64,000 bases of DNA, taken from positions 191,972-255,971 of the forward strand of contig NZ_LMJA01000028.1 in assembly GCF_001428895.1 (NCBI RefSeq), given 5' to 3'. Below the pieces are notes generated by a model. That model saw nothing but the letters and a program-made list of their open reading frames with translations. It ran no database searches and was not told where the DNA came from. The position numbers and the translations under genes were made by a program. The stretch is from Mycobacterium sp. Root265. GTDB taxonomy: Bacteria > Actinomycetota > Actinomycetes > Mycobacteriales > Mycobacteriaceae. This document shows, piece after piece, positions 1 to 64,000 of this stretch (position 1 is the first letter of the stretch; each line of letters opens with the position of its first letter).

Positions 1-1152
1 TCCTGCTCGGAGGCGATCGACCTCGGGACGCCGGTCGGCCGGCTCATCGCCAACGTCATCGCGTTCCTCGCCGAGGGTGAGCTGGAGGCTATGCGTGAGC
101 GCCAGCTCTCGTCGCGACGGAAGCTCCGGGAGACAGCTCGCTGGCCAGGCGGCAAGCCACCGTACGGCTACAAGGTGGTCGAGGCAGCCGAGGGATACGG
201 GAAGGTGCTCGCTATCGATCCGCTGGCTCACAAGGTGGTGCGGAGGATCGTGGACTCGGTGCTCGACGGTGAGTCGGTGGCGAAGGTCTGCAACGAGCTG
301 AACGCCGACGGAGTCGTCTCTCCCGCTGACTACTACCGCGTCTGCGCGGGGCAAGAGGACACAGGGTCGCCGTGGCGCACCTGGCCGATGAAGCACATGC
401 TCACCTCACCGACTCTGGTCGGGCACGTCCACCTCGGTGGCGTGACGGTGCGAGATGACAAGGGAGCCCCGGTGCTGATGTGCTCGGAGCCTCTGGTGAC
501 CGACGAAGAGCGTGAGCTGATCATCGCCGAGCTGGCTCGGGCAGAAGGCGGTCCCCGCGAGCGCGGTGACGCTGGCGCCCTCGTCGGAGTCGCAGCGTGC
601 TGGTTCTGTGAGACCCCGCTGACCACGACTCGTCAGACCAAGAAGCTGGCCACCGGCACGAAGGAATACGGCTACTACCGTTGCCCGAACAACTGCACTC
701 CGCTGCTACCGCTGGAGTCGGCCGAGGAGTTCGCCGAGAAGACGTTGCTGGACGCCCTAGGCGATGAGGCTGTGTCCGAGCGAGTGTGGGTGCCCGGAGA
801 CTCTTCAGAGAGCGAGCTGAGAGCCGCTGTGGCGGCGTTTGACGAACTGTCCCTGACTGCGGGGAGGATGACCTCGAAGACGGCGGCTGAGCGCTTGCAG
901 CGCCAGCTAGCAGCTCTCGACGCGAAGATCGCAGAGCTGGAGACCTCACCTGTGCGGGAGGGTGGATACGCAGATCGACCTACCGGACAGACATACCGGG
1001 AAGCCTGGGAGGCTGCAGGCGACGCAGGGGCCAGGCGTGAGATGTTGCAGCGCATCGGGTTTGGACTTCGGATGGGAATCATCGACGGTAATCTCCACGC
1101 CCATCCCACGAAGCTGGGAGATCGCCTCAACGCAAAAATCCCCCCAAGCTGA
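1..1152 (+). CDS. int: Large serine integrase (5'-truncated by window edge)
   Basis: Serine recombinase that would integrate and excise the phage. The frame is open from base 1. It begins inside the end of the resolvase catalytic domain (IANVIAFLAEGELEAMRER), then enters the recombinase domain (PPYGYKVV, near residues 50-60 of the visible part). A zinc-ribbon follows, with CWFC and later YYRCPNNC, and then a coiled-coil-rich C-terminus typical of large serine integrases. The catalytic serine lies upstream of the window. It converges on the tail operon. The chromosomal junction at 53,890 and the metallophosphoesterase at 42,779 (putative directionality factor) are its expected partners. Confidence 0.95.
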   Translation, partial: SCSEAIDLGTPVGRLIANVIAFLAEGELEAMRERQLSSRRKLRETARWPGGKPPYGYKVVEAAEGYGKVLAIDPLAHKVVRRIVDSVLDGESVAKVCNELNADGVVSPADYYRVCAGQEDTGSPWRTWPMKHMLTSPTLVGHVHLGGVTVRDDKGAPVLMCSEPLVTDEERELIIAELARAEGGPRERGDAGALVGVAACWFCETPLTTTRQTKKLATGTKEYGYYRCPNNCTPLLPLESAEEFAEKTLLDALGDEAVSERVWVPGDSSESELRAAVAAFDELSLTAGRMTSKTAAERLQRQLAALDAKIAELETSPVREGGYADRPTGQTYREAWEAAGDAGARREMLQRIGFGLRMGIIDGNLHAHPTKLGDRLNAKIPPS

Positions 1153-1172
1153 GTGATTCTCAGCAAGGGGGG
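1141..1172. terminator. Intrinsic terminator between converging int and tail operons
   Basis: Inverted repeat: CCCCC, AA, GCTGAG, 5-nt loop, CTCAGC, AA, GGGGG(G). On the minus strand it is followed by ATTTTTG, so it looks best suited to stop the leftward structural transcript. The int stop codon lies inside the stem. Confidence 0.7.
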
Positions 1173-1177
1173 AGTTC

Positions 1178-3169
1178 TTACGGGTCGATAGGCTCTTCAG
1201 GCTCCTCGGGAAGAGGATCGTCCACGATGACGATGTCGCCTCCGCGCCAGATGTCGATAGCCGCTGAGCGGTAGACGCCGTTGTTCCAACTCGCAGCGGT
1301 GTGGCCGAATCCGATGCGGCGCCAGGCCGCGCCGACGCTCACGATGTTCGTGCTGTCGACCCACACTGCGTCAGTGAGGGGTTCACCGTTCCGGTAGACC
1401 GTGTAGGTGTTACCTACGGCCTCAAGCCGGTACTGGTCGGTCGGCAGAGCATCGAAGATCTCGGTGGAGATGGTCTGCTCAGTGGAGACCCCCGCCGTCA
1501 TCGAGCTGATCGTGACGAACGCGCTCTGGTTGTTGTTGCCGATCTGAGCGACACGAGCCGCACATCCGTTCAGGCCGTCCTGGCTCATGCGGACGAACAG
1601 GTTGATCGCCTGACCGAACTGCTGGTTAGACCAGGCGCCTCCGATAATTGCCTCGGAGTACATGTCGTTCGTTGCCATCGCCTGGATCGCGAACGCGTGC
1701 TTCCAGTAGTCGTGGGCGAACAACTGAGCGTTGCCGTCACAGACGAGATCGCCTCCGGTGATACGGAAGTTGGCGTTGCCTCGGTATGAGTACGCCGGGG
1801 ACACCCAGTTGGCCGTGTCGCTGTACGCGTCGAACGACGACAGGACAGAGATCGGTGTGATCGTCTCGGGGACAACCTGTCCGATCGAACCCCACATGCG
1901 GAACGAAGCATCGTGGGTCAGCGCCGACTGCAGGATCGTGCTGGGCATGGCTGTCTGCCCCGTCAGCAGCTCAGTGGCTGCCTGGGGGTAGATGACTACC
2001 GACGGGACGATCTGAGAGCGGGAGACGCCCGCTACGGTGAACGATCCACCGAGGGGGAGAATGCCGAGCGCCAGAATGGATCCCTCGGTCGCGATGATCT
2101 CAGCCGTGTCGAACTCCAGCCCGACCTCATACAGCAGCGGACCCGTCGGGATCTCGCTGCGGATGTTGCCGAAGTCGTAGAGCCGGGTCATGTTGCCGGT
2201 AGCTCGATCGATCTCGTAGATCGCTGCCCACACACTCGTCGGCGGAGTGTCGCCGCCAGCGATGAACCGTGCGGAGTTGACGATCCGGTTGGAGGTCATA
2301 CGAATCGCGGACAGAGCCAGCACGCCGGGGGCGATGCTGAACCGAGGACGCTCGTAGGAGGCCGTCAGTGCGTGCAGGTGGCTGTTGTACTGGTTGCGGG
2401 TCGTGACGTTCCACGTAGTCGACGTGGTGGCCATCTGCGGGTTAGCAGCACCGCCTGAGTAGGCGATCACCGACTCAAGCTGCGAGCGGGGGAATGCCAC
2501 CTCCTCGAACGGGTTCGGGCTCACCCAGAGCGGGACGTTCGTCGGGGCGTTCGCCAGATCGGCCAGGGTGATCAGGCCGTACTTAACCTGACGCGCTTCG
2601 CCGAAGACGACCTCGAGATCCTCCACCGAGCCAGTGGCGGTCTTATCTTCCCGCCATCCCTTCAGGATGTTGTTGATCGTGCTCTGCGCCTTGACGGCGG
2701 TAGCCTGGGCGTTAGCGACGAAGCTCCCGAACCAGTCCTTGACGCCCTGGATGGCGTCGTTGATCGGGGTGATGATCAGGCCGGTGAAGATGTCGATGAT
2801 CTGTTTGACCATGCGCTCCAACGTGTTCCACGTACCGATCAGCCAGTCATCCCACTTGTCGACCTGGAGGAAGACGGGGATGTTGCGGATGGCACCGAGG
2901 ATCGCGTTGACCGCTCCGGTGATGGTGTTGAACGCACCCTCGATCGCGTTGGGGATCAGATCCTTGAAGAACTGCAGGGCCTCTAGCGGCATCGCTCGAA
3001 GCTGAGCTGCCAAGAGCCCGAGGGCATTTCCCGGTGTGGGAACCTTCGGGGTGAACATCGATCGGATGATCGTCTCGTTGTAGTCCTGGCCGAAGGCCAG
3101 TGTGCCTCCACCGATCTCGAAGGCACCCCTGGCGTCGATCGCTTCGACAGAAGCGCCTGGGTATTCCAT
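1178..3169 (-). CDS. Minor tail protein
   Basis: 663 residues, last gene of the structural operon, in the position of the distal minor tail genes of L5-like phages. The N-terminal ~190 residues are helical and amphipathic (repeated NAI/ITGA and IIDIF segments). The C-terminal ~400 residues are beta-rich and resemble a lectin/jelly-roll-like adhesion module, ending in an acidic Pro/Glu tail (DDPLPEEPEEPIDP). A role at the tail tip in host binding is inferred from position. ATG start with GGAG upstream. Confidence 0.8.
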   Translation of the reverse strand: MEYPGASVEAIDARGAFEIGGGTLAFGQDYNETIIRSMFTPKVPTPGNALGLLAAQLRAMPLEALQFFKDLIPNAIEGAFNTITGAVNAILGAIRNIPVFLQVDKWDDWLIGTWNTLERMVKQIIDIFTGLIITPINDAIQGVKDWFGSFVANAQATAVKAQSTINNILKGWREDKTATGSVEDLEVVFGEARQVKYGLITLADLANAPTNVPLWVSPNPFEEVAFPRSQLESVIAYSGGAANPQMATTSTTWNVTTRNQYNSHLHALTASYERPRFSIAPGVLALSAIRMTSNRIVNSARFIAGGDTPPTSVWAAIYEIDRATGNMTRLYDFGNIRSEIPTGPLLYEVGLEFDTAEIIATEGSILALGILPLGGSFTVAGVSRSQIVPSVVIYPQAATELLTGQTAMPSTILQSALTHDASFRMWGSIGQVVPETITPISVLSSFDAYSDTANWVSPAYSYRGNANFRITGGDLVCDGNAQLFAHDYWKHAFAIQAMATNDMYSEAIIGGAWSNQQFGQAINLFVRMSQDGLNGCAARVAQIGNNNQSAFVTISSMTAGVSTEQTISTEIFDALPTDQYRLEAVGNTYTVYRNGEPLTDAVWVDSTNIVSVGAAWRRIGFGHTAASWNNGVYRSAAIDIWRGGDIVIVDDPLPEEPEEPIDP

Positions 3170-3177
3170 CTGTGCTC

Positions 3178-3465
3178 CTACTCGGGGGTGACGGTGATCG
3201 AACCTGTGACGCGGACGCTGTCGCCTTCGATGCGCTCACGGCGCTCGAGGTTCATGTTTTCGTGGATGATCCGAAGCTCGGACTGGATCTCGCGGAACCC
3301 TCGGGTGATCTCGTCACGGAGGTTCTCGTCGTGGGAATTGGACACCTGGGAGTCAATCTTCTTGACCTTGAACCAGACTGGGAGGACGACGGTCAGGAGG
3401 CCGCACAGCGCGATGAACGCGAGGAGCGCGACCTCCCAGTTGTTGTCGGGGTTGAAGAGACTCAC
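3178..3465 (-). CDS. Small membrane protein, DUF2746-like
   Basis: 95 residues with one N-terminal membrane segment ([23 protein letters not shown]) followed by a charged, probably coiled-coil stretch ([20 protein letters not shown]). It resembles the DUF2746 proteins encoded among the tail genes of Cluster A phages; function unknown. GTG start overlaps the upstream gene's stop (GTGA), so translation is probably coupled. Confidence 0.75.
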
Positions 3466-3911
3466 TCGTCGAAGACCTCGGCGAGCGGTGGGCCGGCCAA
3501 TCCGCTGGGGATGTCACCGGACTCTCGGAACTGCTGGAGCATGGCTTGCCTCTCCTGATCAGTCATCTGCTTGATGTTGGGGATACGCACTGGGGGAGGG
3601 GCTTCTTCGTCGGAGCCAACCCACCGAGCTGCGTTGTTCATGTCGTGTCGCTGCCCACGGAAGGCAGGCTGGAACTTGATGACCTGCTCGGGGAGCTGAC
3701 TGATGTGGATGTTTCCGTCCTCATCAGCCAGCGCCGCCAAGTAGTCCCGATGGCTGAAGCCGCACTTCCACAGATGCTCAGACCAGTCGGCCAGGTAACC
3801 GGGGTGCGTGATCGCTCCGACGCCCGCAACCATCGGTAGGTTGCGGAGCGCCCAGATCACATGCTGCCGTGGGTCTTCCGGGTCGTGGGTCTCTTGAGAT
3901 GGGATGCTCAC
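3462..3911 (-). CDS. Tail-region protein, DUF2744-like
   Basis: 149 residues, soluble, no membrane segment. It matches by position and character the DUF2744 protein that follows the Gp37-like minor tail gene in L5-type phages. The region around [19 protein letters not shown] is the most conserved-looking part. GTG start overlaps the preceding stop by 4 bases. Probably a structural or assembly protein; exact role unknown. Confidence 0.7.
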
Positions 3912-4084
3912 AGGGCATCCCCTTCAAGCTGGATCTCTCCGACGTAGAACTCAACGATCAGACTGTTGATGTCGTCTTCGCCACGATGGACGACGTGGAC
4001 GCCATCCTTGGCGATGTAGGACAGAGCAGCGAGATCTATTCCACCTAAGAGGACTTGGGTCGGAGTGATGCGAACATCGTTCAT
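3908..4084 (-). CDS. Small tail-region protein, unknown function
   Basis: 58 residues (starts [10 protein letters not shown]). ATG start. The stop TGA overlaps the GTG of the next gene, and only 17 bases separate it from the upstream minor tail gene, so it sits squarely in the operon. No recognisable domain; acidic with a short beta-like pattern. L5-type phages carry a gene of this size here. Confidence 0.75.
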
Positions 4085-4101
4085 GCGGCGAGCCTTTCGG
4101 G

Positions 4102-5892
4102 TTAGAGGATTCCCGCTGTGCCCATAGCTCCGTTGAACATCTTGATCTGCTCAAGGATGTGCAGCGCGGGGCTACGCTCTTCGCGGTATCCGATTTCGAC
4201 CTGCCAGCCCGTAGGGCCGTCTTTGTCGATGCGGTACTTCAACTTCTTGATGCGCTCAACGAAGAGCTGGTGCTCGATCGGGTATCCGAGCACTGACGTA
4301 CCGACGCGGTGGCCGATCCAGCAGTGCCCATATCCCTTCTCTCCGAACAGATACGGACTCGCGTCCGACACCTGGATGGTGTGAGCCGTCCGGGTCCGGG
4401 TTCGATGGATCTCGGCAGCCACGGCTGCGAACGCCGACAGGGTGAACGCCTTGAGCGTTCCCTCGGCCATGCCCTCGTAGTAGTGGAAGTCGCCCAGACT
4501 GGTCTGGATGTCCTCGAGCCCTGCGATCGGTAGTGAGATCGAACTTGCACGGAGAGTGGGGATCTCCATGAACGCTCCGAACACGTCGGAGTAGATCGGG
4601 TTCAGCACCGCATCCATCAACCCGCCGAGAGGCGGGAGGTCGATTGCCCCACCGACGATGGCGACAGATGCCAACGCGGAGTTGATGTATGACGTGAGAA
4701 CATCGCCTCCGATGTTCACCAGAGCACTGATGCCCTCGTTAATCCCAGGGGCGCTCGCCCCTCCTGCTAAAAATGACGTGTCAGTCGCCTCGTAGTACGA
4801 GAACTCCGACGCCGTGATCCCAGTGAGCGGACCCTCTTCGAACACGACCCACGGTGCCTTCGGGCTGGTGCCAAGGTAATTCGGGGTGTAGTACTCGCCT
4901 GGGAACGTGTAGTCCCCGGTGAACACCTCCATACCTTCGACCTGTCCGTCGGCCGTGAGGACGGCCAGAGCACGGACGAATCCGGTCAGCCACGAGCCGC
5001 CGAAGGCGGTCTCGGTTCCCCAGCCTGAGTTGTCTTCGATGTCCCACACCAGGCAGCCATTCCGCAGGGGGATCTTGGCCGAGATGTTCTCGAAGAGCGG
5101 GATGTTCCACTCGCCCTTGAGATCTTCGAACGGGTGCGGGTCGCGATCCTTCAGGTAGCGACGGCAGGTCAGCGTGAGCTGGTGCTCTTCGAGCAGGCGC
5201 TTGGCCGTGTCGTAGAACGTGCCGAACCGGCTGAAGACCATCGCCACCGGCGAGTTGTCCAGCAGGAACGGGAACGGCTTCACGATGTTGCGCCAGGTGC
5301 TCGGGTTGAAGCTTGGGCCCATCCACTCCGTGAGGTCCGTAGGGTCGTCTGGGAGAGTCCACAGCGAAGTTTCTAGGCGCAGTAGGTTCACAAAAAGCGT
5401 GACCAGCAGGCACCATTTTGCCGGCCCAAAAATGATCCAGATCTTGGGAAACTGCAGCTCAGGGCGTAGGAACGGATTGCACCAGACGCGGATGTGCTTG
5501 GTCTGCTCGAAGTCGTGCATGAACACGACCTCCAGGTAGCAAACTCCACCCTTCTCCTTGACCACGCGGTAGTGGTCCATGCAGCCCGACCAGCGGGCGC
5601 CCTGCTTCTCGATGACGACGTGGACGTTGCGCTTGGCACGACCACGGTGGTTCATCACCCACTTGGCCAGGTAGTGATCCAGGGGGAGATGCAGAGTCGC
5701 TACGCCGGTCTCGTTCTCGATGAACTCGAACTCCAGCATCAGCTCGCCAGCGACCTCGCCACGGAGGCGGTAGTCTCCGTCGAACAGCTCGCACGTAGGC
5801 GGCTTGAGACGCAGCAGCTCTCGCTTCGCGTGGCGCTGTTGGATCAGGTTCCAGAGATCTCGGGACTGCTGCGAGGTAGTCAGCCCGCTCAT
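4102..5892 (-). CDS. Minor tail protein, ReqiPepy6 Gp37-like
   Basis: 596 residues. Probable baseplate/tail-tip hub protein. The start is placed at the ATG at 5892 (MSGLTTSQQS), which overlaps the stop of the upstream gene as ATGA. The N-terminal half is beta-rich (FEFIENETGVATLHLPLDHYLAKWV), as in siphovirus Gp37-like hub proteins; a Gly/Ala-rich hydrophobic segment lies near residue 390. The third minor tail gene after the tape measure is usually this family in Cluster A. Confidence 0.85.
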   Translation of the reverse strand: MSGLTTSQQSRDLWNLIQQRHAKRELLRLKPPTCELFDGDYRLRGEVAGELMLEFEFIENETGVATLHLPLDHYLAKWVMNHRGRAKRNVHVVIEKQGARWSGCMDHYRVVKEKGGVCYLEVVFMHDFEQTKHIRVWCNPFLRPELQFPKIWIIFGPAKWCLLVTLFVNLLRLETSLWTLPDDPTDLTEWMGPSFNPSTWRNIVKPFPFLLDNSPVAMVFSRFGTFYDTAKRLLEEHQLTLTCRRYLKDRDPHPFEDLKGEWNIPLFENISAKIPLRNGCLVWDIEDNSGWGTETAFGGSWLTGFVRALAVLTADGQVEGMEVFTGDYTFPGEYYTPNYLGTSPKAPWVVFEEGPLTGITASEFSYYEATDTSFLAGGASAPGINEGISALVNIGGDVLTSYINSALASVAIVGGAIDLPPLGGLMDAVLNPIYSDVFGAFMEIPTLRASSISLPIAGLEDIQTSLGDFHYYEGMAEGTLKAFTLSAFAAVAAEIHRTRTRTAHTIQVSDASPYLFGEKGYGHCWIGHRVGTSVLGYPIEHQLFVERIKKLKYRIDKDGPTGWQVEIGYREERSPALHILEQIKMFNGAMGTAGIL

Positions 5893-6905
5893 TCGAGGCC
5901 CCAGCAGCGCGACCACGGTCGTGGCAGCATCAGCGAGATGATCTGTCCGGGAGCACAACCGGAGGCTGTGATCTCGAACGTCTTCTCCTCGGTGTACGGG
6001 GGGATCATGTTGCGGAAGCGGACGCCGTTCATACGAGCCCACACCTGGGAGCCAGACTCCGAAGAGATCTGCTCCACGCGGCGGTCGGTGTCGATGACGC
6101 AGTTCTCGCCGTAGATCAGACCCGGCAGCTTGAGCCGCCGGTTCGCGAACTCCTCATCCTCGAACGAGTAGTCCGGGATGACGAACTGCGTGAACGGTGC
6201 CTTCTCCCAGGGGATATCGATACCCGGAGGGAACGGCCAGGGAAGATCTGGGATGCCTTCGGTGGAACCGGGGACGGTCCACTTCGGTGCGATGTACTGG
6301 TCGGTGGGGTTGAGCCCCCCGGCGCCGCGACCCACTCGGATCTGCAGCGTCTCTTTCGGCAGCTTCTCCCACGGCCAGTAGCCAGGAACGTCAACCGGAT
6401 TCGGCTTGAACCGGGTGTCCGTCTTCGTCTTGACCGAGAACACTCGGTCGTCCTCGTACCAGAACGGGTCGTAGGAGATGCACGACATCAACGTCTCGTT
6501 GATCGTGTTGCCCCGAGGATCTGTCTTCATCAGCAGAGTCGGGGATTCGAACAGCCGGATCTTCAGGTAGCGAGTACCGGAGTCCGGGGTGGTGACGTAC
6601 AGCTTGCAGTCCCGGTGGAACGCCCATTCCTTGCGCCACTGCGAGTCCCGGCTGAGCCAGGAGCGAGAGCCGGACTTTGCGTCGTTCAGGATCTGTACGC
6701 CAAAGATGATGTCCCGCTTGAGGATGCGGTGGTTCAGGTAGCGAGCGCCGGGGTAGTTACCCGGCTCTTCATAGACGACCTTGACGGGAGGGTCATAGAA
6801 AGCACCCTCCACGTCTTCGGCCAGGAACACGCCCCGGTCGCCGGTCGTCAGATTGAAGATCTCACCGTTCACGCCCTCGAGTTCGATGACTGTGTCGGTG
6901 ATCAA
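5889..6905 (-). CDS. Minor tail protein (distal tail-like)
   Basis: 338 residues, immediately downstream of the tape measure gene, the usual place of the distal tail (Dit-like) protein. The TTG start at 6905 is chosen because AGGAGG lies 6 bases before it and a stoperator (6918-6930) ends just upstream, leaving no room for a longer N-terminus. Rich in Trp and Pro in the middle (WPWEKLPKE, LPWPFPPG). It should connect the tail tube to the tip hub; inferred from position. Confidence 0.85.
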   Translation of the reverse strand: MITDTVIELEGVNGEIFNLTTGDRGVFLAEDVEGAFYDPPVKVVYEEPGNYPGARYLNHRILKRDIIFGVQILNDAKSGSRSWLSRDSQWRKEWAFHRDCKLYVTTPDSGTRYLKIRLFESPTLLMKTDPRGNTINETLMSCISYDPFWYEDDRVFSVKTKTDTRFKPNPVDVPGYWPWEKLPKETLQIRVGRGAGGLNPTDQYIAPKWTVPGSTEGIPDLPWPFPPGIDIPWEKAPFTQFVIPDYSFEDEEFANRRLKLPGLIYGENCVIDTDRRVEQISSESGSQVWARMNGVRFRNMIPPYTEEKTFEITASGCAPGQIISLMLPRPWSRCWGLE

Positions 6906-6917
6906 GTGTTACCTCCT

Positions 6918-6930
6918 GGTGGGTGTCAAG
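6918..6930 (+). promoter_or_regulatory. Stoperator (repressor-binding site), exact consensus
   Basis: GGTGGGTGTCAAG. It lies between the tape measure and the next minor tail gene, so a repressor bound here would block the leftward structural transcript. In the direction of transcription it reads CTTGACACCCACC, as do the other intergenic sites. Confidence 0.85.
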
Positions 6931-9345
6931 TTAGCGGCCAGCGGAAGCGCGGGTGCGCTTCGAGTCCTCGCGGTCCTTGATGGACAGCGCCTCGTCTACA
7001 GAGCCGATCTGGAACAGGTACTGGATGCCTTCGGTGATGCCCTTCGAGATCAGTCCGTCACCGGAGATCCCGAGGTCCGACATGAACTGTCCTGCAGTCG
7101 CCTTCGCGAAGTCGACAGGTGCGCTCATCAGACCGGAGGCTGCCTTGACGAGAGGATCGTCTCCACCGGAGATGGAGCCGTACTCGTCTGCGTAGTCCTG
7201 CGTAAGTCCCAGCATGTCCTGCTGCAACCCGATCTGATCCTTCTGCAACCGCAGCTCGTCAGCACGCGCCTTCAGCGCGTCGTTACCGGTGGCCTTCGCC
7301 TGGTAGTCGAGCGCCTTAGCCTGGTTCGCCAGACGCTTCTCTTCAAGCGCCAGAACCTTTTCCATGCGATCGATCTCGCCCTTGTCCAGCCCGTTGAGCA
7401 GGGAGGTGGGGTCACCACCGTTGCTGAACGCTTCAGCGATCTGACCAGCGAGGCCCTTGGCCTGGTCGAGGACGGGAGCGAATCCTTCCTCCATACCCTT
7501 GCCGAGACCCTGCATGAGAGCTTCACCGGCAGGCTTCAGGACGACGCGGTCGTACGGGAGCGGACCCTTCACAGCTGCGATCCGATCAGCGATGCCAGAG
7601 GCATACGAGATCACGCCAGCTTCGCCAGCCTGCAGCCCGTTCAGGATGCCGGTCATCAGAGCGGTGCCTGCGGCGGTGCCGATACCATCCATCCCCGAGA
7701 GGCCGTTCGCGATCCCCTGCGGGATCTTCGCGGACTCGTTGACCATCGTTTGGCCGGCCGTGGTGACCATCTCAGGAAGCTCTTCCCACGCTGCCTTGAA
7801 CGCGGAGAAGTCAGGAGCCGGGAGGCTCTGACCTGAGGTGGCCTGCTCCAGCGACCCTCGGACGTTCTGGGAGACGCTGTCAACGAACGACTGGTACTCA
7901 GTGACCTTGGCCTCTGCAGCAGCAGTGTCGATCTCAGGAACGGCGATCTGAGCGCCTGCGGCATCAGCCGGGGCGCCTGCCTGGGCGCCACCGAGAAGAT
8001 CTCCCAGCGGGCTGCCTGTAGGCGATGGCACGTTCTCTACGGCGGTTGCCACCTGACCGATAGCGTCGGCTGCGCCCTGAGCTCCCGATGCGATCTCGGG
8101 GAACATGTCGTTCAGTCCCTTGATCCGCTCTTCGGAGGTTGCCTGTACGGGCTGATCGCCTCCGGTCCAGAAGTCACGGAACGCCTTGTCGGCTTTGTAC
8201 AGCGCGTCGGAGAACTCGACCACCTTGACGAAGATGCCTGCGAGCTTCTCGAATGCGCCGACTACCTTCTCGACGTTCTCGGGGTTCTTCAGGAACTCGA
8301 TCGACTTACCCGCCATGTCGCCGACAGCTTCAGCGATCGCCTTGAGCGACCGGCCGAGCGCATCGAACGACGACGACAGAGAACCGTCGGTGGAGATCTT
8401 GTCGACCCAGTTGGTGAACGACTGCCCAGCCCCGTTGAACCACTGAGCTACTGCGGGCATCTTCTCAGAGAACGCGGTAGCCAGATCGATCATGCCCTCG
8501 GTGAAGTCACGCACGCCGGGGGCGGCGATCGTCATCGAGTCGCCGATGTTCTTGATGGTCTGCTGGATGCCAGCGATGCTGTCGGGGTCTACGACCGCGT
8601 CAGTGAATCCCTTGAACATGTCGGAGAGCCCTTGGGCCACACCGTCCATCGGTCCAAGGATCTGGGGGATGGCGTTCTTGATATTCTCGAAGGACGGCTT
8701 GAGCCCCTTCTCGAACACGTCGGACACGCTCTTCTGAATCTCCTTGAGATTCTCGCCCAGCGTCGTCTTGCCGTCGCCGCCCTCACCGATCAGGCCAGCG
8801 TCAGTCGCTGCCTTCTTGATCCCGTCCAAGCCCAGCGCGATCGCACCTACCGGTGTGACGACTGCTGAGATCAGACCTGGGAGAGCGAGGATGCCTGCGG
8901 TCAGCAGGCCCATGAGCGGAGCTGCGACAGCCAGGATGCCGACGATCGCAGTGAGCCCTGCTGTGGCGTTGATCCCGGACCCGAACGACGGGGTCAGCTT
9001 CTCCAGCTTGTCTGAGATCCGGGAGAAGATGTTCTTCTCCGAAGCCCCTGCGCCATTGGACTTTCGGTTATCGGTGTCGTCGTCAACGCTCAGCTCGGCG
9101 TTGATCCGAACACCCTTGGCGCCCTCTCGGCGCATCTGCGCCAGCAGTCGACGGAAGTCGGCCATCGCCTGGCCTGCGCCTAGGTGGACCTTGACCTCTA
9201 CGTCGCCGCTGACGCTGCGTTCGATCTCCTCAAGATCGCTCTTGAGATCCCGGCGAAACTGCCGGGTGTCAGGGGACACCTTCACCGAGATCCGTGCGAC
9301 CTCGGTTCCGGTGGACATCCCTGGCTTACGTGCTCCCTTGGCCAT
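6931..9345 (-). CDS. Tape measure protein
   Basis: 804 residues from the ATG at 9345 (MAKGARKPGM), whose start overlaps the end of the frameshifted chaperone. This scaffold sets tail length. It is the longest tail gene. It has a basic N-terminus, a hydrophobic Gly/Ala block at about residues 130-170 (LTAIVGILAVAAPLMGLLTAGILALPGL), long helical regions, and a charged C-terminal coiled coil (MEKVLALEEKRLANQAKALDYQ). An internal start at MSTGTEV (9318) is possible. Confidence 0.93.
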   Translation of the reverse strand: MAKGARKPGMSTGTEVARISVKVSPDTRQFRRDLKSDLEEIERSVSGDVEVKVHLGAGQAMADFRRLLAQMRREGAKGVRINAELSVDDDTDNRKSNGAGASEKNIFSRISDKLEKLTPSFGSGINATAGLTAIVGILAVAAPLMGLLTAGILALPGLISAVVTPVGAIALGLDGIKKAATDAGLIGEGGDGKTTLGENLKEIQKSVSDVFEKGLKPSFENIKNAIPQILGPMDGVAQGLSDMFKGFTDAVVDPDSIAGIQQTIKNIGDSMTIAAPGVRDFTEGMIDLATAFSEKMPAVAQWFNGAGQSFTNWVDKISTDGSLSSSFDALGRSLKAIAEAVGDMAGKSIEFLKNPENVEKVVGAFEKLAGIFVKVVEFSDALYKADKAFRDFWTGGDQPVQATSEERIKGLNDMFPEIASGAQGAADAIGQVATAVENVPSPTGSPLGDLLGGAQAGAPADAAGAQIAVPEIDTAAAEAKVTEYQSFVDSVSQNVRGSLEQATSGQSLPAPDFSAFKAAWEELPEMVTTAGQTMVNESAKIPQGIANGLSGMDGIGTAAGTALMTGILNGLQAGEAGVISYASGIADRIAAVKGPLPYDRVVLKPAGEALMQGLGKGMEEGFAPVLDQAKGLAGQIAEAFSNGGDPTSLLNGLDKGEIDRMEKVLALEEKRLANQAKALDYQAKATGNDALKARADELRLQKDQIGLQQDMLGLTQDYADEYGSISGGDDPLVKAASGLMSAPVDFAKATAGQFMSDLGISGDGLISKGITEGIQYLFQIGSVDEALSIKDREDSKRTRASAGR

Positions 9346-9802
9346 TGGCCTCTGCCTCTTCCCTCTTTCGTTTGGCTGCCTTCGCAGCGACAACCATCGC
9401 GGCGAACGAGCCCGGCTTGTGAACGACCTTCGCCTTCGCGAAATCTGGCCGGTAGTAAGGCTTTGGCGCCTTCGGCTTCGGCTTGCTCGGGTCGCGGTTG
9501 GCTAGGAGGAAGTAGTGATTGCTCTTCTGCATCTCGTCAACGAGATCGGCTAGGGCGTAACGATCTTCGTCCCAGCCCCGGAAATCAGGTCCACCCCGGC
9601 GAGATGCGTAGAACGCACCTTGCTTCGGGAGGTTGATGATCAGGGCCAGGGCGTATCGCGGCGAAAGCGGATCCTCATCGTTGAACAGATCTCGGAGGTC
9701 AACTCCGTAGTAGTGCAGGAGATCCGAGAGGATCGCCCCGCCGTGCTCATCGATCAGCTCGGCGAGGACTCGGCTTCCCCCACCTGGGTATCGCCCGTCC
9801 AA
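9326..9802 (-). CDS. Tail assembly chaperone, frameshifted C-terminal extension
   Basis: Second reading frame of the chaperone pair. It has no good start of its own and is expected to be made as an extension of the upstream protein by a -1 slip at GGGGGAA (9781-9775), giving a fusion of about 278 residues ending at 9326. The extension is basic at its end (AKAAKRKREEAEANG). Such G/GT pairs chaperone tape measure and tail tube assembly. Confidence 0.88.
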   Translation of the reverse strand: MDGRYPGGGSRVLAELIDEHGGAILSDLLHYYGVDLRDLFNDEDPLSPRYALALIINLPKQGAFYASRRGGPDFRGWDEDRYALADLVDEMQKSNHYFLLANRDPSKPKPKAPKPYYRPDFAKAKVVHKPGSFAAMVVAAKAAKRKREEAEANGQGST

Positions 9803-10161
9803 CGACGGAGCACACCGGTGTAGAGCTCAGAGCGGATGCGGACATCCTCTTCGGCGTCGAGCTGCGCGAGCAGCTTCCGGGGAGACGATGCGACCGACCG
9901 GATGATCTTGGTGACGGCTTCGCAGACGCGCTCGGCGATCTCGTCAGCCAGTTCGTCTTCCTCGTCGTCATCGAGATCGTCACGGGCTTCGATCTTGGTG
10001 ATCTCCCGGATGGTGGCGATGACCGATGCGCGGGCCTTGGATCCCAAGCGAATCAACGGCTTCAGTTCGACGGTGCTCTCGTCGGAGAGCACGATCTTCA
10101 CCGGCTCGTAGCGGCGCTTGGTCTCGGTGTGCAGGGCGTCAAGAGTGAACGTGTTGGACAT
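9754..10161 (-). CDS. Tail assembly chaperone, unshifted product
   Basis: 135 residues. Start at the ATG at 10161 (MSNTFTLDALHTETKRRYEP) rather than an upstream frame extension, because GAAAGG lies just before it. Acidic middle (DDLDDDEEDELADEIAERV). It sits between major tail protein and tape measure, as in all long-tailed phages of this type, and carries the slippery heptamer close to its end. Confidence 0.9.
   Translation of the reverse strand: MSNTFTLDALHTETKRRYEPVKIVLSDESTVELKPLIRLGSKARASVIATIREITKIEARDDLDDDEEDELADEIAERVCEAVTKIIRSVASSPRKLLAQLDAEEDVRIRSELYTGVLRRWTGDTQVGEAESSPS
9775..9781 (-). other. Programmed -1 frameshift site (GGGGGAA)
   Basis: Slippery heptamer read on the minus strand as G GGG GAA, in the overlap of the two chaperone frames. 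It is the same heptamer used by L5-type phages for this switch. The downstream frame is open for another 450 bases. Confidence 0.8.
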
Positions 10162-10207
10162 GGCGAACCTTTCGTAGGCGGCGGGCAATGAATGTGAGGC
10201 GGGCAAA

Positions 10208-10244
10208 GAGGGGGAGGCAGGCCCGCCAAGGAAACCTCCCCCTC
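10208..10244 (-). terminator. Hairpin between major tail protein and chaperone genes
   Basis: Perfect 10-bp inverted repeat GAGGGGGAGG / CCTCCCCCTC with a 17-nt loop, followed on the transcribed strand by TTTGCCC. The U run is short, so it may be a partial terminator that lets the major tail gene be expressed more highly than the downstream tail genes. Confidence 0.6.
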
Positions 10245-10251
10245 CGTGGTC

Positions 10252-10845
10252 TTACGGAGTCAGATCGACGTTGAACAGGTCTTCGTTGATCCACTTGAAC
10301 AGCGAGGTCTCGTCCTCGTAGTCGAGGTAGGTGAACCGCACCGGCAGCGCAGCCAGGTCATCGATCGGAAGCTCGATGGCTTCGTCCCGCTTGACGCTGG
10401 ACTTCAGAGCGTGATGGCCCAGTCGCAGGTCGCCGTCTTCGATCACGACGAACACCGACTTCTCGTTGAGCTGGCCGATCTTCACGCCGAACTCACCTTC
10501 GACATCGGAGTCGTTCGGGCCGTAGTACAGCTCGAGCGACTTCTCATCGAACTGGTGGAGGACCACGGTGACGTAGTCGATCGGATCCTCGGTGGAGATC
10601 TCCCGCAGCTTCTTCTTCTGCCAGGAGCCCTTGATCTCGGAGCCGTCTCCCTCAAAGCCGAACTCGGGCAACGTGCCTCGGCTGGTGTGGCCGACGCTCG
10701 TCCAGCCGGTGAACCCGGTCCAAGTCGAGGGGTCACGCAGGTTGATCGTCTTGAGTAGAGCAGCGGAAGGTGCAGCGGAGCCGACGGCGTTGGTGTAGAC
10801 GTAGCCGACCGCAGCGGTCAACACTGCATCATCATTTTCGGACAT
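10252..10845 (-). CDS. Major tail (tube) protein
   Basis: 197 residues. It forms the tail tube. It lies between the tail terminator and chaperone genes and is followed by a strong hairpin, as expected for a highly expressed subunit. Beta-rich, acidic, with the pattern FGFEGDGSEIKGSWQKKKLRE and a C-terminal FKWINEDLFNVDLTP. It corresponds to the L5 gp23 position. Confidence 0.9.
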   Translation of the reverse strand: MSENDDAVLTAAVGYVYTNAVGSAAPSAALLKTINLRDPSTWTGFTGWTSVGHTSRGTLPEFGFEGDGSEIKGSWQKKKLREISTEDPIDYVTVVLHQFDEKSLELYYGPNDSDVEGEFGVKIGQLNEKSVFVVIEDGDLRLGHHALKSSVKRDEAIELPIDDLAALPVRFTYLDYEDETSLFKWINEDLFNVDLTP

Positions 10846-10862
10846 GTGATTCCCTTCAGGGA

Positions 10863-11267
10863 TTAGGTGGATCGGGGAAGGCGCAAGCCGAGCCGGATCA
10901 GTCCCTGGACCCGCCAGGAGTCCTGGTAGAGCGAGCTGAACTGAGTGGCGCCCATCGTTTCGTAGAGCGACTGGATATAGCCTGCAGCCGTTACGGTTTG
11001 GTTATCGCGTGCGTCGAAGAGCGCGTCTAGTGCTTCCTCGTAGAGATTCTCGGCGGCGATGAGGCCGCCTGTGTTCGTGTAAGCCGACATCTCGATGACC
11101 GGCAGTGTGTGGATCCTTGGCGCGTCGGGATTCCTGATCCCTCCGATGCGTCGGACGTTGATCATGGGGAAGTCGCGGTAGTCGATGTCTGGAACCCAGG
11201 TCGTGATAGCGACATTCGGCAGAGCCGCCTGTAGGAGCGGCACCACGATCTTCTGAGGGCGAATCAT
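10863..11267 (-). CDS. Tail terminator
   Basis: 134 residues, fourth connector gene after the capsid. The size, the N-terminal VPLLQAALPNVAITTWVPD pattern and the position directly before the major tail protein fit the protein that caps the tail tube and joins it to the head. Assigned mainly by synteny with L5-type phages. Confidence 0.75.
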   Translation of the reverse strand: MIRPQKIVVPLLQAALPNVAITTWVPDIDYRDFPMINVRRIGGIRNPDAPRIHTLPVIEMSAYTNTGGLIAAENLYEEALDALFDARDNQTVTAAGYIQSLYETMGATQFSSLYQDSWRVQGLIRLGLRLPRST

Positions 11268-11275
11268 GGAACCTC

Positions 11276-11611
11276 CTACATGGTGTGACCGCCGTAGGCG
11301 GCTTTCGTCAGGATGTACGTGGGGGCAGGGGGTTTCGTGTCTGTGCCAGCGAAGAACCCAGAAGGGGAGTGGCCGAACTCCAACGCCATCGCGTTGGGGG
11401 CGATCAGGATCGTGAAGCAGTCCACGTCGTGCTCGAAGGTCGCGATGTCAGCCTCGAAGTGTCCGATCTTGCTGATACGCCTCGTCGTGTTCTGAGCTGC
11501 GAGGTTGGCTCTAGCTCGGCCGGCCACATCTCTGTTGACTCGACGTACTGCTTTCTGGGTGTCCTTGTGCCTCGCGACGATCCCGTTGATCTTCGGCGAG
11601 ACCCACGCCAC
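11276..11611 (-). CDS. Head-tail connector region protein, DUF5403-like
   Basis: 111 residues. A basic N-terminus (HKDTQKAVRRVNRDVAGRARANLAAQNTTRR) is followed by a segment ending AMALEFGHSPSGFF, which resembles the HK97 gp10-like/DUF5403 neck proteins that precede the tail terminator. Its start overlaps the stopper gene's end by a base. Role inferred from order. Confidence 0.72.
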   Translation of the reverse strand: MAWVSPKINGIVARHKDTQKAVRRVNRDVAGRARANLAAQNTTRRISKIGHFEADIATFEHDVDCFTILIAPNAMALEFGHSPSGFFAGTDTKPPAPTYILTKAAYGGHTM

Positions 11612-11985
11612 TAGAACCGCTTGATGGTGTAGTCGACTCGGGCCAGAGCTTCAGACGAGTCGTACTCGCTGGCGTCTCCGAAGAGCGCCCAGCGCGTGCC
11701 CTTCCACTCGATCTGAGTCTGAGCCCCGAGGATCCCGTGCGTCTTGGTGAACGAACGCGGGAACCGCATCCGATAGACCTTCTCGGTCGAGAACCCCTCG
11801 TTGTCCTGCTCAGCGCGCCTGGCGCTGGTACCTGACTGGTTGGCGATCTGGAACCGGGCGATCGTTGGTCCGGGGAGCGGAGTCTCGGAAGGCTGGGTGA
11901 ACTTGTTGCCGTCCTCGTCGATGACCATGACTTCGGGGTAGACGAGCACCGGCTGATACCGGGCGCCTGTATCGAGGAGGCTCAT
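11611..11985 (-). CDS. Head-to-tail stopper
   Basis: 124 residues from the ATG at 11985 (MSLLDTGARYQPV), which overlaps the previous stop by 4 bases. Position two genes before the tail terminator and the beta-rich sequence (YRMRFPRSFTKTHGILGAQTQIEWKG) fit the stopper that closes the portal channel after packaging. Assignment by synteny. Confidence 0.7.
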   Translation of the reverse strand: MSLLDTGARYQPVLVYPEVMVIDEDGNKFTQPSETPLPGPTIARFQIANQSGTSARRAEQDNEGFSTEKVYRMRFPRSFTKTHGILGAQTQIEWKGTRWALFGDASEYDSSEALARVDYTIKRF

Positions 11986-12185
11986 AGGACAGCCGTCCGA
12001 GGACGGGTCGAACGCTTCTCGACGTTGCCCCAGAAGATGCGCCAGTCGTGGACGCAGCCGCAAGCTGCGGGATCCTCTTCGTGCTCACAGAGAGCAGTCG
12101 TGACCTCACCGGGCTTCACCGCCAGGGCGAAGTCCAGAGGGTACGGATCTGCTTCCTGATGCTCCGCACCGTCGGGCGCGGTCAC
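11982..12185 (-). CDS. Small Cys/His-containing connector-region protein
   Basis: 67 residues. GTG start at 12185 overlaps the adaptor's stop (GTGA). It carries a compact metal-binding-like cluster (CEHEEDPAACGCVHDWRIFWG) and a basic C-terminus. L5-type phages have a protein of this kind between the adaptor and stopper; function unknown. Confidence 0.75.
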   Translation of the reverse strand: MTAPDGAEHQEADPYPLDFALAVKPGEVTTALCEHEEDPAACGCVHDWRIFWGNVEKRSTRPRTAVL

Positions 12186-12559
12186 GTCGGCATCACGATG
12201 TTCGGGACGATCACCGACATACGCTTGATCGAGTTGACCCCGAGGATCTCCCACTCGCTGTCACGCACCTCCAGCGTCCCCGCTGTGAGGTCTGCAGAGA
12301 GCTGGTAGGTGTAAGACCCATCGGTCTCACTCTGATAGCCCTCAGGGTTACGTACGAGGCGCAGAACGGCATCGGCTTCGATGTCGATCAGGTCTTCACG
12401 GAACGACTCTGACGCTAGGACTCGAAGCTCGAGGTCTGGGATACGGCGCAGGATCATTCGCTCGACCTGCTTCAGACGACGCTCGATGAGCGCCAGCACC
12501 TCGGGCTCGGGCTCCTTGGCCCAGAGCACGACTACGTCTGCGGAGGTTGCGAATGCCAT
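12182..12559 (-). CDS. Head-to-tail adaptor
   Basis: 125 residues. Helical N-terminus (EVLALIERRLKQVERMILRRIPDL) and the sequence DAVLRLVRNPEGYQSETDGSYTYQ are typical of the Gp19/Gp15-type adaptors that dock below the portal. It is the first connector gene after the short capsid-linked gene. Confidence 0.82.
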   Translation of the reverse strand: MAFATSADVVVLWAKEPEPEVLALIERRLKQVERMILRRIPDLELRVLASESFREDLIDIEADAVLRLVRNPEGYQSETDGSYTYQLSADLTAGTLEVRDSEWEILGVNSIKRMSVIVPNIVMPT

Positions 12560-12561
12560 TG

Positions 12562-12747
12562 CTACTCCTGGTTCTTGGCTGCAGCTTCAGCGGCGTTGTC
12601 GGCCGCGATCTGCGCTTGGGTGCGCCGGATGCGCTTCGGCTTGATCGGGGTATCGCCTGATACCCACTGGCCGGTTTCGATCAGCTTCTCGGCGAACTCA
12701 TCGCTCACTTCGGCTGTGCCACCGTTGAGGGTGGATCGGATCTGCAT
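12562..12747 (-). CDS. Small head protein of unknown function
   Basis: 61 residues from the ATG at 12747 ([23 protein letters not shown]), preceded by AAAGGA. It resembles the short DUF7302-type protein found right after the capsid gene of many mycobacteriophages. The C-terminus is Ala/Lys-rich ([14 protein letters not shown]). Possibly a capsid-associated or connector accessory protein. Confidence 0.75.
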
Positions 12748-12823
12748 GGTGTCCTTTCGCAAGACACCCGGAGAGGGGCGCCCAGAGACCACGCGAAAGC
12801 GCGTCCACTGAGCACCCCAAACC

Positions 12824-12836
12824 GGTGGGTGTCAAG
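12824..12836 (+). promoter_or_regulatory. Stoperator, exact consensus
   Basis: GGTGGGTGTCAAG in the gap just downstream of the capsid gene, oriented so that the leftward transcript reads CTTGACACCCACC. Confidence 0.85.
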
Positions 12837-12842
12837 GTTGAA

Positions 12843-13790
12843 TCAGGCAGTGACGACGTTGGTCAGCTTGACGAACGCGTCCTTGTCGTTCACGAGCAGG
12901 CCGTACTCGGCCTCCACACGAACCGCCACCAAGTTGTGCTGCCAGAGCGACACGAAGTTGGGGCTGGCGAACGTGCCGAGGTTCAGGGTCGCCTGATCGG
13001 AAACGTCGAAGGAAAGACCACCGACCTGGCCCCACAGCACCTGGGAGAAGTCGCCCATGAAGCCGACCGTGGTGCCGTTGTGAACGTGGTCGCTCAGAAC
13101 GGTCGGCCGGCTCAGGATGCGTCCCTCGCGGTACGGGGAGTTGAGGCCCTCGTAGGTGCTCTCGACGAACAGCGGGCGACCGCTGGCGTCCTTGGCGCCG
13201 TTGAGGATCGGCTCAGCCAGATCATCCAGCAGGGTGCTGTTCCACTTCTTGCCATCGGCAAGCAGCAGATTCAGGCCGTTGACGCCGAGGGCGTCGTAGG
13301 CGGTCAGCGTGCTGTTGCCAGCGCCACCCGGATCAGCGATGGAGACCGACTTCGTGGTCTGGCCGATGTACGCACCGAACGGGCTGTCAGTGCCCCACAG
13401 CGCGGCGTTGTCGAACGCCATCGCGATAGCGGTGGCCACCTTGGTCCGCATGGTGCCGAGGTAGTTGGCGGGGTTCGCACGCACGGTCTCAGCGGACGCG
13501 ACGAAGATGGTCGCGATCTTGTGAGGCGCAACGCTCTGCGAGCTCATGTCGCCCTTGGTGATGGGCTTCATGTCGCCCTCACCGATCCACGCGGCCGACA
13601 CGTCGCCGGTCCAGTGGGGGATCTTCACGCCGGTCGCGCCCATGGGGATCTTGGTGGCGACCTTCTGAACGATCGAGGTCTTCTCGGCCTCGGCGAAGTA
13701 GTCCTGGGCCTGTTCCGGCTCCAGGTAACCCGCGAACATGGTGTCGCCGGTCTGTGCGATCTTGGTGTTGTTAACGGCGAAGTTCGCCAT
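12843..13790 (-). CDS. Major capsid protein (HK97 fold)
   Basis: 315 residues, directly after the scaffold gene. Residues 1-60 hold the N-arm-like segment, and the body contains ADGKKWNSTLLDDLAEPILNGA and GFMGDFSQVLWGQ, patterns seen in HK97-fold capsids of Cluster A phages (L5 gp17 position). ATG with AAGGAG a few bases upstream. A stoperator follows the gene. Confidence 0.93.
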   Translation of the reverse strand: MANFAVNNTKIAQTGDTMFAGYLEPEQAQDYFAEAEKTSIVQKVATKIPMGATGVKIPHWTGDVSAAWIGEGDMKPITKGDMSSQSVAPHKIATIFVASAETVRANPANYLGTMRTKVATAIAMAFDNAALWGTDSPFGAYIGQTTKSVSIADPGGAGNSTLTAYDALGVNGLNLLLADGKKWNSTLLDDLAEPILNGAKDASGRPLFVESTYEGLNSPYREGRILSRPTVLSDHVHNGTTVGFMGDFSQVLWGQVGGLSFDVSDQATLNLGTFASPNFVSLWQHNLVAVRVEAEYGLLVNDKDAFVKLTNVVTA

Positions 13791-13816
13791 GTGAATCTCC
13801 TTGGGTAGGAAGGGGT

Positions 13817-14332
13817 TTAGGAAACTGCCTTGATGAGCGCCTGCATGATCGGGTCACCGTTGAGAGCCAGAGTGGGCTTCCCTCCGGTGGACTGCGAAGG
13901 GTCGTACGCGGGACTCTTCGGTGCAGGGGTGTCGAACCCGTCGAACAGCTCGTAGGTCGACTTGGCCGATGCGAAGATCGAATCGTGGTCGTTGCCCTGC
14001 AGGATGGCCGTGAACGCACGGACCTTCGTGCTCGGAATCTCAGCGTCGATCGAGACGTACAGCTTCTCCAGCTCGACCCAGGCTGCGCCCAGCTCGTTCT
14101 GCAGTTCGGTGTAGGCCACGTCCTTGGCCGCAAGAGCAGCTTCATGCTCGGCCTTGGCAGCCGCCACGGCAGAAGCGACTGCTTCGTTCTTCGAAACTCG
14201 TGCAGCCGCAGCTTCATCACGGAGCCCGGTGACGTAAGCCTGGTCGTAGACCTTCTCGGCTGGCTTCAGTGGATCAACCACGGGAGCCGGGTCGACAACG
14301 GGAGTGACTGCGGGGGTGACGATTTCGGTCAT
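13817..14332 (-). CDS. Capsid scaffolding protein
   Basis: 171 residues: Pro/Val-rich N-terminus (VTPAVTPVVDPAPVVDPLKP), a long charged helix with coiled-coil character (residues ~35-100), and a C-terminal tail ending IMQALIKAVS. This architecture and its place before the capsid gene define a scaffold. Start preceded by AGGAGG. Confidence 0.88.
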   Translation of the reverse strand: MTEIVTPAVTPVVDPAPVVDPLKPAEKVYDQAYVTGLRDEAAAARVSKNEAVASAVAAAKAEHEAALAAKDVAYTELQNELGAAWVELEKLYVSIDAEIPSTKVRAFTAILQGNDHDSIFASAKSTYELFDGFDTPAPKSPAYDPSQSTGGKPTLALNGDPIMQALIKAVS

Positions 14333-14351
14333 TGATGCCTCCTGGGCGTTG

Positions 14352-15239
14352 CTACGCCGCCAGGGCGTAGTTGGTCATACTGATTTCGCCTCGGGAGAGG
14401 CGGCGTCGGAGCGCGTTGAGCGTCTCCGTGTGGGTGCTGCTGGAGCGGGCCGTTCCATCTGAGATGCGTTGGCTTGCTTCCTTACCGGCCTCAATCCACA
14501 GTTCCTGTGCTCGTTGAGCACTGTCCCTGCCAGGCCAGTTCGCGATGTCAAAGACCGGGACCACCAGGCAGTCGCAACCGACGTGCCACTCTTCGATGTC
14601 CTCTTTGGTCTCTTCGCGGAACTTCATGAGATCCCCACCTGCCTCGTTGAAGAGGTCGATGAGTGTCTCGTTGTCGAGCTTGGAACCTGCGTTAGATGCG
14701 GACAGGTACCACTGCGTGTCCTTGCCGGGGAACTCAGCTCCCCGCGAGATGAGCATCAAGCACCAGGCGCATGTTTCGCGTCCGGTCGCTACCCGAGCCC
14801 ATCCCTGTACAACCTGGGGAGCCGGGTCGTTCTTGACGGCGCCGATGATCTGTCGACGCCCTGCCATCTCCACTTCACGAACTGCCGTCATGGCCAGGCG
14901 AGTCACCGCAATGTTGGGAGAGTCGGCCTGCGACATACCCTTTCGTGCGGGCTGCATGTTCTTGACGAACCACTCGTACTTCAGCTCGCTCAGGAACCTC
15001 TCGTTCCTGGCGACATCAGGGTGGTTCAGTCCGCGCTGTGAGTCGTAGAAGTCCCGGCCCAGGGCGGCAGATTGCTCATACCGCCGCTGGACCTCTGGGA
15101 ATAGCACCTGCAGAAGCTGCAGCCAGTCTCTAGTTGCTAGGACCGGGCCTGTGAAGAGCGAGCCAAACTTCTTGACGTAGGACGCAAGCCCCGCAGTGAT
15201 AGCGGCCTGAGCCGCCGCATACTGCTCGGGCGTCAGGCT
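14352..15239 (-). CDS. MuF-like / capsid maturation protein, start codon apparently disrupted
   Basis: About 290 residues if read from the first open codon. The central Cys cluster (ETCAWCLMLISRGAEF ... HVGCDCLVVPVF) marks the MuF-like/capsid maturation family encoded between portal and scaffold. The conserved N-terminal region (SLTPEQYAAAQAAITAG) is clearly coding, yet no ATG, GTG or TTG is in frame before it. An ATG at 15243-15241 is separated from the AGC codon by one extra C (15240). The first in-frame conventional start is a GTG at 15107, which would drop 44 residues; a CTG at 15236 is also possible. Confidence 0.8.
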   Translation of the reverse strand, partial: SLTPEQYAAAQAAITAGLASYVKKFGSLFTGPVLATRDWLQLLQVLFPEVQRRYEQSAALGRDFYDSQRGLNHPDVARNERFLSELKYEWFVKNMQPARKGMSQADSPNIAVTRLAMTAVREVEMAGRRQIIGAVKNDPAPQVVQGWARVATGRETCAWCLMLISRGAEFPGKDTQWYLSASNAGSKLDNETLIDLFNEAGGDLMKFREETKEDIEEWHVGCDCLVVPVFDIANWPGRDSAQRAQELWIEAGKEASQRISDGTARSSSTHTETLNALRRRLSRGEISMTNYALAA

Positions 15240-16696
15240 GCATCACCTGCTGACTTGTTCGGGTCGATCGGCTTCGCCGGGGCTGTCGGGTCAGGAGAAC
15301 CTGGCACCGTCGGGTCAGGGTCGACCATCGTGCCCATGAGACCGAGGCCCAGTGCAGCCTCTTCCTCGTCCCATCGACGCATCTCGGTGCGCTCTTGGAT
15401 CGAGTAACCCATGTCGACTCGAGCCCGCTCACGCGGGATCACTCCGACACCACCCGCGTAGAGCTTGGTGGCTGCGTCTGCCTGTGCGGCCCACGTCGGA
15501 GTCGAGGGCTCTCGCCATATCGTCTCCATGCGGAGCATGTCGGGTGGAACGTCGCCGCCCTTCGCCATGCGGTAGGCGATTCGGAAAGCCTCTTCCCATG
15601 CGCCACCGAAGATCTGGTTCTTGCGTTCGACCTTCTTCACCAGACGGCTCTCAGCGGCCCTGATTGCCTCAGCAGAGGCCGGATTGTCCGCAGCGGTGGA
15701 AAGGTACTGGGGAGGCAGTCCTGTGAACGCAGCGACCTGCTTAGCGATCTGATCCAACGCGTTGGTGAAGTTGGCCAGCTCGGCTGCAGAGAACTGCTGG
15801 ATCTTGCCCTCGGCATCTTCGAACGCGAGGATGCGTGCCATGTACGCGTCGAAGAGCGTCTCGCCAGTCTCCTGATCGACGCCGATCTCTTCGGGCTTGA
15901 TGCCGAAGATCAGTCGCTGTGGCACTCCCATCAGCTCTGCAGTTGCCTGCATGAGCATCATGATTCGTGACGCCGCGTCGGTCATGGAGCGGAGCTCGGG
16001 GGTGATCTCGCTGGTGCCGTAAAGATCCGAGAGCCGGGTTCGGTTCGGCAGCGGTACGACCGGCACAGCCATCAGGCCGTGCGGGACGTTGAACCAGTCA
16101 GCCCATTCGCCGTTCTCGTCCTTGAACCAGCCGATCGTCTCGTTCAGCGTGTACAGCGTGGCTGCCTGGATCGTGTCGCCCTTGGTGTTGTAGGCGACTC
16201 GGATTGCCTTGGAGACCTTGTTGATCCGTGGATCGATCTCCGCGTACATTCGCGTAGGCGGTTCGACCCGGATGATCGGGATAGCGGGATCTCGGAACGG
16301 ATCCAGCGTCGGGTCAGGCATCGACAGCGTGATGTAGGACCGGCCGTGGATATACGCGTCGGTGTAACCGAGAGGCGCCTCGATGTCGAGGTCGTTGGCC
16401 TGCCACCACTGCCACAGATCCTGATCGGCTTCGTCCTGGTCTCCGAGCCGGAATCCCTCGAGCACCTGTCGCTCAGCGATCGAGTCGACGTAGAGCCGGG
16501 GGTAACCGACGTGAGCCAGGAGCTTCTGCATCTGGATCGGAACCGTCACGCCGATGGCCTCTGGCCGGCGCTCTGCTTCGTAGTAGGAGGTGTTGCTGGT
16601 CAGGTCACGCAGGGAATCTTCAAAGGCTGAGATCATCGAATCGCGTTCTGCGACTGGGTCAGCGATCTCTTCCTGGCCTGGGAGTGGGGCTGTCAC
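15233..16696 (-). CDS. Portal protein
   Basis: 487 residues. Dodecameric vertex through which DNA is packaged. GTG start overlaps the large terminase stop. Typical portal features: SNTSYYEAERRPEAIG near the N-terminus, the DNIPASAEAIRAAESRL-like helix (NPASAEAIRAAESRLVKKV) and a Pro-rich C-terminal tail. Corresponds to L5 gp14. Confidence 0.93.
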   Translation of the reverse strand: MTAPLPGQEEIADPVAERDSMISAFEDSLRDLTSNTSYYEAERRPEAIGVTVPIQMQKLLAHVGYPRLYVDSIAERQVLEGFRLGDQDEADQDLWQWWQANDLDIEAPLGYTDAYIHGRSYITLSMPDPTLDPFRDPAIPIIRVEPPTRMYAEIDPRINKVSKAIRVAYNTKGDTIQAATLYTLNETIGWFKDENGEWADWFNVPHGLMAVPVVPLPNRTRLSDLYGTSEITPELRSMTDAASRIMMLMQATAELMGVPQRLIFGIKPEEIGVDQETGETLFDAYMARILAFEDAEGKIQQFSAAELANFTNALDQIAKQVAAFTGLPPQYLSTAADNPASAEAIRAAESRLVKKVERKNQIFGGAWEEAFRIAYRMAKGGDVPPDMLRMETIWREPSTPTWAAQADAATKLYAGGVGVIPRERARVDMGYSIQERTEMRRWDEEEAALGLGLMGTMVDPDPTVPGSPDPTAPAKPIDPNKSAGDAA

Positions 16697-18462
16697 TTCA
16701 CAACCGTCACTCGGCCGCTACGGGCCTTTTTGGACATCAAATACTCCTGTCGGGCTCCGAAAGCGAGGACCGCGCAGACCGCAGCGTCGATCTTCTTGCT
16801 GGAGTCCTTGGTGACCTTGCGAATCGAAATCGCGTCGTATTGGGTGGGGTGGCGCATGGCGTTCGTGACGTGTTGCTTCAGCACCGGGTCGTTGTCGTGC
16901 CAGACCTCGCGCTCAAAGACCGCGTCCTGCAACCGTTCACAGTCGAAGGCGAACTTCTTCTGCTGGCCACGCATGTCGAATGCGATGGGGTTCGCCGGGG
17001 AGGCGTTGACCTTGATCTTCTTTTTGTAGGTCCGTCCCCACGCGTCCACGTAGCTCTCGAACTCCTTGAGGTCGGCCCGGAAGGCGACCACGTCGTATCG
17101 CTTGAACGTGGAATGCACTGTGGCGTCTACCTCTTCGCGAGGAACCTGTCCGCCGAACTTCTTCGGATCCCAGATCTTGATGACGAATAGGAACCCGTCG
17201 GAGATCCGGCAGCCCACCAGGGCTGTCCAGTCGTTGGACTTCGAACCGTCGAACCCGAGCGCGATCTTCTGACCACGGTCGAGCGGGACGAACTCGTTGT
17301 AGGTAGCGGCGAAGTACTTCACCGGATCGGCGAAGCAGCGATCCCATTCCTGCGGGGACAGCCACGAATCCTCAGATGCGTTGACCTGGTTGAGGAACTT
17401 GCGCCGGGACTCGGTGATGACGTTCTTCGTCGAGAGGACCGACTTGATGATGTCTTCGATCGGCAGCCAGGTGGAATCACCACGGGCGATGATCAGACCT
17501 TCGCGGAGCTTCGCGATGCCCTCGGCGAAGCCGATGGGATCTTCGAGCTCGGAGGGGATCTCTGAGATCGGGGTGTCGGCCGGTGCCTCCAGAGCGTCGT
17601 ACATGGAGCCCACGTCCACGCTCTTGCCCGCCATCACGTCCAGGTGCTCGACGTACGCCTTCTCGGCTACAGACTCTGTGCCGGGGATGTGGGCGTTGCA
17701 GATGGACAGCGTGCGGGCGCCGTCGACCTTGGTCATGTTGCCCTCGATCACCGAGGCCATCGAGTGGCCTTCGTTGACCTTGCCGTCAGGCCCGGAGCCC
17801 CACCACTGCGTTTCGTTCTGGATGACGAACGTCGGGCGGTTACCCTCCATCGACGCGGGGCTCGAGGTCGCAGCTTCGATGCGGCCACCGGCTGCGGAGT
17901 AGATGATGAACCGGTTCACGTCCAGGCCGTACTCGGCCTTTAGGCGCTTGGAGATCATCACCGGGAAGAGGGTGAAGGTGTTCTTGGTCTGATCCTGGGA
18001 GACCGCCGCGACCGTGATCCACGCTGAGTGGCGGGTTCGACCGACCGGGTTACCTTCCCAGTCGAAGTGTGAAAACGCTACTGGGCCACAGAGTTCGGCG
18101 AGTGCCATAGCTGCGGCGAACGGGTCTTTTCCCCAGCCCTTCAGCCGGCGAATCGTGCCCTCGCGATAGAAGTACTTGCCCTCTTCGTCTACCGCGTACC
18201 ACCAGAGGATCAGACGGATCTGCTCGTTGGTGGGGATGAACATGTTCTCGTTGACTTCGATGCCCATCTCGGACATCTCGATCAGGAATCGAAGGCGAGC
18301 CGGATCATCGTGTCCACCAGGGGTGTTGACGAACTCCGACATCCATTCGAGGACGCCCCACCCGAGGGTCTTCTCAGGTAGGTGCCACTCGCCCTCGATC
18401 GTGTGCTGCCACGTCGGGCCGCTGATGTGAGGGGGAGACGGGGCAAGCTCTACTGTGTGCAT
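16693..18462 (-). CDS. Terminase large subunit
   Basis: 589 residues. ATP-driven packaging motor and nuclease. ATPase domain in the first half: a Walker A-like segment with deviant form (RRLKGWGKDPFAAAMALAEL), then TFVIQNETQWW as the Walker B/coupling region. The nuclease domain in the second half starts near LGFDGSKSNDWTALVG, whose Asp residues are the expected metal ligands. Operon position upstream of portal is standard. Confidence 0.95.
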   Translation of the reverse strand: MHTVELAPSPPHISGPTWQHTIEGEWHLPEKTLGWGVLEWMSEFVNTPGGHDDPARLRFLIEMSEMGIEVNENMFIPTNEQIRLILWWYAVDEEGKYFYREGTIRRLKGWGKDPFAAAMALAELCGPVAFSHFDWEGNPVGRTRHSAWITVAAVSQDQTKNTFTLFPVMISKRLKAEYGLDVNRFIIYSAAGGRIEAATSSPASMEGNRPTFVIQNETQWWGSGPDGKVNEGHSMASVIEGNMTKVDGARTLSICNAHIPGTESVAEKAYVEHLDVMAGKSVDVGSMYDALEAPADTPISEIPSELEDPIGFAEGIAKLREGLIIARGDSTWLPIEDIIKSVLSTKNVITESRRKFLNQVNASEDSWLSPQEWDRCFADPVKYFAATYNEFVPLDRGQKIALGFDGSKSNDWTALVGCRISDGFLFVIKIWDPKKFGGQVPREEVDATVHSTFKRYDVVAFRADLKEFESYVDAWGRTYKKKIKVNASPANPIAFDMRGQQKKFAFDCERLQDAVFEREVWHDNDPVLKQHVTNAMRHPTQYDAISIRKVTKDSSKKIDAAVCAVLAFGARQEYLMSKKARSGRVTVVK

Positions 18463-18480
18463 AACCCCGCCTCCTCTCTG

Positions 18481-18867
18481 TCAGAACTTGGGTAGGGAAT
18501 TGATGAAGTCGGCTGCTTCCTTGCCGTAAACCGGGACGGTGCCGACGATCTCGGCGGTAGCCACCTTGAGCTTCTCCAGCTCAGCAGCGGCGTCGGCCGC
18601 AGCCTGGACAACCAGCGGGGCGTTGGCGATGACCGCTTCGAGCGGGGTGATCGCTTCGGCGCCGACGGTGCCGTCAGCACGCTGGCGAGACAGGATCACA
18701 CCGGCAGTGATGGCAGCACCGCCACCGAGCAGGCTGCCGAGGTTGTCGGTCAGGCTGGCGATGGTGACTGCCTGTTCAGAGCTGATCAGCTTGACCAGGG
18801 TCAGGATCGGCAGGAGCGAACCGACGAGGCCGGATGCGAGGTAGAAGTACTGGCGAATCTTGGTCAC
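18481..18867 (-). CDS. Holin-like membrane protein
   Basis: 128 residues from a GTG at 18867 that overlaps the lysin stop (GTGA). Two predicted membrane segments (YFYLASGLVGSLLPILTLVKLI and DNLGSLLGGGAAITAGVIL) and an amphipathic tail ending DFINSLPKF. Its place right after lysin A makes it the probable holin controlling lysis timing. No lysin B gene lies between it and the terminase. Confidence 0.8.
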   Translation of the reverse strand: MTKIRQYFYLASGLVGSLLPILTLVKLISSEQAVTIASLTDNLGSLLGGGAAITAGVILSRQRADGTVGAEAITPLEAVIANAPLVVQAAADAAAELEKLKVATAEIVGTVPVYGKEAADFINSLPKF

Positions 18868-20228
18868 TTGGTGACTCCTGTCTGAGCGGCGAGATTCGCC
18901 TGGATGAGACGGATGATGTTCTGCGCCTGTCCGACCTTCCATTTGTCGGTGGCGCCGGGGCCTTCGCCCCGAGCGAGCTTGGCCACGTCCGCGATAGCGG
19001 GGACATAGCCCTGAAGAGCCGCCTGCTCAATGAGATTGGCGTGAACCATCCCGTTGATCTGGCGCATCGTCTCCCGCGTGGTCAGCACCGCCTTGTCGTC
19101 CAGGCGGTACGGAGAGGGCGAGGGGTAGAGGGTGTTGTCGGCCATCAGGGCCTCCCATTCGTCTTGTTCGTTGATGAGGGCGAGGAGCGAATCCCCGAGG
19201 GACAGAGCACGATTGAATCGGTCGCGTCGATGACTCAGACCGTTCGTGCCGCCGTTGATGAGGCGCGTGACCGCTTCAACATCGCGAGCATCGCTGCGCG
19301 CGTTGATAGTTGGGCGTGCGACGGTCCAGTACCAGGCAGCTCCGATGCCAGCCCACTTCAGCTCAGACAGCTCCAGAGGGCGGACCACGAAGTAGTCGGG
19401 CGTCGGGACGAGTCCCTTGCCGTGAGCCCAGGACGAGAACAAGCCGAAGTTGTGCTTGCCGGTGATCTGGATCCACGACCGGCCCTTGTAGAGGCGTCCG
19501 TCTCCGTCGACCTCCGGGGTGTTGCCGAGGTCGGTGCGGGTGTCGTACGCGTCTCCCGAGGCGTACTCGGCGGTGGCGTTGAAGTCGTCGGACTCGTGAC
19601 CGACCTGAGCCAGCCACATCGCGATGCGATTCGGGTTGTTGGCCTGGCTCTGGATCAGGCCGTTGGCCACAGCGGGCAGAAGCGTCTGCGCTCGCGAGTA
19701 GGAGATGCCTGTAGCGCGGGCCAGGATGTCCGCTGGATCGACAACGCCAGCTCCGAGGATGGGGCCAGGCAGATAGGCCCACGCGTGTGCGTACGGGTCG
19801 CTGATGGCCTTGGCCTTGTCGACGTGGAGACCGCCGCCGTTGACGACCTTGCCTCCACGGGATTCGAACTTCATCCCGTCGACTTCGCCCCACATGTGAG
19901 AGGCGGCACCACCGCCAGGGCCGTGATGGAACGCCAGCTTCACCACCGCGTCAGCGGGGATGTCCTGCCAGCGAGCGACTCGGATCGTCCCGAACGGGCC
20001 GACGGCGCCGATGTCGATGTAGCGGTAGCTCTCGGTGGTAGCGCCTTCAGACTGGCGACCCTGCCGCCAGCGGCCGAGCACCATCTCGAGGACCGTCTGT
20101 GCGATCTCCGAACAGTCGGTGCCTTGCTTCACGTTCAGCGACAGAGCGCCACCGTAGACGTACTCGTTGCCGACTCGGACTCGGATGAATGACTTTGTGT
20201 CCTCGACGTTTTGACGTAGAGCGGGCAT
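18864..20228 (-). CDS. lysA: Endolysin (lysin A), peptidase plus GH19 muramidase/chitinase-like
   Basis: 454 residues in three parts. The N-terminal ~150 residues resemble an NlpC/P60- or C39-like peptidase, with DCSE as likely nucleophile region and SHMWG as likely His. The middle (~180-330) is a GH19 glycosidase (QVGHESDDFNATAEYAS, GRSWIQITGKHNFG). The C-terminal ~110 residues should bind the cell wall. It cleaves peptidoglycan at the end of infection. First gene downstream of the tRNAs in the leftward operon. Confidence 0.93.
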   Translation of the reverse strand: MPALRQNVEDTKSFIRVRVGNEYVYGGALSLNVKQGTDCSEIAQTVLEMVLGRWRQGRQSEGATTESYRYIDIGAVGPFGTIRVARWQDIPADAVVKLAFHHGPGGGAASHMWGEVDGMKFESRGGKVVNGGGLHVDKAKAISDPYAHAWAYLPGPILGAGVVDPADILARATGISYSRAQTLLPAVANGLIQSQANNPNRIAMWLAQVGHESDDFNATAEYASGDAYDTRTDLGNTPEVDGDGRLYKGRSWIQITGKHNFGLFSSWAHGKGLVPTPDYFVVRPLELSELKWAGIGAAWYWTVARPTINARSDARDVEAVTRLINGGTNGLSHRRDRFNRALSLGDSLLALINEQDEWEALMADNTLYPSPSPYRLDDKAVLTTRETMRQINGMVHANLIEQAALQGYVPAIADVAKLARGEGPGATDKWKVGQAQNIIRLIQANLAAQTGVTK

Positions 20229-20241
20229 CGGTACCCCTTTC

Positions 20242-20254
20242 GGTGGGTGTCAAG
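20242..20254 (+). promoter_or_regulatory. Stoperator, exact consensus
   Basis: GGTGGGTGTCAAG between the lysin A start and tRNA-Lys, placed to block leftward elongation into the lysis and head genes in a lysogen. Confidence 0.85.
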
Positions 20255-20258
20255 GTTG

Positions 20259-20331
20259 TGGGTGCGGCAGGACTCGAACCTGCGACTTTCCGATTAAGAG
20301 TCGGAAGCTCTACCAACTGAGCTACACACCC
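20259..20331 (-). tRNA. tRNA-Lys (CTT)
   Basis: 73 nt. Seven-bp acceptor stem GGGTGTG/CGCACCC, D arm AGCTCAGTTGGTAGAGC, anticodon loop CTCTTAA, T arm GCAGGTTCGAGTCCTGC. No encoded CCA. First of three tRNAs between the lysin and minor tail genes. Confidence 0.95.
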
Positions 20332-20371
20332 GAACACCCAAGCCCCTCGTGGAGGCGAGCCTGGGTCTATG

Positions 20372-20443
20372 CACGCGAGGAGGGATTTGAACCCCCAACC
20401 GACGGCTTTGGAGACCGTTGCTCTGCCATTGAGCTACTCGCGC
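20372..20443 (-). tRNA. tRNA-Trp (CCA)
   Basis: 72 nt. Acceptor GCGCGAG/CTCGCGT (one G-U), D arm AGCTCAATGGCAGAGC, anticodon loop CTCCAAA, T loop TTCAAAT. No encoded CCA. L5 and D29 also carry a tRNA-Trp here. Confidence 0.95.
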
Positions 20444-20508
20444 ATCTCCCAAGCTGGCCGATCCTAATCGGCCACTTAATCCCTACGGCAGCAGGGAACT
20501 TGGGGTAG

Positions 20509-20581
20509 CTGGCATAGGAGGACTCGAACCTCCAACCGGCGCATTAACAGTGCGCTGCTCTGCCGATTGAGCTATATGCCA
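20509..20581 (-). tRNA. tRNA-Asn (GTT)
   Basis: 73 nt. Acceptor TGGCATA/TATGCCA, D arm AGCTCAATCGGCAGAGC, anticodon loop CTGTTAA, T arm GGAGGTTCGAGTCCTCC. No encoded CCA. The spacer to tRNA-Trp contains two small hairpins (TGGCCGAT/ATCGGCCA and CCCT/AGGG), probably processing signals. Confidence 0.95.
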
Positions 20582-20643
20582 TTGCGAGGGGTTCCGATGC
20601 TGTGAAGGGAACCGCCTCAACCCGTCCAGTAGGTGGGTCAGTC

Positions 20644-21366
20644 CTATGCCATCGCAGCTGCGATAGCTGCGTCGACATATGCTTTTGTCGCTGCGTCGTT
20701 CGGATTAACCGGGGTAGCGACAGACGTGATGGAATTGCCGTCCATGTCCAGATCCTGCTCCATCCAGTTCGTCCCGGCGCCGAGCGTCAGCGCGCCGTCG
20801 ACTGCTTCCGCGTAGACCCGGAATGGGCCGACTCCGTCGGTGGAGTTCCAGACCGACCAGACGCCTCCGGTGTTCACACCGAACTCGTAAGCCTGGGCGG
20901 CATCGGAGTTGAAGAGCACGATCCGGGCGGTGTCGCCTGGGTTGTTCTGCACCTGCAGATCTCGTGTGCTCATCCACCCGGTGAAGTACTTCTGGCCGGT
21001 GATCGTTTGGTTGGTGTCGAGCCTGACCGTCTTGGTCACTACCTCGGTGAGGTCTGCCAAGCTGGCCTTGCCTTGTATGTCCTGTCCCATCGTGGATAGG
21101 ACTTCGAAGATCCCCATTTGTAGGGAGATCATGTTTTCCTCGACATCACCGAGATCTAGGAAGTACTGGGAGTTGCCTCGTAGCAGAGCTGCAAGTCCTT
21201 CCAGCTCAGTGGCCAGCTCCTCGGCGCTGACGCCTCCTGAGCCGCCTCCGGGACCGGAGATGAGGTAACCATGCTCGTCGAAGCCGGAAGTGACCTGTCC
21301 GACGCCCTCAGAGGTCGTGACGAGGGTTCCAACGCCCCCTTCAGGGGAGCTGCCTTCGAGGATCAT
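20644..21366 (-). CDS. Minor tail / fibre-like protein
   Basis: 240 residues. The C-terminus (DLDMDGNSITSVATPVNPNDAATKAYVDAAI) is the repeat signature common at the ends of phage tail fibres. The N-terminus is Gly-rich (SGPGGGSGG), followed by a helical segment. ATG overlaps the upstream gene's stop. L5-type phages place such minor tail genes near the left end, ahead of the tRNAs. Confidence 0.8.
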   Translation of the reverse strand: MILEGSSPEGGVGTLVTTSEGVGQVTSGFDEHGYLISGPGGGSGGVSAEELATELEGLAALLRGNSQYFLDLGDVEENMISLQMGIFEVLSTMGQDIQGKASLADLTEVVTKTVRLDTNQTITGQKYFTGWMSTRDLQVQNNPGDTARIVLFNSDAAQAYEFGVNTGGVWSVWNSTDGVGPFRVYAEAVDGALTLGAGTNWMEQDLDMDGNSITSVATPVNPNDAATKAYVDAAIAAAMA

Positions 21367-22727
21367 CGCTGGACCCGCGTAACGCCGTGGGTGATCGGTT
21401 CTCCACCGGCCGGCTCACCGTCCGGGAGGAACACGAGCTGCCACTCGGTGCGGTTGCCGATGAGATCGACATCCTCGCTCTCGACCTTAAGGACAGCCTC
21501 GCTGCCGGTGATGTCGAACGTCCACAAGGTCGTGGCTCGCTGACCGCGCTCGACGTATGAGGTGCGGATCTGCGGGACCACGGTGACCTCGGTGATGTCG
21601 CTGGTCAAGCCAGAAGCGTCACCCACCAGAAGCGGGTGCGGCCGGTTGCCCATCGCGTTGATGAACTCGACCGTGTAGCTGTGGTTCCAGTACTGGTCGA
21701 CGGTCACCGTGGTGATGGCGCCGACGAGCAGGATCTGGTTGTTGAAGAACGTCGTCAGCATCGCTGCGGAGAAGATCACGTCGAACGTCAGCAGGTCGAC
21801 TTCGGCGTAGCCCTTCACCGACCGGCACACGATCGTGAAGTCCGTGTTGCTGGTGATGATGAACTCGAGCTGGAGGGTCTGCTTGTCATCGAACAGGTCG
21901 AAGAACTCGTTGATCTTCCGGGTCAGCAGATCCATCATCCGGCCGTCGAGCACAGCTCGGCGCCCGTTCTGGATCGTCTTCGTGCTGAAGCGGGTGAGTA
22001 GGTTACCGGTGGTGCCGCCACCGAAGAAGTCGCCAGCGTTACGGGCGTAGGCCCGGACCTCGATCAGGTCGATGTCCCGAGAGGACAGCAGGCCGACGTA
22101 CTCGATTCGGAACCTCTCGCCTTGGCTGCCCGCCACGTCGGTGACGGTGACGTTGCCGACGCCGAGCTGGGGGATGCCTTCCAGGGCTGCCTGGATCTGG
22201 GCTGCGTTGGATTCGAACGAGATCGGCTCAGAGTCGTTCTCCCGGTAGGAGAGGATCATGTCGCCCTCGCCGAGCTGCTCTCCGAGCCAGCCCAGCAGGT
22301 TGTAGACGTTCAGCTCTTGGATCTCGTTACGGCTGACACCGGAGAGGTTGAAGTTCAAGTTCCACACCGGATTTAGGCCGGTGCGGGAAACAGCGACGTT
22401 ACCGGCGCCGATGGCCGGTACGTTCTCCAGCGCGGAGCGGATGTCGATGGTCAGGTCGTAGGGCGTCTCGGTCGCGTCGTAGTACTCGATCGGGTCGGAT
22501 GCGACACCGTTGTAGCCGAGCGTGTACTCGCCGTCGTCGGACTGGAGGATCTCGACCTGCTGGATGCAGTTGTGCTCGCCGCCTGTGTACAGCTCGAAGA
22601 ACAGGTCGCCGGGCGGGTAGTCGACCGGGTTCTTCTGCAGGTCAACGTTTTTGAACGTCCACCGAAAGTCCCGGCCAGTCTGAAGAACAAGGTCGTCGCG
22701 TTCAAGAATGCGGCCGATGTCGGGCAT
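21363..22727 (-). CDS. Minor tail protein, LtfC-like N-terminal domain
   Basis: 454 residues. The N-terminal ~90 residues (LVLQTGRDFRWTFKNVDLQKNPVDYPPGDLFFELYTGG) look like the LtfC/Gp6-type beta-sandwich found in actinophage tail proteins. Long beta-rich remainder without clear catalytic motifs, ending WQLVFLPDGEPAGGEPITHGVTRVQR. Probably a virion appendage used in adsorption. Confidence 0.75.
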   Translation of the reverse strand: MPDIGRILERDDLVLQTGRDFRWTFKNVDLQKNPVDYPPGDLFFELYTGGEHNCIQQVEILQSDDGEYTLGYNGVASDPIEYYDATETPYDLTIDIRSALENVPAIGAGNVAVSRTGLNPVWNLNFNLSGVSRNEIQELNVYNLLGWLGEQLGEGDMILSYRENDSEPISFESNAAQIQAALEGIPQLGVGNVTVTDVAGSQGERFRIEYVGLLSSRDIDLIEVRAYARNAGDFFGGGTTGNLLTRFSTKTIQNGRRAVLDGRMMDLLTRKINEFFDLFDDKQTLQLEFIITSNTDFTIVCRSVKGYAEVDLLTFDVIFSAAMLTTFFNNQILLVGAITTVTVDQYWNHSYTVEFINAMGNRPHPLLVGDASGLTSDITEVTVVPQIRTSYVERGQRATTLWTFDITGSEAVLKVESEDVDLIGNRTEWQLVFLPDGEPAGGEPITHGVTRVQR

Positions 22728-22755
22728 GGGAACCTTTCGTGGGGAGAGTGTCTAA

Positions 22756-22807
22756 CCCCGGAGGAGGGAGCACCTGGTAGCGGCAGGTCTCAGAACCCCC
22801 TCCGGGG
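22756..22807 (-). terminator. Hairpin between small terminase and minor tail genes
   Basis: Perfect 9-bp stem CCCCGGAGG / CCTCCGGGG enclosing a smaller hairpin (ACCTG/CAGGT). No U run follows, so it may act as an attenuator or RNA-stability element rather than a true terminator. Confidence 0.45.
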
Positions 22808-22813
22808 GACCAT

Positions 22814-23272
22814 TTACCCTCCGTGCCCGCCTGCGGCGAGTCGCTGCTTCAACACGTCGGTGAGTCCAATGACCTTGGCCCCATTAGCGATTGGGACACG
22901 CTCGATCTCGATCCGAGCGCGTCGTCGGTCACCTTCGGTGAGCATCAGTGCGGAGAGCATCTGGATGATTGCGGTGAGCTTCATGGCGCCGATCGGCTTG
23001 CCGTTGTGTCGGGCAGCGATCAGCTCTTCGTTCAAGGCGAACAGGGTGATTCGTGCGAACTGCCAGTCAGTCGGCTCGTAGAACTGCGTGATGGCAGAGT
23101 CCTTGATGGACTGGTACATCTCAGCGATAAGCTCGTGAGTCTCGCCGTTGTGGCTCAGATCGCCCATCTCGGGGATCCGAACAGCACCGATCGCGGTGAC
23201 CGTGGCGGTCTCCTGATCCGGCTTGTTACGGCGGGCGCGCTCATCGTCCCGCTTCGGGGGTGGACCTGGCAT
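22814..23272 (-). CDS. Terminase small subunit
   Basis: 152 residues from the ATG at 23272 (MPGPPPKRDDERARRNKP), preceded by AGGAGG at 9 bases; the upstream in-frame extension is rejected for that reason. The MPGPPPKRDDERARRN opening is characteristic of actinophage small terminases. It should recognise cos and load the large subunit. HNH nuclease gene directly upstream, as required in many cos phages. Confidence 0.88.
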   Translation of the reverse strand: MPGPPPKRDDERARRNKPDQETATVTAIGAVRIPEMGDLSHNGETHELIAEMYQSIKDSAITQFYEPTDWQFARITLFALNEELIAARHNGKPIGAMKLTAIIQMLSALMLTEGDRRRARIEIERVPIANGAKVIGLTDVLKQRLAAGGHGG

Positions 23273-23314
23273 TTCGTTGAGCCTCCTGGGCTGAGCGAGC
23301 ACCAGGCTCGCTAT

Positions 23315-23611
23315 CTATCGGCGCCCAGGATGGCGTTCTGCTGGTCGCTTCCTTCGGGCTTTGAGTTCCGCTCGGCGAGAGACGCCTTCAGCGGATGATT
23401 TCTTGTCGTGGCAGAACGAACACGCAGCCCTCAGGTTGTGACGGCTGTGGTCGTTGCCTCGTTTGACGTGGTCAACATCGGTGGCCACCCGGATGCAACC
23501 TGGCATCTCGATCTGGCACAGATAGTTGGCGTCACGCAGAACTGGGAGACGGTATTTCGTCTCCCAGTCCGGGGGTAGTTCTTGCCGACGTGTCGAGTCG
23601 GCCCAGCTCAC
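23315..23611 (-). CDS. HNH endonuclease
   Basis: 98 residues from a GTG at 23611 that overlaps the preceding stop (GTGA); a longer GTG at 23644 is possible. The DVDH...N...H core sits between two Cys pairs (LCQIEMPGC, CSFCHDK), a zinc-stabilised HNH fold. Encoded beside the terminase genes, where such nucleases are known to support cos cleavage. Confidence 0.9.
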   Translation of the reverse strand: MSWADSTRRQELPPDWETKYRLPVLRDANYLCQIEMPGCIRVATDVDHVKRGNDHSRHNLRAACSFCHDKKSSAEGVSRRAELKARRKRPAERHPGRR

Positions 23612-23832
23612 AGCGGAGGGAACAGTTGGTCGAACCTCGCCCACAGCGCCGCTTCGGCGCCGTCGACATCTCCACCGGTGGTCACCGCGTGCCAGATCTC
23701 GTGCTGCTCCATGTCGCAGGGGATCCCAGAGCCGACGGGGAGGATGTCCCCGCCTTCGCGATAGTGAGCGACCCGCTTCTCGAGGGTCTCGCGGATGCGG
23801 TCTTCCGAGAACGATCCGTATTCGGACTTCAC
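23608..23832 (-). CDS. Small protein of unknown function
   Basis: 74 residues, GTG start overlapping the stop of the metallopeptidase gene by one base and itself overlapping the HNH start. Translationally coupled on both sides, so probably real. No domain recognised; contains HEIWHAV, too degenerate to call a metal site. Confidence 0.7.
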   Translation of the reverse strand: MKSEYGSFSEDRIRETLEKRVAHYREGGDILPVGSGIPCDMEQHEIWHAVTTGGDVDGAEAALWARFDQLFPPL

Positions 23833-24896
23833 TAGGTCACTCCCTTCACTTTCTTGGCTTCTGCGAGCACCAGTTGGTGGATCAGCTTGGACATTGCCTC
23901 GGCCTTGTCTCCGCGCATCTCTACGTCGGCGAACGCTTCAGCGATTGCCTCAACGATATATGGACCCTTGTCCCGGTCGCTGTTCTCGTACGAGTACGCA
24001 GAGACGAGCTTGGTGGACATCCACTTGTTGTACTGCTGCCGGAACTGACCAGGGGTCGGATTGTTGCCGCTCCACAGGTCATCGATCATGTCCGCGTACT
24101 CCGGGCTCGTGCGGAACTTCGACTCCAGCGCCGCCTCGATCTTGCGCTGCGAGCCGCCCTTGCCGTTGATGTCCATGACGTGACCCATCTCGTGGATCAT
24201 CGTGTAGTAGACCGGTCGAGCCGCGTAGTCGTCGTTGTACTGGGCGTACTTGTTGTCGTAGTACGACCGCTTGGACGCGCTCGCGGCGCGGGCACGGTCA
24301 GCGTCAGAGGCCAACGGGGCGTTGATCGCCACGTAGTGGCCGATGCCGTCTCCGTGGATGCTGAACACACCAGACGCGTGAGCGTAGGAGCTGGTCTCTT
24401 CACCGCGAACCGGGTAGTACTCGCCTCGAAGCGCCTTCAGCTTGACGAACGGGTACTTCGTCAGGATGTCATCGACCGCCTGGGCGAACTGGCGAGTCGA
24501 CTCGAGGCTGAGTTCCTTCGGGGTAATCCCGGCGCCGATGCGGCCGGGAGGCTGCACGGAGGAGAACTCGGGGTTAACCAGCGAGTGAACGTCGATGCCC
24601 CACTTGTTGCGGATGTGGAGCGCGATCTCCTGGCGAGTCTTTGCGGTCTTCAGAACGTCGTCTTGAGTGCTCGGTTGCCCGATGACACCACTTCCAGAGC
24701 CTGAGCCGTTACCGCCACCGGTCTGAATGCCGCCAGTGCTGGTGCTGCCAGTTCCACCGGAGCTTGAGCCCCCGCCTGAACCGCCACCACCGCCGGCCGA
24801 TCCTCCACCAGGAGAACCGGCGCCTGCGCCGCCGTTGCCTCTATTGCCGCGACCCTTTCCGGTGCCAGGGCCGGAACCGCCTCTACCCTGTCCCAT
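23832..24896 (-). CDS. Gly-rich HExxH putative metallopeptidase
   Basis: 354 residues from the ATG at 24896 (MGQGRGGSGPGTGKGRGN). The first ~70 residues are almost entirely Gly/Ser with a few basic residues, a flexible leader. The rest is a folded domain with YYTMIHEMGHVMDINGKG, a zincin HExxH motif, and downstream YIVEAIAEAFADVEMRG, where a Glu (in EAIAEAFAD) could be the third zinc ligand. This resembles toxin-type zincins (lethal-factor-like). Encoded among left-end genes, so possibly virion-associated or injected. Its substrate is unknown. Confidence 0.75.
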   Translation of the reverse strand: MGQGRGGSGPGTGKGRGNRGNGGAGAGSPGGGSAGGGGGSGGGSSSGGTGSTSTGGIQTGGGNGSGSGSGVIGQPSTQDDVLKTAKTRQEIALHIRNKWGIDVHSLVNPEFSSVQPPGRIGAGITPKELSLESTRQFAQAVDDILTKYPFVKLKALRGEYYPVRGEETSSYAHASGVFSIHGDGIGHYVAINAPLASDADRARAASASKRSYYDNKYAQYNDDYAARPVYYTMIHEMGHVMDINGKGGSQRKIEAALESKFRTSPEYADMIDDLWSGNNPTPGQFRQQYNKWMSTKLVSAYSYENSDRDKGPYIVEAIAEAFADVEMRGDKAEAMSKLIHQLVLAEAKKVKGVT

Positions 24897-25563
24897 CGGT
24901 GATCTGCTTTCGTCGTCGGTCCCAGAAGGTCGGATATTCACGAACCTCGGGGAGATCCAGGCCATCGCTATAGCGGAGCTGGCCGTAAGACAGCAGCAGC
25001 TTCGGTTGAGTGCGATCGACGAGCTCTTGGAGCCCGTCTCTAAATAGAGCCTGGTCGGATTTATATTTATGGGCGCCCATAGAGCTGGTCGCCACGATGG
25101 AATTAAGCGGAATCCCATCGAAACAGAAGTTATACGTATCCGGCGTGCCCCAATGGGCGGTCGGAATGACGTTTATGCCGTGCGATTGCCAATAAGCGCC
25201 ACACCAGCGGTTGCGATATACGTTCCAGACCTGTGCGGCCATCGGCATATCGACCCATATGCTGAAATCGGGCGTCAATGACGCTCCGACCGCTTTTACG
25301 CGGTCGAGGAGACGCTCGGGGGACGACCAAACCGTCTCGAAACGGTAGTCGTCAAGGAAGAAGTGCAGGGCGCCATCGTTCTCAGCGGAGAACTCACGCT
25401 GTCGCGGCATGTTCCACGCCGCCAGGTTCTCTGGCTCGAACTCAGTCGGTGCTAGATCGGGGATCTGGTACGGAGACGAGGAGTCGAAGACCTGTCGCAG
25501 GTTGAGGACATCGAACTTCCCCGGTTGCGAGTTCCAGAAGGCGCTGGTTCGGGTGCCGAACAA
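24883..25563 (-). CDS. DUF4417 protein
   Basis: 226 residues, TTG start (25563) preceded by AAGGGG. Matches the DUF4417 pattern: FFLDDYRFETVWSSPER, TPDFSIWVDMP, NVYRNRWCGAYWQSHGINVIPT, FCFDGIPLNS. Common in phages and mobile elements; function unknown. First gene of the left arm after the hairpin array. Confidence 0.88.
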   Translation of the reverse strand: MFGTRTSAFWNSQPGKFDVLNLRQVFDSSSPYQIPDLAPTEFEPENLAAWNMPRQREFSAENDGALHFFLDDYRFETVWSSPERLLDRVKAVGASLTPDFSIWVDMPMAAQVWNVYRNRWCGAYWQSHGINVIPTAHWGTPDTYNFCFDGIPLNSIVATSSMGAHKYKSDQALFRDGLQELVDRTQPKLLLSYGQLRYSDGLDLPEVREYPTFWDRRRKQITDGTG

Positions 25564-25582
25564 TTGGCACCCCTTCTTTTAA

Positions 25583-25875
25583 GCCGCCTCAGGGCGGCGC
25601 TAAACCCGCAGTTGCGGGTTGACTGATGACCGGCCGAAAGCCGGTCTGATCAGGAGCGACCCTTGGAGGTCGCTCTTCATGAGCGAGACGCCTGAAGCGT
25701 CTCTTAAGAGGGGCTCTTGCCCCTCTATATATAAGTAGGTGTATGCACTTGACACCCACCACCGGAGGTGGTACAGCTCACACTTCTAATACGAGCGCCC
25801 TGAGAGGCGCTCTAATGAATGGCCCTTACGGTGACACGCGGATGCGTGGAAAATGCGCCAGCGTCGAGCTGGGCG
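25583..25875. repeat. Array of consecutive perfect hairpins at the left genome end
   Basis: Stems in order: 25583-25598 (6 bp), 25603-25620 (7), 25628-25646 (7), 25654-25675 (8), 25685-25703 (7), 25707-25726 (8), 25758-25772 (6), 25793-25812 (7), 25835-25848 (5), 25855-25875 (8 with one bulge). Stem sequences all differ; loops are 3-6 nt. The first six follow each other with only 3-9 nt between. Several joints are themselves palindromes (CTGATCAG, CTCTTAAGAG). The array lies in the untranslated region between putative cos and the first left-arm gene. Confidence 0.85.
25748..25760 (-). promoter_or_regulatory. Stoperator, exact consensus, inside the hairpin array
   Basis: Reads CTTGACACCCACC on the plus strand. 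It overlaps the seventh hairpin. Its orientation suits rightward transcription through the cos region, not the leftward structural operon, the one site whose direction does not match its nearest gene. Confidence 0.8.
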
Positions 25876-25949
25876 CTCCTGACTAGCCTCTCAGTGCGAG
25901 CTCAGTGCGAGTTTGGGCTTCGGAACCCGTACAGGATGTCTCGTCCGCA

Positions 25950-25959
25950 TTACCGACCG
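25950..25959. other. Candidate cos site (10-base overhang)
   Basis: TTACCGACCG, reverse complement CGGTCGGTAA, which I recall as the type of 10-base 3' cohesive end found in Cluster A phages. It falls where the phage ends should be: about 390 bases upstream of the first left-arm gene and beyond the right-arm early promoters. Flanked by a palindromic ACCGACCGGT stretch and by GGGGGACTCCCCC at 25976. Confidence 0.55.
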
Positions 25960-26031
25960 GTCAGTGAGGGGGCCATGGGGGACTCCCCCCTGGGGGTCTG
26001 ACCTGCGAAGACACGCTCACGAGCAAACTCG

Positions 26032-26408
26032 TGTCACTCGATGCCATGTGTCACTCGATGTCATCTCTCATCTCAGCAACCCCTCATTCTCACTCGATAT
26101 GCACTCTGACATGCGCTTATGTCTCGTGCCGGCCAACGCGCTAGCTAACACATGCACACGCTCACCCATGCGTGACCAGGGGATATGCGACTGACCAGCG
26201 TGTGACCAGCGACCGGGGCATGTGTACCGGGCACGTAGTGAGCGGCATATCAGCGTGGATATCAGCCGCGGATTCACCGGCTGACCAGCGGGTTAGGGGA
26301 TAAGCGGATTAGTGCGACCGAATGCAGCCCGAGGAATGCGAGTGACCGGCCGTCTGCGGCCGCATCGAATGACCGGGGGGATACCGGGTCGATAGTGAGC
26401 GGCATATC
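26032..26408. repeat. Short direct repeats in the right genome-end non-coding region
   Basis: Tandem 16-17-bp repeat TGTCACTCGATGNCAT at 26032 and 26049, with a third TCACTCGAT at 26090. TGACCAGCG occurs at 26192, 26203 and 26282. A longer repeat, TACCGGG, 4 variable bases, then TAGTGAGCGGCATATC, appears at about 26225-26251 and 26382-26408. No convincing gene spans this region; they may be protein-binding sites for packaging or replication. Confidence 0.6.
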
Positions 26409-26625
26409 GGGCTGGCGAGCTGGCAGGACGTGTCCTCTCAGGAGGTGAGTAGGGGACCGACCACCGAACGGTGCCGATAAACCGGCTGTGAGCTGCTGAG
26501 AGTGCCGATACTGGCCACTGTGGGGGGAACGTCCTGGGCAGACGGTTCTGAGGGGCTGGCAGGGCGCCTAGGGCGCCAGGAGGTCAACGGGTGAATAGCG
26601 AGCTGACCTGCGGGAATTGCGTCGA

Positions 26626-26656
26626 CTTGACACACACCGTCTCGGGGGTCTAGCTT
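26626..26656 (+). promoter_or_regulatory. Early promoter 1 with overlapping stoperator
   Basis: TTGACA (26627), 18-bp spacer, TAGCTT (26651). The -35 box is embedded in CTTGACACACACC (26626-26638), a one-mismatch stoperator, so repressor would occlude it. Confidence 0.6.
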
Positions 26657-26729
26657 AGTGATTGTTCAACCAGCGTCCCGGAAACGGGGTCGCAGCCACC
26701 GGTGAGAATCCGGTTCCGAGAATCACTCG

Positions 26730-26760
26730 CTTGACACTCGCCGGGCATTCATGCTAGGTT
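26730..26760 (+). promoter_or_regulatory. Early promoter 2 with overlapping stoperator-like site
   Basis: TTGACA (26731), 18-bp spacer, TAGGTT (26755). The -35 box overlaps CTTGACACTCGCC (26730-26742), two mismatches from the consensus. Confidence 0.6.
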
Positions 26761-26866
26761 TTTGTCACAACTTCAAAGCGGGATTCACCGGGTACCAGAT
26801 CGGCGCATAGTCGATCGGCCTAGGGGATAGGGAGAACTAGGGTCTCCCGATCGCCAGCCACCCGAA

Positions 26867-26896
26867 CTTGACTCCCACCACCGAAGCTGATAGAGT
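26867..26896 (+). promoter_or_regulatory. Early promoter 3 with overlapping stoperator (Pleft-like)
   Basis: TTGACT (26868), 17-bp spacer, TAGAGT (26891), with CTTGACTCCCACC (26867-26879) over the -35 box. In L5 and Bxb1 the early lytic promoter at the right genome end is regulated in this way. Confidence 0.7.
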
Positions 26897-26903
26897 GAGA
26901 ATC

Positions 26904-27290
26904 GAACAAAGAGCTTGACGGAAAGCCCCCGAACTGCCAGTCGGGATGTCGCTACCGGACTAAGGTGACTAGACCTTAGGTGCAAGCAATATCAGACCTC
27001 CCCTTGCAGGGGGCATAGTCTTGGGGCCACGATTAGGTCCGACAAAGAGCAAGCGTCGAGCTCGCTGAGAGAGGTCTCTCAGTAAGGCGCTTAGCAATAC
27101 ATAGACGAACACGGTAACCGGGTTAAGCGACACTGACAGTGATCTCCGGGCCGAACGTCATAAAACATATTTCGGGTAGCGATTCGACTTAAGGGTTGAT
27201 TCGGGAACCTAACGGCAGAACCTAAGGGTTGATGCTTATTCGGTGAGGGTTCAATTCCCTCCTGCCCACTATGCCTGAGCTTTGATCTCA
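26904..27290 (+). ncRNA. Structured untranslated leader of the early operon
   Basis: About 390 bases without a good ORF between promoter 3 and the first early gene, dense in inverted repeats: CTAAGGT/ACCTTAG (26960-26979), CCCC/GGGG (27000-27012), CTGAGAGA/TCTCTCAG (27065-27082), CGCTTA/TAAGCG (27088-27129), CACT/AGTG (27131). It ends in a tRNA T-arm-like hairpin. Two copies of AAGGGTTGAT (27191, 27224) flank the last structure. Could be a regulatory RNA or leader. Confidence 0.4.
27214..27268 (+). ncRNA. tRNA-like element 1 (acceptor-like stem plus T arm)
   Basis: T arm GAGGG-TTCAATT-CCCTC (27245-27261) followed at once by CTGCC, which pairs with GGCAG at 27214-27218 to make a continuous 10-bp stack. 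The 26-nt insert holds a small AACC/GGTT hairpin. D and anticodon arms are absent. A longer alternative pairs CGGGTAG (27173) with CTGCCCA; that strand is followed by GATTCGACTT, reminiscent of a tmRNA 5' region. Confidence 0.4.
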
Positions 27291-27292
27291 GG

Positions 27293-27305
27293 CTTGACTC
27301 ACACC
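27293..27305 (-). promoter_or_regulatory. Stoperator variant
   Basis: CTTGACTCACACC on the plus strand, two mismatches from consensus, immediately upstream of the first early gene. Confidence 0.55.
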
Positions 27306-27320
27306 ACGAAGGGACTAGGC

Positions 27321-27626
27321 ATGGACGTGATCAGCAACAAGATGCGAGACGTGCGAGTGACTGAGCGAGTGTCCATCGGCCGCGACTTCATTGCTCCTGA
27401 GCTTTCACCCGTTCGGTTGGTTGACCAGGAGATGGTCAAGGGACTGCGCGGCTGGACCTCCGAAGACAAGGTCACAGATCTGACCGGTGAGCACCTGCCG
27501 AAAGGGTTCGCTGAGCGCCAGCTCGAAGAGTTGACCATCGGTATCGCACCACGACGGGCTGCCGTCAAGCGTTCACCTCGCCGGGTCCGCAAGGGTCCGT
27601 CTGCCCTCAAGCTCGCTGCTCGCTAA
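27321..27626 (+). CDS. Early protein of unknown function
   Basis: 101 residues, first gene of the early operon. ATG at 27321 with AAGGGA upstream. Basic C-terminus (RRAAVKRSPRRVRKGPSALKLAAR) suggests nucleic-acid binding or a host-takeover role, but no domain is recognised. Flanked on both sides by stoperators, so tightly shut in lysogens. Confidence 0.8.
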   Translation: MDVISNKMRDVRVTERVSIGRDFIAPELSPVRLVDQEMVKGLRGWTSEDKVTDLTGEHLPKGFAERQLEELTIGIAPRRAAVKRSPRRVRKGPSALKLAAR

Positions 27627-27639
27627 CTTGACACCCACC
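27627..27639 (-). promoter_or_regulatory. Stoperator, exact consensus
   Basis: CTTGACACCCACC (plus strand) between the first two early genes, with an AGGAG ribosome site directly after it. Confidence 0.85.
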
Positions 27640-27651
27640 AGGAGACTAGAC

Positions 27652-27735
27652 ATGAACGTCCGCAAGGTTTACATCGCCGGTATCGGTTGGGTTGCCTCAC
27701 GAGGCAACAGCGTCTACCGGGTGAGTGGCAAGTGA
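27652..27735 (+). CDS. Very small early ORF (27 residues)
   Basis: ATG preceded by AGGAG; the stop overlaps the GTG of the next gene (GTGA). Sequence begins MNVRKVYIAGIGWVASRG. Too short to assign; supported only by ribosome site and coupling. Confidence 0.5.
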   Translation: MNVRKVYIAGIGWVASRGNSVYRVSGK

Positions 27736-27902
27736 ACGGCCATTACGAGATCACCACACCTGACGGGGTTGTGATCGTGATCGTAGGTATCCACGAAGTC
27801 TTCGACCATGTGTCTGAAGTGTGGCCTGAAGCCGTCATCCACGGCACCTCGATCAACGACGGCAAACAAGAGTTCGCCAAAATCCGCTACTACTCGAACT
27901 AG
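27732..27902 (+). CDS. Small early protein of unknown function
   Basis: 56 residues from a GTG overlapping the upstream stop. Beta-rich (HYEITTPDGVVIVIVGIHEV). No domain recognised. Confidence 0.65.
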   Translation: MNGHYEITTPDGVVIVIVGIHEVFDHVSEVWPEAVIHGTSINDGKQEFAKIRYYSN

Positions 27903-27910
27903 GGATAGCC

Positions 27911-28072
27911 ATGCTCACCATCGCTGCAAGTGATCTCCGTCCGGGAGACATCATCGAAACCACCGCCACGGTCAAGGTCCATGACGTGCGCCGCGACGGT
28001 CGCAAGGTGTGGGTCAACGGTCGCGAATACAGCGACACCACGAGGGTTCGCATCCATGGAAGAAAGTTCTAG
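27911..28072 (+). CDS. Small early protein of unknown function
   Basis: 53 residues (MLTIAASDLRPGDIIETTATV...). AGGGATAG ribosome site. The RPGDII...V.V.DVRRDGRKVWVNG pattern suggests a small beta-barrel (SH3/intein-like fold), often seen in phage DNA-modulating proteins; inference only. The stop lies in the tRNA-like element region. Confidence 0.7.
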   Translation: MLTIAASDLRPGDIIETTATVKVHDVRRDGRKVWVNGREYSDTTRVRIHGRKF

Positions 28073-28083
28073 GCATCTCGACG

Positions 28084-28127
28084 GCTCCGGTAGGCGTGGT
28101 TTGAGGGTTCGAATCCCTCTCGGAGCA
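28084..28127 (+). ncRNA. tRNA-like element 2 (complete acceptor stem plus T arm only)
   Basis: Seven-bp acceptor GCTCCGG (28084-28090) / TCGGAGC (28120-28126, one G-U), 12-nt connector, then T arm GAGGG-TTCGAAT-CCCTC (28103-28119) and an A in the discriminator position. It is a 44-nt tRNA lacking D and anticodon arms. The T loop has the universal TTCGAAT. It lies between two early genes, just before a stoperator. Confidence 0.55.
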
Positions 28128-28135
28128 CTCATCAA

Positions 28136-28148
28136 CTTGACACCCACC
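28136..28148 (-). promoter_or_regulatory. Stoperator, exact consensus
   Basis: CTTGACACCCACC on the plus strand, 9 bases after tRNA-like element 2 and just before the next early gene. Confidence 0.85.
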
Positions 28149-28160
28149 GAAGGGATAGCT

Positions 28161-28919
28161 ATGGCTACCGAACGTATGGTCATCTGGCAAGGCAAGAGTG
28201 AGCTCGACGGGTCCGACATCATCGTGCTGGCCACGGGTGTGCCGAAGGCATCGAAGCGCGTCAGCAAGGCACGGTCCTCGGCGAACGTCAAGACCGGCAA
28301 CATGATTCAGATCCACATCGTGGTCGACGGCATCCTGCCGCTGGAAGCGTTGAAGCAGGGTCTCGATCAAGCTGTGTGCGGTATCTGCCCGCATCGTGGC
28401 AAGGCATCGGGTGGCACCAACGCGTGCTACGTGAACCTAGGCAAGGGTCAGAACAGCATGATGCGCTCTCACCTGACACGAGGCTCCGCACCCTTCCGGG
28501 TTGAAGCATTCGCCGGCCAAAAGGTGCGGTTCGGCGCCTACGGCGACCCGGCCGCAGTGCCCTTCGAGGTGTGGTCCCAGATCCAAGCTGTCGCTGACAG
28601 CACAACGGGTTACACACATCAGTGGCGCATCGCTGACCCTAGGTTTGCTGAGATCTGCATGGCATCGGCTGACTCGGTCGAAGATCGCCGTGAGGCACGG
28701 CTCAAGGGTTACCGGACCTTCCGTGTCCGCACCAAGGCATCGGCACGTCTCAAGGGTGAGGTTGTCTGCCCAGCGAGCAAGGAGGCCGGTTACAAGACCG
28801 TCTGCGCCACCTGCATGGCTTGCGGAGGTACCGACACCGGTCGGGCACAAGACATCACCATCATCGCTCACGGCCCGACGGCGAAGCGCTTCGCTCCGCT
28901 CTCGCTCACTGTCATCTAG
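28161..28919 (+). CDS. Cys-rich early protein of unknown function
   Basis: 252 residues, one of the larger early genes. Conserved-looking Cys clusters: CGICPHRG near residue 75 and CPASKEAGYKTVCATCMACGG near residue 220, compatible with one or two zinc or iron-sulfur sites. Repeated Lys/Arg-rich stretches suggest nucleic-acid contact. Family common in L5-type phages at this place, function unknown. Confidence 0.85.
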   Translation: MATERMVIWQGKSELDGSDIIVLATGVPKASKRVSKARSSANVKTGNMIQIHIVVDGILPLEALKQGLDQAVCGICPHRGKASGGTNACYVNLGKGQNSMMRSHLTRGSAPFRVEAFAGQKVRFGAYGDPAAVPFEVWSQIQAVADSTTGYTHQWRIADPRFAEICMASADSVEDRREARLKGYRTFRVRTKASARLKGEVVCPASKEAGYKTVCATCMACGGTDTGRAQDITIIAHGPTAKRFAPLSLTVI

Positions 28920-28929
28920 GAGGCAAGGC

Positions 28930-29055
28930 ATGTACGACGCCGACGACTACTACCAGCGTGAGTACTTCGAGATCGAACTCAACAGCGGGGCACGGCTTTC
29001 CGTGAACCGTAACGGCCGGTGCGAAGACGCGCCGTGCTGCGGCTGCTGCAGCTAA
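28930..29055 (+). CDS. Small protein with terminal Cys cluster
   Basis: 41 residues. Starts MYDADDYYQREYFEIEL and ends CEDAPCCGCCS, with five Cys within 11 residues. AGGAGG ribosome site precedes it. Perhaps a small metal-binding peptide; unknown. Confidence 0.7.
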   Translation: MYDADDYYQREYFEIELNSGARLSVNRNGRCEDAPCCGCCS

Positions 29056-29066
29056 GGAGACAAGAC

Positions 29067-29450
29067 ATGCCCGAACCGACCATCGTCACCGGATACGACG
29101 CCATCGACGCGCTGGCGTACTACCGACTAGGTAAGGATGCCGAGGTCATCCGTGAGCACGACTGCGGTATAGACATCGACAACGCTGCGCGGTTCTATGA
29201 CCGCGAGCGAGAGACAGACATCGAGCAAGTCATGTGGCAGACGCTGCTGTACAGCGATCTCCGCAAGCTCGAAGGTACCGGCTACACCATCGAAGATCTG
29301 TTCACCGCCAAGGTGATTCAGGGACCACAGTTCGGCAACACCGACTCCCAGTTGGTGGAGTTCTCCATCCATGAAGACATCTTCGACGGTGAGTCACGAG
29401 GTACTCACTTCGAGTTCTACTACGGCGACAACTACATGGGAGACGAATAG
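29067..29450 (+). CDS. Early protein of unknown function
   Basis: 127 residues, strongly acidic (pI low by eye: many D/E), no Cys cluster or membrane segment. Good AAGGAG site. Acidic early phage proteins can mimic DNA, but nothing here proves that. Confidence 0.75.
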   Translation: MPEPTIVTGYDAIDALAYYRLGKDAEVIREHDCGIDIDNAARFYDRERETDIEQVMWQTLLYSDLRKLEGTGYTIEDLFTAKVIQGPQFGNTDSQLVEFSIHEDIFDGESRGTHFEFYYGDNYMGDE

Positions 29451-29452
29451 AT

Positions 29453-29695
29453 ATGACCACCACCGAGACTCGCAAGCTGTCCGCCATCGCCGCTGAGATC
29501 AACGAGGTGTGGCCGAAGGTGTACTTCGCTGCGCTGCCGTACCTGGAAGCGATGAGCGAGCTGACCAGCATCACCGACAGCTACTACCAGGACAGCGCCG
29601 AAGACATCGTCCGTCGCTTCGTGCTGAACGCCGCCACCTGGCGCGGCGAGGATGCACGCCGGATCAAGGCAGAACTGAAAGGCATGTACCGATGA
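29453..29695 (+). CDS. Small early protein of unknown function
   Basis: 80 residues, helical, starts MTTTETRKLSAIAAEINEVW; 4-base overlap with the next gene (ATGA). No domain recognised. Confidence 0.72.
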   Translation: MTTTETRKLSAIAAEINEVWPKVYFAALPYLEAMSELTSITDSYYQDSAEDIVRRFVLNAATWRGEDARRIKAELKGMYR

Positions 29696-29991
29696 GCAAT
29701 CCCCCGAATGACTGCTACCGCAAGAGCTTCAATCCTGAGGCTGACCGCGTGCTCACCGCTGACGGTGTGCGGATCACGCAAGGTATGCGGGTCTGGACGA
29801 ACAACCTCGACCACGGCACGGTCGACCTGAGTCGTGCTGAGTACGAATGGCACGGCCCAGAGGGCCGCTACGTCCTGTGGTTCGACGTGAACGTAGACAC
29901 CACCTACAAAGGCGCGGCTGTCTCGCAGCGCGACTACCTGAGCCACGATCGCGTAGCTGTGAACCACCCATTCACCGGAAGGAAGGCGTGA
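29692..29991 (+). CDS. Small early protein of unknown function
   Basis: 99 residues (MSNPPNDCYRKSFNPEADRV...). Beta-rich middle with GVRITQGMRVWTNNLDHGTVDLS, an SH3-like barrel pattern. Coupled to its upstream neighbour. Confidence 0.72.
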   Translation: MSNPPNDCYRKSFNPEADRVLTADGVRITQGMRVWTNNLDHGTVDLSRAEYEWHGPEGRYVLWFDVNVDTTYKGAAVSQRDYLSHDRVAVNHPFTGRKA

Positions 29992-29992
29992 C

Positions 29993-30241
29993 ATGCCCGT
30001 CAAAACCGCTCGACTCCTGACCAACTCGGCTACCTATGCGACGGCTCTCAAGCCGGGTGATCACATCATCTTCGAAGGTGTGGCACAGCAGGTAGATTCG
30101 GTCACCTACGCCCCGGTCACGTCGGAGGTGGTGTTCTCGACCATCGCACGAGGCTCCAACGGCTCGACCGTCAAGGGGACACATCGTGTCTCTGCTCACG
30201 AGAGCTTCCGCAAGATCGAGATCGCGGACGTGGTCCGGTGA
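29993..30241 (+). CDS. Small early protein of unknown function
   Basis: 82 residues; LKPGDHIIFEGVAQQVDSVTYA again suggests a small beta-barrel like those of its neighbours. ATG with GGAAGG upstream; its stop overlaps the next GTG. Confidence 0.72.
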   Translation: MPVKTARLLTNSATYATALKPGDHIIFEGVAQQVDSVTYAPVTSEVVFSTIARGSNGSTVKGTHRVSAHESFRKIEIADVVR

Positions 30242-30396
30242 AGAAGGTAACGACCGTCACCGTGTACATCGACGGTGCCCGAGAGGGCAACCTCGACACT
30301 CCGCTGTTCCACCTGCAGCTCAAGGAGTTGATCGACGGGTTCCTACCCTCTGACGGCATCACCATGATCAGCGCCATCGAAGAGAGTGAGGTCTGA
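30238..30396 (+). CDS. Small early protein of unknown function
   Basis: 52 residues from a GTG overlapping the previous stop (GTGA); its own stop overlaps the following ATG. Begins MKKVTTVTVYIDGAREGNL. No domain recognised. Confidence 0.65.
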   Translation: MKKVTTVTVYIDGAREGNLDTPLFHLQLKELIDGFLPSDGITMISAIEESEV

Positions 30397-30761
30397 TGCG
30401 AGTCTTCGTGTACGTCAACCTGCACCAGACACGCCGGAACGGCGACACCTGGTACTCGGTACAAGCCTTGGAAGGAGACTTCAAGGGGCGTGTGCGCCAC
30501 CACAGCGGGCACGTCCTGCTCGGAGGTGTGAAAGGTGTGGTTCGGCCGGCTGGCCGTCAGCGTGTGCTCACCGAGGGCAGGAAGAACGTCCATGCAGGCA
30601 TGGTGGGCGAGCTGATCTCGCTACTGCCTCAAGACTTCACAGGCTCGAAGATCACGTACAACCCCTACAAGTACAGCAGCTTCGTTCACTTCGTGACCGA
30701 GGCACCGTTCGTAGGCGCTGACCGCGTCTACCTCTCGGACGCTGGCGTCCGCGCAGCTTGA
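30396..30761 (+). CDS. Early protein of unknown function
   Basis: 121 residues, basic (RVRHHSGHVLLGGVKGVVRPAGRQRV), beta-rich start MRVFVYVNLHQTRRNGDTW. Followed by a stoperator. Possibly nucleic-acid binding from charge alone. Confidence 0.75.
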   Translation: MRVFVYVNLHQTRRNGDTWYSVQALEGDFKGRVRHHSGHVLLGGVKGVVRPAGRQRVLTEGRKNVHAGMVGELISLLPQDFTGSKITYNPYKYSSFVHFVTEAPFVGADRVYLSDAGVRAA

Positions 30762-30769
30762 CACACACC
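30757..30769 (-). promoter_or_regulatory. Stoperator, one mismatch
   Basis: CTTGACACACACC (plus strand), overlapping the end of the upstream gene and lying before the next small gene. Confidence 0.75.
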
Positions 30770-30788
30770 ACCTAACGAAGGGCAAGAC

Positions 30789-30983
30789 ATGAGCCGACTA
30801 GACATCGAGGGCCGCGTCTATCTCTCTGAGAAGACCGGTCCCGAATACGAGGTGCCATGCCAGTGGTTCGCCAAATGTGAGAACCCGGCGAACGGCCTTC
30901 GCTCCCATCCGATACTCACCCAGGTTCCGACCTGCCAACGGTGCGACGACAAGATCGCACGGATCAACGGAGAAGCCGGATGA
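30789..30983 (+). CDS. Small zinc-finger-like protein
   Basis: 64 residues with CQWFAKC ... CQRCDD: two Cys pairs spaced as in a treble-clef or rubredoxin-like zinc site. AAGGGCAAG upstream. Function unknown; DNA or protein binding is likely. Confidence 0.75.
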   Translation: MSRLDIEGRVYLSEKTGPEYEVPCQWFAKCENPANGLRSHPILTQVPTCQRCDDKIARINGEAG

Positions 30984-31111
30984 TCACTGCCGCAGATCTC
31001 AAGGCAAGGCGTGAAGAGATTGACCTCAAGGAGAGTCGAATGCCCTTCCGAGCTGCCAACGTTCGTCCACGACGACCGATGACCCCGTACACCCACTCTC
31101 GACCTCGCTAG
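30980..31111 (+). CDS. Small basic early protein
   Basis: 43 residues (MITAADLKARREEIDLKESR...), Arg/Pro-rich C-terminus. ATG overlaps the previous stop. Unknown. Confidence 0.6.
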   Translation: MITAADLKARREEIDLKESRMPFRAANVRPRRPMTPYTHSRPR

Positions 31112-31119
31112 GAGATCTC

Positions 31120-31377
31120 ATGCACAAGGCACCAGGGTATGCAATGGCCGCTGTCATGGCGGTGTGGTCGTTCGGCGCCACGATGGCGCTGGGCGAGCTG
31201 TACGTCGCTACCGCAGAGGCTCGAAGCCAAGTCGTGACGGTCGACGGTGTCGACTACCCGGTGTGCTCCGAAGAGGACTGCTCCGATCAGGTTGGGCAAG
31301 TAGGTGTCTGGATCTCTCCCCGAACTGGGGAGCACTGGCTGTCGCTCGGTGAGCACAGCATTCACATCGAGAGGTGA
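31120..31377 (+). CDS. Small membrane-anchored protein
   Basis: 85 residues. One hydrophobic N-terminal segment (MAAVMAVWSFGATMALGELYV) followed by a short domain with a Cys pair (YPVCSEEDCSD) likely outside the membrane. AGGAG site. May act at the envelope. Confidence 0.7.
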   Translation: MHKAPGYAMAAVMAVWSFGATMALGELYVATAEARSQVVTVDGVDYPVCSEEDCSDQVGQVGVWISPRTGEHWLSLGEHSIHIER

Positions 31378-31382
31378 AGTCC

Positions 31383-31511
31383 ATGAACGAACGTCTACAG
31401 GCGCGGCTGGAACTGCGCCGCTCGAATGCTGCTGTGCGGCACAAGAACAAGGCACGAGCCTTGAAGCGCCCCGGCAAGGGGAATCGTCACAACTGGAAGA
31501 AGGATTCATAA
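31383..31511 (+). CDS. Small basic early protein
   Basis: 42 residues, very Arg/Lys-rich (MNERLQARLELRRSNAAVRH...), likely RNA or DNA binding. Its last base starts the next gene's ATG. Unknown. Confidence 0.6.
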   Translation: MNERLQARLELRRSNAAVRHKNKARALKRPGKGNRHNWKKDS

Positions 31512-31726
31512 TGCTCCGCAATCTGTTCGCTGCCCTGATCACCGCTGGCGCGGTGCTCGCTCCCACCTCTCTGATCGTCGCTCCGGTGACTCAGGCGGCG
31601 CCCTGCCGCGTGATCCCCGCTCCGGGCTGTGATTCCACCATCCAGCCCAACGATCCGATGAAGCCCAAGGAGGCGAAGCAAGGCAAGAAGAGCCCGCGTT
31701 CTGCGGGCAACCCGTCGGCTCGATAG
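31511..31726 (+). CDS. Small secreted protein
   Basis: 71 residues with a classical Sec signal peptide (LFAALITAGAVLAPTSLIVA, cleavage probably near TQAAP). The mature part is about 40 residues with two Cys (PCRVIPAPGCDS) and a Lys-rich end. AAGAAGGA site upstream. A phage-encoded exported peptide; role unknown. Confidence 0.7.
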   Translation: MLRNLFAALITAGAVLAPTSLIVAPVTQAAPCRVIPAPGCDSTIQPNDPMKPKEAKQGKKSPRSAGNPSAR

Positions 31727-31732
31727 CCGACA

Positions 31733-31812
31733 GCCCTAACGGTTGCCGGATGGTTCTCCACTGAAAGAGGTGGAGCCGTCGCGGTGGCGCGTTCGATTCG
31801 CGCCGGGGCGCT
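31733..31812 (+). ncRNA. tRNA-like element 3 (lacks D arm)
   Basis: GCCCT (31733) pairs with GGGGC (31805-31809). Next an anticodon-like arm CTCCAC/GTGGAG (31756-31775) whose 8-nt loop contains TGAAAG, as in tRNA-Phe. Last a T arm GCGCG-TTCGATT-CGCGC (31787-31803). It fills the 117-base gap between the secreted protein gene and the SprT-like gene. Too degenerate for a working tRNA. Confidence 0.4.
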
Positions 31813-31843
31813 ATCAGATTCCCAACGACACAAGGAGATTCCG

Positions 31844-32311
31844 ATGACCGCCATGATGACCCGCACCGAGCACATGACGATGGCACAGGCCAGGGGAGAG
31901 GCTCGAGCGTTGCTCGCCGAGCATGGGCTCGTGGGATGGACCCTGGTCTTCGACAACGCGAAGAAGCGTGCAGGCCAGTGCAACTACCGAGCCAAGACCG
32001 TATCGCTGTCGCGGTACCTGATGGCGACTCGCTCGGCTGACGAGACTCGGATGACCCTCACCCACGAGGTCGCCCACGCTCTCACTCCCGGCCACCACCA
32101 CGACGCGGTGTGGCAGCGCAAGCATCGCGAGCTGGGTGGCAACGGACACCGTTGCTTCCAGATGGAAGGCGTGGATCCCAAGGCTCCGTGGATTGGCACC
32201 TGCAGCAAGGGAACCGAGCACGCCCGCTACCGCGCTCCGAAGTCGCTCACCGGCTGGTCCTGCAAGTGCAACAACTCGGCGAAGCATCCGCTCACCTGGG
32301 CTCGACGGTGA
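31844..32311 (+). CDS. SprT-like metalloprotease
   Basis: 155 residues. SprT/Spartan-type zincin: YRAKTVSLSRYLMA, then THEVAHALTPGHHHDAVW with HExxH and a downstream His, and C-terminal Cys (CSKGTEHARYRAPKSLTGWSCKCN) forming a zinc ribbon. Cellular relatives cut DNA-protein crosslinks. The start is set by AAGGAG at 31831. Confidence 0.88.
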   Translation: MTAMMTRTEHMTMAQARGEARALLAEHGLVGWTLVFDNAKKRAGQCNYRAKTVSLSRYLMATRSADETRMTLTHEVAHALTPGHHHDAVWQRKHRELGGNGHRCFQMEGVDPKAPWIGTCSKGTEHARYRAPKSLTGWSCKCNNSAKHPLTWARR

Positions 32312-32430
32312 CGATCAAGGCGAAGTGCAAGCACTGCTCATGGAAGGCGAAGTCGCAAGGCTCCGTGTTCCTCTACGTCGCGATGCACGCGCACCGCGAT
32401 GCCACCGGCCACAAGGTCAAGCTCAAATAG
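32308..32430 (+). CDS. Small zinc-finger-like protein
   Basis: 40 residues from a GTG overlapping the SprT-like stop. CKHC...H...H pattern (KAKCKHCSWK ... MHAHRDATGHK) suggests one zinc finger. Tight coupling to the SprT-like gene hints at joint action. Confidence 0.65.
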   Translation: MTIKAKCKHCSWKAKSQGSVFLYVAMHAHRDATGHKVKLK

Positions 32431-32438
32431 GAGATGTG

Positions 32439-32603
32439 ATGGACGAGACGATGTACGTGGTCGTGGACTACGACGGACAGAAGTTCCCCTACCTCGCTGA
32501 GGGTTTCAATGACGCGCTGCAGAAGCACAGCGATGCGACCGATGCGATGCACGAGGTCGAAGGCATCTTCGGCTACGGCAGCACCCGCGTGGGGTTGATC
32601 TGA
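32439..32603 (+). CDS. Small early protein of unknown function
   Basis: 54 residues (MDETMYVVVDYDGQKFPYLAE...). GGAGATG upstream; stop overlaps next ATG (TGATG). No domain. Confidence 0.68.
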   Translation: MDETMYVVVDYDGQKFPYLAEGFNDALQKHSDATDAMHEVEGIFGYGSTRVGLI

Positions 32604-32758
32604 TGGACCCCGACGAGGCACTGCAGATGCTGCTGGCACTCGCCACCAGCGACCTCAAGGAGTTCGGCGATGAGGTACACGAGATGGCCAACCTGGCTCT
32701 CGCCCTTGACGGCTGGCTCCGTAACGGAGGATTCCTCCCGAAGGCGTGGCAGCGATGA
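32603..32758 (+). CDS. Small early protein of unknown function
   Basis: 51 residues, helical (ALQMLLALATSDLKEFGDEV). Coupled on both sides by 1-4 base overlaps. Confidence 0.65.
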   Translation: MDPDEALQMLLALATSDLKEFGDEVHEMANLALALDGWLRNGGFLPKAWQR

Positions 32759-32973
32759 ACATCGAAGACATCGCGAAACTGCAGGCGGCTCTGGAGCGTT
32801 GGGACGCGATCATCGAGACGAGGGATCGATTCATCGCGAAGAACGATGACCCGAAGAACTTCCAGCCGCTGTGCGGCTGGGAGGACTACGACGAAGCTCT
32901 GACCGACTTCAAATCTGACCTCGTCGACGCAGGCGAGCAACTGGCACAAGCAATCAAGGAGATCCTCGGATGA
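32755..32973 (+). CDS. Small early protein of unknown function
   Basis: 72 residues, acidic helix-rich (MNIEDIAKLQAALERWDAII). ATG overlaps the previous stop; the in-frame upstream extension is not used. Confidence 0.68.
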   Translation: MNIEDIAKLQAALERWDAIIETRDRFIAKNDDPKNFQPLCGWEDYDEALTDFKSDLVDAGEQLAQAIKEILG

Positions 32974-33218
32974 CGCAGACCATCTTCGACTTCGAAGACA
33001 TCGAAGAGCTTGTCAAGAGCCCTGACCGGGCGAACCGCGTCCACCGCGCAGCGTGGGCGCTCGACCACTACGTGATCCTCTCGGGTCGAGATGTGATCGA
33101 GACCGGGATCTCTGACCTGATGGCTGATCTCCTGCACCTGGCCGAGGCGGCTGACATGGACATCGACAGCTTGATCGACTCTGCCCGCACCAACTACGAC
33201 GAGGAGCGAGACGAGTGA
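32970..33218 (+). CDS. Small acidic early protein
   Basis: 82 residues, acidic at both ends (FDFEDIEELV; TNYDEERDE). ATGA overlap with its neighbour. Unknown. Confidence 0.7.
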   Translation: MTQTIFDFEDIEELVKSPDRANRVHRAAWALDHYVILSGRDVIETGISDLMADLLHLAEAADMDIDSLIDSARTNYDEERDE

Positions 33219-33454
33219 AGGTCAAGGTCGTCACCCTCACGGTCGAGTACTACGACACTCTCGAGACGAGCGTCCACAACGATTCGGCCGGCGCCGTAAA
33301 AGAGCTTCGAGAATGGTTTCACTCGAAGCACACTCAGCTTGATCTTGACTTCACCCAGGCCGAACTCGACGCGATGAGCGTCGATGATTTCCGAGAGATG
33401 TTGGAGAACTACTCGGTGTCCAACTACATCGCTGAACATGAACTGGAGGTATAG
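33215..33454 (+). CDS. Small early protein of unknown function
   Basis: 79 residues, GTG start overlapping the previous stop; beta strand start (MKVKVVTLTVEYYDTLETSV) then helices. Unknown. Confidence 0.7.
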   Translation: MKVKVVTLTVEYYDTLETSVHNDSAGAVKELREWFHSKHTQLDLDFTQAELDAMSVDDFREMLENYSVSNYIAEHELEV

Positions 33455-33456
33455 AC

Positions 33457-33639
33457 ATGTACGTAGACGACATCTTTGACAAGGACGAACTGTTGGGCCT
33501 TCAGGAGGAGGTTCAGCTCAACCTCGACGCCAACCCTGGCAACGAACAGTCACAGTGGGACATGGAAGACATCACCCAGCGCATCAACCAGTTGACGCGT
33601 GAGGTAATTTCGCCTGAGCAAGTCTTGGAGGCGAGCTAG
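33457..33639 (+). CDS. Small acidic early protein, last before the repressor
   Basis: 60 residues, helical and acidic (MYVDDIFDKDELLGLQEEVQ). GGAGG site. The 244 bases after it form the repressor control region. Confidence 0.7.
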   Translation: MYVDDIFDKDELLGLQEEVQLNLDANPGNEQSQWDMEDITQRINQLTREVISPEQVLEAS

Positions 33640-33803
33640 CGGTACATCTGTATGGGGTAGCTCACACGACACTCTGAGAGTTTGCTTATGTAACTATCAC
33701 CACACTATGTTTCAAAAACGCACTGCCCAGTCCCCGCAGCGCACACTCCAACCAACACCCGGTGTCAGACCCCAGCTTTAGGGTTAAGACGCAGCCCAAT
33801 GAA

Positions 33804-33833
33804 TTGAGAGTTGCCTTGACAAGCACCTACAAT
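33804..33833 (+). promoter_or_regulatory. Candidate repressor promoter
   Basis: TTGAGA (33804), 18-bp spacer, TACAAT (33828). CTTGACAAGCACC, a two-mismatch stoperator, fills the spacer at 33815-33827, and CTTGACAAAGTTG follows at 33838. This placement would allow autoregulation. The surrounding 33,640-33,880 region is AT-richer than its neighbours and carries no gene. Confidence 0.55.
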
Positions 33834-33883
33834 CCACCTTGACAAAGTTGGAACAACTGAATCCTTACTCATGGAGGTAAAAC

Positions 33884-34393
33884 ATGAGCGGCAAAAACCA
33901 CAGAGCCCCGCTGGTTTTCAGCGTGGTTGAAGACTTGCGAAGAAGGGGATACAACCAGTCACAGATAGCAGAGATGCACGGGGTAACCCGGCAGGCAGTT
34001 TCGTGGCAGAAGAAGACATACGGAGGATCCTTGACCCCACGCCAGATCGTTCAGAAGGCGTGGCCTTGGAAGACCTCCGATGCCCACGGTAAGTCGAAGG
34101 CTTACCAGCATCTTCGTAACCACGGTGAGTTCATGGCGACCGGTGGCCGTGACATGAACGAAGACAAGATAAATCGCCTCAAGTCGTGGTGGCAGAAGCT
34201 GCGCGACGAGAACGTGGTACTCGAATTTGACCCGAGCATCCCGCCGATCCCCGGCGTGAGCCCTCACGGCGGTTTCAGGTACGTCCCCCGACTGGCGTCG
34301 GATGGGGATCTCCTGATCCGGGTCAACGAGCACACCGATCTGTCGGACGAGGGAGAGATGATCTGGTGCTGGCCACCAGACAGCTCTGAATAG
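33884..34393 (+). CDS. Immunity repressor (L5 gp71-like)
   Basis: 169 residues. Maintains lysogeny by binding the 13-bp stoperators and the early promoters. The helix-turn-helix lies near residues 21-45 (YNQSQIAEMHGVTRQAVSW), followed by the YGG-TPRQ segment; the C-terminal half (EFDPSIPPIPGVSPHGGF; LLIRVNEHTDLSDEGEMIW) is very like the Cluster A repressor. GGAGG at 33873 sets the start. It lies in the same direction as the early genes, in its own transcription unit. Confidence 0.95.
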   Translation: MSGKNHRAPLVFSVVEDLRRRGYNQSQIAEMHGVTRQAVSWQKKTYGGSLTPRQIVQKAWPWKTSDAHGKSKAYQHLRNHGEFMATGGRDMNEDKINRLKSWWQKLRDENVVLEFDPSIPPIPGVSPHGGFRYVPRLASDGDLLIRVNEHTDLSDEGEMIWCWPPDSSE

Positions 34394-34407
34394 AACAGGA
34401 ACAGATC

Positions 34408-34800
34408 GTGCCGCTTTCCCACATTGCGAGTCTCTTCGACGGAGTCCACTTCGAACCGGCCGAGGAGATCGTTGACCGGCCAGGGTGGCTGTTGGCGCAG
34501 AAATGCAAGTTCTGGTCGGAGTCAGATCCGACTCAACAAGGGACGATGCTTTTTGTGTACCGCAGCCCCCTGATGCCCTGTACACACAAGTGGTACCAGC
34601 CTGTAGCAGCCGAACTGCTTGCAGCAGAGAAGATCAACATCCTCGCCGACATGCAAGTCGTGGACGAGGGCATGATGCACGGCTCAGGGCAAAGCCTCAT
34701 CGTCGGAATAGTCGGCCACGACTTCGTAGGTCCGCACACAGTCGATGAAGCTGTCGCCATTATCGCCGATGCCTACAGCACAGAAAGCGAGGTTGCATGA
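34408..34800 (+). CDS. Protein of unknown function downstream of repressor
   Basis: 130 residues, GTG start 15 bases after the repressor; its stop overlaps the exonuclease ATG. No known domain; C-terminus holds HTVDEAVAIIADAYS. Likely co-transcribed with the repressor, so possibly expressed in lysogens. Confidence 0.75.
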   Translation: MPLSHIASLFDGVHFEPAEEIVDRPGWLLAQKCKFWSESDPTQQGTMLFVYRSPLMPCTHKWYQPVAAELLAAEKINILADMQVVDEGMMHGSGQSLIVGIVGHDFVGPHTVDEAVAIIADAYSTESEVA

Positions 34801-35615
34801 CGGTTGGTAAATCCCTACCGCTGCGCTCGGTGAGCCAGATCAACTCGTTCACCCGGTGCCCGATGGCCTACAAGCTGTCCCGAATCGACAAGGTGTGGCC
34901 TCGACCGGCCGCATGGCTCCCTCAGGGAACCGCATTCCACGAGGTCGCAGAGCTCGTCGAGATCTGGGAAGGCTACGGCTTCCCCCTGACCCTCGAAGAG
35001 GCGCAGGACATGTTCCGTGTCTTCTACGCCCGCGACATCAACGCGCTGACCGAAGAGACCCCGAACTTCGACTTCTGGTCGTGGTCTGGTCCCTACAACG
35101 GCGAGCGAGATACCGAGCGCCGCTACGAAGTTGGGCTCGAACAGGTGGAGAAGTTCTTCGTCTGGCGAGCCTTGAAGGGCCAGGACATCTGGGTCGCACC
35201 GGATGGCACGGAAGCGATCGAGCTGGACTTCAAGATCGAGCTCGACGGCATCATCGTCCGAGGATTCATCGACGCTGTCGTGGTGGTCAACGGGGAGCTG
35301 CGCGTCCGTGACTACAAGACCGGCAACACGCCGGGCGACGACTTCCAGCTGGGCGTCTACGCCCTGGCGGTCGCGATGAAGTACGGCGTGGAGGCCCCGA
35401 AGACCGGGGACTACTACATGGCCGGCAAAAAGGGCAAGAAAGTCGTGGTCACGCACCCATTCGATCTGACTGAGTGGACGCGAGAGAAGATCACGGCGAA
35501 GTTCCACGAGGTCGAATTGCTCATCCAGGCAGGCGATTTCGAGGCACTCCCAGAGGCTGACAAGTGCAAGTTTTGCGATGTCAGCTTCTCGTGCCCTGTT
35601 TTTAACGCGCAGTAA
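34797..35615 (+). CDS. Cas4-family exonuclease (RecB-like nuclease)
   Basis: 272 residues. PD-(D/E)xK nuclease core: ELDFKIELDGIIVRGFIDAVVV then VRDYKTG (the DxK), and a C-terminal Cys cluster KCKFCDVSFSCP expected to bind an iron-sulfur cluster together with an N-terminal Cys (FTRCPMAYK). Acts on DNA ends, probably in recombination or replication. In L5-type phages it neighbours the repressor. Confidence 0.9.
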   Translation: MTVGKSLPLRSVSQINSFTRCPMAYKLSRIDKVWPRPAAWLPQGTAFHEVAELVEIWEGYGFPLTLEEAQDMFRVFYARDINALTEETPNFDFWSWSGPYNGERDTERRYEVGLEQVEKFFVWRALKGQDIWVAPDGTEAIELDFKIELDGIIVRGFIDAVVVVNGELRVRDYKTGNTPGDDFQLGVYALAVAMKYGVEAPKTGDYYMAGKKGKKVVVTHPFDLTEWTREKITAKFHEVELLIQAGDFEALPEADKCKFCDVSFSCPVFNAQ

Positions 35616-35628
35616 CTTGACACCCACC
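35616..35628 (-). promoter_or_regulatory. Stoperator, exact consensus
   Basis: CTTGACACCCACC (plus strand) between the exonuclease and antirepressor genes. Confidence 0.85.
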
Positions 35629-35643
35629 AACAAGAGAGAAGAC

Positions 35644-36468
35644 ATGACCAACACCATCGAGCAGTTCCGCTTCCAGTCCATCCCGTCCGTCGCAGACGGC
35701 GGCACCGTCACCGACGTTCAGCTCCGCACCTTGTCCATCGACGGGGAGCCGTGGTTCATCACCCGCGACGTGCTCGACGTGCTCGGTCTCAGCCGCTCGT
35801 CCAGCTCCCTGCTAGACCCCTCTGACAAGGGGGTACACAGTGTGGACACCCCCGGTGGCCTGCAGGATTACTCCGTCATCAACGAATCCGGGCTGTACGC
35901 CTTGATCCTCAAGAGCCGGAAGCCTGAGGCTGCAGTGTTCAAGCGTTGGGTCACCGCCGAGGTGCTCCCGACCATCCGCAAGACCGGCGCCTACGTCGAC
36001 CCGGCGAGCGAGCTGGCGCAGAAGATCGCGACCGGCGATGTGGAAGCGATGATGGCTGGCTTCGCGATCGCTCTGCAGACCGCCCAGGACGCTCGTGCGG
36101 CCCTGGTCGTGGCAGAGGCTGAGAAGGTCGTGCTGGAAGCCAAGGTCGAGGGCGACGCCCCGTTCGTGAAGGCGGCTATCGAGTTCTTTGACGAGGAAGC
36201 CATCTACTCGCTGCGCGACTCGGCGCGGAAGCTCGGCGTCCCGCCGCTGACGTTCAACGACATCCTGCGGTCGTGGGGCTGGATCGATGAGAGCAGCACC
36301 GCTGCCAAGTCGTACTCCGTCTCCAACGGCTTCGCGGTGAACCGCGTGTGGATGCACCCCGGCTCGGGAGCAGCCACCACTCAGGGCCGGCTCACCAACA
36401 AGGGCATCGAGCGTGCAGCCATCAAGCTGCAGAAAGAAGGCACCTGGACCGGTTACGCCAAGGTCTAG
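35644..36468 (+). CDS. Bro-N / Ant antirepressor-like protein
   Basis: 274 residues. The N-terminal Bro-N domain (~25-110: LSIDGEPWFITRDVLDVLGLSR ... LYALILKSRKPEAAVFKRWVTAEVLPTIRKTGAY) is near-complete. A helical linker follows, then a C-terminal KilAC/Ant domain (~185-274: IYSLRDSARKLGVPPLTFNDILR, GRLTNKGIERAAIKL). Such proteins can antagonise repressors or bind DNA. Stoperators lie before and after it, so the repressor appears to silence it. Confidence 0.9.
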   Translation: MTNTIEQFRFQSIPSVADGGTVTDVQLRTLSIDGEPWFITRDVLDVLGLSRSSSSLLDPSDKGVHSVDTPGGLQDYSVINESGLYALILKSRKPEAAVFKRWVTAEVLPTIRKTGAYVDPASELAQKIATGDVEAMMAGFAIALQTAQDARAALVVAEAEKVVLEAKVEGDAPFVKAAIEFFDEEAIYSLRDSARKLGVPPLTFNDILRSWGWIDESSTAAKSYSVSNGFAVNRVWMHPGSGAATTQGRLTNKGIERAAIKLQKEGTWTGYAKV

Positions 36469-36481
36469 CTTGACTCCCACC
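36469..36481 (-). promoter_or_regulatory. Stoperator, one mismatch
   Basis: CTTGACTCCCACC (plus strand), the same variant as at early promoter 3, just after the antirepressor stop. Confidence 0.75.
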
Positions 36482-36512
36482 CGCATACATCTACTTATAT
36501 GAGCGAGGAGAT

Positions 36513-36827
36513 ATGGCCGCTAAACCGATCAACGGGGTCATGACACCTCGGGGGCTCGCCTTCCTGAAAGAGGGCGTCGGGTACGTCGTACCTGGCGCTG
36601 ACTACTGGGTGGTCGAGATGGATGCGCTGGACAGGCTGAACGGCCCGTCAGTGCATTGGTTCCCCTCCGAGGTCTCCTCGCTCCTGTTCGCAGTAGGAGA
36701 GCGGGACAGAGCCGCTGAGCACGTCTGGCACGACATCCACGGAGCGACCCACACGGGTGTGGATCGTGCCATCAAAGTCCGTCATCCCGACGGCACCTAC
36801 ACCAACTTTGAGAAAGAGAACCGATGA
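36513..36827 (+). CDS. Protein of unknown function
   Basis: 104 residues (MAAKPINGVMTPRGLAFLKEGVGYVVPG...). GAGGAG site. No recognised domain. 4-base overlap with the next gene. Confidence 0.75.
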   Translation: MAAKPINGVMTPRGLAFLKEGVGYVVPGADYWVVEMDALDRLNGPSVHWFPSEVSSLLFAVGERDRAAEHVWHDIHGATHTGVDRAIKVRHPDGTYTNFEKENR

Positions 36828-37216
36828 CCAAGATCGCCGCTACCGCACTGCTGGAGACCGTCCTCGAGCTGGGCAAGGAAACGCCCGACCAGAAGGCGGG
36901 CTGCACCTACTTCAACGACGACAGCACTCCGTGCTGCATCGTCGGACACGGCTTCGCCAAGCACGGCTTCGGCGCCGACACCCTCTCTGTCCTCGGCGAT
37001 ACCTACCACCGCAGGTGGGCTTCGTTAAACCACAGCACCGGGGTGACTCACCACTTCATCAAGGATCACGTCGTGTCGGTGCACAACGACGCCGACGACA
37101 AGGCGCTGTCCGCTCTCGCGGACATCCAGAACAAGCAGGACCGTGGGGCTACCTGGGCCGAGGCGGTTGACCCGTCGATCACGTACACCGCCATCGTCGC
37201 CAAGTACGACCAGTGA
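36824..37216 (+). CDS. Protein of unknown function
   Basis: 130 residues. Contains CTYFNDDSTPCCIVGHGFAKHGFG with three Cys and His residues, a pattern often annotated only as a conserved phage hypothetical. Overlaps both neighbours by 4 bases. Confidence 0.75.
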   Translation: MTKIAATALLETVLELGKETPDQKAGCTYFNDDSTPCCIVGHGFAKHGFGADTLSVLGDTYHRRWASLNHSTGVTHHFIKDHVVSVHNDADDKALSALADIQNKQDRGATWAEAVDPSITYTAIVAKYDQ

Positions 37217-37479
37217 CCAAGACCGATCTGGGAGATCCAGACAACCCGAGGGACTGGGATCCGAACCACAAGACGCTGAAGTACCGGTGGGCTCCTCACG
37301 AGACCGCTGGCGTCCTGCGGATGCAGCGAGCTGGCTACAAGGGCAAGCAGATCTTGGACATGTTCCCTCGGCTGAAGGGCACCAAGCTGATGCGTGAGCT
37401 GCAGAACGCGATGGACGCGGAGTCCACCGCGAACGAGGCTCGTCGCCCTATCCACGATGCTCGCATCTCGCGGACTTGA
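37213..37479 (+). CDS. Small basic protein of unknown function
   Basis: 88 residues, GTG start overlapping the previous stop. The segment APHETAGVLRMQRAGYKGKQILDMFPRL looks like a helix-turn-helix-like DNA-binding region; inference only. A stoperator overlaps its end. Confidence 0.72.
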   Translation: MTKTDLGDPDNPRDWDPNHKTLKYRWAPHETAGVLRMQRAGYKGKQILDMFPRLKGTKLMRELQNAMDAESTANEARRPIHDARISRT

Positions 37480-37487
37480 CACCCACC
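37475..37487 (-). promoter_or_regulatory. Stoperator, exact consensus
   Basis: CTTGACACCCACC (plus strand), overlapping the last codons of the upstream gene and followed by AAGGAGG. Confidence 0.85.
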
Positions 37488-37499
37488 AAGGAGGCTTCA

Positions 37500-37736
37500 G
37501 TGCCTGAGATCAAGATCGCAGAAGAGCTGAGCGGACAGCACATCGGACGTGAGATCCAGTTCCCCTGGAAGTTCCCGCGTTCGGCGGTAGAAGCCAACGT
37601 CTGGGGGGAGCTGCGAGAGGTTCACCACGACGCAGGAGACGAGATCGTGGTCTGGCTGGCCAGTCTGAGCGAGGACATGGGCGGGGAGAAGTCTGAGTTC
37701 GTCGTTCGACGAGGTACGAAGGTCACGGTGGTCTGA
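37500..37736 (+). CDS. Small protein of unknown function
   Basis: 78 residues from a GTG with AAGGAGG 6 bases upstream (MPEIKIAEELSGQHIGREIQ). The stop and next ATG overlap (TGATG). Beta-rich, no domain recognised. Confidence 0.72.
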   Translation: MPEIKIAEELSGQHIGREIQFPWKFPRSAVEANVWGELREVHHDAGDEIVVWLASLSEDMGGEKSEFVVRRGTKVTVV

Positions 37737-38536
37737 TGTACACACCACGGCAGTCGCTCTACATTCGCGGATCGGCCGGTGACCCGCTCCCTCAAGTCTG
37801 GGATGCCATCGAGCAGAAGGGGACCACGTTGCGGCGTGGCCAGCTCGTATTGTGTTGCGCCGGTCCAGGTACCGGCAAGTCAGCGTTCGTGCTGGCGTAC
37901 GCACTGAAGTCGAAGGTACCGACGCTGTACTTCAGCGCCGATTCCGATGCCTTCACCCAGGCTTCGAGATCGGTGTCGGTCCTCACCGGATGGACGCAGG
38001 AGCGGTCGACGGTTGCGGTGATGGAAGCCAACATCGGGCCTGTAGCAGAAGAATTGGATGCCATTCCGATCCGGTTCAACTACAAGGCGTCACCTTCGCT
38101 CACCACCATCGAAGATGCGATGAGTGCGTACGACGCGCTGTACGAGGACTACCCGGCTCTGGTGGTCGTAGACAACATCACCAACGTCATCACAGACAGC
38201 GATGACGGAGACCCGTTCTCGGGGCTCGAGGGGCTGATGGACTACCTCCACACGATGGCTCGTGACACCGGCTCGTGCGTGATAGGGCTGCACCACGTCA
38301 CAGGTCCGTACAACGACGGCGACAAGCCAATTCCGTTGTCGGGCATCAAAGGTCAGATCGGGCGTGTGCCCGAGATGATCCTCACGCTCCACAGGGTGTC
38401 GGAAGGTTACGGCTCTGACTCCCTGAGGGTCTCCACGGTGAAGAACCGTGGGGGAAAGTCCGACCCGTCGGGTCAAGACTTCGCTGAACTCGAATTTGAG
38501 GGCAGCACAATGCAAATCAAAGATTACGGAAAGTAG
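37736..38536 (+). CDS. DnaB/RecA-like helicase ATPase
   Basis: 266 residues. Single RecA-fold ATPase: Walker A GPGTGKSAF near residue 43, Walker B ALVVVDNITNV near residue 138, and sensor region SCVIGLHHVTGPYNDG. Shorter than cellular DnaB (no N-terminal domain). It probably unwinds or remodels phage replication forks together with the primase at 40,543. Confidence 0.88.
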   Translation: MYTPRQSLYIRGSAGDPLPQVWDAIEQKGTTLRRGQLVLCCAGPGTGKSAFVLAYALKSKVPTLYFSADSDAFTQASRSVSVLTGWTQERSTVAVMEANIGPVAEELDAIPIRFNYKASPSLTTIEDAMSAYDALYEDYPALVVVDNITNVITDSDDGDPFSGLEGLMDYLHTMARDTGSCVIGLHHVTGPYNDGDKPIPLSGIKGQIGRVPEMILTLHRVSEGYGSDSLRVSTVKNRGGKSDPSGQDFAELEFEGSTMQIKDYGK

Positions 38537-38539
38537 CCA

Positions 38540-38722
38540 ATGCCTTTACTCGCAGTCGTTTTCGTCGTGTTCCTCACGCTCAAGCTCGGTGTGGCAGACA
38601 CCGTCGTGGAGTCCTGGTCCTGGTGGACCGTCACCTCGCCCCTGTGGGTACCGGCGGCTATCACGCTGGTCTTCTGGGTGGTCGGTACCCTCCTCGTCGT
38701 CGCGTTCGGTGACAAGAAGTGA
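38540..38722 (+). CDS. Small two-helix membrane protein
   Basis: 60 residues with two hydrophobic segments (LLAVVFVVFLTLKLGV and WVPAAITLVFWVVGTLLVVAF). Overlaps the lipoprotein gene by 4 bases, so the two may act together at the membrane. Confidence 0.72.
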   Translation: MPLLAVVFVVFLTLKLGVADTVVESWSWWTVTSPLWVPAAITLVFWVVGTLLVVAFGDKK

Positions 38723-39108
38723 ATCGCATCCAGAAAGCAGTCGCAGCAGTAGCTTTCAGCGCCGCTGCCTTCGGCCTCGTCGGTTGTTCGGATGCCGAGG
38801 TGGCGTCCAGCAACCTGTCCAAGCAGGCTGACAACTTCGAGATCTCGCGGAACATCGTGTTCTTCAACGGGATCACGGACAAGTACCTGCTGCAGATCAA
38901 GGGCTACTGCTCGGTCGAGCCCGACACCGCTGCGCAGAAGCTCGACGTGACCTGCAAGGTTCCGGGAGGCTTCAAGAAGCACTTCCTGGGCCTGTCGGAC
39001 AACGTCAGCTACTTCGTGGAGCAGGTCGATCCGGGCACGGTGAGCACCGACTTCTACGAGGTCAACTTCAAGCCGTCGGTCATCATCCCCGACTTCGAAG
39101 TCCGCTAG
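38719..39108 (+). CDS. Phage lipoprotein
   Basis: 129 residues from a GTG. Signal peptide with lipobox: AAVAFSAAAFGLVGCSDAE, so Cys23 should be acylated and the protein anchored outside the membrane. The mature part contains a Cys pair (YCSVEPD ... VTCKVPGG) in a small beta domain. Such lipoproteins in other phages exclude superinfecting phage; that role is only inferred. Confidence 0.8.
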   Translation: MNRIQKAVAAVAFSAAAFGLVGCSDAEVASSNLSKQADNFEISRNIVFFNGITDKYLLQIKGYCSVEPDTAAQKLDVTCKVPGGFKKHFLGLSDNVSYFVEQVDPGTVSTDFYEVNFKPSVIIPDFEVR

Positions 39109-39116
39109 TGAACTCT

Positions 39117-39143
39117 CCCTCGACGGGGCGCGCATGTCGAGGG
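39117..39143 (+). terminator. Stem-loop after the lipoprotein gene
   Basis: 8-bp perfect stem CCCTCGAC / GTCGAGGG with an 11-nt loop, no U tract. Possibly a processing or partial termination signal before the stoperator at 39167. Confidence 0.4.
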
Positions 39144-39166
39144 GTGATCTACAACGCGCACTCAAA

Positions 39167-39179
39167 CTTGACACCCACC
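39167..39179 (-). promoter_or_regulatory. Stoperator, exact consensus
   Basis: CTTGACACCCACC (plus strand) upstream of the next small gene cluster. Confidence 0.85.
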
Positions 39180-39196
39180 AACGGAAGAGAGATCCA

Positions 39197-39436
39197 ATGA
39201 CCACCCCCAACGCCATGCCGAAGAAGTCCCTCATCGCGGTTCACCAGCACATCCTGGGCAGCCTGCTGGCCCTTCGGCCGGCATCGTGGGTCCACAAGAC
39301 TCTCGTCCCGGCCACCTCCACCTCGAAGGAGACCGTGGTCAAGACCACCATCTCCCACCAGGAGCTGCGGTTCCCGTTCGCTCAGAACGTCTCTGAGCAG
39401 AACATCGACATCGCCGCGAAGCGGTGGTCTCGTTGA
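39197..39436 (+). CDS. Small protein of unknown function
   Basis: 79 residues (MTTPNAMPKKSLIAVHQHIL). ATG with GGAAGAGAG upstream. Slightly basic, no domain recognised. Confidence 0.7.
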   Translation: MTTPNAMPKKSLIAVHQHILGSLLALRPASWVHKTLVPATSTSKETVVKTTISHQELRFPFAQNVSEQNIDIAAKRWSR

Positions 39437-39531
39437 GGTACTTCATCCTGCCTCTGTGGACTGCAGCCAGTTTCGTACTGGGCGTCTACGCGGGAGCATC
39501 CACCGGGCAGTTCTACGGATTCGACGTATGA
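39433..39531 (+). CDS. Tiny membrane protein
   Basis: 32 residues from a TTG overlapping the previous stop; one hydrophobic segment (LPLWTAASFVLGVYAGAS). Stop overlaps the next ATG (ATGA). Supported by coupling only. Confidence 0.5.
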   Translation: MRYFILPLWTAASFVLGVYAGASTGQFYGFDV

Positions 39532-39689
39532 AGCTGACACTCAACCTCTTCGGCTACGAGGTAGCCACCGTGGAGCTGCAGGACCGGACGCCGGTCAGCA
39601 GCATCGGCGCACCGGCGCCCCGGCCATCCCTGCTCGACATAGGGATCAAGAAGGTCTCAGGCTTCTGGGTCGATCGGATGCGGAGTTGA
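39528..39689 (+). CDS. Small protein of unknown function
   Basis: 53 residues (MKLTLNLFGYEVATVELQDR), ATGA overlap upstream, TTGA overlap downstream. Unknown. Confidence 0.6.
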   Translation: MKLTLNLFGYEVATVELQDRTPVSSIGAPAPRPSLLDIGIKKVSGFWVDRMRS

Positions 39690-39778
39690 TCAACATGGTC
39701 ATCGGCGGCGGGTTCGCTGTCCTGCTGGTGGGAGGCACCTGGCTAGTCGGAGAGGTCATCAGATGGGCTATGCGCTAA
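39686..39778 (+). CDS. Tiny membrane protein
   Basis: 30 residues from a TTG; almost entirely hydrophobic (MVIGGGFAVLLVGGTWLVGE). Overlaps both neighbours. Supported by packing and composition. Confidence 0.5.
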   Translation: MINMVIGGGFAVLLVGGTWLVGEVIRWAMR

Positions 39779-39906
39779 CCATCAACGACTGGATGGCGGT
39801 GTTCTTCGGAATCTCGCTGCTGCTCACAGGTTTGAACGCCTGGCTCGACTACGTCGAGGAGGGTGAGCGTGTCGCGAAGGAGAGCGAAAGCGACTACGCG
39901 TCCTGA
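39763..39906 (+). CDS. Small membrane protein
   Basis: 47 residues; one hydrophobic helix (WMAVFFGISLLLTGLNAWL) with a charged tail. It overlaps the EndoVII gene by 44 bases. Confidence 0.6.
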   Translation: MGYALTINDWMAVFFGISLLLTGLNAWLDYVEEGERVAKESESDYAS

Positions 39907-40351
39907 CTCTGGCAAGCCTTGTGTGGACTGCCTGGCTGAGGGGATCACCTCGAAGCGCAAGACTCCCTGGCCTGGCCCACGGTGTGCTACGCACCACCGA
40001 GGCCGTAAGAAGAAGGTCAGTGCTGGCTCCTGGGGCACGAGAATCATTGCCACGTACGACATCACACCCGATGAGTACTGGGCGATCTACGAGTTCCAGG
40101 GCGGTCGCTGCTACATCTGTCAGCGAGCCAACGGCAAGTTCAAGCGCCTCTCGGTCGACCACGACCACAAGACCGGCATCATCCGAGGTCTGCTCTGCAC
40201 GATGTGCAACAAGTACACGCTCGGCTGGGCGCGAGACTGCATCGAGTTCTTCGAGCGGGCTATCGCCTACCTGCGTAACCCTCCGGCCGTCCAGGTCATC
40301 GGGAAGCGCATCGCGCCTATCGAGGCAGAGAAGCTCAAGTCCCAGACTTGA
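39863..40351 (+). CDS. Endonuclease VII (Holliday junction resolvase)
   Basis: 162 residues. His-Me finger nuclease: Cys pairs GKPCVDC, GGRCYICQ and CTMCNK bind zinc; VDHDHKTGIIRGLLC is the catalytic EndoVII signature. It resolves branched DNA before packaging. GTG start chosen; a second GTG lies two codons on. Standard in Cluster A right arms. Confidence 0.93.
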   Translation: MSVSRRRAKATTRPDSGKPCVDCLAEGITSKRKTPWPGPRCATHHRGRKKKVSAGSWGTRIIATYDITPDEYWAIYEFQGGRCYICQRANGKFKRLSVDHDHKTGIIRGLLCTMCNKYTLGWARDCIEFFERAIAYLRNPPAVQVIGKRIAPIEAEKLKSQT

Positions 40352-40359
40352 CACCCACC
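40347..40359 (-). promoter_or_regulatory. Stoperator, exact consensus
   Basis: CTTGACACCCACC (plus strand), overlapping the EndoVII stop and followed by AAGGAG for the next gene. Confidence 0.85.
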
Positions 40360-40370
40360 AGAAGGAGACC

Positions 40371-40568
40371 ATGAGCATTCCACTGCCGCCCCTGAACTGC
40401 CCGGTCATCAAGTCGATCATGTTCGAGACGGACTACGTCAACGACACGATCGAGATCGTCGTGCCGGAATGGGTTGCGGTCAAGACTCGTACGTCCAGCG
40501 ACGAGGACGGCTGCCGGATCATCATCGAGCGACGATCGAAGCATGATGAACGATACGCCGATCGCTAG
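40371..40568 (+). CDS. Small protein of unknown function
   Basis: 65 residues ([20 protein letters not shown]). AAGGAGACC before the ATG. Its end overlaps the primase start by 26 bases. No domain recognised. Confidence 0.7.
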
Positions 40569-40929
40569 GGCGATCCTCCGCTACTACCCGGACTGGGATC
40601 CGCCCGACGACGATCACGAGTGGAACAAGTGCCTGTGCCCGTTCCACGGTGAGGGAACCGCCAGTGCCGCAGTCAGTTACGACCTCCAGGGGTTCAACTG
40701 CATGGCCTGCAGCGTCCGTGGGGACGTGATCTCAATCATCCGACACGAAGAGGAGGTGAATTTTGCAGAAGCTCTCACAATCGCAGAGGGACTATATGTG
40801 GGAAGCCACATCCCGCTACAGAGAAAGCCTGCCCGGAAGCCAGGCCGCAGAGTATTTGGCGAGTCGGGGCATTCCGGTAAACCAGCCGTACGGCCTGGGG
40901 TACGTCGGAGACCCTCTCCCTGGGCATGA
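40543..40929 (+). CDS. DNA primase, zinc-binding part
   Basis: 128 residues. CHC2-type zinc-binding domain: CPFHGEG and FNCMAC (CxxC), as in DnaG. Beyond about residue 85 the sequence becomes Arg/Pro-rich and unlike primase, because the coding signal passes to the overlapping +1 frame. The two halves together make one primase. Confidence 0.85.
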
Positions 40930-41389
40930 GATGTACCGGGGATGCCTGGCGATTCCGTACATGCGGAAGTCAGACTGGCGTGGCTGGTCGGTGGCCTCAA
41001 TCAGGTTCCGTCGCATAGACGGAGGCTCACCGAAGTACTGGACAGTCGAGGGCGATAAGCCTCGCCTGTACAACACCATCGCGCTCACCCGCTACTCGCG
41101 GGACATGGCGATCACCGAAGGTGAGATCGACGCCATCACAGCGGAACTCGCTGGCATTCCCACGGTTGGAGTCCCTGGCTCTCAGACGTGGAAGCCGTTC
41201 ATGAGGGAGCTATTCCTCGGGTATCGGATCGTGAACATCCTCTCGGACGGCGACGACGCCGGGATGGACTTCGCGAAGCAGGTAGCGAAGACGCTGCCGA
41301 ACGCACGAATCATCCCCATGCCAGACGGCGAGGATGTCAACTCCGTAGTTACTAAGCAGGGCGCTCACGCTCTGCTGGACAGGATCTGA
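40763..41389 (+). CDS. DNA primase, TOPRIM part
   Basis: 208 residues in the next frame. TOPRIM motifs [15 protein letters not shown] (catalytic Glu) and [17 protein letters not shown] (DxD). TTG start with AGGAGG exactly 6 bases upstream, inside the first gene, so it can be translated separately; a ribosomal frameshift making a fused protein is the alternative. Confidence 0.88.
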
Positions 41390-41392
41390 ACA

Positions 41393-41632
41393 ATGGGAAA
41401 GCTCAAGAATCACCGCACTCTGAAAGCCGGTGACGTTGCGGCAATCACTGGTCCGCTCCGATTCAACGGCGACCACGAGAATGGCTTCTCCGACCGGGTA
41501 GATCTGTTCGTCGGTGAAGTGGTGGACGTGCTCGATGATCCCTATGACAACGACATCTGGGTCAAGGGTCGAGTGTCTGGCAACAGCCAGTACATCGACG
41601 CGGGATCTCTGACCCGGATCAAGTTCAAATGA
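41393..41632 (+). CDS. Small protein of unknown function
   Basis: 79 residues (MGKLKNHRTLKAGDVAAITG). Pattern of a small beta-barrel with VGEVVDVLDDPYDNDIWVKGRV. 4-base overlap with the redoxin gene. Confidence 0.72.
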   Translation: MGKLKNHRTLKAGDVAAITGPLRFNGDHENGFSDRVDLFVGEVVDVLDDPYDNDIWVKGRVSGNSQYIDAGSLTRIKFK

Positions 41633-41907
41633 GCTCTCTCACCGCACCGATCACGGTGTACACCAGCCCCGGCTGCAAGCCCTGTGAACGGGTCAAGCAG
41701 ATGCTGGAAGACGCTGGCGTCGAGTACGACGCGGTCAACCTGATGACCAAGGAGAACGAGGACGCGTACGTGTACGTGACCGAGGTGCTTCACGTCCGGT
41801 CGACTCCGGTGGTCGTCACCGACACGCACAACCCCATCGTCGGGTACCAGCCCGACAAGATCAAAGAGCTGATCGAGTACTACAGCTCTTCCGAGACAGG
41901 AGTCTGA
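41629..41907 (+). CDS. NrdH-like glutaredoxin
   Basis: 92 residues. Thioredoxin fold with active site YTSPGCKPCERV (CxxC) near residue 17 and cis-Pro loop RSTPVVVTD. Likely the electron donor for the class II ribonucleotide reductase at 44,782. Confidence 0.9.
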   Translation: MSSLTAPITVYTSPGCKPCERVKQMLEDAGVEYDAVNLMTKENEDAYVYVTEVLHVRSTPVVVTDTHNPIVGYQPDKIKELIEYYSSSETGV

Positions 41908-42300
41908 ATGCTCACACTGAAAGAAGATCTCGTCGGCCTGGACAAGGCTCTCGACCTCGAACTCGCTGCTGCGCGAACGCGTCTCAAGGGTGCCAAGTCG
42001 GTTGTGGCTGAGTCGAAGCGCATCCTGACTTCGGCCGGCGCCAAGAAGGCCGAGGTCGCGAAGGTGCTGAGCACCTTCTACCCGAAGCCTGTGGAGCCTC
42101 GCCAGTGGGAGGCTCTGAGCGACGTGCCTGTCGACGTGCGCGTACTCAGCGCAGGCGGGTGCGAGTGGTCGTTCTGGACCGTTGAGCGGGCGAGGGCCGA
42201 GGGCAACTTGGGTTGCCGAGGCTGGATGTGGTCGAGCCGACAGGCCAAGAGATCCGACCGCACAGCACCATTCACCGAAGTACTCAAGGAGAGCAAGTGA
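41908..42300 (+). CDS. Protein of unknown function with coiled coil
   Basis: 130 residues. N-terminal ~55 residues form a probable coiled coil (LDLELAAARTRLKGAKSVVAESKRIL); the C-terminal part (WSFWTVERARAEGNLGCRGWMWS) is Trp-rich. Unknown. Confidence 0.72.
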   Translation: MLTLKEDLVGLDKALDLELAAARTRLKGAKSVVAESKRILTSAGAKKAEVAKVLSTFYPKPVEPRQWEALSDVPVDVRVLSAGGCEWSFWTVERARAEGNLGCRGWMWSSRQAKRSDRTAPFTEVLKESK

Positions 42301-42782
42301 CCGACAACGTTTTGCAGGAGGCCGAGAAGCTCATCTTCGGTGACCGCGAGGAGACCTACGGTGACCCGAGCGAGTCGTTCGCTCGCATCGCCAACCTCTG
42401 GACCGCCTACATCGGCAAGCTGATCGAGCCGCAGGATGTCGCCAATCTGATGATCCTGCTGAAGGTCTCGCGTACCAAGGGCACGTTCCACCGGGACTCG
42501 TTCGTGGACATCGGCGGCTACGCCGGTCTGGCAGAGCGTCTCCACAAGGCGGACAGCACACCGGCTCCGGTTGGTCGTATCGCTCGTCGGTACGACAGCT
42601 TGACCAGCGCAGCGACGTTCCTGACACTTCAGGATCGGCAAGGTCTTCTCTGGAAGAAGGTCCGGGCGGGTCAGGACAAGCTCTGGTGCCGACACAACAT
42701 GTCGGGCCGCGTCATCGCGACCAAGCCGTACATGAGCAAGGAATACGACCACCTGGGTCCGTTCGTCGAGGTCATCGGATGA
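42297..42782 (+). CDS. DUF6378-like protein
   Basis: 161 residues, GTG start. N-terminal half matches the DUF6378 pattern: EKLIFGDREETYGDPSESFARIANLW ... LMILLKVSRTKGTFHRDSFVDIGGYAGLAER, common beside phage nucleotide-metabolism genes. C-terminal half is unassigned. Confidence 0.8.
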   Translation: MTDNVLQEAEKLIFGDREETYGDPSESFARIANLWTAYIGKLIEPQDVANLMILLKVSRTKGTFHRDSFVDIGGYAGLAERLHKADSTPAPVGRIARRYDSLTSAATFLTLQDRQGLLWKKVRAGQDKLWCRHNMSGRVIATKPYMSKEYDHLGPFVEVIG

Positions 42783-43546
42783 GCAAACGCATCGTGATCA
42801 TCAGCGACACGCAGCTCCCGTTCGATGACCGCAACGCTCTGCGTTCGGTCGTCAAGTTCATCGGGGACACTCAGCCCGACGAGGTCGTCCACATCGGCGA
42901 CCTGATGGACTTCCCGAGCCCGTCTCGTTGGACGAAGGGAACCAAGGAGGAGTTCCAGCAGCGCATCAAGCCAGACTCAGAGCAGGCTAAGACCCGGCTC
43001 CTGGCGCCGCTGCGCGCCGTTTACTCGGGGCCGATCAAAGTCCACCTAGGCAACCACGACGAGCGCCCTGTGGACTACCTGGCGCAGTACGCACCGGCTC
43101 TCGTCGAGTTCGCCGATCAGTTCAAGCTGAAGGCTCTGCTGGACTTCGACGGCTTCGGTATCGAGACTCTGCCCGAGTTCCACAAGATCGCTCCGGGCTG
43201 GATCTCGACTCACGGCCATCGTGGCGGCATCCGGCTGACTCAGAAGGCTGGTGACACCGCCCTGAACGCCGCTGAGCGGTTTACCAAGAGCGTCGTGATG
43301 GGGCACACCCACCGCCTCGGTCTGAAGGGTAAGACGAGCGGCTACGGAGGGAACGGTTCGACGCTGTGGGGCATGGAAGTCGGCAACCTGATGAACATGA
43401 AGCTGGCGCAGTACCTCAAGGGTGGCACAGCGAACTGGCAGCAAGGCTTTGGGCTCTTGACTGTCGAGGGAAGCCACGTCAAGCCTGAGCTGGTTCCGAT
43501 CAACGCAGGCCGATTCTCGGTCGACGGCGAAGTCTGGGAGGTCTAG
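42779..43546 (+). CDS. Metallophosphoesterase-like protein; putative excision factor (RDF)
   Basis: 255 residues. Calcineurin-like fold: ISDTQLPFDD (Gln in place of the usual His), VHIGDLMD, LGNHDER, STHGHRGG and VMGHTHR. In Bxb1 the recombination directionality factor for the serine integrase (gp47) is a protein of this family, and in L5-type phages a homologue lies in the same place. Here it would switch the integrase from integration to excision. Followed directly by a stoperator. Confidence 0.88.
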   Translation: MSKRIVIISDTQLPFDDRNALRSVVKFIGDTQPDEVVHIGDLMDFPSPSRWTKGTKEEFQQRIKPDSEQAKTRLLAPLRAVYSGPIKVHLGNHDERPVDYLAQYAPALVEFADQFKLKALLDFDGFGIETLPEFHKIAPGWISTHGHRGGIRLTQKAGDTALNAAERFTKSVVMGHTHRLGLKGKTSGYGGNGSTLWGMEVGNLMNMKLAQYLKGGTANWQQGFGLLTVEGSHVKPELVPINAGRFSVDGEVWEV

Positions 43547-43548
43547 AA

Positions 43549-43561
43549 CTTGACACCCACC
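43549..43561 (-). promoter_or_regulatory. Stoperator, exact consensus, overlapping a start codon
   Basis: CTTGACACCCACC (plus strand). Bases 2-4 (TTG) form the start codon of the next small gene. Confidence 0.85.
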
Positions 43562-43699
43562 AAGCTGCCGTTCCTGCACCGGAACGCCCGCTCCCGACAG
43601 ATCACTTCCAGCGAGGTCCGAGAGGTCTTCGCTGCAGAGATTCTGCGGGGGATCCCTGTGGCCCAGCGGGCCGCTTATCTGAAAGCAGTGATGCCTTAG
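43550..43699 (+). CDS. Small protein whose first codons are a stoperator
   Basis: 49 residues (MTPTKLPFLHRNARSRQITS). TTG start at 43550 with GGGAGG 9 bases upstream; its stop overlaps the next GTG. The stoperator encodes its first four residues. Basic, no domain recognised. Confidence 0.6.
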   Translation: MTPTKLPFLHRNARSRQITSSEVREVFAAEILRGIPVAQRAAYLKAVMP

Positions 43700-44382
43700 T
43701 GGACAAGATCTTCGAGAAGGCCGCTAAGTCAGCACTTTTCAGTTGGGGTCGAGAGGACGGGACGGATGATCTGGTCAGTGACCTATGGGTCTGGTACTTC
43801 GAATCGCCTGCGACACAGCGGAAGCTGCAGAACTCTGACGAGTACCTAGCCCGCCGCCTGGTCTACATGCGGTCGATGCAGATCCTCGCGGATCAGGCTC
43901 GGGCCAGCGACAGGTTCCACGGCACCAACCCGTACTCCCCGGAGAACGTGAAGGACGCCTTGCTCGAAGTGTCTACCAACAGGTACCTGATCGACATCCT
44001 CCCGATGGCGATGGAATCGCTGTCGGAGAAGAACGAGGGGTATGCCGAGGCGATCAGGGTCCGGTACACGGACGGTGTCGTGCCGAAGCGGCAGTCCACC
44101 GGGCAGGTCTACCTGTCCAGGGCGATCGTCTCGCTGACAGACCGTGTCAACGACATCACCTACGCGGCCGGGACGGAGCGCGACAAGCAGGGCAACCTCG
44201 TTGTCGAGCCCGGTCCTGGCTCTCGTCACGCGGTGTTCCCTGAGTCTCGAAGGTCAAGTGGTGCAGACCATTCCGACCCGACAGCGGACATCGCGATCCT
44301 GTTGCTCGAGCACCCCGAGGTGCGAGACGACTACCTCCACGTAACACCCATCCACGAGATTCTGGCAGGACGAGCCGCATGA
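43699..44382 (+). CDS. Sigma-like or HTH protein of unknown function
   Basis: 227 residues, GTG start. Residues ~1-60 and ~110-150 are helical; the latter (LSEKNEGYAEAIRVRYTDGVVPKRQSTGQVYLSRAIVSL) resembles region 4 of sigma factors, where ExIRxRYxDG precedes the recognition helix. A role in phage promoter use is possible but not shown. Confidence 0.7.
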   Translation: MDKIFEKAAKSALFSWGREDGTDDLVSDLWVWYFESPATQRKLQNSDEYLARRLVYMRSMQILADQARASDRFHGTNPYSPENVKDALLEVSTNRYLIDILPMAMESLSEKNEGYAEAIRVRYTDGVVPKRQSTGQVYLSRAIVSLTDRVNDITYAAGTERDKQGNLVVEPGPGSRHAVFPESRRSSGADHSDPTADIAILLLEHPEVRDDYLHVTPIHEILAGRAA

Positions 44383-44591
44383 GCAACGATCTGAATCTGA
44401 TGGACGCCACGTTCAACGGGCCTTCATCGGAGCTGTACCGAGGGGAGGTGTTCCCAGAGTTGTTCCCCGGCAAGCGAATGATGCTGGAGAACTGGGATCA
44501 GCAAGACCTCGAGATGTACGTCGGGGGAGCCTTCACCCCTGGCTACGGCTACAAGGAATACCCGCAGAGGGTTCTGATGGGTCGGCCGTGA
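44379..44591 (+). CDS. Small protein of unknown function
   Basis: 70 residues (MSNDLNLMDATFNGPSSELY), acidic; overlaps both neighbours by 4 bases. Unknown. Confidence 0.7.
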   Translation: MSNDLNLMDATFNGPSSELYRGEVFPELFPGKRMMLENWDQQDLEMYVGGAFTPGYGYKEYPQRVLMGRP

Positions 44592-44782
44592 AGGCGGGCA
44601 CCAAGGTGCTCATCCAGCGGGACGAGAAGAAGTACCCAGCTCGCGGTACCTGGAAGCAGTTCCGGGGCAAGAAGGGTGTCATCACCTGCATCAACACCGA
44701 TGAGTTCGGTGTCTCGTTCGCACCTGGTGGCGGCAACACCGACGCCTACTTCAAAGGGTACGAACTGACTGAAAGGAAATAG
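44588..44782 (+). CDS. Small KOW-like protein
   Basis: 64 residues, GTG start. [20 protein letters not shown] and [10 protein letters not shown] give a KOW/SH3-like pattern. Directly before the reductase, its stop overlapping the next GTG. Confidence 0.7.
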
Positions 44783-46806
44783 TGACTGACGAAATCAAAT
44801 GGGGCCCAACTGGAAAGCTGGTCTATGACCGGACGTACGCTCGAACAAAGCCAGATGGCTCTAAGGAGTCGTGGCCAGAAACAGTTCAGCGAGTTGTTGA
44901 CGGCAACCTCGCGCTCGTTCCAGCGCGCTATCAACTCCCAGATGAGCGAGAGCACCTGACCCGTCTGATCACGGAGTTCAAGCTCCTGCCCGCAGGCCGA
45001 CACCTCTGGGCGTCGGGCGTGCCGAACGCACAGCACCTCTTCAACTGCTGGGTAGCGGGGTGGACCGAGACGATCTCGGAACACTTCTCGTTCACGTTCC
45101 TGCGGCTGATGGAAGGCGGGGGAGTCGGAGCTAACTACTCCAACAGCTACCTCGAACGCTATTCCGAGGTCGTGCATCCACTCCGTGTTGAGATCGTCTG
45201 CGACCCAGACCATCCCGACTACGAGGCGATGAAGTCCCTAGGGATTCTGTCTGAGCACTACGACGCAGACTGGCCGGGTGCATACCCGATCGAGGACTCT
45301 CGTGAGGGCTGGGCTGACGCTCTGACGGACCTTATCGACACGCACTACCGCAAGGAAACGGTCCACTACCAGCGGGTTTACGACGTGAGTCGCATCCGAA
45401 AGGCCGGCGCGAAGCTGAAGACGTTCGGAGGGCAGGCCAGCGGCCCGCTCCCGTTCGCTGTGATGCTGCAGAAGGTCTGCGAGATCATCTCAGGCCACTG
45501 CGGTCAGAAGCTGGCTGGACTCTCCGCGATGGAGGTCGATCACGCGATCGCTCAGTGTGTGGTGGCAGGCGGCGTTCGCCGGTCTGCTCGGATGTCGATG
45601 ATGCACTGGGCTGATCCCCAGATCACCGACTTCATCAACTGCAAGGCTGAGTCGGGCGATCACTGGACGACGAACATCTCGGTCGAGGTCGACGAGAGGT
45701 TCTGGCTAGCCGTCAATAACGGGTACAACTCCGATAGTACGTCGCAACAGGTGTTGGACGCACTATCCACAGGGGCTGTACGCAACGGTGAGCCCGGAAT
45801 GTGGGACTCCTCGCTAAGCAACACCGGGGAGCCTAACAAGGTCGTCTGCACGAACCCCTGCGGTGAGATCACTCTCGAGCCGTGGGAGCCGTGCAACCTC
45901 GGCCACATCAACCTGGCAGCGTTCGTCACCGAGGTCGGCAAGACCGACTACCTCGACCTGATCCGCGCTCATCGGCTGATGACGCGGTTCCTCATTCGAG
46001 CGACGTTCTCTCCGGTTGCCGATCCGAAGAGCCGAGAGGTTCTGGACAGGAACCGGCGCATCGGCGTCGGGCACCTGGGCGTGGCGAGCTACCTGGCCAT
46101 GACGGGTCGGAAGTACTCGAAGGCACCTGGTGACAGGTACTTCACCCAGTTCCTCCGTGAGATGGCGTCAGAGGTCGACAAAGCGGCCGGGGAGTTCAGC
46201 CACGAGCTGCGTATCCCGGTCCCGGTCAAGAAGCGGACGATCGCGCCTACCGGCACGGTCGCGAAGCTGGCAGGAGTCAGCGAGGGGATCCACCCGATCT
46301 TCTCGAAGTACTTCTACCGACGGATCAGGTTCAACCAGCACAGCGACTTCGCGGCGCTGGCTGAGCTGGTGGCTGAGGGGTATGAGGTGGAGGACGATCT
46401 CTTCGCACCGAACACCGCTGTGGTCACGATCCCGACGAAAGACACTCTGGTGCAAGCCGTTGTGGACATCTACGGGCGGGACGGTGAGGACTTTGTCGAG
46501 TCTGCAGACGACTTGACACTCACCCAGTTGATCGCCTTCCAGGCGCTCTACCAGACGTGCTGGGCCGACAACGCGGTGTCGTTCACCGCCAACGTCGATC
46601 CGGCTGCGTACACCGCAGATGACGTGGCAGGGACGCTCAAGGACTTCGCAGGGCTCATCAAGGGCTCCACGATCTTCCCGGAAGCGTCGTTCCCACAGGC
46701 TCCCTATGAGCGAATCACCAAGCAGCAGTACGAATCTGCTGCAGCACAAGCCGTCGCAGACGGTGTCGATGAGAACTGCACCAGCGGTTCTTGCCCCATT
46801 AAGTGA
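44782..46806 (+). CDS. nrdJ: Ribonucleotide reductase, class II (adenosylcobalamin-dependent)
   Basis: 674 residues, GTG start with GAAAGG upstream. Makes deoxynucleotides (triphosphate-type monomeric class II likely). Active-site motif [19 protein letters not shown] around residue 360 supplies the radical Cys and Glu; NCWVAGWTE near 85 holds an active-site Cys; the C-terminal CTSGSCPIK is the redox-shuttle Cys pair. Works with the NrdH-like redoxin. Common in L5-type phages. Confidence 0.93.
46512..46524 (-). promoter_or_regulatory. Stoperator-like site inside the reductase gene
   Basis: CTTGACACTCACC (plus strand), one mismatch, within coding sequence (encodes DLTLTQ region). Same orientation as the intergenic sites. 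Confidence 0.5.
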
Positions 46807-46817
46807 AAGGCACTACA

Positions 46818-47387
46818 TTGTCAGCTCCCTTCGAAGACCCCTTCGCCACTGCACCTGCTGCTGCCCCGGAGCCTGCACCGGCACCGCCGCCGCCTCCCCC
46901 GCCGCCGCCAGCTCCTGAGCCCACCCCGGCTCCTGCTCCGGTCGCCGCTTCGGCGCCGGTCGCTGTCCCGGATGGCAATGGCGGTGAGCAGGTCCGCATC
47001 ACCATGAAGTCCGGTGGTGGTTATGACGATCCGTGGATCACGCTGGACTTCCCGTCCATCGACGTGGCTCACGCTCGCCTGTCCGACGCGGCCCGGAAGG
47101 GTCGCCTGGTCGAGGTCTTCCAGGTCACTGCTCAGGCTTCGGCGAAGTTCGCTGAGCTGACCAGTGTCGGTAAGCCGGCCAAGCCCGCTGCTGCCGCAGG
47201 CGGCGGTGGAGGTCAGTCTCGCGCTCCGCAGGGTGCTCAGGAAGCACCGAACGGTGAGAAGAAGTACTGCGATCACGGCGAGATGGTCTACAAGTCCGGT
47301 GTCTCGACCAAGGGGAATGCCTACAAGCTGTTCTCCTGCATCGCACCTCGCGACCAGCAGTGCAAGGCGCAGTACCCGGCGCGTTAA
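46818..47387 (+). CDS. Pro-rich putative ssDNA-binding accessory protein
   Basis: 189 residues from a TTG at 46818 (MSAPFEDPFATAP) with GAAAGG 8 bases upstream; a GTG at 46803 is the alternative. Residues ~10-45 are Pro/Ala repeats (PAPPPPPPPPPAPEP), then a folded part (RITMKSGGGYDDPWITLDFPS) and a C-terminal zinc-knuckle-like CDHGEMVYKSG ... FSCIAPRDQQC. Family common after the reductase in Cluster A; nucleic-acid binding is inferred. Confidence 0.75.
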   Translation: MSAPFEDPFATAPAAAPEPAPAPPPPPPPPPAPEPTPAPAPVAASAPVAVPDGNGGEQVRITMKSGGGYDDPWITLDFPSIDVAHARLSDAARKGRLVEVFQVTAQASAKFAELTSVGKPAKPAAAAGGGGGQSRAPQGAQEAPNGEKKYCDHGEMVYKSGVSTKGNAYKLFSCIAPRDQQCKAQYPAR

Positions 47388-47399
47388 TCAGCACGCCAG

Positions 47400-47412
47400 C
47401 TTGACACCCACC
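47400..47412 (-). promoter_or_regulatory. Stoperator, exact consensus
   Basis: CTTGACACCCACC (plus strand) in the 116-base gap after the Pro-rich gene. Confidence 0.85.
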
Positions 47413-47413
47413 A

Positions 47414-47475
47414 AGATTGAGGTACCGGAACCAGTGACCGGCTAAGCCAGCGACAGTGCCGCTTGGCCTCAATCT
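47414..47475 (+). ncRNA. Closed stem enclosing smaller hairpins
   Basis: Perfect 9-bp stem AGATTGAGG / CCTCAATCT enclosing 44 nt that can fold further (CCGG/CCGG, GGC/GCC). It starts 2 bases after the stoperator and ends before the next gene's GCGGAG site. A structured leader or processing element. Confidence 0.4.
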
Positions 47476-47503
47476 CCCCAACCTATCTCTGAGCGGAGAG
47501 CAC

Positions 47504-47716
47504 ATGACCAAAGCAACGGTCATCCATATCGACGGCAACGACCACGGGATCATCCTGGCCGGTCAGCCGATCCTCGACACCCAAGAGGGTGTCCTCATCA
47601 TCCACCGGGAAGACGGTACCTCCCGAACCTACAACTGGGACTTCGTCATTGGCTTCTACGAGCTGGACGAAGACGAGTTCAACACCTACCTGCAGGAGAG
47701 CAACAATGAGCACTGA
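47504..47716 (+). CDS. Small protein of unknown function
   Basis: 70 residues from the ATG at 47504 (MTKATVIHIDGNDHGIILAG), GGAGAG upstream. Acidic C-terminus. Overlaps the next gene by 11 bases. Confidence 0.72.
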   Translation: MTKATVIHIDGNDHGIILAGQPILDTQEGVLIIHREDGTSRTYNWDFVIGFYELDEDEFNTYLQESNNEH

Positions 47717-48077
47717 AACCGAAACCATCAGCGCCAGCGCAGATGTCCTCAAGCGGGGAATCGAGATCGTCCTCGACGAGAACGCCAAGCTGTTGGCGAA
47801 GAACCGTGATCTGGTGAGCCACCAGGTGTCTCAGGCGCAGCTCATCCTCGACCTGCAAGGTCGGCTGAGTACTGCGACTCGTGTATTCGGCGAGGCGTTC
47901 GTCTACGGAGACACCCGTCGCGGCCCGAAGCGGCCGAACCGTCCGAAGCTGTCGGACCAGGAGGCCAAGGACATCAAGGCTGCCTTTCAGGGCGGCATGA
48001 AGCAGGTGGATCTGGCCCGCAACTACGGGGTCAATCCGTCCACCATCTCTCGCACCGTCCGGGGGTTCTACAACTGA
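47706..48077 (+). CDS. Helix-turn-helix protein
   Basis: 123 residues. N-terminal coiled coil (IEIVLDENAKLLAKNRDLVS), then a basic linker and a C-terminal HTH (LSDQEAKDIKAAFQGGMKQVDLARNYGVNPSTISRTVRGFY), resembling resolvase-type or transposase-type HTHs. Likely a DNA-binding regulator. Confidence 0.82.
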   Translation: MSTETETISASADVLKRGIEIVLDENAKLLAKNRDLVSHQVSQAQLILDLQGRLSTATRVFGEAFVYGDTRRGPKRPNRPKLSDQEAKDIKAAFQGGMKQVDLARNYGVNPSTISRTVRGFYN

Positions 48078-48268
48078 TGGCTGTCGATCGGGATCTTTTC
48101 GAGGCGACGGTTCTCGAAGGCTCTGCTATTGCAGCGGCTGCCACGTTGTACGGATTCGCCGCCGCCAATAAGGCGTTCGGGGACGAAGTTCCAAAGGTCG
48201 TAGACGAGTTCATCGAGTCTGCGCTGAAACACACCGAGGACTTCATGATCGAGCTGGGACTCAACTGA
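48077..48268 (+). CDS. Small protein of unknown function
   Basis: 63 residues (MAVDRDLFEATVLEGSAIAA), Ala-rich helix possibly membrane-associated (AIAAAATLYGFAAAN). Overlaps both neighbours by one base. Confidence 0.7.
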   Translation: MAVDRDLFEATVLEGSAIAAAATLYGFAAANKAFGDEVPKVVDEFIESALKHTEDFMIELGLN

Positions 48269-48834
48269 TGTCGATCGAGTTCATCTCCTGGCCCAAGACC
48301 CCGCGCCTGTCGGGCGCCGGGATGATCATCACCGAGAAGCTCGACGGCACCAACGCTGCGGTCATCATCACCGAGGATGGCAACATCGGGGCTCAGTCCC
48401 GGAACCGGCTGATCACCCCGGAGGATGACAACTACGGCTTCGCCAAGTGGGTCTCCGAGAACCACGAGGCCCTGGTCGATGACCTCGGCCCCGGCCATCA
48501 CTACGGCGAATGGTGGGGGAGCGGTATCCAGCACGGTTACGGACTTCCGAACGGGGACAAGCGATTCAGCCTGTTCAACACCGGTCGCTGGGCTGCGAAG
48601 GCTGACGAGTTCGTCACGCCGAAGCTGGACATCGTACCTCTGCTGTCGCAGCGCCAGCTCGACACCAACGAGATCGCCCGCGTGGTGGACAACCTTCGTG
48701 AGATCGGCTCTCGAGCCGTTCCGGGGTTCATGAAGCCCGAGGGCGTCATCGTCTACGTGCCCCGGCTCAAGGGCAATTTCAAGGTGCTGCTGGAGAACAA
48801 CGACCTCCCCAAGGGATTGGTGATGACTCGATGA
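48268..48834 (+). CDS. RNA ligase (Rnl2-like)
   Basis: 188 residues. Nucleotidyltransferase motif I EKLDGTNAAV with Lys24 as the AMP acceptor; motif IV-like PEGVIVYVP and motif V-like LKGNFKVLLEN. Seals nicked RNA, possibly host tRNAs cut in response to infection. The protein is short, lacking the extra C-terminal domain of T4 Rnl2. Confidence 0.88.
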   Translation: MSIEFISWPKTPRLSGAGMIITEKLDGTNAAVIITEDGNIGAQSRNRLITPEDDNYGFAKWVSENHEALVDDLGPGHHYGEWWGSGIQHGYGLPNGDKRFSLFNTGRWAAKADEFVTPKLDIVPLLSQRQLDTNEIARVVDNLREIGSRAVPGFMKPEGVIVYVPRLKGNFKVLLENNDLPKGLVMTR

Positions 48835-49034
48835 AGATCCCACACGTTGAACGATGGACGATTCCGATCCTCCATCCGTTCGGACGGGAGCTGGGCAACA
48901 CCGACCCCGGCACCAAGGTCCGCGACCTGTACGCGGCTCTGGAGAAGTTGCCTAACGGCGCTCACGTCAGCGTCGACCACGGAGGTAGCAGCCTGCAGGT
49001 CACCTACGTACACCCAGACCTAGAGGTCAATTAA
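48831..49034 (+). CDS. Small protein of unknown function
   Basis: 67 residues (MKIPHVERWTIPILHPFGRE), ATGA overlap with the ligase gene. Possible partner of the ligase; no domain recognised. Confidence 0.72.
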   Translation: MKIPHVERWTIPILHPFGRELGNTDPGTKVRDLYAALEKLPNGAHVSVDHGGSSLQVTYVHPDLEVN

Positions 49035-49049
49035 TCGATAGGAGAGAAC

Positions 49050-50837
49050 GTGATTGAGCTACAGCATGAGGTCGATGGCGACCTTGTCACCATCAACGTG
49101 GTCGAGTGTTCAGACGATCTGCCCGCCTTCCGCGACTTCATCAAGGCTCACACGAACTGCCTAGCGGTTGACACTGAGACGACCGGGCTGGACATCTACA
49201 GCGACACCTTCCGGTGCCGTCTTGTCCAGTTCGGCACTCAGTCCGAATCATGGGTGCTGCCAGTTGAACTCGACCAGGAGGTTGTTCAGGAGGCGATCGA
49301 CGCGATCAACGCGCTCGACCGTCTGGTCTTCCAGAACGCCAGCTACGACCTGCAGGTGCTCGACCGGTGCTTCGGTCTCAAGATGGAGGATCTGTGGCCC
49401 AAGGTCACCGACACTCAGATCCTGGCCAAGCTGATCGACCCTCGGCCTTTCGAGGCCGGTGGGTTCGGTCACTCGCTGGAAGAGCTGATCGCACAGTTCA
49501 TCTCGAAGGAGCAGGCCAAGAACGTCAAGGGCCTGATGGTGAAGATCGCCAAGGAATACAAGACGACCAAGGACAAGATCTGGGCCGTCGTTGATCTGTT
49601 CCACGAGGAGTACCTGACCTACGCGGGGATGGACACCGTCTTCACCGCACGGATCTGCAGCAAGCTGGCGCCGCTGGTACCTGCTGTGTCTCGTGAGCTG
49701 ATCGGGTTCGAGCACGAGCTAGCAGCGATCTGCAGCTACGTCGACCGTCAGGGCTTCCTGATGGACGTGCCCTACTCCCAAGAGCTGTCCGACAGATGGC
49801 TCGGCGAGATGGAGGTCTGGGAGGCAATCGCTTTCACGGAGTACGGGCTGGAGATGGTCAACTCGACAGAGCAGGCTGCTGATGCTCTGGAGGAGATGGG
49901 CGTCAAGATCCTCGGCCGTACCGATACCGGCAAGCGTCAGGTCAACGACGCGATGCTCCAGGCGCTGAGCGACGGCGGCAACGAGCTGGCGGCGATCATC
50001 CAAGAGGCGAAGAAGCTGAAGAAGTGGAACAAGACCTGGGTGGCGAAGTTCCTGGCTGTCAGGGACTCCGACGATCGGTGCCACCCGTTCACCAACCCTC
50101 TGCAGGCGCGGACCTCGCGCATGTCGGTGGTTGGGATCCCCGCTCAGACTCTTCCGGCCACCGACTCCACGGTGCGCCGCTGCTTCATCGCAGACCCCGG
50201 TCATCTCATCGGCTCCATCGACTACAAGACCCAGGAGCTGCGCGTGCTCGCTGCACGCTCCGGGGATCAGACGATGATCGAGGCTTTCAGGAACAACGCG
50301 GACCTTCACCAGATCACTGCTGACGCAGCGGGTGTGGCTCGAAAGGTCGGCAAGATGACGAACTTCCTGAAGGTGTTCGGTGGCGGCAAGGACACGTTAG
50401 CTGAGCAGGCTGAGATCGACGTGAAGCTGGCGAAGACAGTGCTGGACGCGTTCTCCAAGACCTACCCAGGAGTCGACAGGTTCAGCCGGAAGCTGGCGAT
50501 GAACGCACGCCGGGACGGCTACATCATCACGGAGTCCGGTCGGCGGTTGCCGGTGGACTCGTCACGGACCTACTCCGCGCTGAACTACGACATCCAGTCG
50601 ACGGCTCGGGACGTGACCTGCAGGGCTCTGGTTCGCCTCCACAAGGCCGGATTCACCCCGTACATACGACTCACCATCCACGACGAGATCGTGGCTTCAC
50701 TGCCCGCTGAGAAGGCGCAGTGGGGTGCTGAGGAGATCGGCCGGCTCATGCAAGAGCAGATGGGTCCGGTGCTGATCGGCACCGACCCCGAAGTTGGGAA
50801 GCGGTCCTGGGGATCGCTGTACGGAGCGGAGTACTAA
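49050..50837 (+). CDS. DNA polymerase I (with proofreading domain)
   Basis: 595 residues. 3'-5' exonuclease domain in the first ~200 residues (VDTETTGLDIYS as Exo I; NASYDLQVLD as Exo II); family A polymerase after ~220 with motif A (SIDYKTQELRVLA), motif B region (MTNFLKVFGGG) and motif C (IHDEIVAS). No 5' nuclease domain, as in other L5-type phages. Starts at a GTG with GGAGAG upstream. Replicates phage DNA. Confidence 0.95.
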   Translation: MIELQHEVDGDLVTINVVECSDDLPAFRDFIKAHTNCLAVDTETTGLDIYSDTFRCRLVQFGTQSESWVLPVELDQEVVQEAIDAINALDRLVFQNASYDLQVLDRCFGLKMEDLWPKVTDTQILAKLIDPRPFEAGGFGHSLEELIAQFISKEQAKNVKGLMVKIAKEYKTTKDKIWAVVDLFHEEYLTYAGMDTVFTARICSKLAPLVPAVSRELIGFEHELAAICSYVDRQGFLMDVPYSQELSDRWLGEMEVWEAIAFTEYGLEMVNSTEQAADALEEMGVKILGRTDTGKRQVNDAMLQALSDGGNELAAIIQEAKKLKKWNKTWVAKFLAVRDSDDRCHPFTNPLQARTSRMSVVGIPAQTLPATDSTVRRCFIADPGHLIGSIDYKTQELRVLAARSGDQTMIEAFRNNADLHQITADAAGVARKVGKMTNFLKVFGGGKDTLAEQAEIDVKLAKTVLDAFSKTYPGVDRFSRKLAMNARRDGYIITESGRRLPVDSSRTYSALNYDIQSTARDVTCRALVRLHKAGFTPYIRLTIHDEIVASLPAEKAQWGAEEIGRLMQEQMGPVLIGTDPEVGKRSWGSLYGAEY

Positions 50838-51008
50838 ATGGCAGACATGCTGCGCCGGAACTGCTCACGAGGATGCTGCCTGGTTGATAACCGGGCTGCT
50901 GAGAAGCGCCGAGCGAGGCGCGACATAGACGAGCAGATGGGGCGCGAGCCCTACAGATCCAACGGGACAGAACTCTGCTACTGCGGAGAGGAGTGCGGCA
51001 ATGTCTGA
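50838..51008 (+). CDS. Small Cys-rich protein
   Basis: 56 residues (MADMLRRNCSRGCCLVDNRA), with Cys groups NCSRGCC and CYCGEECG and a very basic middle. Likely a zinc-binding nucleic-acid protein. Directly follows the polymerase stop. Confidence 0.7.
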   Translation: MADMLRRNCSRGCCLVDNRAAEKRRARRDIDEQMGREPYRSNGTELCYCGEECGNV

Positions 51009-51120
51009 CCACTACTGCATGGGGGACGACTGCTTCACCTGTGAACGAAAGATCGACGAGATCGAGTATGAGCGCCACGTATTCGATGACGACTACCCCG
51101 ACTACTACGACGGAACCTGA
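51001..51120 (+). CDS. Very small Cys-containing acidic protein
   Basis: 39 residues (MSDHYCMGDDCFTCERKIDE), with three Cys and a highly acidic tail. Overlaps both neighbours. Unknown. Confidence 0.6.
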   Translation: MSDHYCMGDDCFTCERKIDEIEYERHVFDDDYPDYYDGT

Positions 51121-51287
51121 TGCTGCCAGTCGAATTTGAAGGCTCTCGATGCCTTTACCAAGGGAACTACTGGGCGGTTCACAACTCAGAGGGCGACTTC
51201 GTCTTCTGTACTCAGCTCAAGCTGGGCCGCGTCGAATGGCTCCACCTATCCCAGATCGAACTCCAATACGCAAGGAAACTACGTTGA
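51120..51287 (+). CDS. Small protein of unknown function
   Basis: 55 residues (MLPVEFEGSRCLYQGNYWAV); ATG overlaps the previous stop and its end overlaps the next TTG. Unknown. Confidence 0.65.
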   Translation: MLPVEFEGSRCLYQGNYWAVHNSEGDFVFCTQLKLGRVEWLHLSQIELQYARKLR

Positions 51288-51610
51288 CAATCACCACTTT
51301 CGAGAAGATCACCGCCGACGAGCTGCGGATCGCGGCGAAGGTCGCCAACACCGCAGGCGGCATCCACCTGTCTGCTGCAGCTCAGTCCTGGGAGCTGCGA
51401 GCCTCCGCACTGGACAGCCGGAAGATCCTCGACCTGCACGTCGACAAGCTGGTCGCTCGGATCAAGCTCCTGGCCGTCGAAGGGCGTATCAATAAGGATC
51501 ACAGCCCGTTCTCTCGCAGCTCAGGCAGCCAGCCGAACCCGGCTGAGTTCCGCAAGTACGCGAGCCAGGCTCTGACCGAGCTGGGCTGGACTCCTCCGGT
51601 GGCCAAGTGA
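51284..51610 (+). CDS. Protein of unknown function
   Basis: 108 residues from a TTG with AAGGA upstream (MTITTFEKITADELRIAAKV). Helical. Stop overlaps the next GTG. Confidence 0.72.
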   Translation: MTITTFEKITADELRIAAKVANTAGGIHLSAAAQSWELRASALDSRKILDLHVDKLVARIKLLAVEGRINKDHSPFSRSSGSQPNPAEFRKYASQALTELGWTPPVAK

Positions 51611-51834
51611 AAGCCGCTGTCGCGCTTCCGGCGCCAGACGGTCTGACCGAAGCTCTCATGGGCAAGGCGATCTACGAGCTGGGCAAGCTCGGCACGATCG
51701 AGGAAGGTCCGGTAGGTGGGGCGATCGAGGTCTTCACCATCCCGGAGGCGATGAAGCCTCCCGGCGCCCCGAAGGAACTCCCGTTCCTACGCTTCGTGGC
51801 CAGCCTCATTCCGTACGTGGTACCGCGTGCCTGA
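51607..51834 (+). CDS. Small protein of unknown function
   Basis: 75 residues, GTG start overlapping upstream stop (MKAAVALPAPDGLTEALMGK). Unknown. Confidence 0.7.
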   Translation: MKAAVALPAPDGLTEALMGKAIYELGKLGTIEEGPVGGAIEVFTIPEAMKPPGAPKELPFLRFVASLIPYVVPRA

Positions 51835-52045
51835 GTCAATGCGGTTGAGCCCGAACCGACTTCACATGGCTGAGATCTCGGTGGGGAGCCACAAGATCTC
51901 GTACGGCTACGAGCTGGACGAGCAGGCTACAGACAACGACATCGCTTACCTGGTCGAGCAGATCACTCAGAAGATGAGGTCTGCGCTTTACCACGTCATC
52001 TTCAAGGAGAGGGAGGAAGCACATGCCGACACCCGATGGGCCTGA
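51827..52045 (+). CDS. Small protein of unknown function
   Basis: 72 residues, GTG start; an ATG at 51839 is the alternative. Helical C-terminus. Overlaps the next gene by 23 bases, where AGGGAGG for that gene is embedded. Confidence 0.65.
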   Translation: MPESMRLSPNRLHMAEISVGSHKISYGYELDEQATDNDIAYLVEQITQKMRSALYHVIFKEREEAHADTRWA

Positions 52046-52436
52046 GGGCACAGACGACCACCAGTTCTTCGACATCCTCTACCAGCAGTTCGCTCTGACC
52101 ACGGATGCCAAGGATGCCTACTGGGGAGTCGGCTTTGACCCCGACGAGCACCTGCAGTGGCAGGTGTTCTCCGAGGGCCACGAGAAAGGGTCCGAACGGA
52201 AGTGGATCGGCTCGTTCAACCACGAGGTTGACGCTGACTTCGCAGCCGGGATGCACGGCGCTCTACCTGATCTGATCCGGCGACTGCACGACGCAGTCGA
52301 TGAAGCGGAGCGGATGGACACAGCCAGAGACCAAGCCGAAGGCGTTGCCGCAGAGGCGGTTCTGGAGAACATGGGTCTGCAATCGCAGATCACCGAGCTA
52401 GAGCGAGAGATCGCATTCCTGAGGGGAACCGGATGA
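52023..52436 (+). CDS. Acidic protein with C-terminal coiled coil
   Basis: 137 residues. The last ~45 residues are a coiled coil (AEAVLENMGLQSQITELEREIAFL). Overall very acidic. AGGGAGG site. Unknown. Confidence 0.75.
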   Translation: MPTPDGPEGTDDHQFFDILYQQFALTTDAKDAYWGVGFDPDEHLQWQVFSEGHEKGSERKWIGSFNHEVDADFAAGMHGALPDLIRRLHDAVDEAERMDTARDQAEGVAAEAVLENMGLQSQITELEREIAFLRGTG

Positions 52437-52642
52437 ACCAGATCGCATTCATCATCTTGACCGACGCCGACGACAAGGACGCTGTCTACATCAACGTCGA
52501 CCAGATCGAGGCGTTCTACGCTGGCGTGACGGAGACCATCGTCCGCACGAAATCGACTACGGGCTACCACGTCTCGGAGACTCCTGACGAGATCATCGAC
52601 AAGATCTGCAAGCTCGCTGAGCTGATCGAGGGTGCCCAGTAG
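52433..52642 (+). CDS. Small protein of unknown function
   Basis: 69 residues (MNQIAFIILTDADDKDAVYI), ATGA overlap upstream and one-base overlap downstream. Beta-alpha pattern; unknown. Confidence 0.72.
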   Translation: MNQIAFIILTDADDKDAVYINVDQIEAFYAGVTETIVRTKSTTGYHVSETPDEIIDKICKLAELIEGAQ

Positions 52643-52851
52643 TGGAGCTGATCCAGTACATCCCCGTCGCGGTCTACGAGCACTTCTCCGACCGCTACAG
52701 CTTGTGGACCGGTCCTCACGGCCCTCGCACCTACGCAACGCTCCCGAGCGCCCTGCAGTGGCGTGAGCGGCACGGCATGGTCGACGGCTGGAAGATCCTC
52801 AAGCTCACCATCCGTTGGGGAGAAGAGCCGATCGCTGAGTGGGTCGCATGA
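52642..52851 (+). CDS. Small protein of unknown function
   Basis: 69 residues, GTG start (MELIQYIPVAVYEHFSDRYS), Trp-rich. Overlaps both neighbours. Unknown. Confidence 0.7.
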   Translation: MELIQYIPVAVYEHFSDRYSLWTGPHGPRTYATLPSALQWRERHGMVDGWKILKLTIRWGEEPIAEWVA

Positions 52852-53009
52852 TGAAGCTGGCCGAGTTCATCTCGGAGCTGCAGGCATTCGAGTACACCTT
52901 CGGGAACATCGACGTAGGTGTCGCGGTCTGGACGACCAACGACGAGGACTTCGGTGACCCCGACATCACAGTCGAGCAGAACGTCCTCGTGATCCGAGGC
53001 GACCTCTGA
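52848..53009 (+). CDS. Small acidic protein of unknown function
   Basis: 53 residues (MMKLAEFISELQAFEYTFGN); ATGATG double start. Short alpha then beta pattern. Unknown. Confidence 0.68.
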   Translation: MMKLAEFISELQAFEYTFGNIDVGVAVWTTNDEDFGDPDITVEQNVLVIRGDL

Positions 53010-53096
53010 ACACGCTCAAGAGGGTCGTCTACTTCCTACGGTGGGCGCACTGGCCTAAGAGGATGCGGAGGCCACAAGCCGGGATAGGATTCCGGG

Positions 53097-53279
53097 GTGA
53101 CTCTCCCAGAAGCTAAACCGCTCAACGCGTTCTTCGTCGTGCTGGCGATCCTGTCGTTCGTACCGACAGCGTTCTTCGGCCTGGCGTTCCTGTTCACCGG
53201 GTTCTCCGGTGGGATGCTCGCCCTCACCGCGTGGTGCGGGCTCTGGACGTTCGTCTGGTGGTCACTCCGACACCGCTGA
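53097..53279 (+). CDS. Small two-helix membrane protein, last gene of right arm
   Basis: 60 residues, GTG start preceded by GGGAT/GGATT (weak site). Two hydrophobic segments (FFVVLAILSFVPTAFFGLAFLF and MLALTAWCGLWTFVWWSL). Followed 10 bases later by the operon terminator. Confidence 0.65.
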   Translation: MTLPEAKPLNAFFVVLAILSFVPTAFFGLAFLFTGFSGGMLALTAWCGLWTFVWWSLRHR

Positions 53280-53289
53280 TCTACAAATC

Positions 53290-53333
53290 GCCCCTCGGGC
53301 TGTCCTTCGGGATGGCTCGGGGGGCCTTTTTTT
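53290..53333 (+). terminator. Strong intrinsic terminator of the right-arm operon
   Basis: 16-pair stem (several G-U pairs) closed by a TTCG tetraloop, then CC and seven T. It ends the rightward transcript before the oppositely oriented DUF2637 gene and the attachment site. Confidence 0.9.
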
Positions 53334-53386
53334 GTGCCTCCAAACTCCATAGGTTCACTATGTATTCTACTACCGGCCGGGCGGTT

Positions 53387-53809
53387 TCAAGCAGCGAGAG
53401 GTACGGAAGTGAGGTCAGACCCCTCGCCAAACCTCACTTCCGGCTTCTGCCTGGACAGCATCACGGTCAGGTGAGTAGCTGCCAGAAGCCACAGCGGCGG
53501 GATCGCCGCGAGGGTCATGCCTACGGCGCCGTGAGGCGCTGCGTGTGCCACGTTCCCGGCTACCGAGACCACACTGCCCAGGATGAGCAGGGTCCACGGA
53601 TACCAGGAGTGTCGTCGCAACGCGACGGTCGCAGAGGTTGCCACGATGATGCCTCCGTCGACCACGAGCGGAACCATCCACGCCTGTGAGTCGGCCACAC
53701 CGTTGGCGGCTGCCAGCTCGGAGAGCGCGGTGAACGAGAGAGCGAATGCCAGTCCACCTACCGCGACTGTGCCAGCGGTCGAAACCCTAACGGGGGATAG
53801 GATCTTCAT
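53387..53809 (-). CDS. DUF2637 membrane protein next to the attachment site
   Basis: 140 residues with about four membrane segments (TVAVGGLAFALSFTALSELAA, WMVPLVVDGGIIVATSATVAL, WTLLILGSVVSVAGNVAHAA, AAIPPLWLLAATHLTVML). The DGGIIVATSATVALRRH segment is the DUF2637 core. Transcribed against the rest of the right arm from near the junction, with GGAGG upstream of its ATG. It is well placed to be expressed in lysogens. Confidence 0.85.
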   Translation of the reverse strand: MKILSPVRVSTAGTVAVGGLAFALSFTALSELAAANGVADSQAWMVPLVVDGGIIVATSATVALRRHSWYPWTLLILGSVVSVAGNVAHAAPHGAVGMTLAAIPPLWLLAATHLTVMLSRQKPEVRFGEGSDLTSVPLAA

Positions 53810-53864
53810 TGCACGGGTACCTCCGTGTATCGCCCCTCATCTGTTAGCGCAGGTGGGGGGCTCT

Positions 53865-53905
53865 TTATGTGGTTGTCGAGGCAACCCTAGCACGGTGTGT
53901 CCAGT
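53865..53905. other. Right prophage/chromosome junction (hybrid att site)
   Basis: Phage-side half contains GTGGTTGTCGAGGCAACC, an inverted-repeat arrangement like the arms of serine integrase attP sites (Bxb1 attP has GTGGTTTGTC...GTCAACCAC). Chromosomal coding sequence of the dehydrogenase resumes at about 53,897. The crossover dinucleotide should be one of the GT steps in CGGTGTGTCC (53893-53902). Confidence 0.65.
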
Positions 53906-54304
53906 CTTCTGCAGGACTTCACATACGGCCCCGCCTACGGCGCCCAGAAGGCCGGGATCGACAAGATGGCGGCCGATATGGCCGTCGACTTCAGCAATAC
54001 CGCCGTGGCGTGCGTGTCCATCTGGATGGGCATCCTGCTGACCGAACGGCTGCGCTCCGCGTTCGCCGGGAAGCCCGACGCGCTGGCGGCAACCGCGCAG
54101 CACGCCGAGACCCCGGAGTTCGCCGGGCATCTGATCGATGCGCTGTTCGCGGATCCGGAACTGGCCGCGCTGAGCGGGCACACATTGATCGCCGCCGAAT
54201 TGGCCACCCGCTATGGGATCACCGACGAAGACGGGCGCCGTCCGCCGTCGCACCGCGAAATGCTCGGTTCGCCAAGGGAACCCAGCTCCGTGGTGATTCG
54301 CTGA
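53897..54304 (+). pseudogene. C-terminal half of a short-chain dehydrogenase cut by the prophage
   Basis: 135 codons open from the junction. The sequence TYGPAYGAQKAGIDKMAADMAV is the SDR active-site YxxxK with its helix, followed by VACVSIWMGILLTERLR; this is the second half of a DHRS1-like SDR. The Rossmann GxxxGxG half must lie beyond the other prophage end. A GTG at the junction (53897) could allow a truncated product, but it would lack the NAD(P)-binding glycine motif. Confidence 0.85.
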
Positions 54305-54340
54305 TTAACAAATGCCGATAACTTTGTAAACTGACCCACT

Positions 54341-55135
54341 GTGGCAATACTGTCCGGCTTCGCGCCGTGGATCGTCTACTGGATTCTGGTCGGCAACGTG
54401 CCCTTCACCGCCGCGGTGCTGGTGGCGCTGGCGGTCGCGGTGGCCTCCTACGCGATCGGGCGGGTCCGCGGCACCGCGGGCCGGACACTGGAGATCGGCG
54501 CCATCGCCACCTTCGCGGTGCTGACGGTCCTGACGTTCACCGTCAGCCAGGCGTTCATGGAGCGCTGGATCCAGCCACTGAGCAGCCTGGGCATCCTGCT
54601 GGTCGCGCTCATCGGCGTGCTGGCCGGCAGGCCGTTCGTGCGCGAGTTCGCCGAAGCCGATCAGCCGGCCGAGGTGATCAAGAGCGAGCTGTTCGGCAAG
54701 ATCACCACCCTGGTCACCTGGATCTGGGTCGCCGCGTTCGCCGGGATGACCATCTCCTCGGCGATCCCGCCGATCGTGCAGGGCGATGCCACGATCCTTG
54801 ACACCAAGACCCCGCTGTCGTTCATCTGCTACTGGGTGCTGCCCTTCGCCCTGCTCGGCGCGGCGGTGCTGGGTGGTCGGGTGCTGACGGAACGGATGGT
54901 GGCCGAGGCCACCAGCCCGCACACCGTCCGGCGCAGCACCTTCGTCGCGTTCAAGGAACTCGAGATCGACCAGCTGTACTACCTGGCCCGGGAACGGGCC
55001 GAGCGGGAGGCAGGCCCCGATCTGGAGGCCTACGACGTGAAGCTGGGCAGCCAGGGCGTGCCGCTGACCGGCGACGAATCCCGCGAATCGTGGCCGATGA
55101 GCTACAAGCTTCGCGAACGCCGCGTCAAGCACTGA
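54341..55135 (+). CDS. Chromosomal multi-span membrane protein
   Basis: 264 residues from a GTG. Five or six membrane segments, mostly in the first 185 residues (e.g. AAVLVALAVAVASYAIG, GILLVALIGVLAGRPFV, TTLVTWIWVAAFAGMTI), and a soluble charged C-terminus (YYLARERAEREAGPDLEAYD). No transporter signature recognised. Host gene; composition more GC-rich than the phage. Confidence 0.8.
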   Translation: MAILSGFAPWIVYWILVGNVPFTAAVLVALAVAVASYAIGRVRGTAGRTLEIGAIATFAVLTVLTFTVSQAFMERWIQPLSSLGILLVALIGVLAGRPFVREFAEADQPAEVIKSELFGKITTLVTWIWVAAFAGMTISSAIPPIVQGDATILDTKTPLSFICYWVLPFALLGAAVLGGRVLTERMVAEATSPHTVRRSTFVAFKELEIDQLYYLARERAEREAGPDLEAYDVKLGSQGVPLTGDESRESWPMSYKLRERRVKH

Positions 55136-55264
55136 GTGCGCCGCTTATAGCAAATACTTCTTCACTTGGCAACTAGTGGACTCGTTTTGCCTGTACAGAG
55201 GCATGTTTTCGGGCGTACATTCGATGCGGCTCGTGCAATCGGGTCGGCTCGAAAGGAGCGTCAG

Positions 55265-55657
55265 ATGTCTGAGCAGCAGGACAACATCGAACTGATCAAG
55301 AAGGGTTACGAAGCGTTCTCCACCGGCGACGCGGAGACGACGATGTCGTTGTTCGATGACAACATCGAGTGGGTGCAGCCCGGCAACAGCACCATCAGCG
55401 GCACCTATCACGGCAAGGGCGAGGTCGGCCACTACATGGCCCTGCTCGGCGAGAAGAATGTGTCGGTCAAACTCAATCAGCTGTTGGCCGACGGCGACAC
55501 CGTCGTGGCATTGACCGAGGTGAGCGTGGGCGAGGACACGGCGCACGACGCGGACGTCTTCACCATCAAGGCAGGCAAGACCACCCGGGTCGAGGTGCAC
55601 ACGGACACCGCGATGATGGAACGGGTGTACGGCACCAAACAGCACGCGGCGCACTGA
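55265..55657 (+). CDS. SnoaL-like / NTF2-fold protein
   Basis: 130 residues, ATG with AAAGGAG upstream. Cone-shaped alpha+beta fold pattern: NIELIKKGYEAFSTGDAETTMSLFDDNIEWVQPGNS, typical of SnoaL-like ketosteroid isomerase-related proteins. Enzymatic or ligand-binding role unknown. Ends at the bidirectional terminator shared with sigA. Confidence 0.87.
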   Translation: MSEQQDNIELIKKGYEAFSTGDAETTMSLFDDNIEWVQPGNSTISGTYHGKGEVGHYMALLGEKNVSVKLNQLLADGDTVVALTEVSVGEDTAHDADVFTIKAGKTTRVEVHTDTAMMERVYGTKQHAAH

Positions 55658-55666
55658 GCGCCCACA

Positions 55667-55706
55667 CGAAACGGCCGCACCCAGCATGCTGGTTGCGGCC
55701 GTTTCG
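55667..55706. terminator. Bidirectional terminator between SnoaL-like gene and sigA
   Basis: Perfect 13-bp stem CGAAACGGCCGCA / TGCGGCCGTTTCG with a loop that can itself pair (CCAGC/GCTGG). It lies between convergent genes; A/T-containing stem ends serve both directions. Confidence 0.85.
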
Positions 55707-55721
55707 TTGTTCTCACCGAAT

Positions 55722-57119
55722 CTAGTCCAGGTAGTCGCGCAGAACCTGGGAGCGGCTCGGGTGGCGCAGCTTGCTCATCGTCTTGGATTCGATCTGACGG
55801 ATGCGCTCACGGGTGACGCCGTAGACCTGGCCGATCTCGTCCAGGGTGCGGGGCTGACCGTCGGTCAGGCCGAACCGCAGCCGGACCACGCCGGCCTCAC
55901 GCTCGGAGAGCGTCTCCAGCACCGACTGCAGCTGGTCCTGCAGCAGGGTGAAGCTCACCGCGTCCACGGCCACCACGGCCTCGGAGTCCTCGATGAAGTC
56001 GCCGAGCTGGCTGTCGCCCTCGTCGCCGATGGTCTGGTCCAGCGAGATCGGCTCACGCGCGTACTGCTGGATCTCCAGCACCTTCTCCGGCGTGATGTCC
56101 ATTTCCTTGGCCAGCTCTTCGGGCGTGGGCTCGCGACCCAGGTCCTGCAGCAGCTCGCGCTGGATACGGCCCAGCTTGTTGATGACCTCGACCATGTGCA
56201 CCGGGATACGGATGGTGCGGGCCTGGTCGGCCATGGCGCGGGTGATGGCCTGCCGGATCCACCAGGTGGCGTACGTGGAGAACTTGTAGCCCTTGGTGTA
56301 GTCGAACTTCTCGACCGCGCGGATCAGACCGAGGTTGCCCTCCTGGATGAGGTCCAGGAACGCCATGCCGCGGCCGGTGTAGCGCTTGGCCAGCGACACC
56401 ACCAGGCGCAGGTTGGCTTCGAGCAGGTGGTTCTTCGCGCGGTCGCCGTCGCGGCAGATCCACTGCATGTCGCGGCGCTGGGCCGCGGGCAGCTTCTCGC
56501 CCTTCTCGGTCAGTTCGGTCATCAGCTGGGTCGCGTACAACCCGGCCTCGATGCGCTTGGCGAGCTCGACTTCTTCTTCGGCGTTGAGCAGCGCCACCTT
56601 GCCGATCTGCTTCAGATAGGCACGGACCGAGTCCGCGGAGGCGGTGAGCTCGGCATCCTTGCGCGCCTGGCGCAGTGCCTCGGATTCCTCTTCGTCCCAG
56701 ACGAAGTCACCGGAGGCCTTGTCCTTTTCGGACGGCTCGGCGATCTCCTCGTCGGCCTTGGCCGGCTTGGCCTTGGCATCGCCCGCGGTTTCCGCCTCGT
56801 CACCGTCGGCTTCGGCCTCTTCCGATTCCTCGGCGTCGTCCTCGGTCTCCAGGTCGTCGATCTCCACGTCCTCGACGTCGAGGACGTCGCCGGGCTCGAC
56901 TTCGATGTCGTCGGTGGTTTCGATGTCCTCGCCTTCGGCGGAGACGTCCTTCTTGGACGCAACACCCTTGGCCGGGGCCTTCTTGGCGGGAGCTTTCTTG
57001 GCGGCCCGCTTCACAGGCGCCTTTGCAGCGGCCTTGGCGGGCGCCTTCTTCGCAGGCGTCTTGGTTGCGGTGGGCGTCACCAGCTCATCGGTTGCCGGGC
57101 TGGTCTTTGTCGCTGCCAC
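55722..57119 (-). CDS. sigA: Principal sigma factor SigA
   Basis: 465 residues from the GTG at 57119 ([12 protein letters not shown]). A long low-complexity Lys/Ala then acidic N-terminus (to ~155) is usual in mycobacterial SigA. Region 1.2-2.4 follows ([40 protein letters not shown]), region 3, and region 4 HTH ([29 protein letters not shown]). Essential housekeeping sigma factor. Confidence 0.97.
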
Positions 57120-57251
57120 GTACACCCTCTCGGTCTTGCGGATTCGATGGCGCGCGCAGGCGTCACCGAAAGTCGTCGGCTGTCTCGAATATTGGCGTTT
57201 GATCTCTGCTCGGATATCCGCCGCTATCTCGGTAGGCGGCCGCCATCAACC

Positions 57252-57257
57252 ATTGTA
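57252..57257 (-). promoter_or_regulatory. Candidate -10 box upstream of sigA
   Basis: TACAAT on the minus strand about 130 bases before the sigA start. No clear -35. The 57,126-57,326 gap holds nothing else I can identify. Confidence 0.35.
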
Positions 57258-57326
57258 ACGACAGTGTGGGTGTGTACCGCGCCGAGCGGCAAATTTGACT
57301 CGGCGCGCGCGTCGTGTTCGTCGGGT

Positions 57327-58091
57327 TCAGGGTTCGACGTGGATGCCCTGAGCGGCCATCGCGGCGCCCACGATCCCGGCGCTGTTGAGCAGCGCGGCCG
57401 GCACCACCGGGACGCGGTTCTTCAGCATCGGGATCCAGCGGTCGGCCTTGCGGCTGATGCCGCCGCCGGCGATGAAGAGGTCCGGCCAGATCGCGTTCTC
57501 GACCGCTACCAGCACTTTGGTGACCTCCTCGGTCCAGCGCTGGTAGTTCCACTCCTTGCGTTCCTTCACCGAGGACGCGGCGCGGTGCTCGGCCTCCTTG
57601 CCGCCCACCTCGAGGTGACCGAACTCGGTGTTGGGCAGCAGCACGCCGTTGTGGATGACGGCAGATCCGATACCGGTGCCGAACGTCAGAAGCACGATCA
57701 GACCGGTGTTGTCCTTGCCCGCGCCGTAGCGTTCCTCGGCCAGGCCGGCGGCGTCGGCGTCGTTGAGCACCGTCACCTCCTGCCCGCCGAGTTCGGCGCT
57801 GATGACCTTGGCCGCGTCGGTCCCGATCCAGCCCTTGTCGACGTTGGCGGCGGTCCGCACGATGCCGTTGGTCACCACACCCGGGTAGGTCACGCCGAGT
57901 TTGCCGGTCCAGCCGAATTCGCGGACCACGGCGGCGACGGTGGTGGCCACCGCGTCCGGGGTGGCCGGTTGCGGCGTGGCCAGCTTGAACCGCTCGCCGA
58001 CCAGTTCGCCGGTGTCCAGATCGACGATCCCGCCCTTGATGCCGCTGCCGCCGACGTCGACGCCGAATCCGGTGTTGGTCGATTCGGTCAC
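57327..58091 (-). CDS. ppgK: Polyphosphate glucokinase
   Basis: 254 residues from a GTG at 58091. ROK-type sugar kinase: phosphate-binding [15 protein letters not shown] at the N-terminus, [15 protein letters not shown] around the catalytic Asp, [11 protein letters not shown] as the second phosphate loop. Phosphorylates glucose using polyphosphate or ATP. Adjacent to sigA and divergent from suhB, as in M. tuberculosis. Confidence 0.95.
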
Positions 58092-58163
58092 TGGAACGCT
58101 CCTAAGCAGGCGGCGGACAAGGCAATTCGCCACCACATTAACGGTTTGTGGTGCGATGTAGCC

Positions 58164-59006
58164 ATGCCGGATGACAACGATCCCCAGACGCTGCGCGCGG
58201 TGGCAGAACAACTGGCCACCGAGGCGGCGGCTTTCGTACGGACCAGGCGGGCCGAGGTGTTCGGCGCGGTGCCGGCCACCGGTGCGGTGCAGACAGGTTC
58301 GATTCAGACCAAGAGCACCCCGACCGATCCGGTCACCGTGGTCGATACCGAGACCGAGCGGCTGCTGCGCGAGCGGCTCGCCGAACGCCGGCCCGACGAT
58401 CACATCCTGGGCGAGGAGGAGGGCGGTTCGGCGGTGGCCGCGCCCGGCGAGCCGGTCTGGGTCATCGACCCGATCGACGGGACGGTCAACTTCGTCTACG
58501 GCATCGAGGCCTACGCGGTCTCGGTCGGTGTGCAGATCGATGGCGTCTCGGTGGCCGGCGCGGTGGCCAACGTGGCGACCGGCGAGCTGTATTCGGGCGC
58601 GGTCGGTCACGGCGCGAGCGTGACCCGCGAGGGTGTGTCGACCGCGTTGCGGTGCAACACCATCGATGACCTGTCGCTGGCGCTGTTGGGTACCGGGTTC
58701 TCCTACGAGGCCGAGCAGCGCCGACGGCAGGCCGCGGTGCTGGCGGCGCTGCTGCCCGCGGTGCGCGATGTCCGCCGGATCGGGTCGTGCGCCCTGGACC
58801 TGTGCATGGTGGCCGCCGGGCGCCTGGACGCCTATTTCGAGGACGACGTGCACGTGTGGGACTGGGCGGCGGGTGCGGTGATCGCCTCCGAGGCCGGTGT
58901 CGTGCTGCGGTTGCCGGCCTCCACGGGTGACGCGCAGGACGTACTGGTGGCCGCCGCGCCGGGCGTGGCGGCCGCGCTCGACGAGGCGCTGGCGCGCGCC
59001 AGGTAG
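58164..59006 (+). CDS. suhB: Inositol-1-monophosphatase family protein SuhB
   Basis: 280 residues. Metal-site motifs [22 protein letters not shown] and the C-terminal [15 protein letters not shown]. Hydrolyses inositol phosphate for phosphatidylinositol synthesis. Divergent from ppgK. Confidence 0.94.
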
Positions 59007-59007
59007 C

Positions 59008-59661
59008 TCAGCAGGTGGCGCTGTGGATCTTGGTCAGCAGCGACGCATCGGCGGGCTGGGTGGCGTCCGGACGCAGACCCGCCAGCATGGCGTCGATGTC
59101 GTCGCTGCGGCTGAACTCGCTGAACTCGGTACCCACGGCGAGGTCCACCGAGTCATCGGAGCGGCCGTCGAGGAACAGTTCGGTGCAGGGTGCGACCAGC
59201 CACACCGCGGCCGCGGCGGCCCGCCCGGTCTCACCGAACCGGATCTGGCCCTGGCATTCGAGCCGGCCGTTGGCGTACACGGGGTCATTGGCGGCGGTGG
59301 GCTGGGCGAAGCCCAGATCGCGCAGCGCGCCGGACACCTCGGCGGCCTGACCGCCCTGGCCGCTGGCATTGAGCACCTGCACCCGGGTGTCGGCCAGCCG
59401 CGACGGCATCACCTCGGCCATTTCGGCGGGGGAGACCTGCTGGCCGAGCACCGGCTGGCTGGCATCGCCGCTCGGCGGGGGCGGCGCGTTGCAGGCCACC
59501 GCCTCGGGGACTGCGGTGGACTGATTGAGCGCAATCACCCACACCACGCCACTCACCAAGGCGAGCGCGAGGAACAGGCACAGCACAGGCACATGGTTGC
59601 GGCGGCGGAACGGACGACCGTGTTTGTCGAACGCTGTGCCCTCGGTGATGGATGCGACCAC
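59008..59661 (-). CDS. cei: Envelope integrity protein Cei
   Basis: 217 residues, GTG start. One membrane anchor ([22 protein letters not shown], ~25-46) and an exported LytR-C-like domain ([28 protein letters not shown]). Matches Rv2700 in order and features. Convergent with suhB, only one base apart. Confidence 0.9.
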
Positions 59662-59835
59662 CCCTGCACCTTAAGGGCACGCCAGGGCATGCGTTCCTAC
59701 CAGGGGTTTTGCTCTGTGATATAAATCACAGTCAATCTACGCCGATTCCGGGCACGAATCATTTGGTGTAGGCGTTCGACGCTGGTACAAAGCACTGCTG
59801 CAAGGGTGCTGCAAACGGTACCGGAGGGGATGAAT

Positions 59836-60138
59836 ATGGCTACCGACTACGACGCTCCACGGCGAACCGAGACAGACGATGTGTCCGAGGATTCGCTGGA
59901 AGAGCTCAAAGCGCGACGTAACGAGGCCCAATCGGCCGTCGTTGACGTCGATGAATCAGAGTCCGCGGAATCTTTCGAGCTTCCGGGTGCCGATCTGTCC
60001 GGTGAGGAGTTGTCAGTTCGGGTCGTCCCGAAGCAGGCCGATGAGTTCACCTGCTCCAGCTGCTTCCTGGTGCATCACCGCAGCCGGCTGGCCAGTGAGA
60101 AGAACGGGCTGTACGTCTGCACCGACTGCGCGGCGTGA
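59836..60138 (+). CDS. DUF4193 protein
   Basis: 100 residues, ATG with GGAGGGG upstream. Acidic N-terminal half (ATDYDAPRRTETDDVSEDSLEEL) and a C-terminal zinc-ribbon (FTCSSCFLVHH ... VCTDCAA). Equivalent of Rv2699c; function unknown, conserved in actinobacteria. Confidence 0.93.
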   Translation: MATDYDAPRRTETDDVSEDSLEELKARRNEAQSAVVDVDESESAESFELPGADLSGEELSVRVVPKQADEFTCSSCFLVHHRSRLASEKNGLYVCTDCAA

Positions 60139-60147
60139 CCCGAGGGG

Positions 60148-60636
60148 TCAGCTGCGCAGTGCGGCCAGCACCCGGTCAGGGTGTCGGCAGCTGACCAACC
60201 AGTACGGGGTGGGGTCGTCCGGATCATCGAGCACGATGAGCACCATCGGACCGACCCACGCCCTGTGCAGGACATAGGCCGCAGGGTCGAGTTGGCGGCC
60301 CAATGCCGCCGACTTGGCCGACCTGGGCACTTCCGCCGACCGTGAGATGACGCTCACCGGAAGGTGGGCCGGGCCCGCCCACAGCTCGACGGCGCCATCG
60401 GGCCCATCCCCACTCTGCACCACCCGGATCTCCATGCGGCCCGCCCACATCAGCGCCGCCGCGGCGACCGGCAACAGCACCGCATAGGGCGCCCAGTCCG
60501 GCAGGCCCTCCACGCCCATGTTGACTTCGGCGGCGATCAGGGCCGCGAGCCCCAATCCGGGCAACCAGAACCACCACGGCAGCCGCAGGCGCTCGCGGTA
60601 GCGCACGGTTTGGGTGATGGCGCGCGTGTCGGACAC
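60148..60636 (-). CDS. DUF3093 membrane protein
   Basis: 162 residues from a GTG at 60636 ([17 protein letters not shown]), chosen over an upstream frame extension because it leaves room for the divergent dut promoter. Two membrane segments ([34 protein letters not shown]). Rv2698-like. Confidence 0.88.
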
Positions 60637-60661
60637 GTGCCCAAGAGTAATCTCATCCGTC

Positions 60662-61126
60662 GTGCCCACCTCTCTGGCTGTCGTGAGATTGGATCCCGAC
60701 CTCCCCATGCCCAGCCGGGCCCACGATGGCGACGCCGGCGTCGACCTGTTCAGCGCCGTCGATGTGGAACTGGCGCCCGGTCACCGGTCGCTGGTTCCGA
60801 CGGGGATCGCCGTCGCCATCCCGCACGGGATGGTCGGCCTGATCCATCCGCGGTCGGGATTGGCGACCCGCGTTGGGCTTTCGATTGTCAACACGCCCGG
60901 CACCGTCGACGCCGGTTACCGTGGCGAGATCAAGGTGACATTGATAAATCTCGACCCGCAGGAGCCGATCGTGGTGCGGCGCGGAGATCGCATCGCTCAG
61001 CTGCTGGTGCAGCGGGTCGAGCTGCCGGAGCTCATCGAGGTGTCATCCTTCGACGAGGCCGGGCTGGCCGACACCACCCGCGGTGCGGGTGGGCATGGTT
61101 CATCCGGCGGACATTCGAGCTTGTGA
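60662..61126 (+). CDS. dut: dUTPase
   Basis: 154 residues from a GTG, the family length. All five motifs visible: [45 protein letters not shown] and the C-terminal [12 protein letters not shown] loop. Converts dUTP to dUMP, keeping uracil from DNA and supplying dTMP synthesis. Confidence 0.97.
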
Positions 61127-61140
61127 AAGAAGGCGACAGC

Positions 61141-61839
61141 GTGACTGACGAAGCCGAAGACTTCGATGGACCGTTCGATATCGAGGATTTCGACGACCCG
61201 GAGTCGGCGAAGCATGCCCGCCTTGACCTCGGGTCCGTCCTGGTCCCGATGCCGGCGGCCGGCCAGGTGCAGGTCGAACTGACCGACCAGGGGGTGCCCA
61301 GCTCGGTGTGGGTCGTCACCCCCAACGGGCGGTTCACCATCGCGGCCTACGCGGCCCCGAAATCGGCCGGGTTGTGGCGCGAGGTGGCCGCAGAGCTCGC
61401 CGACTCGTTGCGCAAGGACGGCGTCAAGGTCCGCGTGGAGGACGGCCCGTGGGGCCGTGAGGTGGTAGGGGCCAGTACCTCGGCGCCGGAGGGCCAGCAG
61501 CCCGGGGTGGTCCGCTTCATCGGCGTCGACGGCTACCGCTGGATGATCCGCTGTGTGGTCAACGGACTGCCCGAGAACGCCGACGCGCTGGCCGCGGAGG
61601 CGCGGGAATCCTTGGCGGACACTGTGGTTCGTCGCGGTGACACGCCGCTGCCGGTGCGCACCCCGCTGACCGTGCAGCTGCCCGAAGCGATGGCCGCCCA
61701 GCTGCGCGCCGCCGCCGAACAGGCGCAGGCGCAAGCCCAAGCCCAGGCGCAGGGTCAGGTGCCGCCGGAGCCCGCGGCACGGCGCAGCGCCGAAGGTTCG
61801 GCGATGCAGCAGATGCGCAGCACCATCACCGGCGGTTAG
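61141..61839 (+). CDS. DUF3710 protein
   Basis: 232 residues from a GTG with AGAAGG 8 bases upstream; a GTG at 61123 overlapping dut is possible. Core LDLGSVLVPMPAAGQVQVEL ... RWMIRCVVNG. A run of alternating Gln-Ala (about ten residues) sits near the C-terminus. Rv2696c-like, function unknown. Confidence 0.9.
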   Translation: MTDEAEDFDGPFDIEDFDDPESAKHARLDLGSVLVPMPAAGQVQVELTDQGVPSSVWVVTPNGRFTIAAYAAPKSAGLWREVAAELADSLRKDGVKVRVEDGPWGREVVGASTSAPEGQQPGVVRFIGVDGYRWMIRCVVNGLPENADALAAEARESLADTVVRRGDTPLPVRTPLTVQLPEAMAAQLRAAAEQAQAQAQAQAQGQVPPEPAARRSAEGSAMQQMRSTITGG

Positions 61840-62537
61840 AGCTCCAGCAGGGCGGCCACACACGCTGCCCCCAGCCGTGACGGGTCGGCGCCCATCTCGT
61901 CGAGCGTCACCGTGTGCAGCGACGCGTGCCGGGCCGCGGCGGCCCATTCGACCGCGACATCGGCCGGGTGGACGGGATCGTCCACAGCGGCCGCCAGGCC
62001 CATCGGCACCGTCAGCGCGGTCAGTTCCTCGACTGTCGGTGCCACATAGGCGGCGGCCTCGGCCATGGCATCGGGTAGCGCGGGCCACTGGGCCAGCCAG
62101 GAGCGGGTCAACTCGGCGGCCAGCCACGGCGGACTACCGGCCTGCATCGCCGCGATGGTGGCGGAAAGCCCTTCCTCGCGCAATTGCTGCGCCGAGTGAC
62201 GGGCTGTCAGTGCGGCGGGCGCATTGCCGGGTGCACCCGACCAGGCGGGCAGCGCCGCCAGCACCGCCACGGCCCGGCTGGGGTGCTGCAGCGCCCAGGC
62301 GGTGGACACCGCGGCCCCGATGGACACGCCGCCGACAGCGATCGGCGCACCGCTGCGCGCGGCGTCATCCAGTGCGGCCAGGTAGCCGGCGATCAGCCGG
62401 GACGGTTCCGGCTCGGGTGTGACGACAATCGCACCCAGTTCGTGCAGCGGCCCGGAAAACGCCCGGTAGACGTAGTCGTCATCGGATCCGGTCCCGGCCA
62501 GCAGAACCGTTGTCACACCACGCAAGTTGACCGCCAT
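61836..62537 (-). CDS. Alpha/beta hydrolase
   Basis: 233 residues. Nucleophile elbow-like GGVSIGAAV near residue 70, with VDDPVHPADV and SLHTVTLDEMG as likely acid and His regions. Substrate unknown; Rv2695-like. Overlaps the DUF3710 stop by 4 bases on the opposite strand. Confidence 0.85.
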   Translation of the reverse strand: MAVNLRGVTTVLLAGTGSDDDYVYRAFSGPLHELGAIVVTPEPEPSRLIAGYLAALDDAARSGAPIAVGGVSIGAAVSTAWALQHPSRAVAVLAALPAWSGAPGNAPAALTARHSAQQLREEGLSATIAAMQAGSPPWLAAELTRSWLAQWPALPDAMAEAAAYVAPTVEELTALTVPMGLAAAVDDPVHPADVAVEWAAAARHASLHTVTLDEMGADPSRLGAACVAALLEL

Positions 62538-62657
62538 CACACGATGGTGACAGTTCCGCCGCAACGCCCGCGCGCGACGTGGCGAATCGGAACCAACAGG
62601 TCTACGGTGGCGTTGGTCAGGTAGTGGATCCACGACGGATCCGCGGCAGGGAGAGGT

Positions 62658-63029
62658 ATGGCTACGGCCGAAGGGTATCTGCGTCGGCTCACCCGCCGAC
62701 TGACGGAAGACCCCGAGCAACTCGACGTCGAAGAACTCAGCGACGAGGCCGCCGGCACCGGCGCGCAGAAGGCGATCAACTGTCAGCGCGGCCAGGAAGT
62801 CACCATGGTCGGCACCCTGCGCAGCGTCGAGTGCAACGGCAAGGGCTGCGCCGGCGGCGTGAAGGCCGAATTGTTCGACGGCACCGACTCGGTCACCCTG
62901 GTGTGGCTGGGGCAGCGCCGCATCGCGGGCATCGAATCCGGCCTGACACTGCGCGTACACGGGCGCCTCGGCCAGCTCGACAACGGCACCAAAGCCATCT
63001 ACAACCCGCTCTACGAGATTCAGAAGTGA
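62658..63029 (+). CDS. OB-fold nucleic-acid-binding protein
   Basis: 123 residues. Five-strand OB pattern from ~45 (EVTMVGTLRSVECN ... GGVKAELFDGTDSVTLVWLGQRRIAGIESG ... LRVHGRLG). Rv2694c-like. Overlaps the next gene (GTGA). Confidence 0.92.
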   Translation: MATAEGYLRRLTRRLTEDPEQLDVEELSDEAAGTGAQKAINCQRGQEVTMVGTLRSVECNGKGCAGGVKAELFDGTDSVTLVWLGQRRIAGIESGLTLRVHGRLGQLDNGTKAIYNPLYEIQK

Positions 63030-63703
63030 CGGAGCAGAACTCCGAGCAATCCACCGCCGACGCTGCCGCCGAGGAGCCGCCCAAGAAGGGCGCCCAGGCC
63101 GTACTGGAGCAGATGGGCGGCATCAGCGGGCTGATCTACTCCTCGCTGCCGGTACTGGTGTTCGTGCCGGTTTCCACCAACTTCGGGCTGATGCCCGCGA
63201 TCTACGCCGCCCTCGGGGTGGCGGCGCTGGTGCTGGTCTGGCGGCTGATCCGTAAGGAGTCGCTGCAACCGGCCGTGTCCGGGTTCATGGGCGTCGGTAT
63301 CAGTGCGCTCATCGCCTACCTGGTCGGCGAATCCAAAGGCTATTTCCTACTGGGCATCTGGTCATCGCTGGTGTGGGCGTCGGTGTTCCTGCTGTCGGTG
63401 CTGATCCGTCGGCCCGTCGTCGGCTACATCTGGGGCTGGGTCAACAACCACGACCGCGACTGGCGCAAGGTGCGCCGGGCCGTGCTGGCCTTCGACATCG
63501 CGACGCTCACCTGGGTGGCGGTCTTCGCGTCCCGTTTCGTGGTGCAGCGCCACCTCTACGACGCCGACGACACCGGCCTGCTCGGGGTCGCCCGGATCGC
63601 CATGGGCTGGCCGCTGACCGGGGTGGCCGCCGTCATCACCTACTTCGCCATCAAAGCCGCGCAGCGGGCGCTACACGCGCACGAGCCCGCTCAGCGCGCC
63701 TGA
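63026..63703 (+). CDS. DUF3159 membrane protein
   Basis: 225 residues from a GTG. Five or six membrane segments (e.g. LPVLVFVPVSTNFGLM, AIYAALGVAALVLVW, IWSSLVWASVFLLSVLI) after a Glu/Ala-rich cytoplasmic N-terminus. Rv2693c-like, function unknown; probably co-expressed with the OB-fold protein. Confidence 0.92.
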   Translation: MTEQNSEQSTADAAAEEPPKKGAQAVLEQMGGISGLIYSSLPVLVFVPVSTNFGLMPAIYAALGVAALVLVWRLIRKESLQPAVSGFMGVGISALIAYLVGESKGYFLLGIWSSLVWASVFLLSVLIRRPVVGYIWGWVNNHDRDWRKVRRAVLAFDIATLTWVAVFASRFVVQRHLYDADDTGLLGVARIAMGWPLTGVAAVITYFAIKAAQRALHAHEPAQRA

Positions 63704-64000
63704 GGATGCAGCAGCAGCTCGCGTAGTTCGTCCTCGGCGTCGGCGGTGGCCACGAACACCAGCTCGTCGCCGCCCTCCAGCGGCTCGTCGCCCTCGGGCA
63801 CGATCACCCGGGGGCCGCGCAGGATCGTCACCAGGGACGCGTCACGCGGCAGATTGAGCCGCTTGACGGCCTTGCCGCCCCACGGGGTGTCATCGGGCAG
63901 GGTGATCTCGACCAGGTTGGCCTGCCCCTTGCGGAAGCTCAACAGCCGCACCAGGTCGCCCACGGCAACGGCCTCCTCGACGAGCGAGGCCAGCATGCGC
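63691..64000 (-). CDS. TrkA-type potassium uptake regulator, C-terminal part (runs off window)
   Basis: About 103 residues of the C-terminus. TrkA-C (RCK-C) domain: LVEITLPDDTPWGGKAVKRLNLPRDASLVTILRGPRVIVPEGDEPLEGGDELVFVA. The NAD-binding half lies beyond 64,000. Ceo/Trk homologues occupy this place next to the DUF3159 gene in M. tuberculosis. Overlaps DUF3159 by 13 bases, converging. Confidence 0.9.
   Translation of the reverse strand, partial: RMLASLVEEAVAVGDLVRLLSFRKGQANLVEITLPDDTPWGGKAVKRLNLPRDASLVTILRGPRVIVPEGDEPLEGGDELVFVATADAEDELRELLLHPQAR

Follow-up and report, generated by a model that had tools for sequence, protein, structure and literature searches.

A covarying chain of short hairpins ahead of the first late gene in a Cluster A-type mycobacterial prophage and its relatives

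Introduction

What are perfect hairpins of unlike sequence doing shoulder to shoulder beside the cos site of a prophage? The preliminary description of this DNA counted eight of them in one run at 25583-25875 and took the common geometry of the different stems as a sign of selection for structure, not of a copied repeat. It left two main places for the array, either the 5' leader of the structural transcript or, in DNA, a cruciform-forming element beside the packaging site. Here, we ask which of the two positions the array occupies, whether its pairing is kept in related phages and what its shape might be good for.

Results

The left end of a Cluster A-type prophage

The array lies in a 64 kb stretch of a 6.67 Mb bacterial genome, the whole of which is called the window. 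Around 25 kb, the window appears to hold a prophage of Cluster A kind, judged by its flank and left arm. The flank near this position matches phage left ends, with 341 of 370 records coming from Mycobacterium and 28 of 370 from Gordonia phages. The left arm of the prophage is encoded on the minus strand, the late (structural) strand. Its left end begins at 25949, reading down, with a TGCGG..CTGTACGGGTT-type sequence of the kind that opens the records of relatives (TGCG..TGTACGGGTT at the same place). The ten bases preceding this start, CGGTCGGTAA, differ by one base from the right end of D29, which reads ..CCGGTCGGTTA. Based on this match and on the record starts of the relatives, cos was placed at 25950-25959. 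Gene 1 starts at 25563, corresponding to phage position 387.

Features of the left end:
25950-25959, minus strand: inferred cos single-strand extension CGGTCGGTAA, from relatives' records and the D29 right end
25570-25576, minus strand: Shine-Dalgarno-like GAAGGGG of gene 1
25551-25572, minus strand: hairpin of 7 bp with a loop of 8 nt that holds the TTG start codon of gene 1
24883-25563, minus strand: gene 1, first gene of the late operon, DUF4417 protein of 226 aa (phrog_940, 'nuclease')

A chain of perfect hairpins in the window

All eight hairpins of the preliminary description, with stems of 6-8 bp and loops of 3-6 nt, were found again. The first six, as described, fill the 144 bases of 25583-25726 with stems of 6-8 bp, loops of 4-6 nt and gaps of 4, 7, 7, 9 and 3 nt, and the palindromic joints reported between them are present as well (CTGATCAG at 25646-25653 and CTCTTAAGAG at 25701-25710). 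The grouping of all eight into a single run needs to be revised, as only six lie downstream of the late promoter and would belong to the minus-strand transcript.

Hairpins, in the direction of late transcription:
25793-25812, minus strand: eighth hairpin of the preliminary description, 7 bp, loop of 6 nt, on the cos side and outside the late RNA leader
25758-25772: seventh hairpin of the preliminary description, 6 bp, loop of 3 nt, upstream of the late promoter and overlapping a stoperator-like site
25707-25726, minus strand: hairpin 1, 8 bp, loop AAGA, at the predicted RNA start
25685-25703, minus strand: hairpin 2, 7 bp, loop TTCAG
25654-25675, minus strand: hairpin 3, 8 bp, loop TCCAAG; it is helix 1 of alignment A2 (see below) and covaries across the relatives
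25628-25646, minus strand: hairpin 4, 7 bp, loop TTTCG; it is helix 2 of A2 and likewise covaries across the relatives
25603-25620, minus strand: hairpin 5, 7 bp, with the loop AACT here and AACC in 36 of 43 loci; as helix 3 of A2, it covaries most strongly
25583-25598, minus strand: hairpin 6, 6 bp, loop CTGA, the final one ahead of the ribosome site

The hairpin chain is not a chance product. Shuffling 25583-25726 2000 times gave a mean of 0.29 and a maximum of 2 hairpins in comparison to the 6 observed, and 2000 shuffles of 25583-25875 reached at most 3 in comparison to 8. The array is the densest spot for such hairpins within the window, and 400 kb of the host genome, taken as 20 stretches, held no more than 4 of them per 150 nt throughout. 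Folding of 25564-25895 as RNA yielded z = -7.7 for the minus and -5.9 for the plus strand. By eye, none of the six stems is followed on the minus strand by the T-run of an intrinsic terminator or attenuator. Scanning the window with Rfam 15 at the gathering threshold returned three tRNAs and no family over the array.

The late promoter region

The DNA between the array and the cos-side hairpin carries three sites of note.

25768-25781, minus strand: CRP-like dyad GTGA-N6-CCAC, centred 49.5 nt before the array start and upstream of the late promoter
25748-25760, minus strand: stoperator-like site GGTGGGTGTCAAG, fitting the consensus in 12 of 13 letters
25728-25733, minus strand: -10-like hexamer TATATA

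The stoperator consensus is GGTGG(C/A)TGTCAAG (PMC5712189). From the position of the hexamer, the late RNA is predicted to start at about 25725-25720, and the equivalent place in D29 agrees with the start near 230 published from RNA-seq. Judged by the putative -10, transcription would begin within the GGGG of hairpin 1, and this hairpin may be shortened in the RNA.

A Crp-like dyad GTGA-N6-(T/C)CAC (compare the Crp consensus TGTGA-N6-TCACA) precedes the array in 44 of 57 loci (25768-25781 on the minus strand of the window and relatives L123-L172, L229 and L234-L244), with 0.3 expected from shuffles and none in 45 copies of gene 1. Dyad and array start could both be placed in 33 loci, and in 31 of these the dyad is centred 47.5-51.5 nt ahead of the array. 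Host Crp may activate the late promoter. Sigma-factor-annotated genes are present in D29 (gene 53, L246:35925-36632) and WC1 (WC1_43, L245:32184-32774) and are candidate readers of this promoter. By eye, the promoter end of the array reads ATG AGG GGC TGA/TAA in many phages (L123-L160), possibly a leaderless short frame, which is missing where the RNA start reads ATAGAGGGG, as in the window. Counterparts of the cos-side hairpin at 25793-25812, with a CTCTCAG-like loop and a stem that varies between phages, were also seen by eye in relatives; this hairpin may belong to cos.

Relatives that share gene 1 share the array

A profile search with gene 1 gave 181 loci, 80 of which were kept. We used the 45 with a Cluster A-type left arm, namely 44 relatives and the window's own copy (L122); the other 35 were more distant or partial. 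A further search kept 80 of 184 loci, and from this set L042 alone was examined. Strict hairpins, defined as stems of at least 6 bp excluding G-U pairs, were counted in the 150 nt leader ahead of gene 1.

An array precedes gene 1 in 45 of 45 loci. The leaders hold 3-6 strict hairpins per 150 nt (mean 5.16), and every one exceeds its own 100 shuffles, which average 0.34 hairpins, those of one leader reaching 4. Control windows within gene 1 (n = 225) have a mean of 0.65. One metagenomic contig (L164) is an exception in having a longer array, starting at 241.

Stems in the relatives are mostly of 7-8 bp and loops of 4-6 nt. Stems, loops, hairpin number and spacing all vary widely from phage to phage, and loops differ from slot to slot, so that mainly the shape is kept. 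Even in slot 0, the slot of the AACC loop, 43 loci share 13 distinct stem-loops between them (L137 and L164 have no clear AACC-type hairpin, leaving 43 of the 45 in this list). Stems have a GC content of 85% and linkers one of 30%. C is the base preferred by mycobacterial RNase E, and it makes up 15.4% of the linkers versus 32.4% of gene 1; G, at 14.5%, is depleted equally. The linkers are thus A/T-rich only, and we rejected an RNase E signature. In 35 of 45 loci, a hairpin begins within the first codons of gene 1.

Gene 1 homologs also occur in another setting. At L166, L168-L171, L173 and L042, which comprise phage contigs of 68-78 kb and a contig of Mycolicibacterium sphagni, DUF4417 genes are surrounded by clustered tRNA genes, 9-14 per cluster.

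Compensatory changes keep three stems paired

Pairing is kept by compensatory substitutions in the three hairpins tested. Alignment A2 was made with MAFFT from 41 distinct leaders, including the window copy, and was scored over three hairpins with 22 pairs; L164 and the duplicates L131, L132 and L157 were left out, and the rows L130, L146, L152 and L172 were retained even though they look misaligned in places. In total, 98.0% of the cells pair. Changes on both sides affect 9 pairs and 64 cells, in comparison to 3.9 and 19.1 after shuffling, and none of 500 shuffles reached either value. As these shuffles ignore relatedness, the control with slid partners matters, in which pairing dropped to 27-46%. 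The number of further pair types was unexceptional (16 versus 14.4, with 86 of 500 shuffles reaching 16). Comparing related left ends for compensatory changes was the check proposed at the outset, and the array passed it, which supports the claim of selection for structure.

RNAalifold missed the last hairpin of A2, because two loop types shift the register of the MAFFT alignment; this hairpin stays outside the pair count and was read by eye from the lists. As a comparison of the two strands, G-U pairs were set against A-C pairs; the named stems of A2 with listed pair letters hold too few such intermediates to favour either strand (4 G-U cells and 1 A-C cell). A census allowing one mismatch gave 6 G-U and 5 A-C, with spurious stems mixed in. 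Folding in relation to shuffles was better for the sense strand in 37 of 57 leaders and in 30 of 45 gene 1 controls; the sense strand is therefore favoured no more than in the controls, and both strands fold about equally.

The array moves with the promoter and operon, not with cos

Ten mycobacteriophages with a differing operon start and the Rhodococcus phages RGL3 and WC1 have arrays of like geometry built from different stems. An HNH endonuclease is the first annotated gene in Kampy, BlueBird, Goose, SWU2, Saintus, Naca, MyraDee, Daishi and LittleCherry, and in Trike nothing is annotated ahead of the terminase small subunit. Strict hairpins number 8 in Naca, 6 in Kampy, BlueBird, Goose, Saintus, Daishi and LittleCherry, 5 in Trike, 4 in SWU2, RGL3 and WC1, and 3 in MyraDee. 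In these twelve phages, where the regions were picked after inspecting hairpins, 500 shuffles reach maxima of 2-4 and 11 of the 12 arrays exceed their own shuffles, SWU2, Trike and RGL3 by just one; the 3 hairpins of MyraDee are not above its shuffles. Two other stretches of the WC1 genome likewise reach 4 strict hairpins per 180 nt. Paired changes in two stems were seen by eye between RGL3 and WC1. The array starts at 225 in D29, where it is the densest hairpin region, spans 196-427 in Kampy, where gene 1 is annotated at 538, and lies at 516-665 in WC1. No array was seen ahead of DUF4417 genes in other phages or prophages (14 loci checked, each with 0-3 strict hairpins per 400 nt) or at the left end of the Che8, Giles and phiC31 records, whose left 700 bases hold 2 strict hairpins each.

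The array start, set by a GAGGG pattern, was placed in 40 of 45 loci. We report 36 of these, as the placement was wrong for L164 (first hairpin at 241, about 294 nt before the assumed start) and doubtful for L137, L163 and L165. From the array start to gene 1 the distance is 141-177 nt (sd 11.7; 36 loci), versus 223-513 nt (sd 125) to the left end in the 35 of these loci that include one. All 40 placements give 141-177 nt (sd 12) and 205-513 nt (sd 122), respectively. The varying distance to the left end is explained by additional DNA that separates cos from the promoter. The array thus moves with the promoter and operon, and the proposed cruciform or packaging element beside cos does not fit a distance to cos that changes this much.

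Several leaders carry further features. At LittleCherry L242:436-513, near-identical neighbouring hairpins GCCCGC..GCGGGC occur three times, which suggests that duplication can lengthen an array whose hairpins later diverge. A subset shares, by eye, an extra GGTGAGAGCCTCG..TTT..GGCTCGGCTC-like element before the hairpins (L239:280-330, L242:275-320, L238:285-335, L163, L165 and L241:300-345). In BlueBird (L234:150-205) and WC1 (L244:485-515), a purine-rich tract with Shine-Dalgarno-like repeats runs from the predicted RNA start to the first hairpin; by eye, it is also present in others with an HNH gene first.

Published transcription of the region

According to RNA-seq, the late transcripts of L5 and D29 begin near a stoperator at about 230 bp from the left end (PMC5712189). 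In Kampy, a start lies near 200, and the highest single peak at 60 min is located upstream of gene 1; the authors explain it as a pile-up of reads at a start site (PMC4626039). Coverage in Kampy is at all times highest upstream of gene 88, at the opposite end (PMC4626039). These starts put the array between the late promoter and the first left-arm gene, the start site being taken from the relatives, and they support the earlier proposal that it is the 5' leader of the structural transcript.

In WC1, the non-coding feature nc_1 outranks every other genome feature in counts at 30, 60 and 120 min (PMC10986025). Lying between WC1_1 and WC1_2, it corresponds to 375-717, as judged from these flanking genes, and the array is inside it at 516-665. 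The same paper elsewhere names the terminase small subunit as most highly expressed at 60 and 120 min (PMC10986025). For L5, StarStuff, RedRock and SWU1, it reports right-hand RNA only (PMC10986025), so that accumulation of the left RNA is not universal. The other two abundant non-coding regions of WC1 hold 1 and 4 scattered strict hairpins and no array; abundance, thus, does not require one.

Discussion

The conserved property of the array is mainly its geometry, a nearly continuous cover of hairpins that begins at about the RNA start and runs up to the ribosome site. With a modest lean in its favour, we hold that the array serves the late (Pright) mRNA as its untranslated 5' leader and acts through its shape, likely by shielding the 5' end. 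The chain of independent, GC-rich hairpins of 6-8 bp with short A/T-rich linkers, reaching from about the RNA start to the gene 1 ribosome site, would leave the 5' end of a message of about 25 kb with little single-stranded RNA. Scarce open RNA would in turn give little foothold to nucleases dependent on a free 5' end or on open RNA, and to Rho, which requires open untranslated RNA. Distinct stem sequences would let each hairpin fold locally. The stems, mostly of 7-8 bp, would be stable yet much shorter than typical RNase III targets. Slower decay of the late mRNA through a shielded 5' end would be the most likely role, and we regard protection of the 5' end and leader as the most economical reading of the conserved geometry. 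RNase E limits the decay of most mRNAs in M. smegmatis, those with leaders often being affected more (PMC10641625).

The leader might instead act on RNA polymerase, as a put- or nut-like element that confers resistance to termination over the long late operon. Such a role would suit an array that begins at the promoter of a long operon whatever the first gene, and the extra GAGCCTC..TTT..GGCTC-like element seen by eye in Saintus, Naca, LittleCherry, Daishi and the L163/L165 pair could be part of it. Known put and nut elements, however, keep defined sequences, whereas here mainly shape is kept, and we consider this reading unlikely. We think it less probable still that an abundant non-coding RNA is released from the late transcript and acts as a scaffold or sponge, either for ribosomes or for a protein of the host or the phage. 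The high late coverage in WC1 and Kampy (in the data cited above), the AACC loop kept in one slot in 36 of 43 loci and a weak Rfam match to rsmX (E 0.032), a multi-hairpin protein sponge, speak for such an RNA; yet the loops differ between slots, only 2 of 247 contain GGA, and the rsmX score of 23.6 compares with a gathering score of 56.

A role of the array in controlling gene 1 translation, or in keeping the leader free of ribosomes, is suggested by the TTG start codon in a hairpin loop in the window (25551-25572) and by the hairpins that start in the first codons of gene 1 in 35 of 45 loci. Arrays, however, also precede unrelated first genes (DUF4417 or HNH), and DUF4417 genes elsewhere do without one in the 14 loci checked, which makes this role very improbable. 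At the level of DNA, cruciform or packaging roles are poorly supported, and we give the least credence of all to a cruciform-forming or terminase-binding element of cos. The array does lie less than 400 bp from cos in the window, and perfect stems are possible on either strand, both of which fold about equally well. Its distance to gene 1 is nearly fixed, though, in comparison to 223-513 nt to the left end, and in L145, by eye, the extra DNA does not separate the cos-side hairpin from cos.

Structured leaders are a known kind of element, and the hairpin-chain form appears undescribed in the openly licensed literature. The non-coding late transcript at the left end of Kampy (PMC4626039) and nc_1 of WC1 (PMC10986025) share place, late timing and very high coverage with the array; the cited parts of these accounts report coverage and do not describe a hairpin chain or its compensatory evolution. 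L5/D29 Pright starts in the same region, about 230 bp from the left end and with a stoperator, and the cited part of that report does not mention leader structure (PMC5712189). In the openly licensed literature searched, we found no description of the covarying hairpin chain, although one may exist elsewhere; what was found, in the parts cited, treats the region as a transcription start or peak.

Among better-known RNAs, ompA-type mRNAs are stabilized by a 5' stem-loop. The likeness lies in a structured 5' end that slows decay, which for the array is our proposal; the ompA type has one or two hairpins in contrast to a chain of about 5-9 here. The put sites of HK022 resemble the array in placing leader hairpins next to a phage promoter, but their sequence is essential, whereas that of the array varies widely. 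RsmX, RsmY and CsrB share the chain of short hairpins and, through rsmX, the weak match; identity with these sponge RNAs was rejected on the scarcity of GGA loops and the low rsmX score.

More tentatively, and with more doubt than conviction, we suggest that the array represents an undescribed, widespread class of actinobacteriophage RNA, a late-leader chain selected mainly for geometry while its stem sequences are widely replaced. In some phages, it would then build up to one of the most abundant phage RNAs in infected Mycobacterium and Rhodococcus, and it could serve there as armour for late messages or as a trans-acting RNA that affects host RNA decay or translation.

Cluster A is heavily sequenced, with 341 Mycobacterium records matching one query. 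The authors of the Kampy study, in the part cited, found the region not conserved between subclusters by BLAST (PMC4626039); conservation of shape can be strong in a region called non-conserved on the basis of sequence. A review from 2022 notes that few late promoters have been characterized and calls for work on them (PMC9262239). The compensating hairpin chain is a concrete RNA with which this question can be tested, and it offers one structure behind the unexplained RNA-seq peaks of Kampy and WC1. It could also serve as a part for stable mRNA in mycobacteria.
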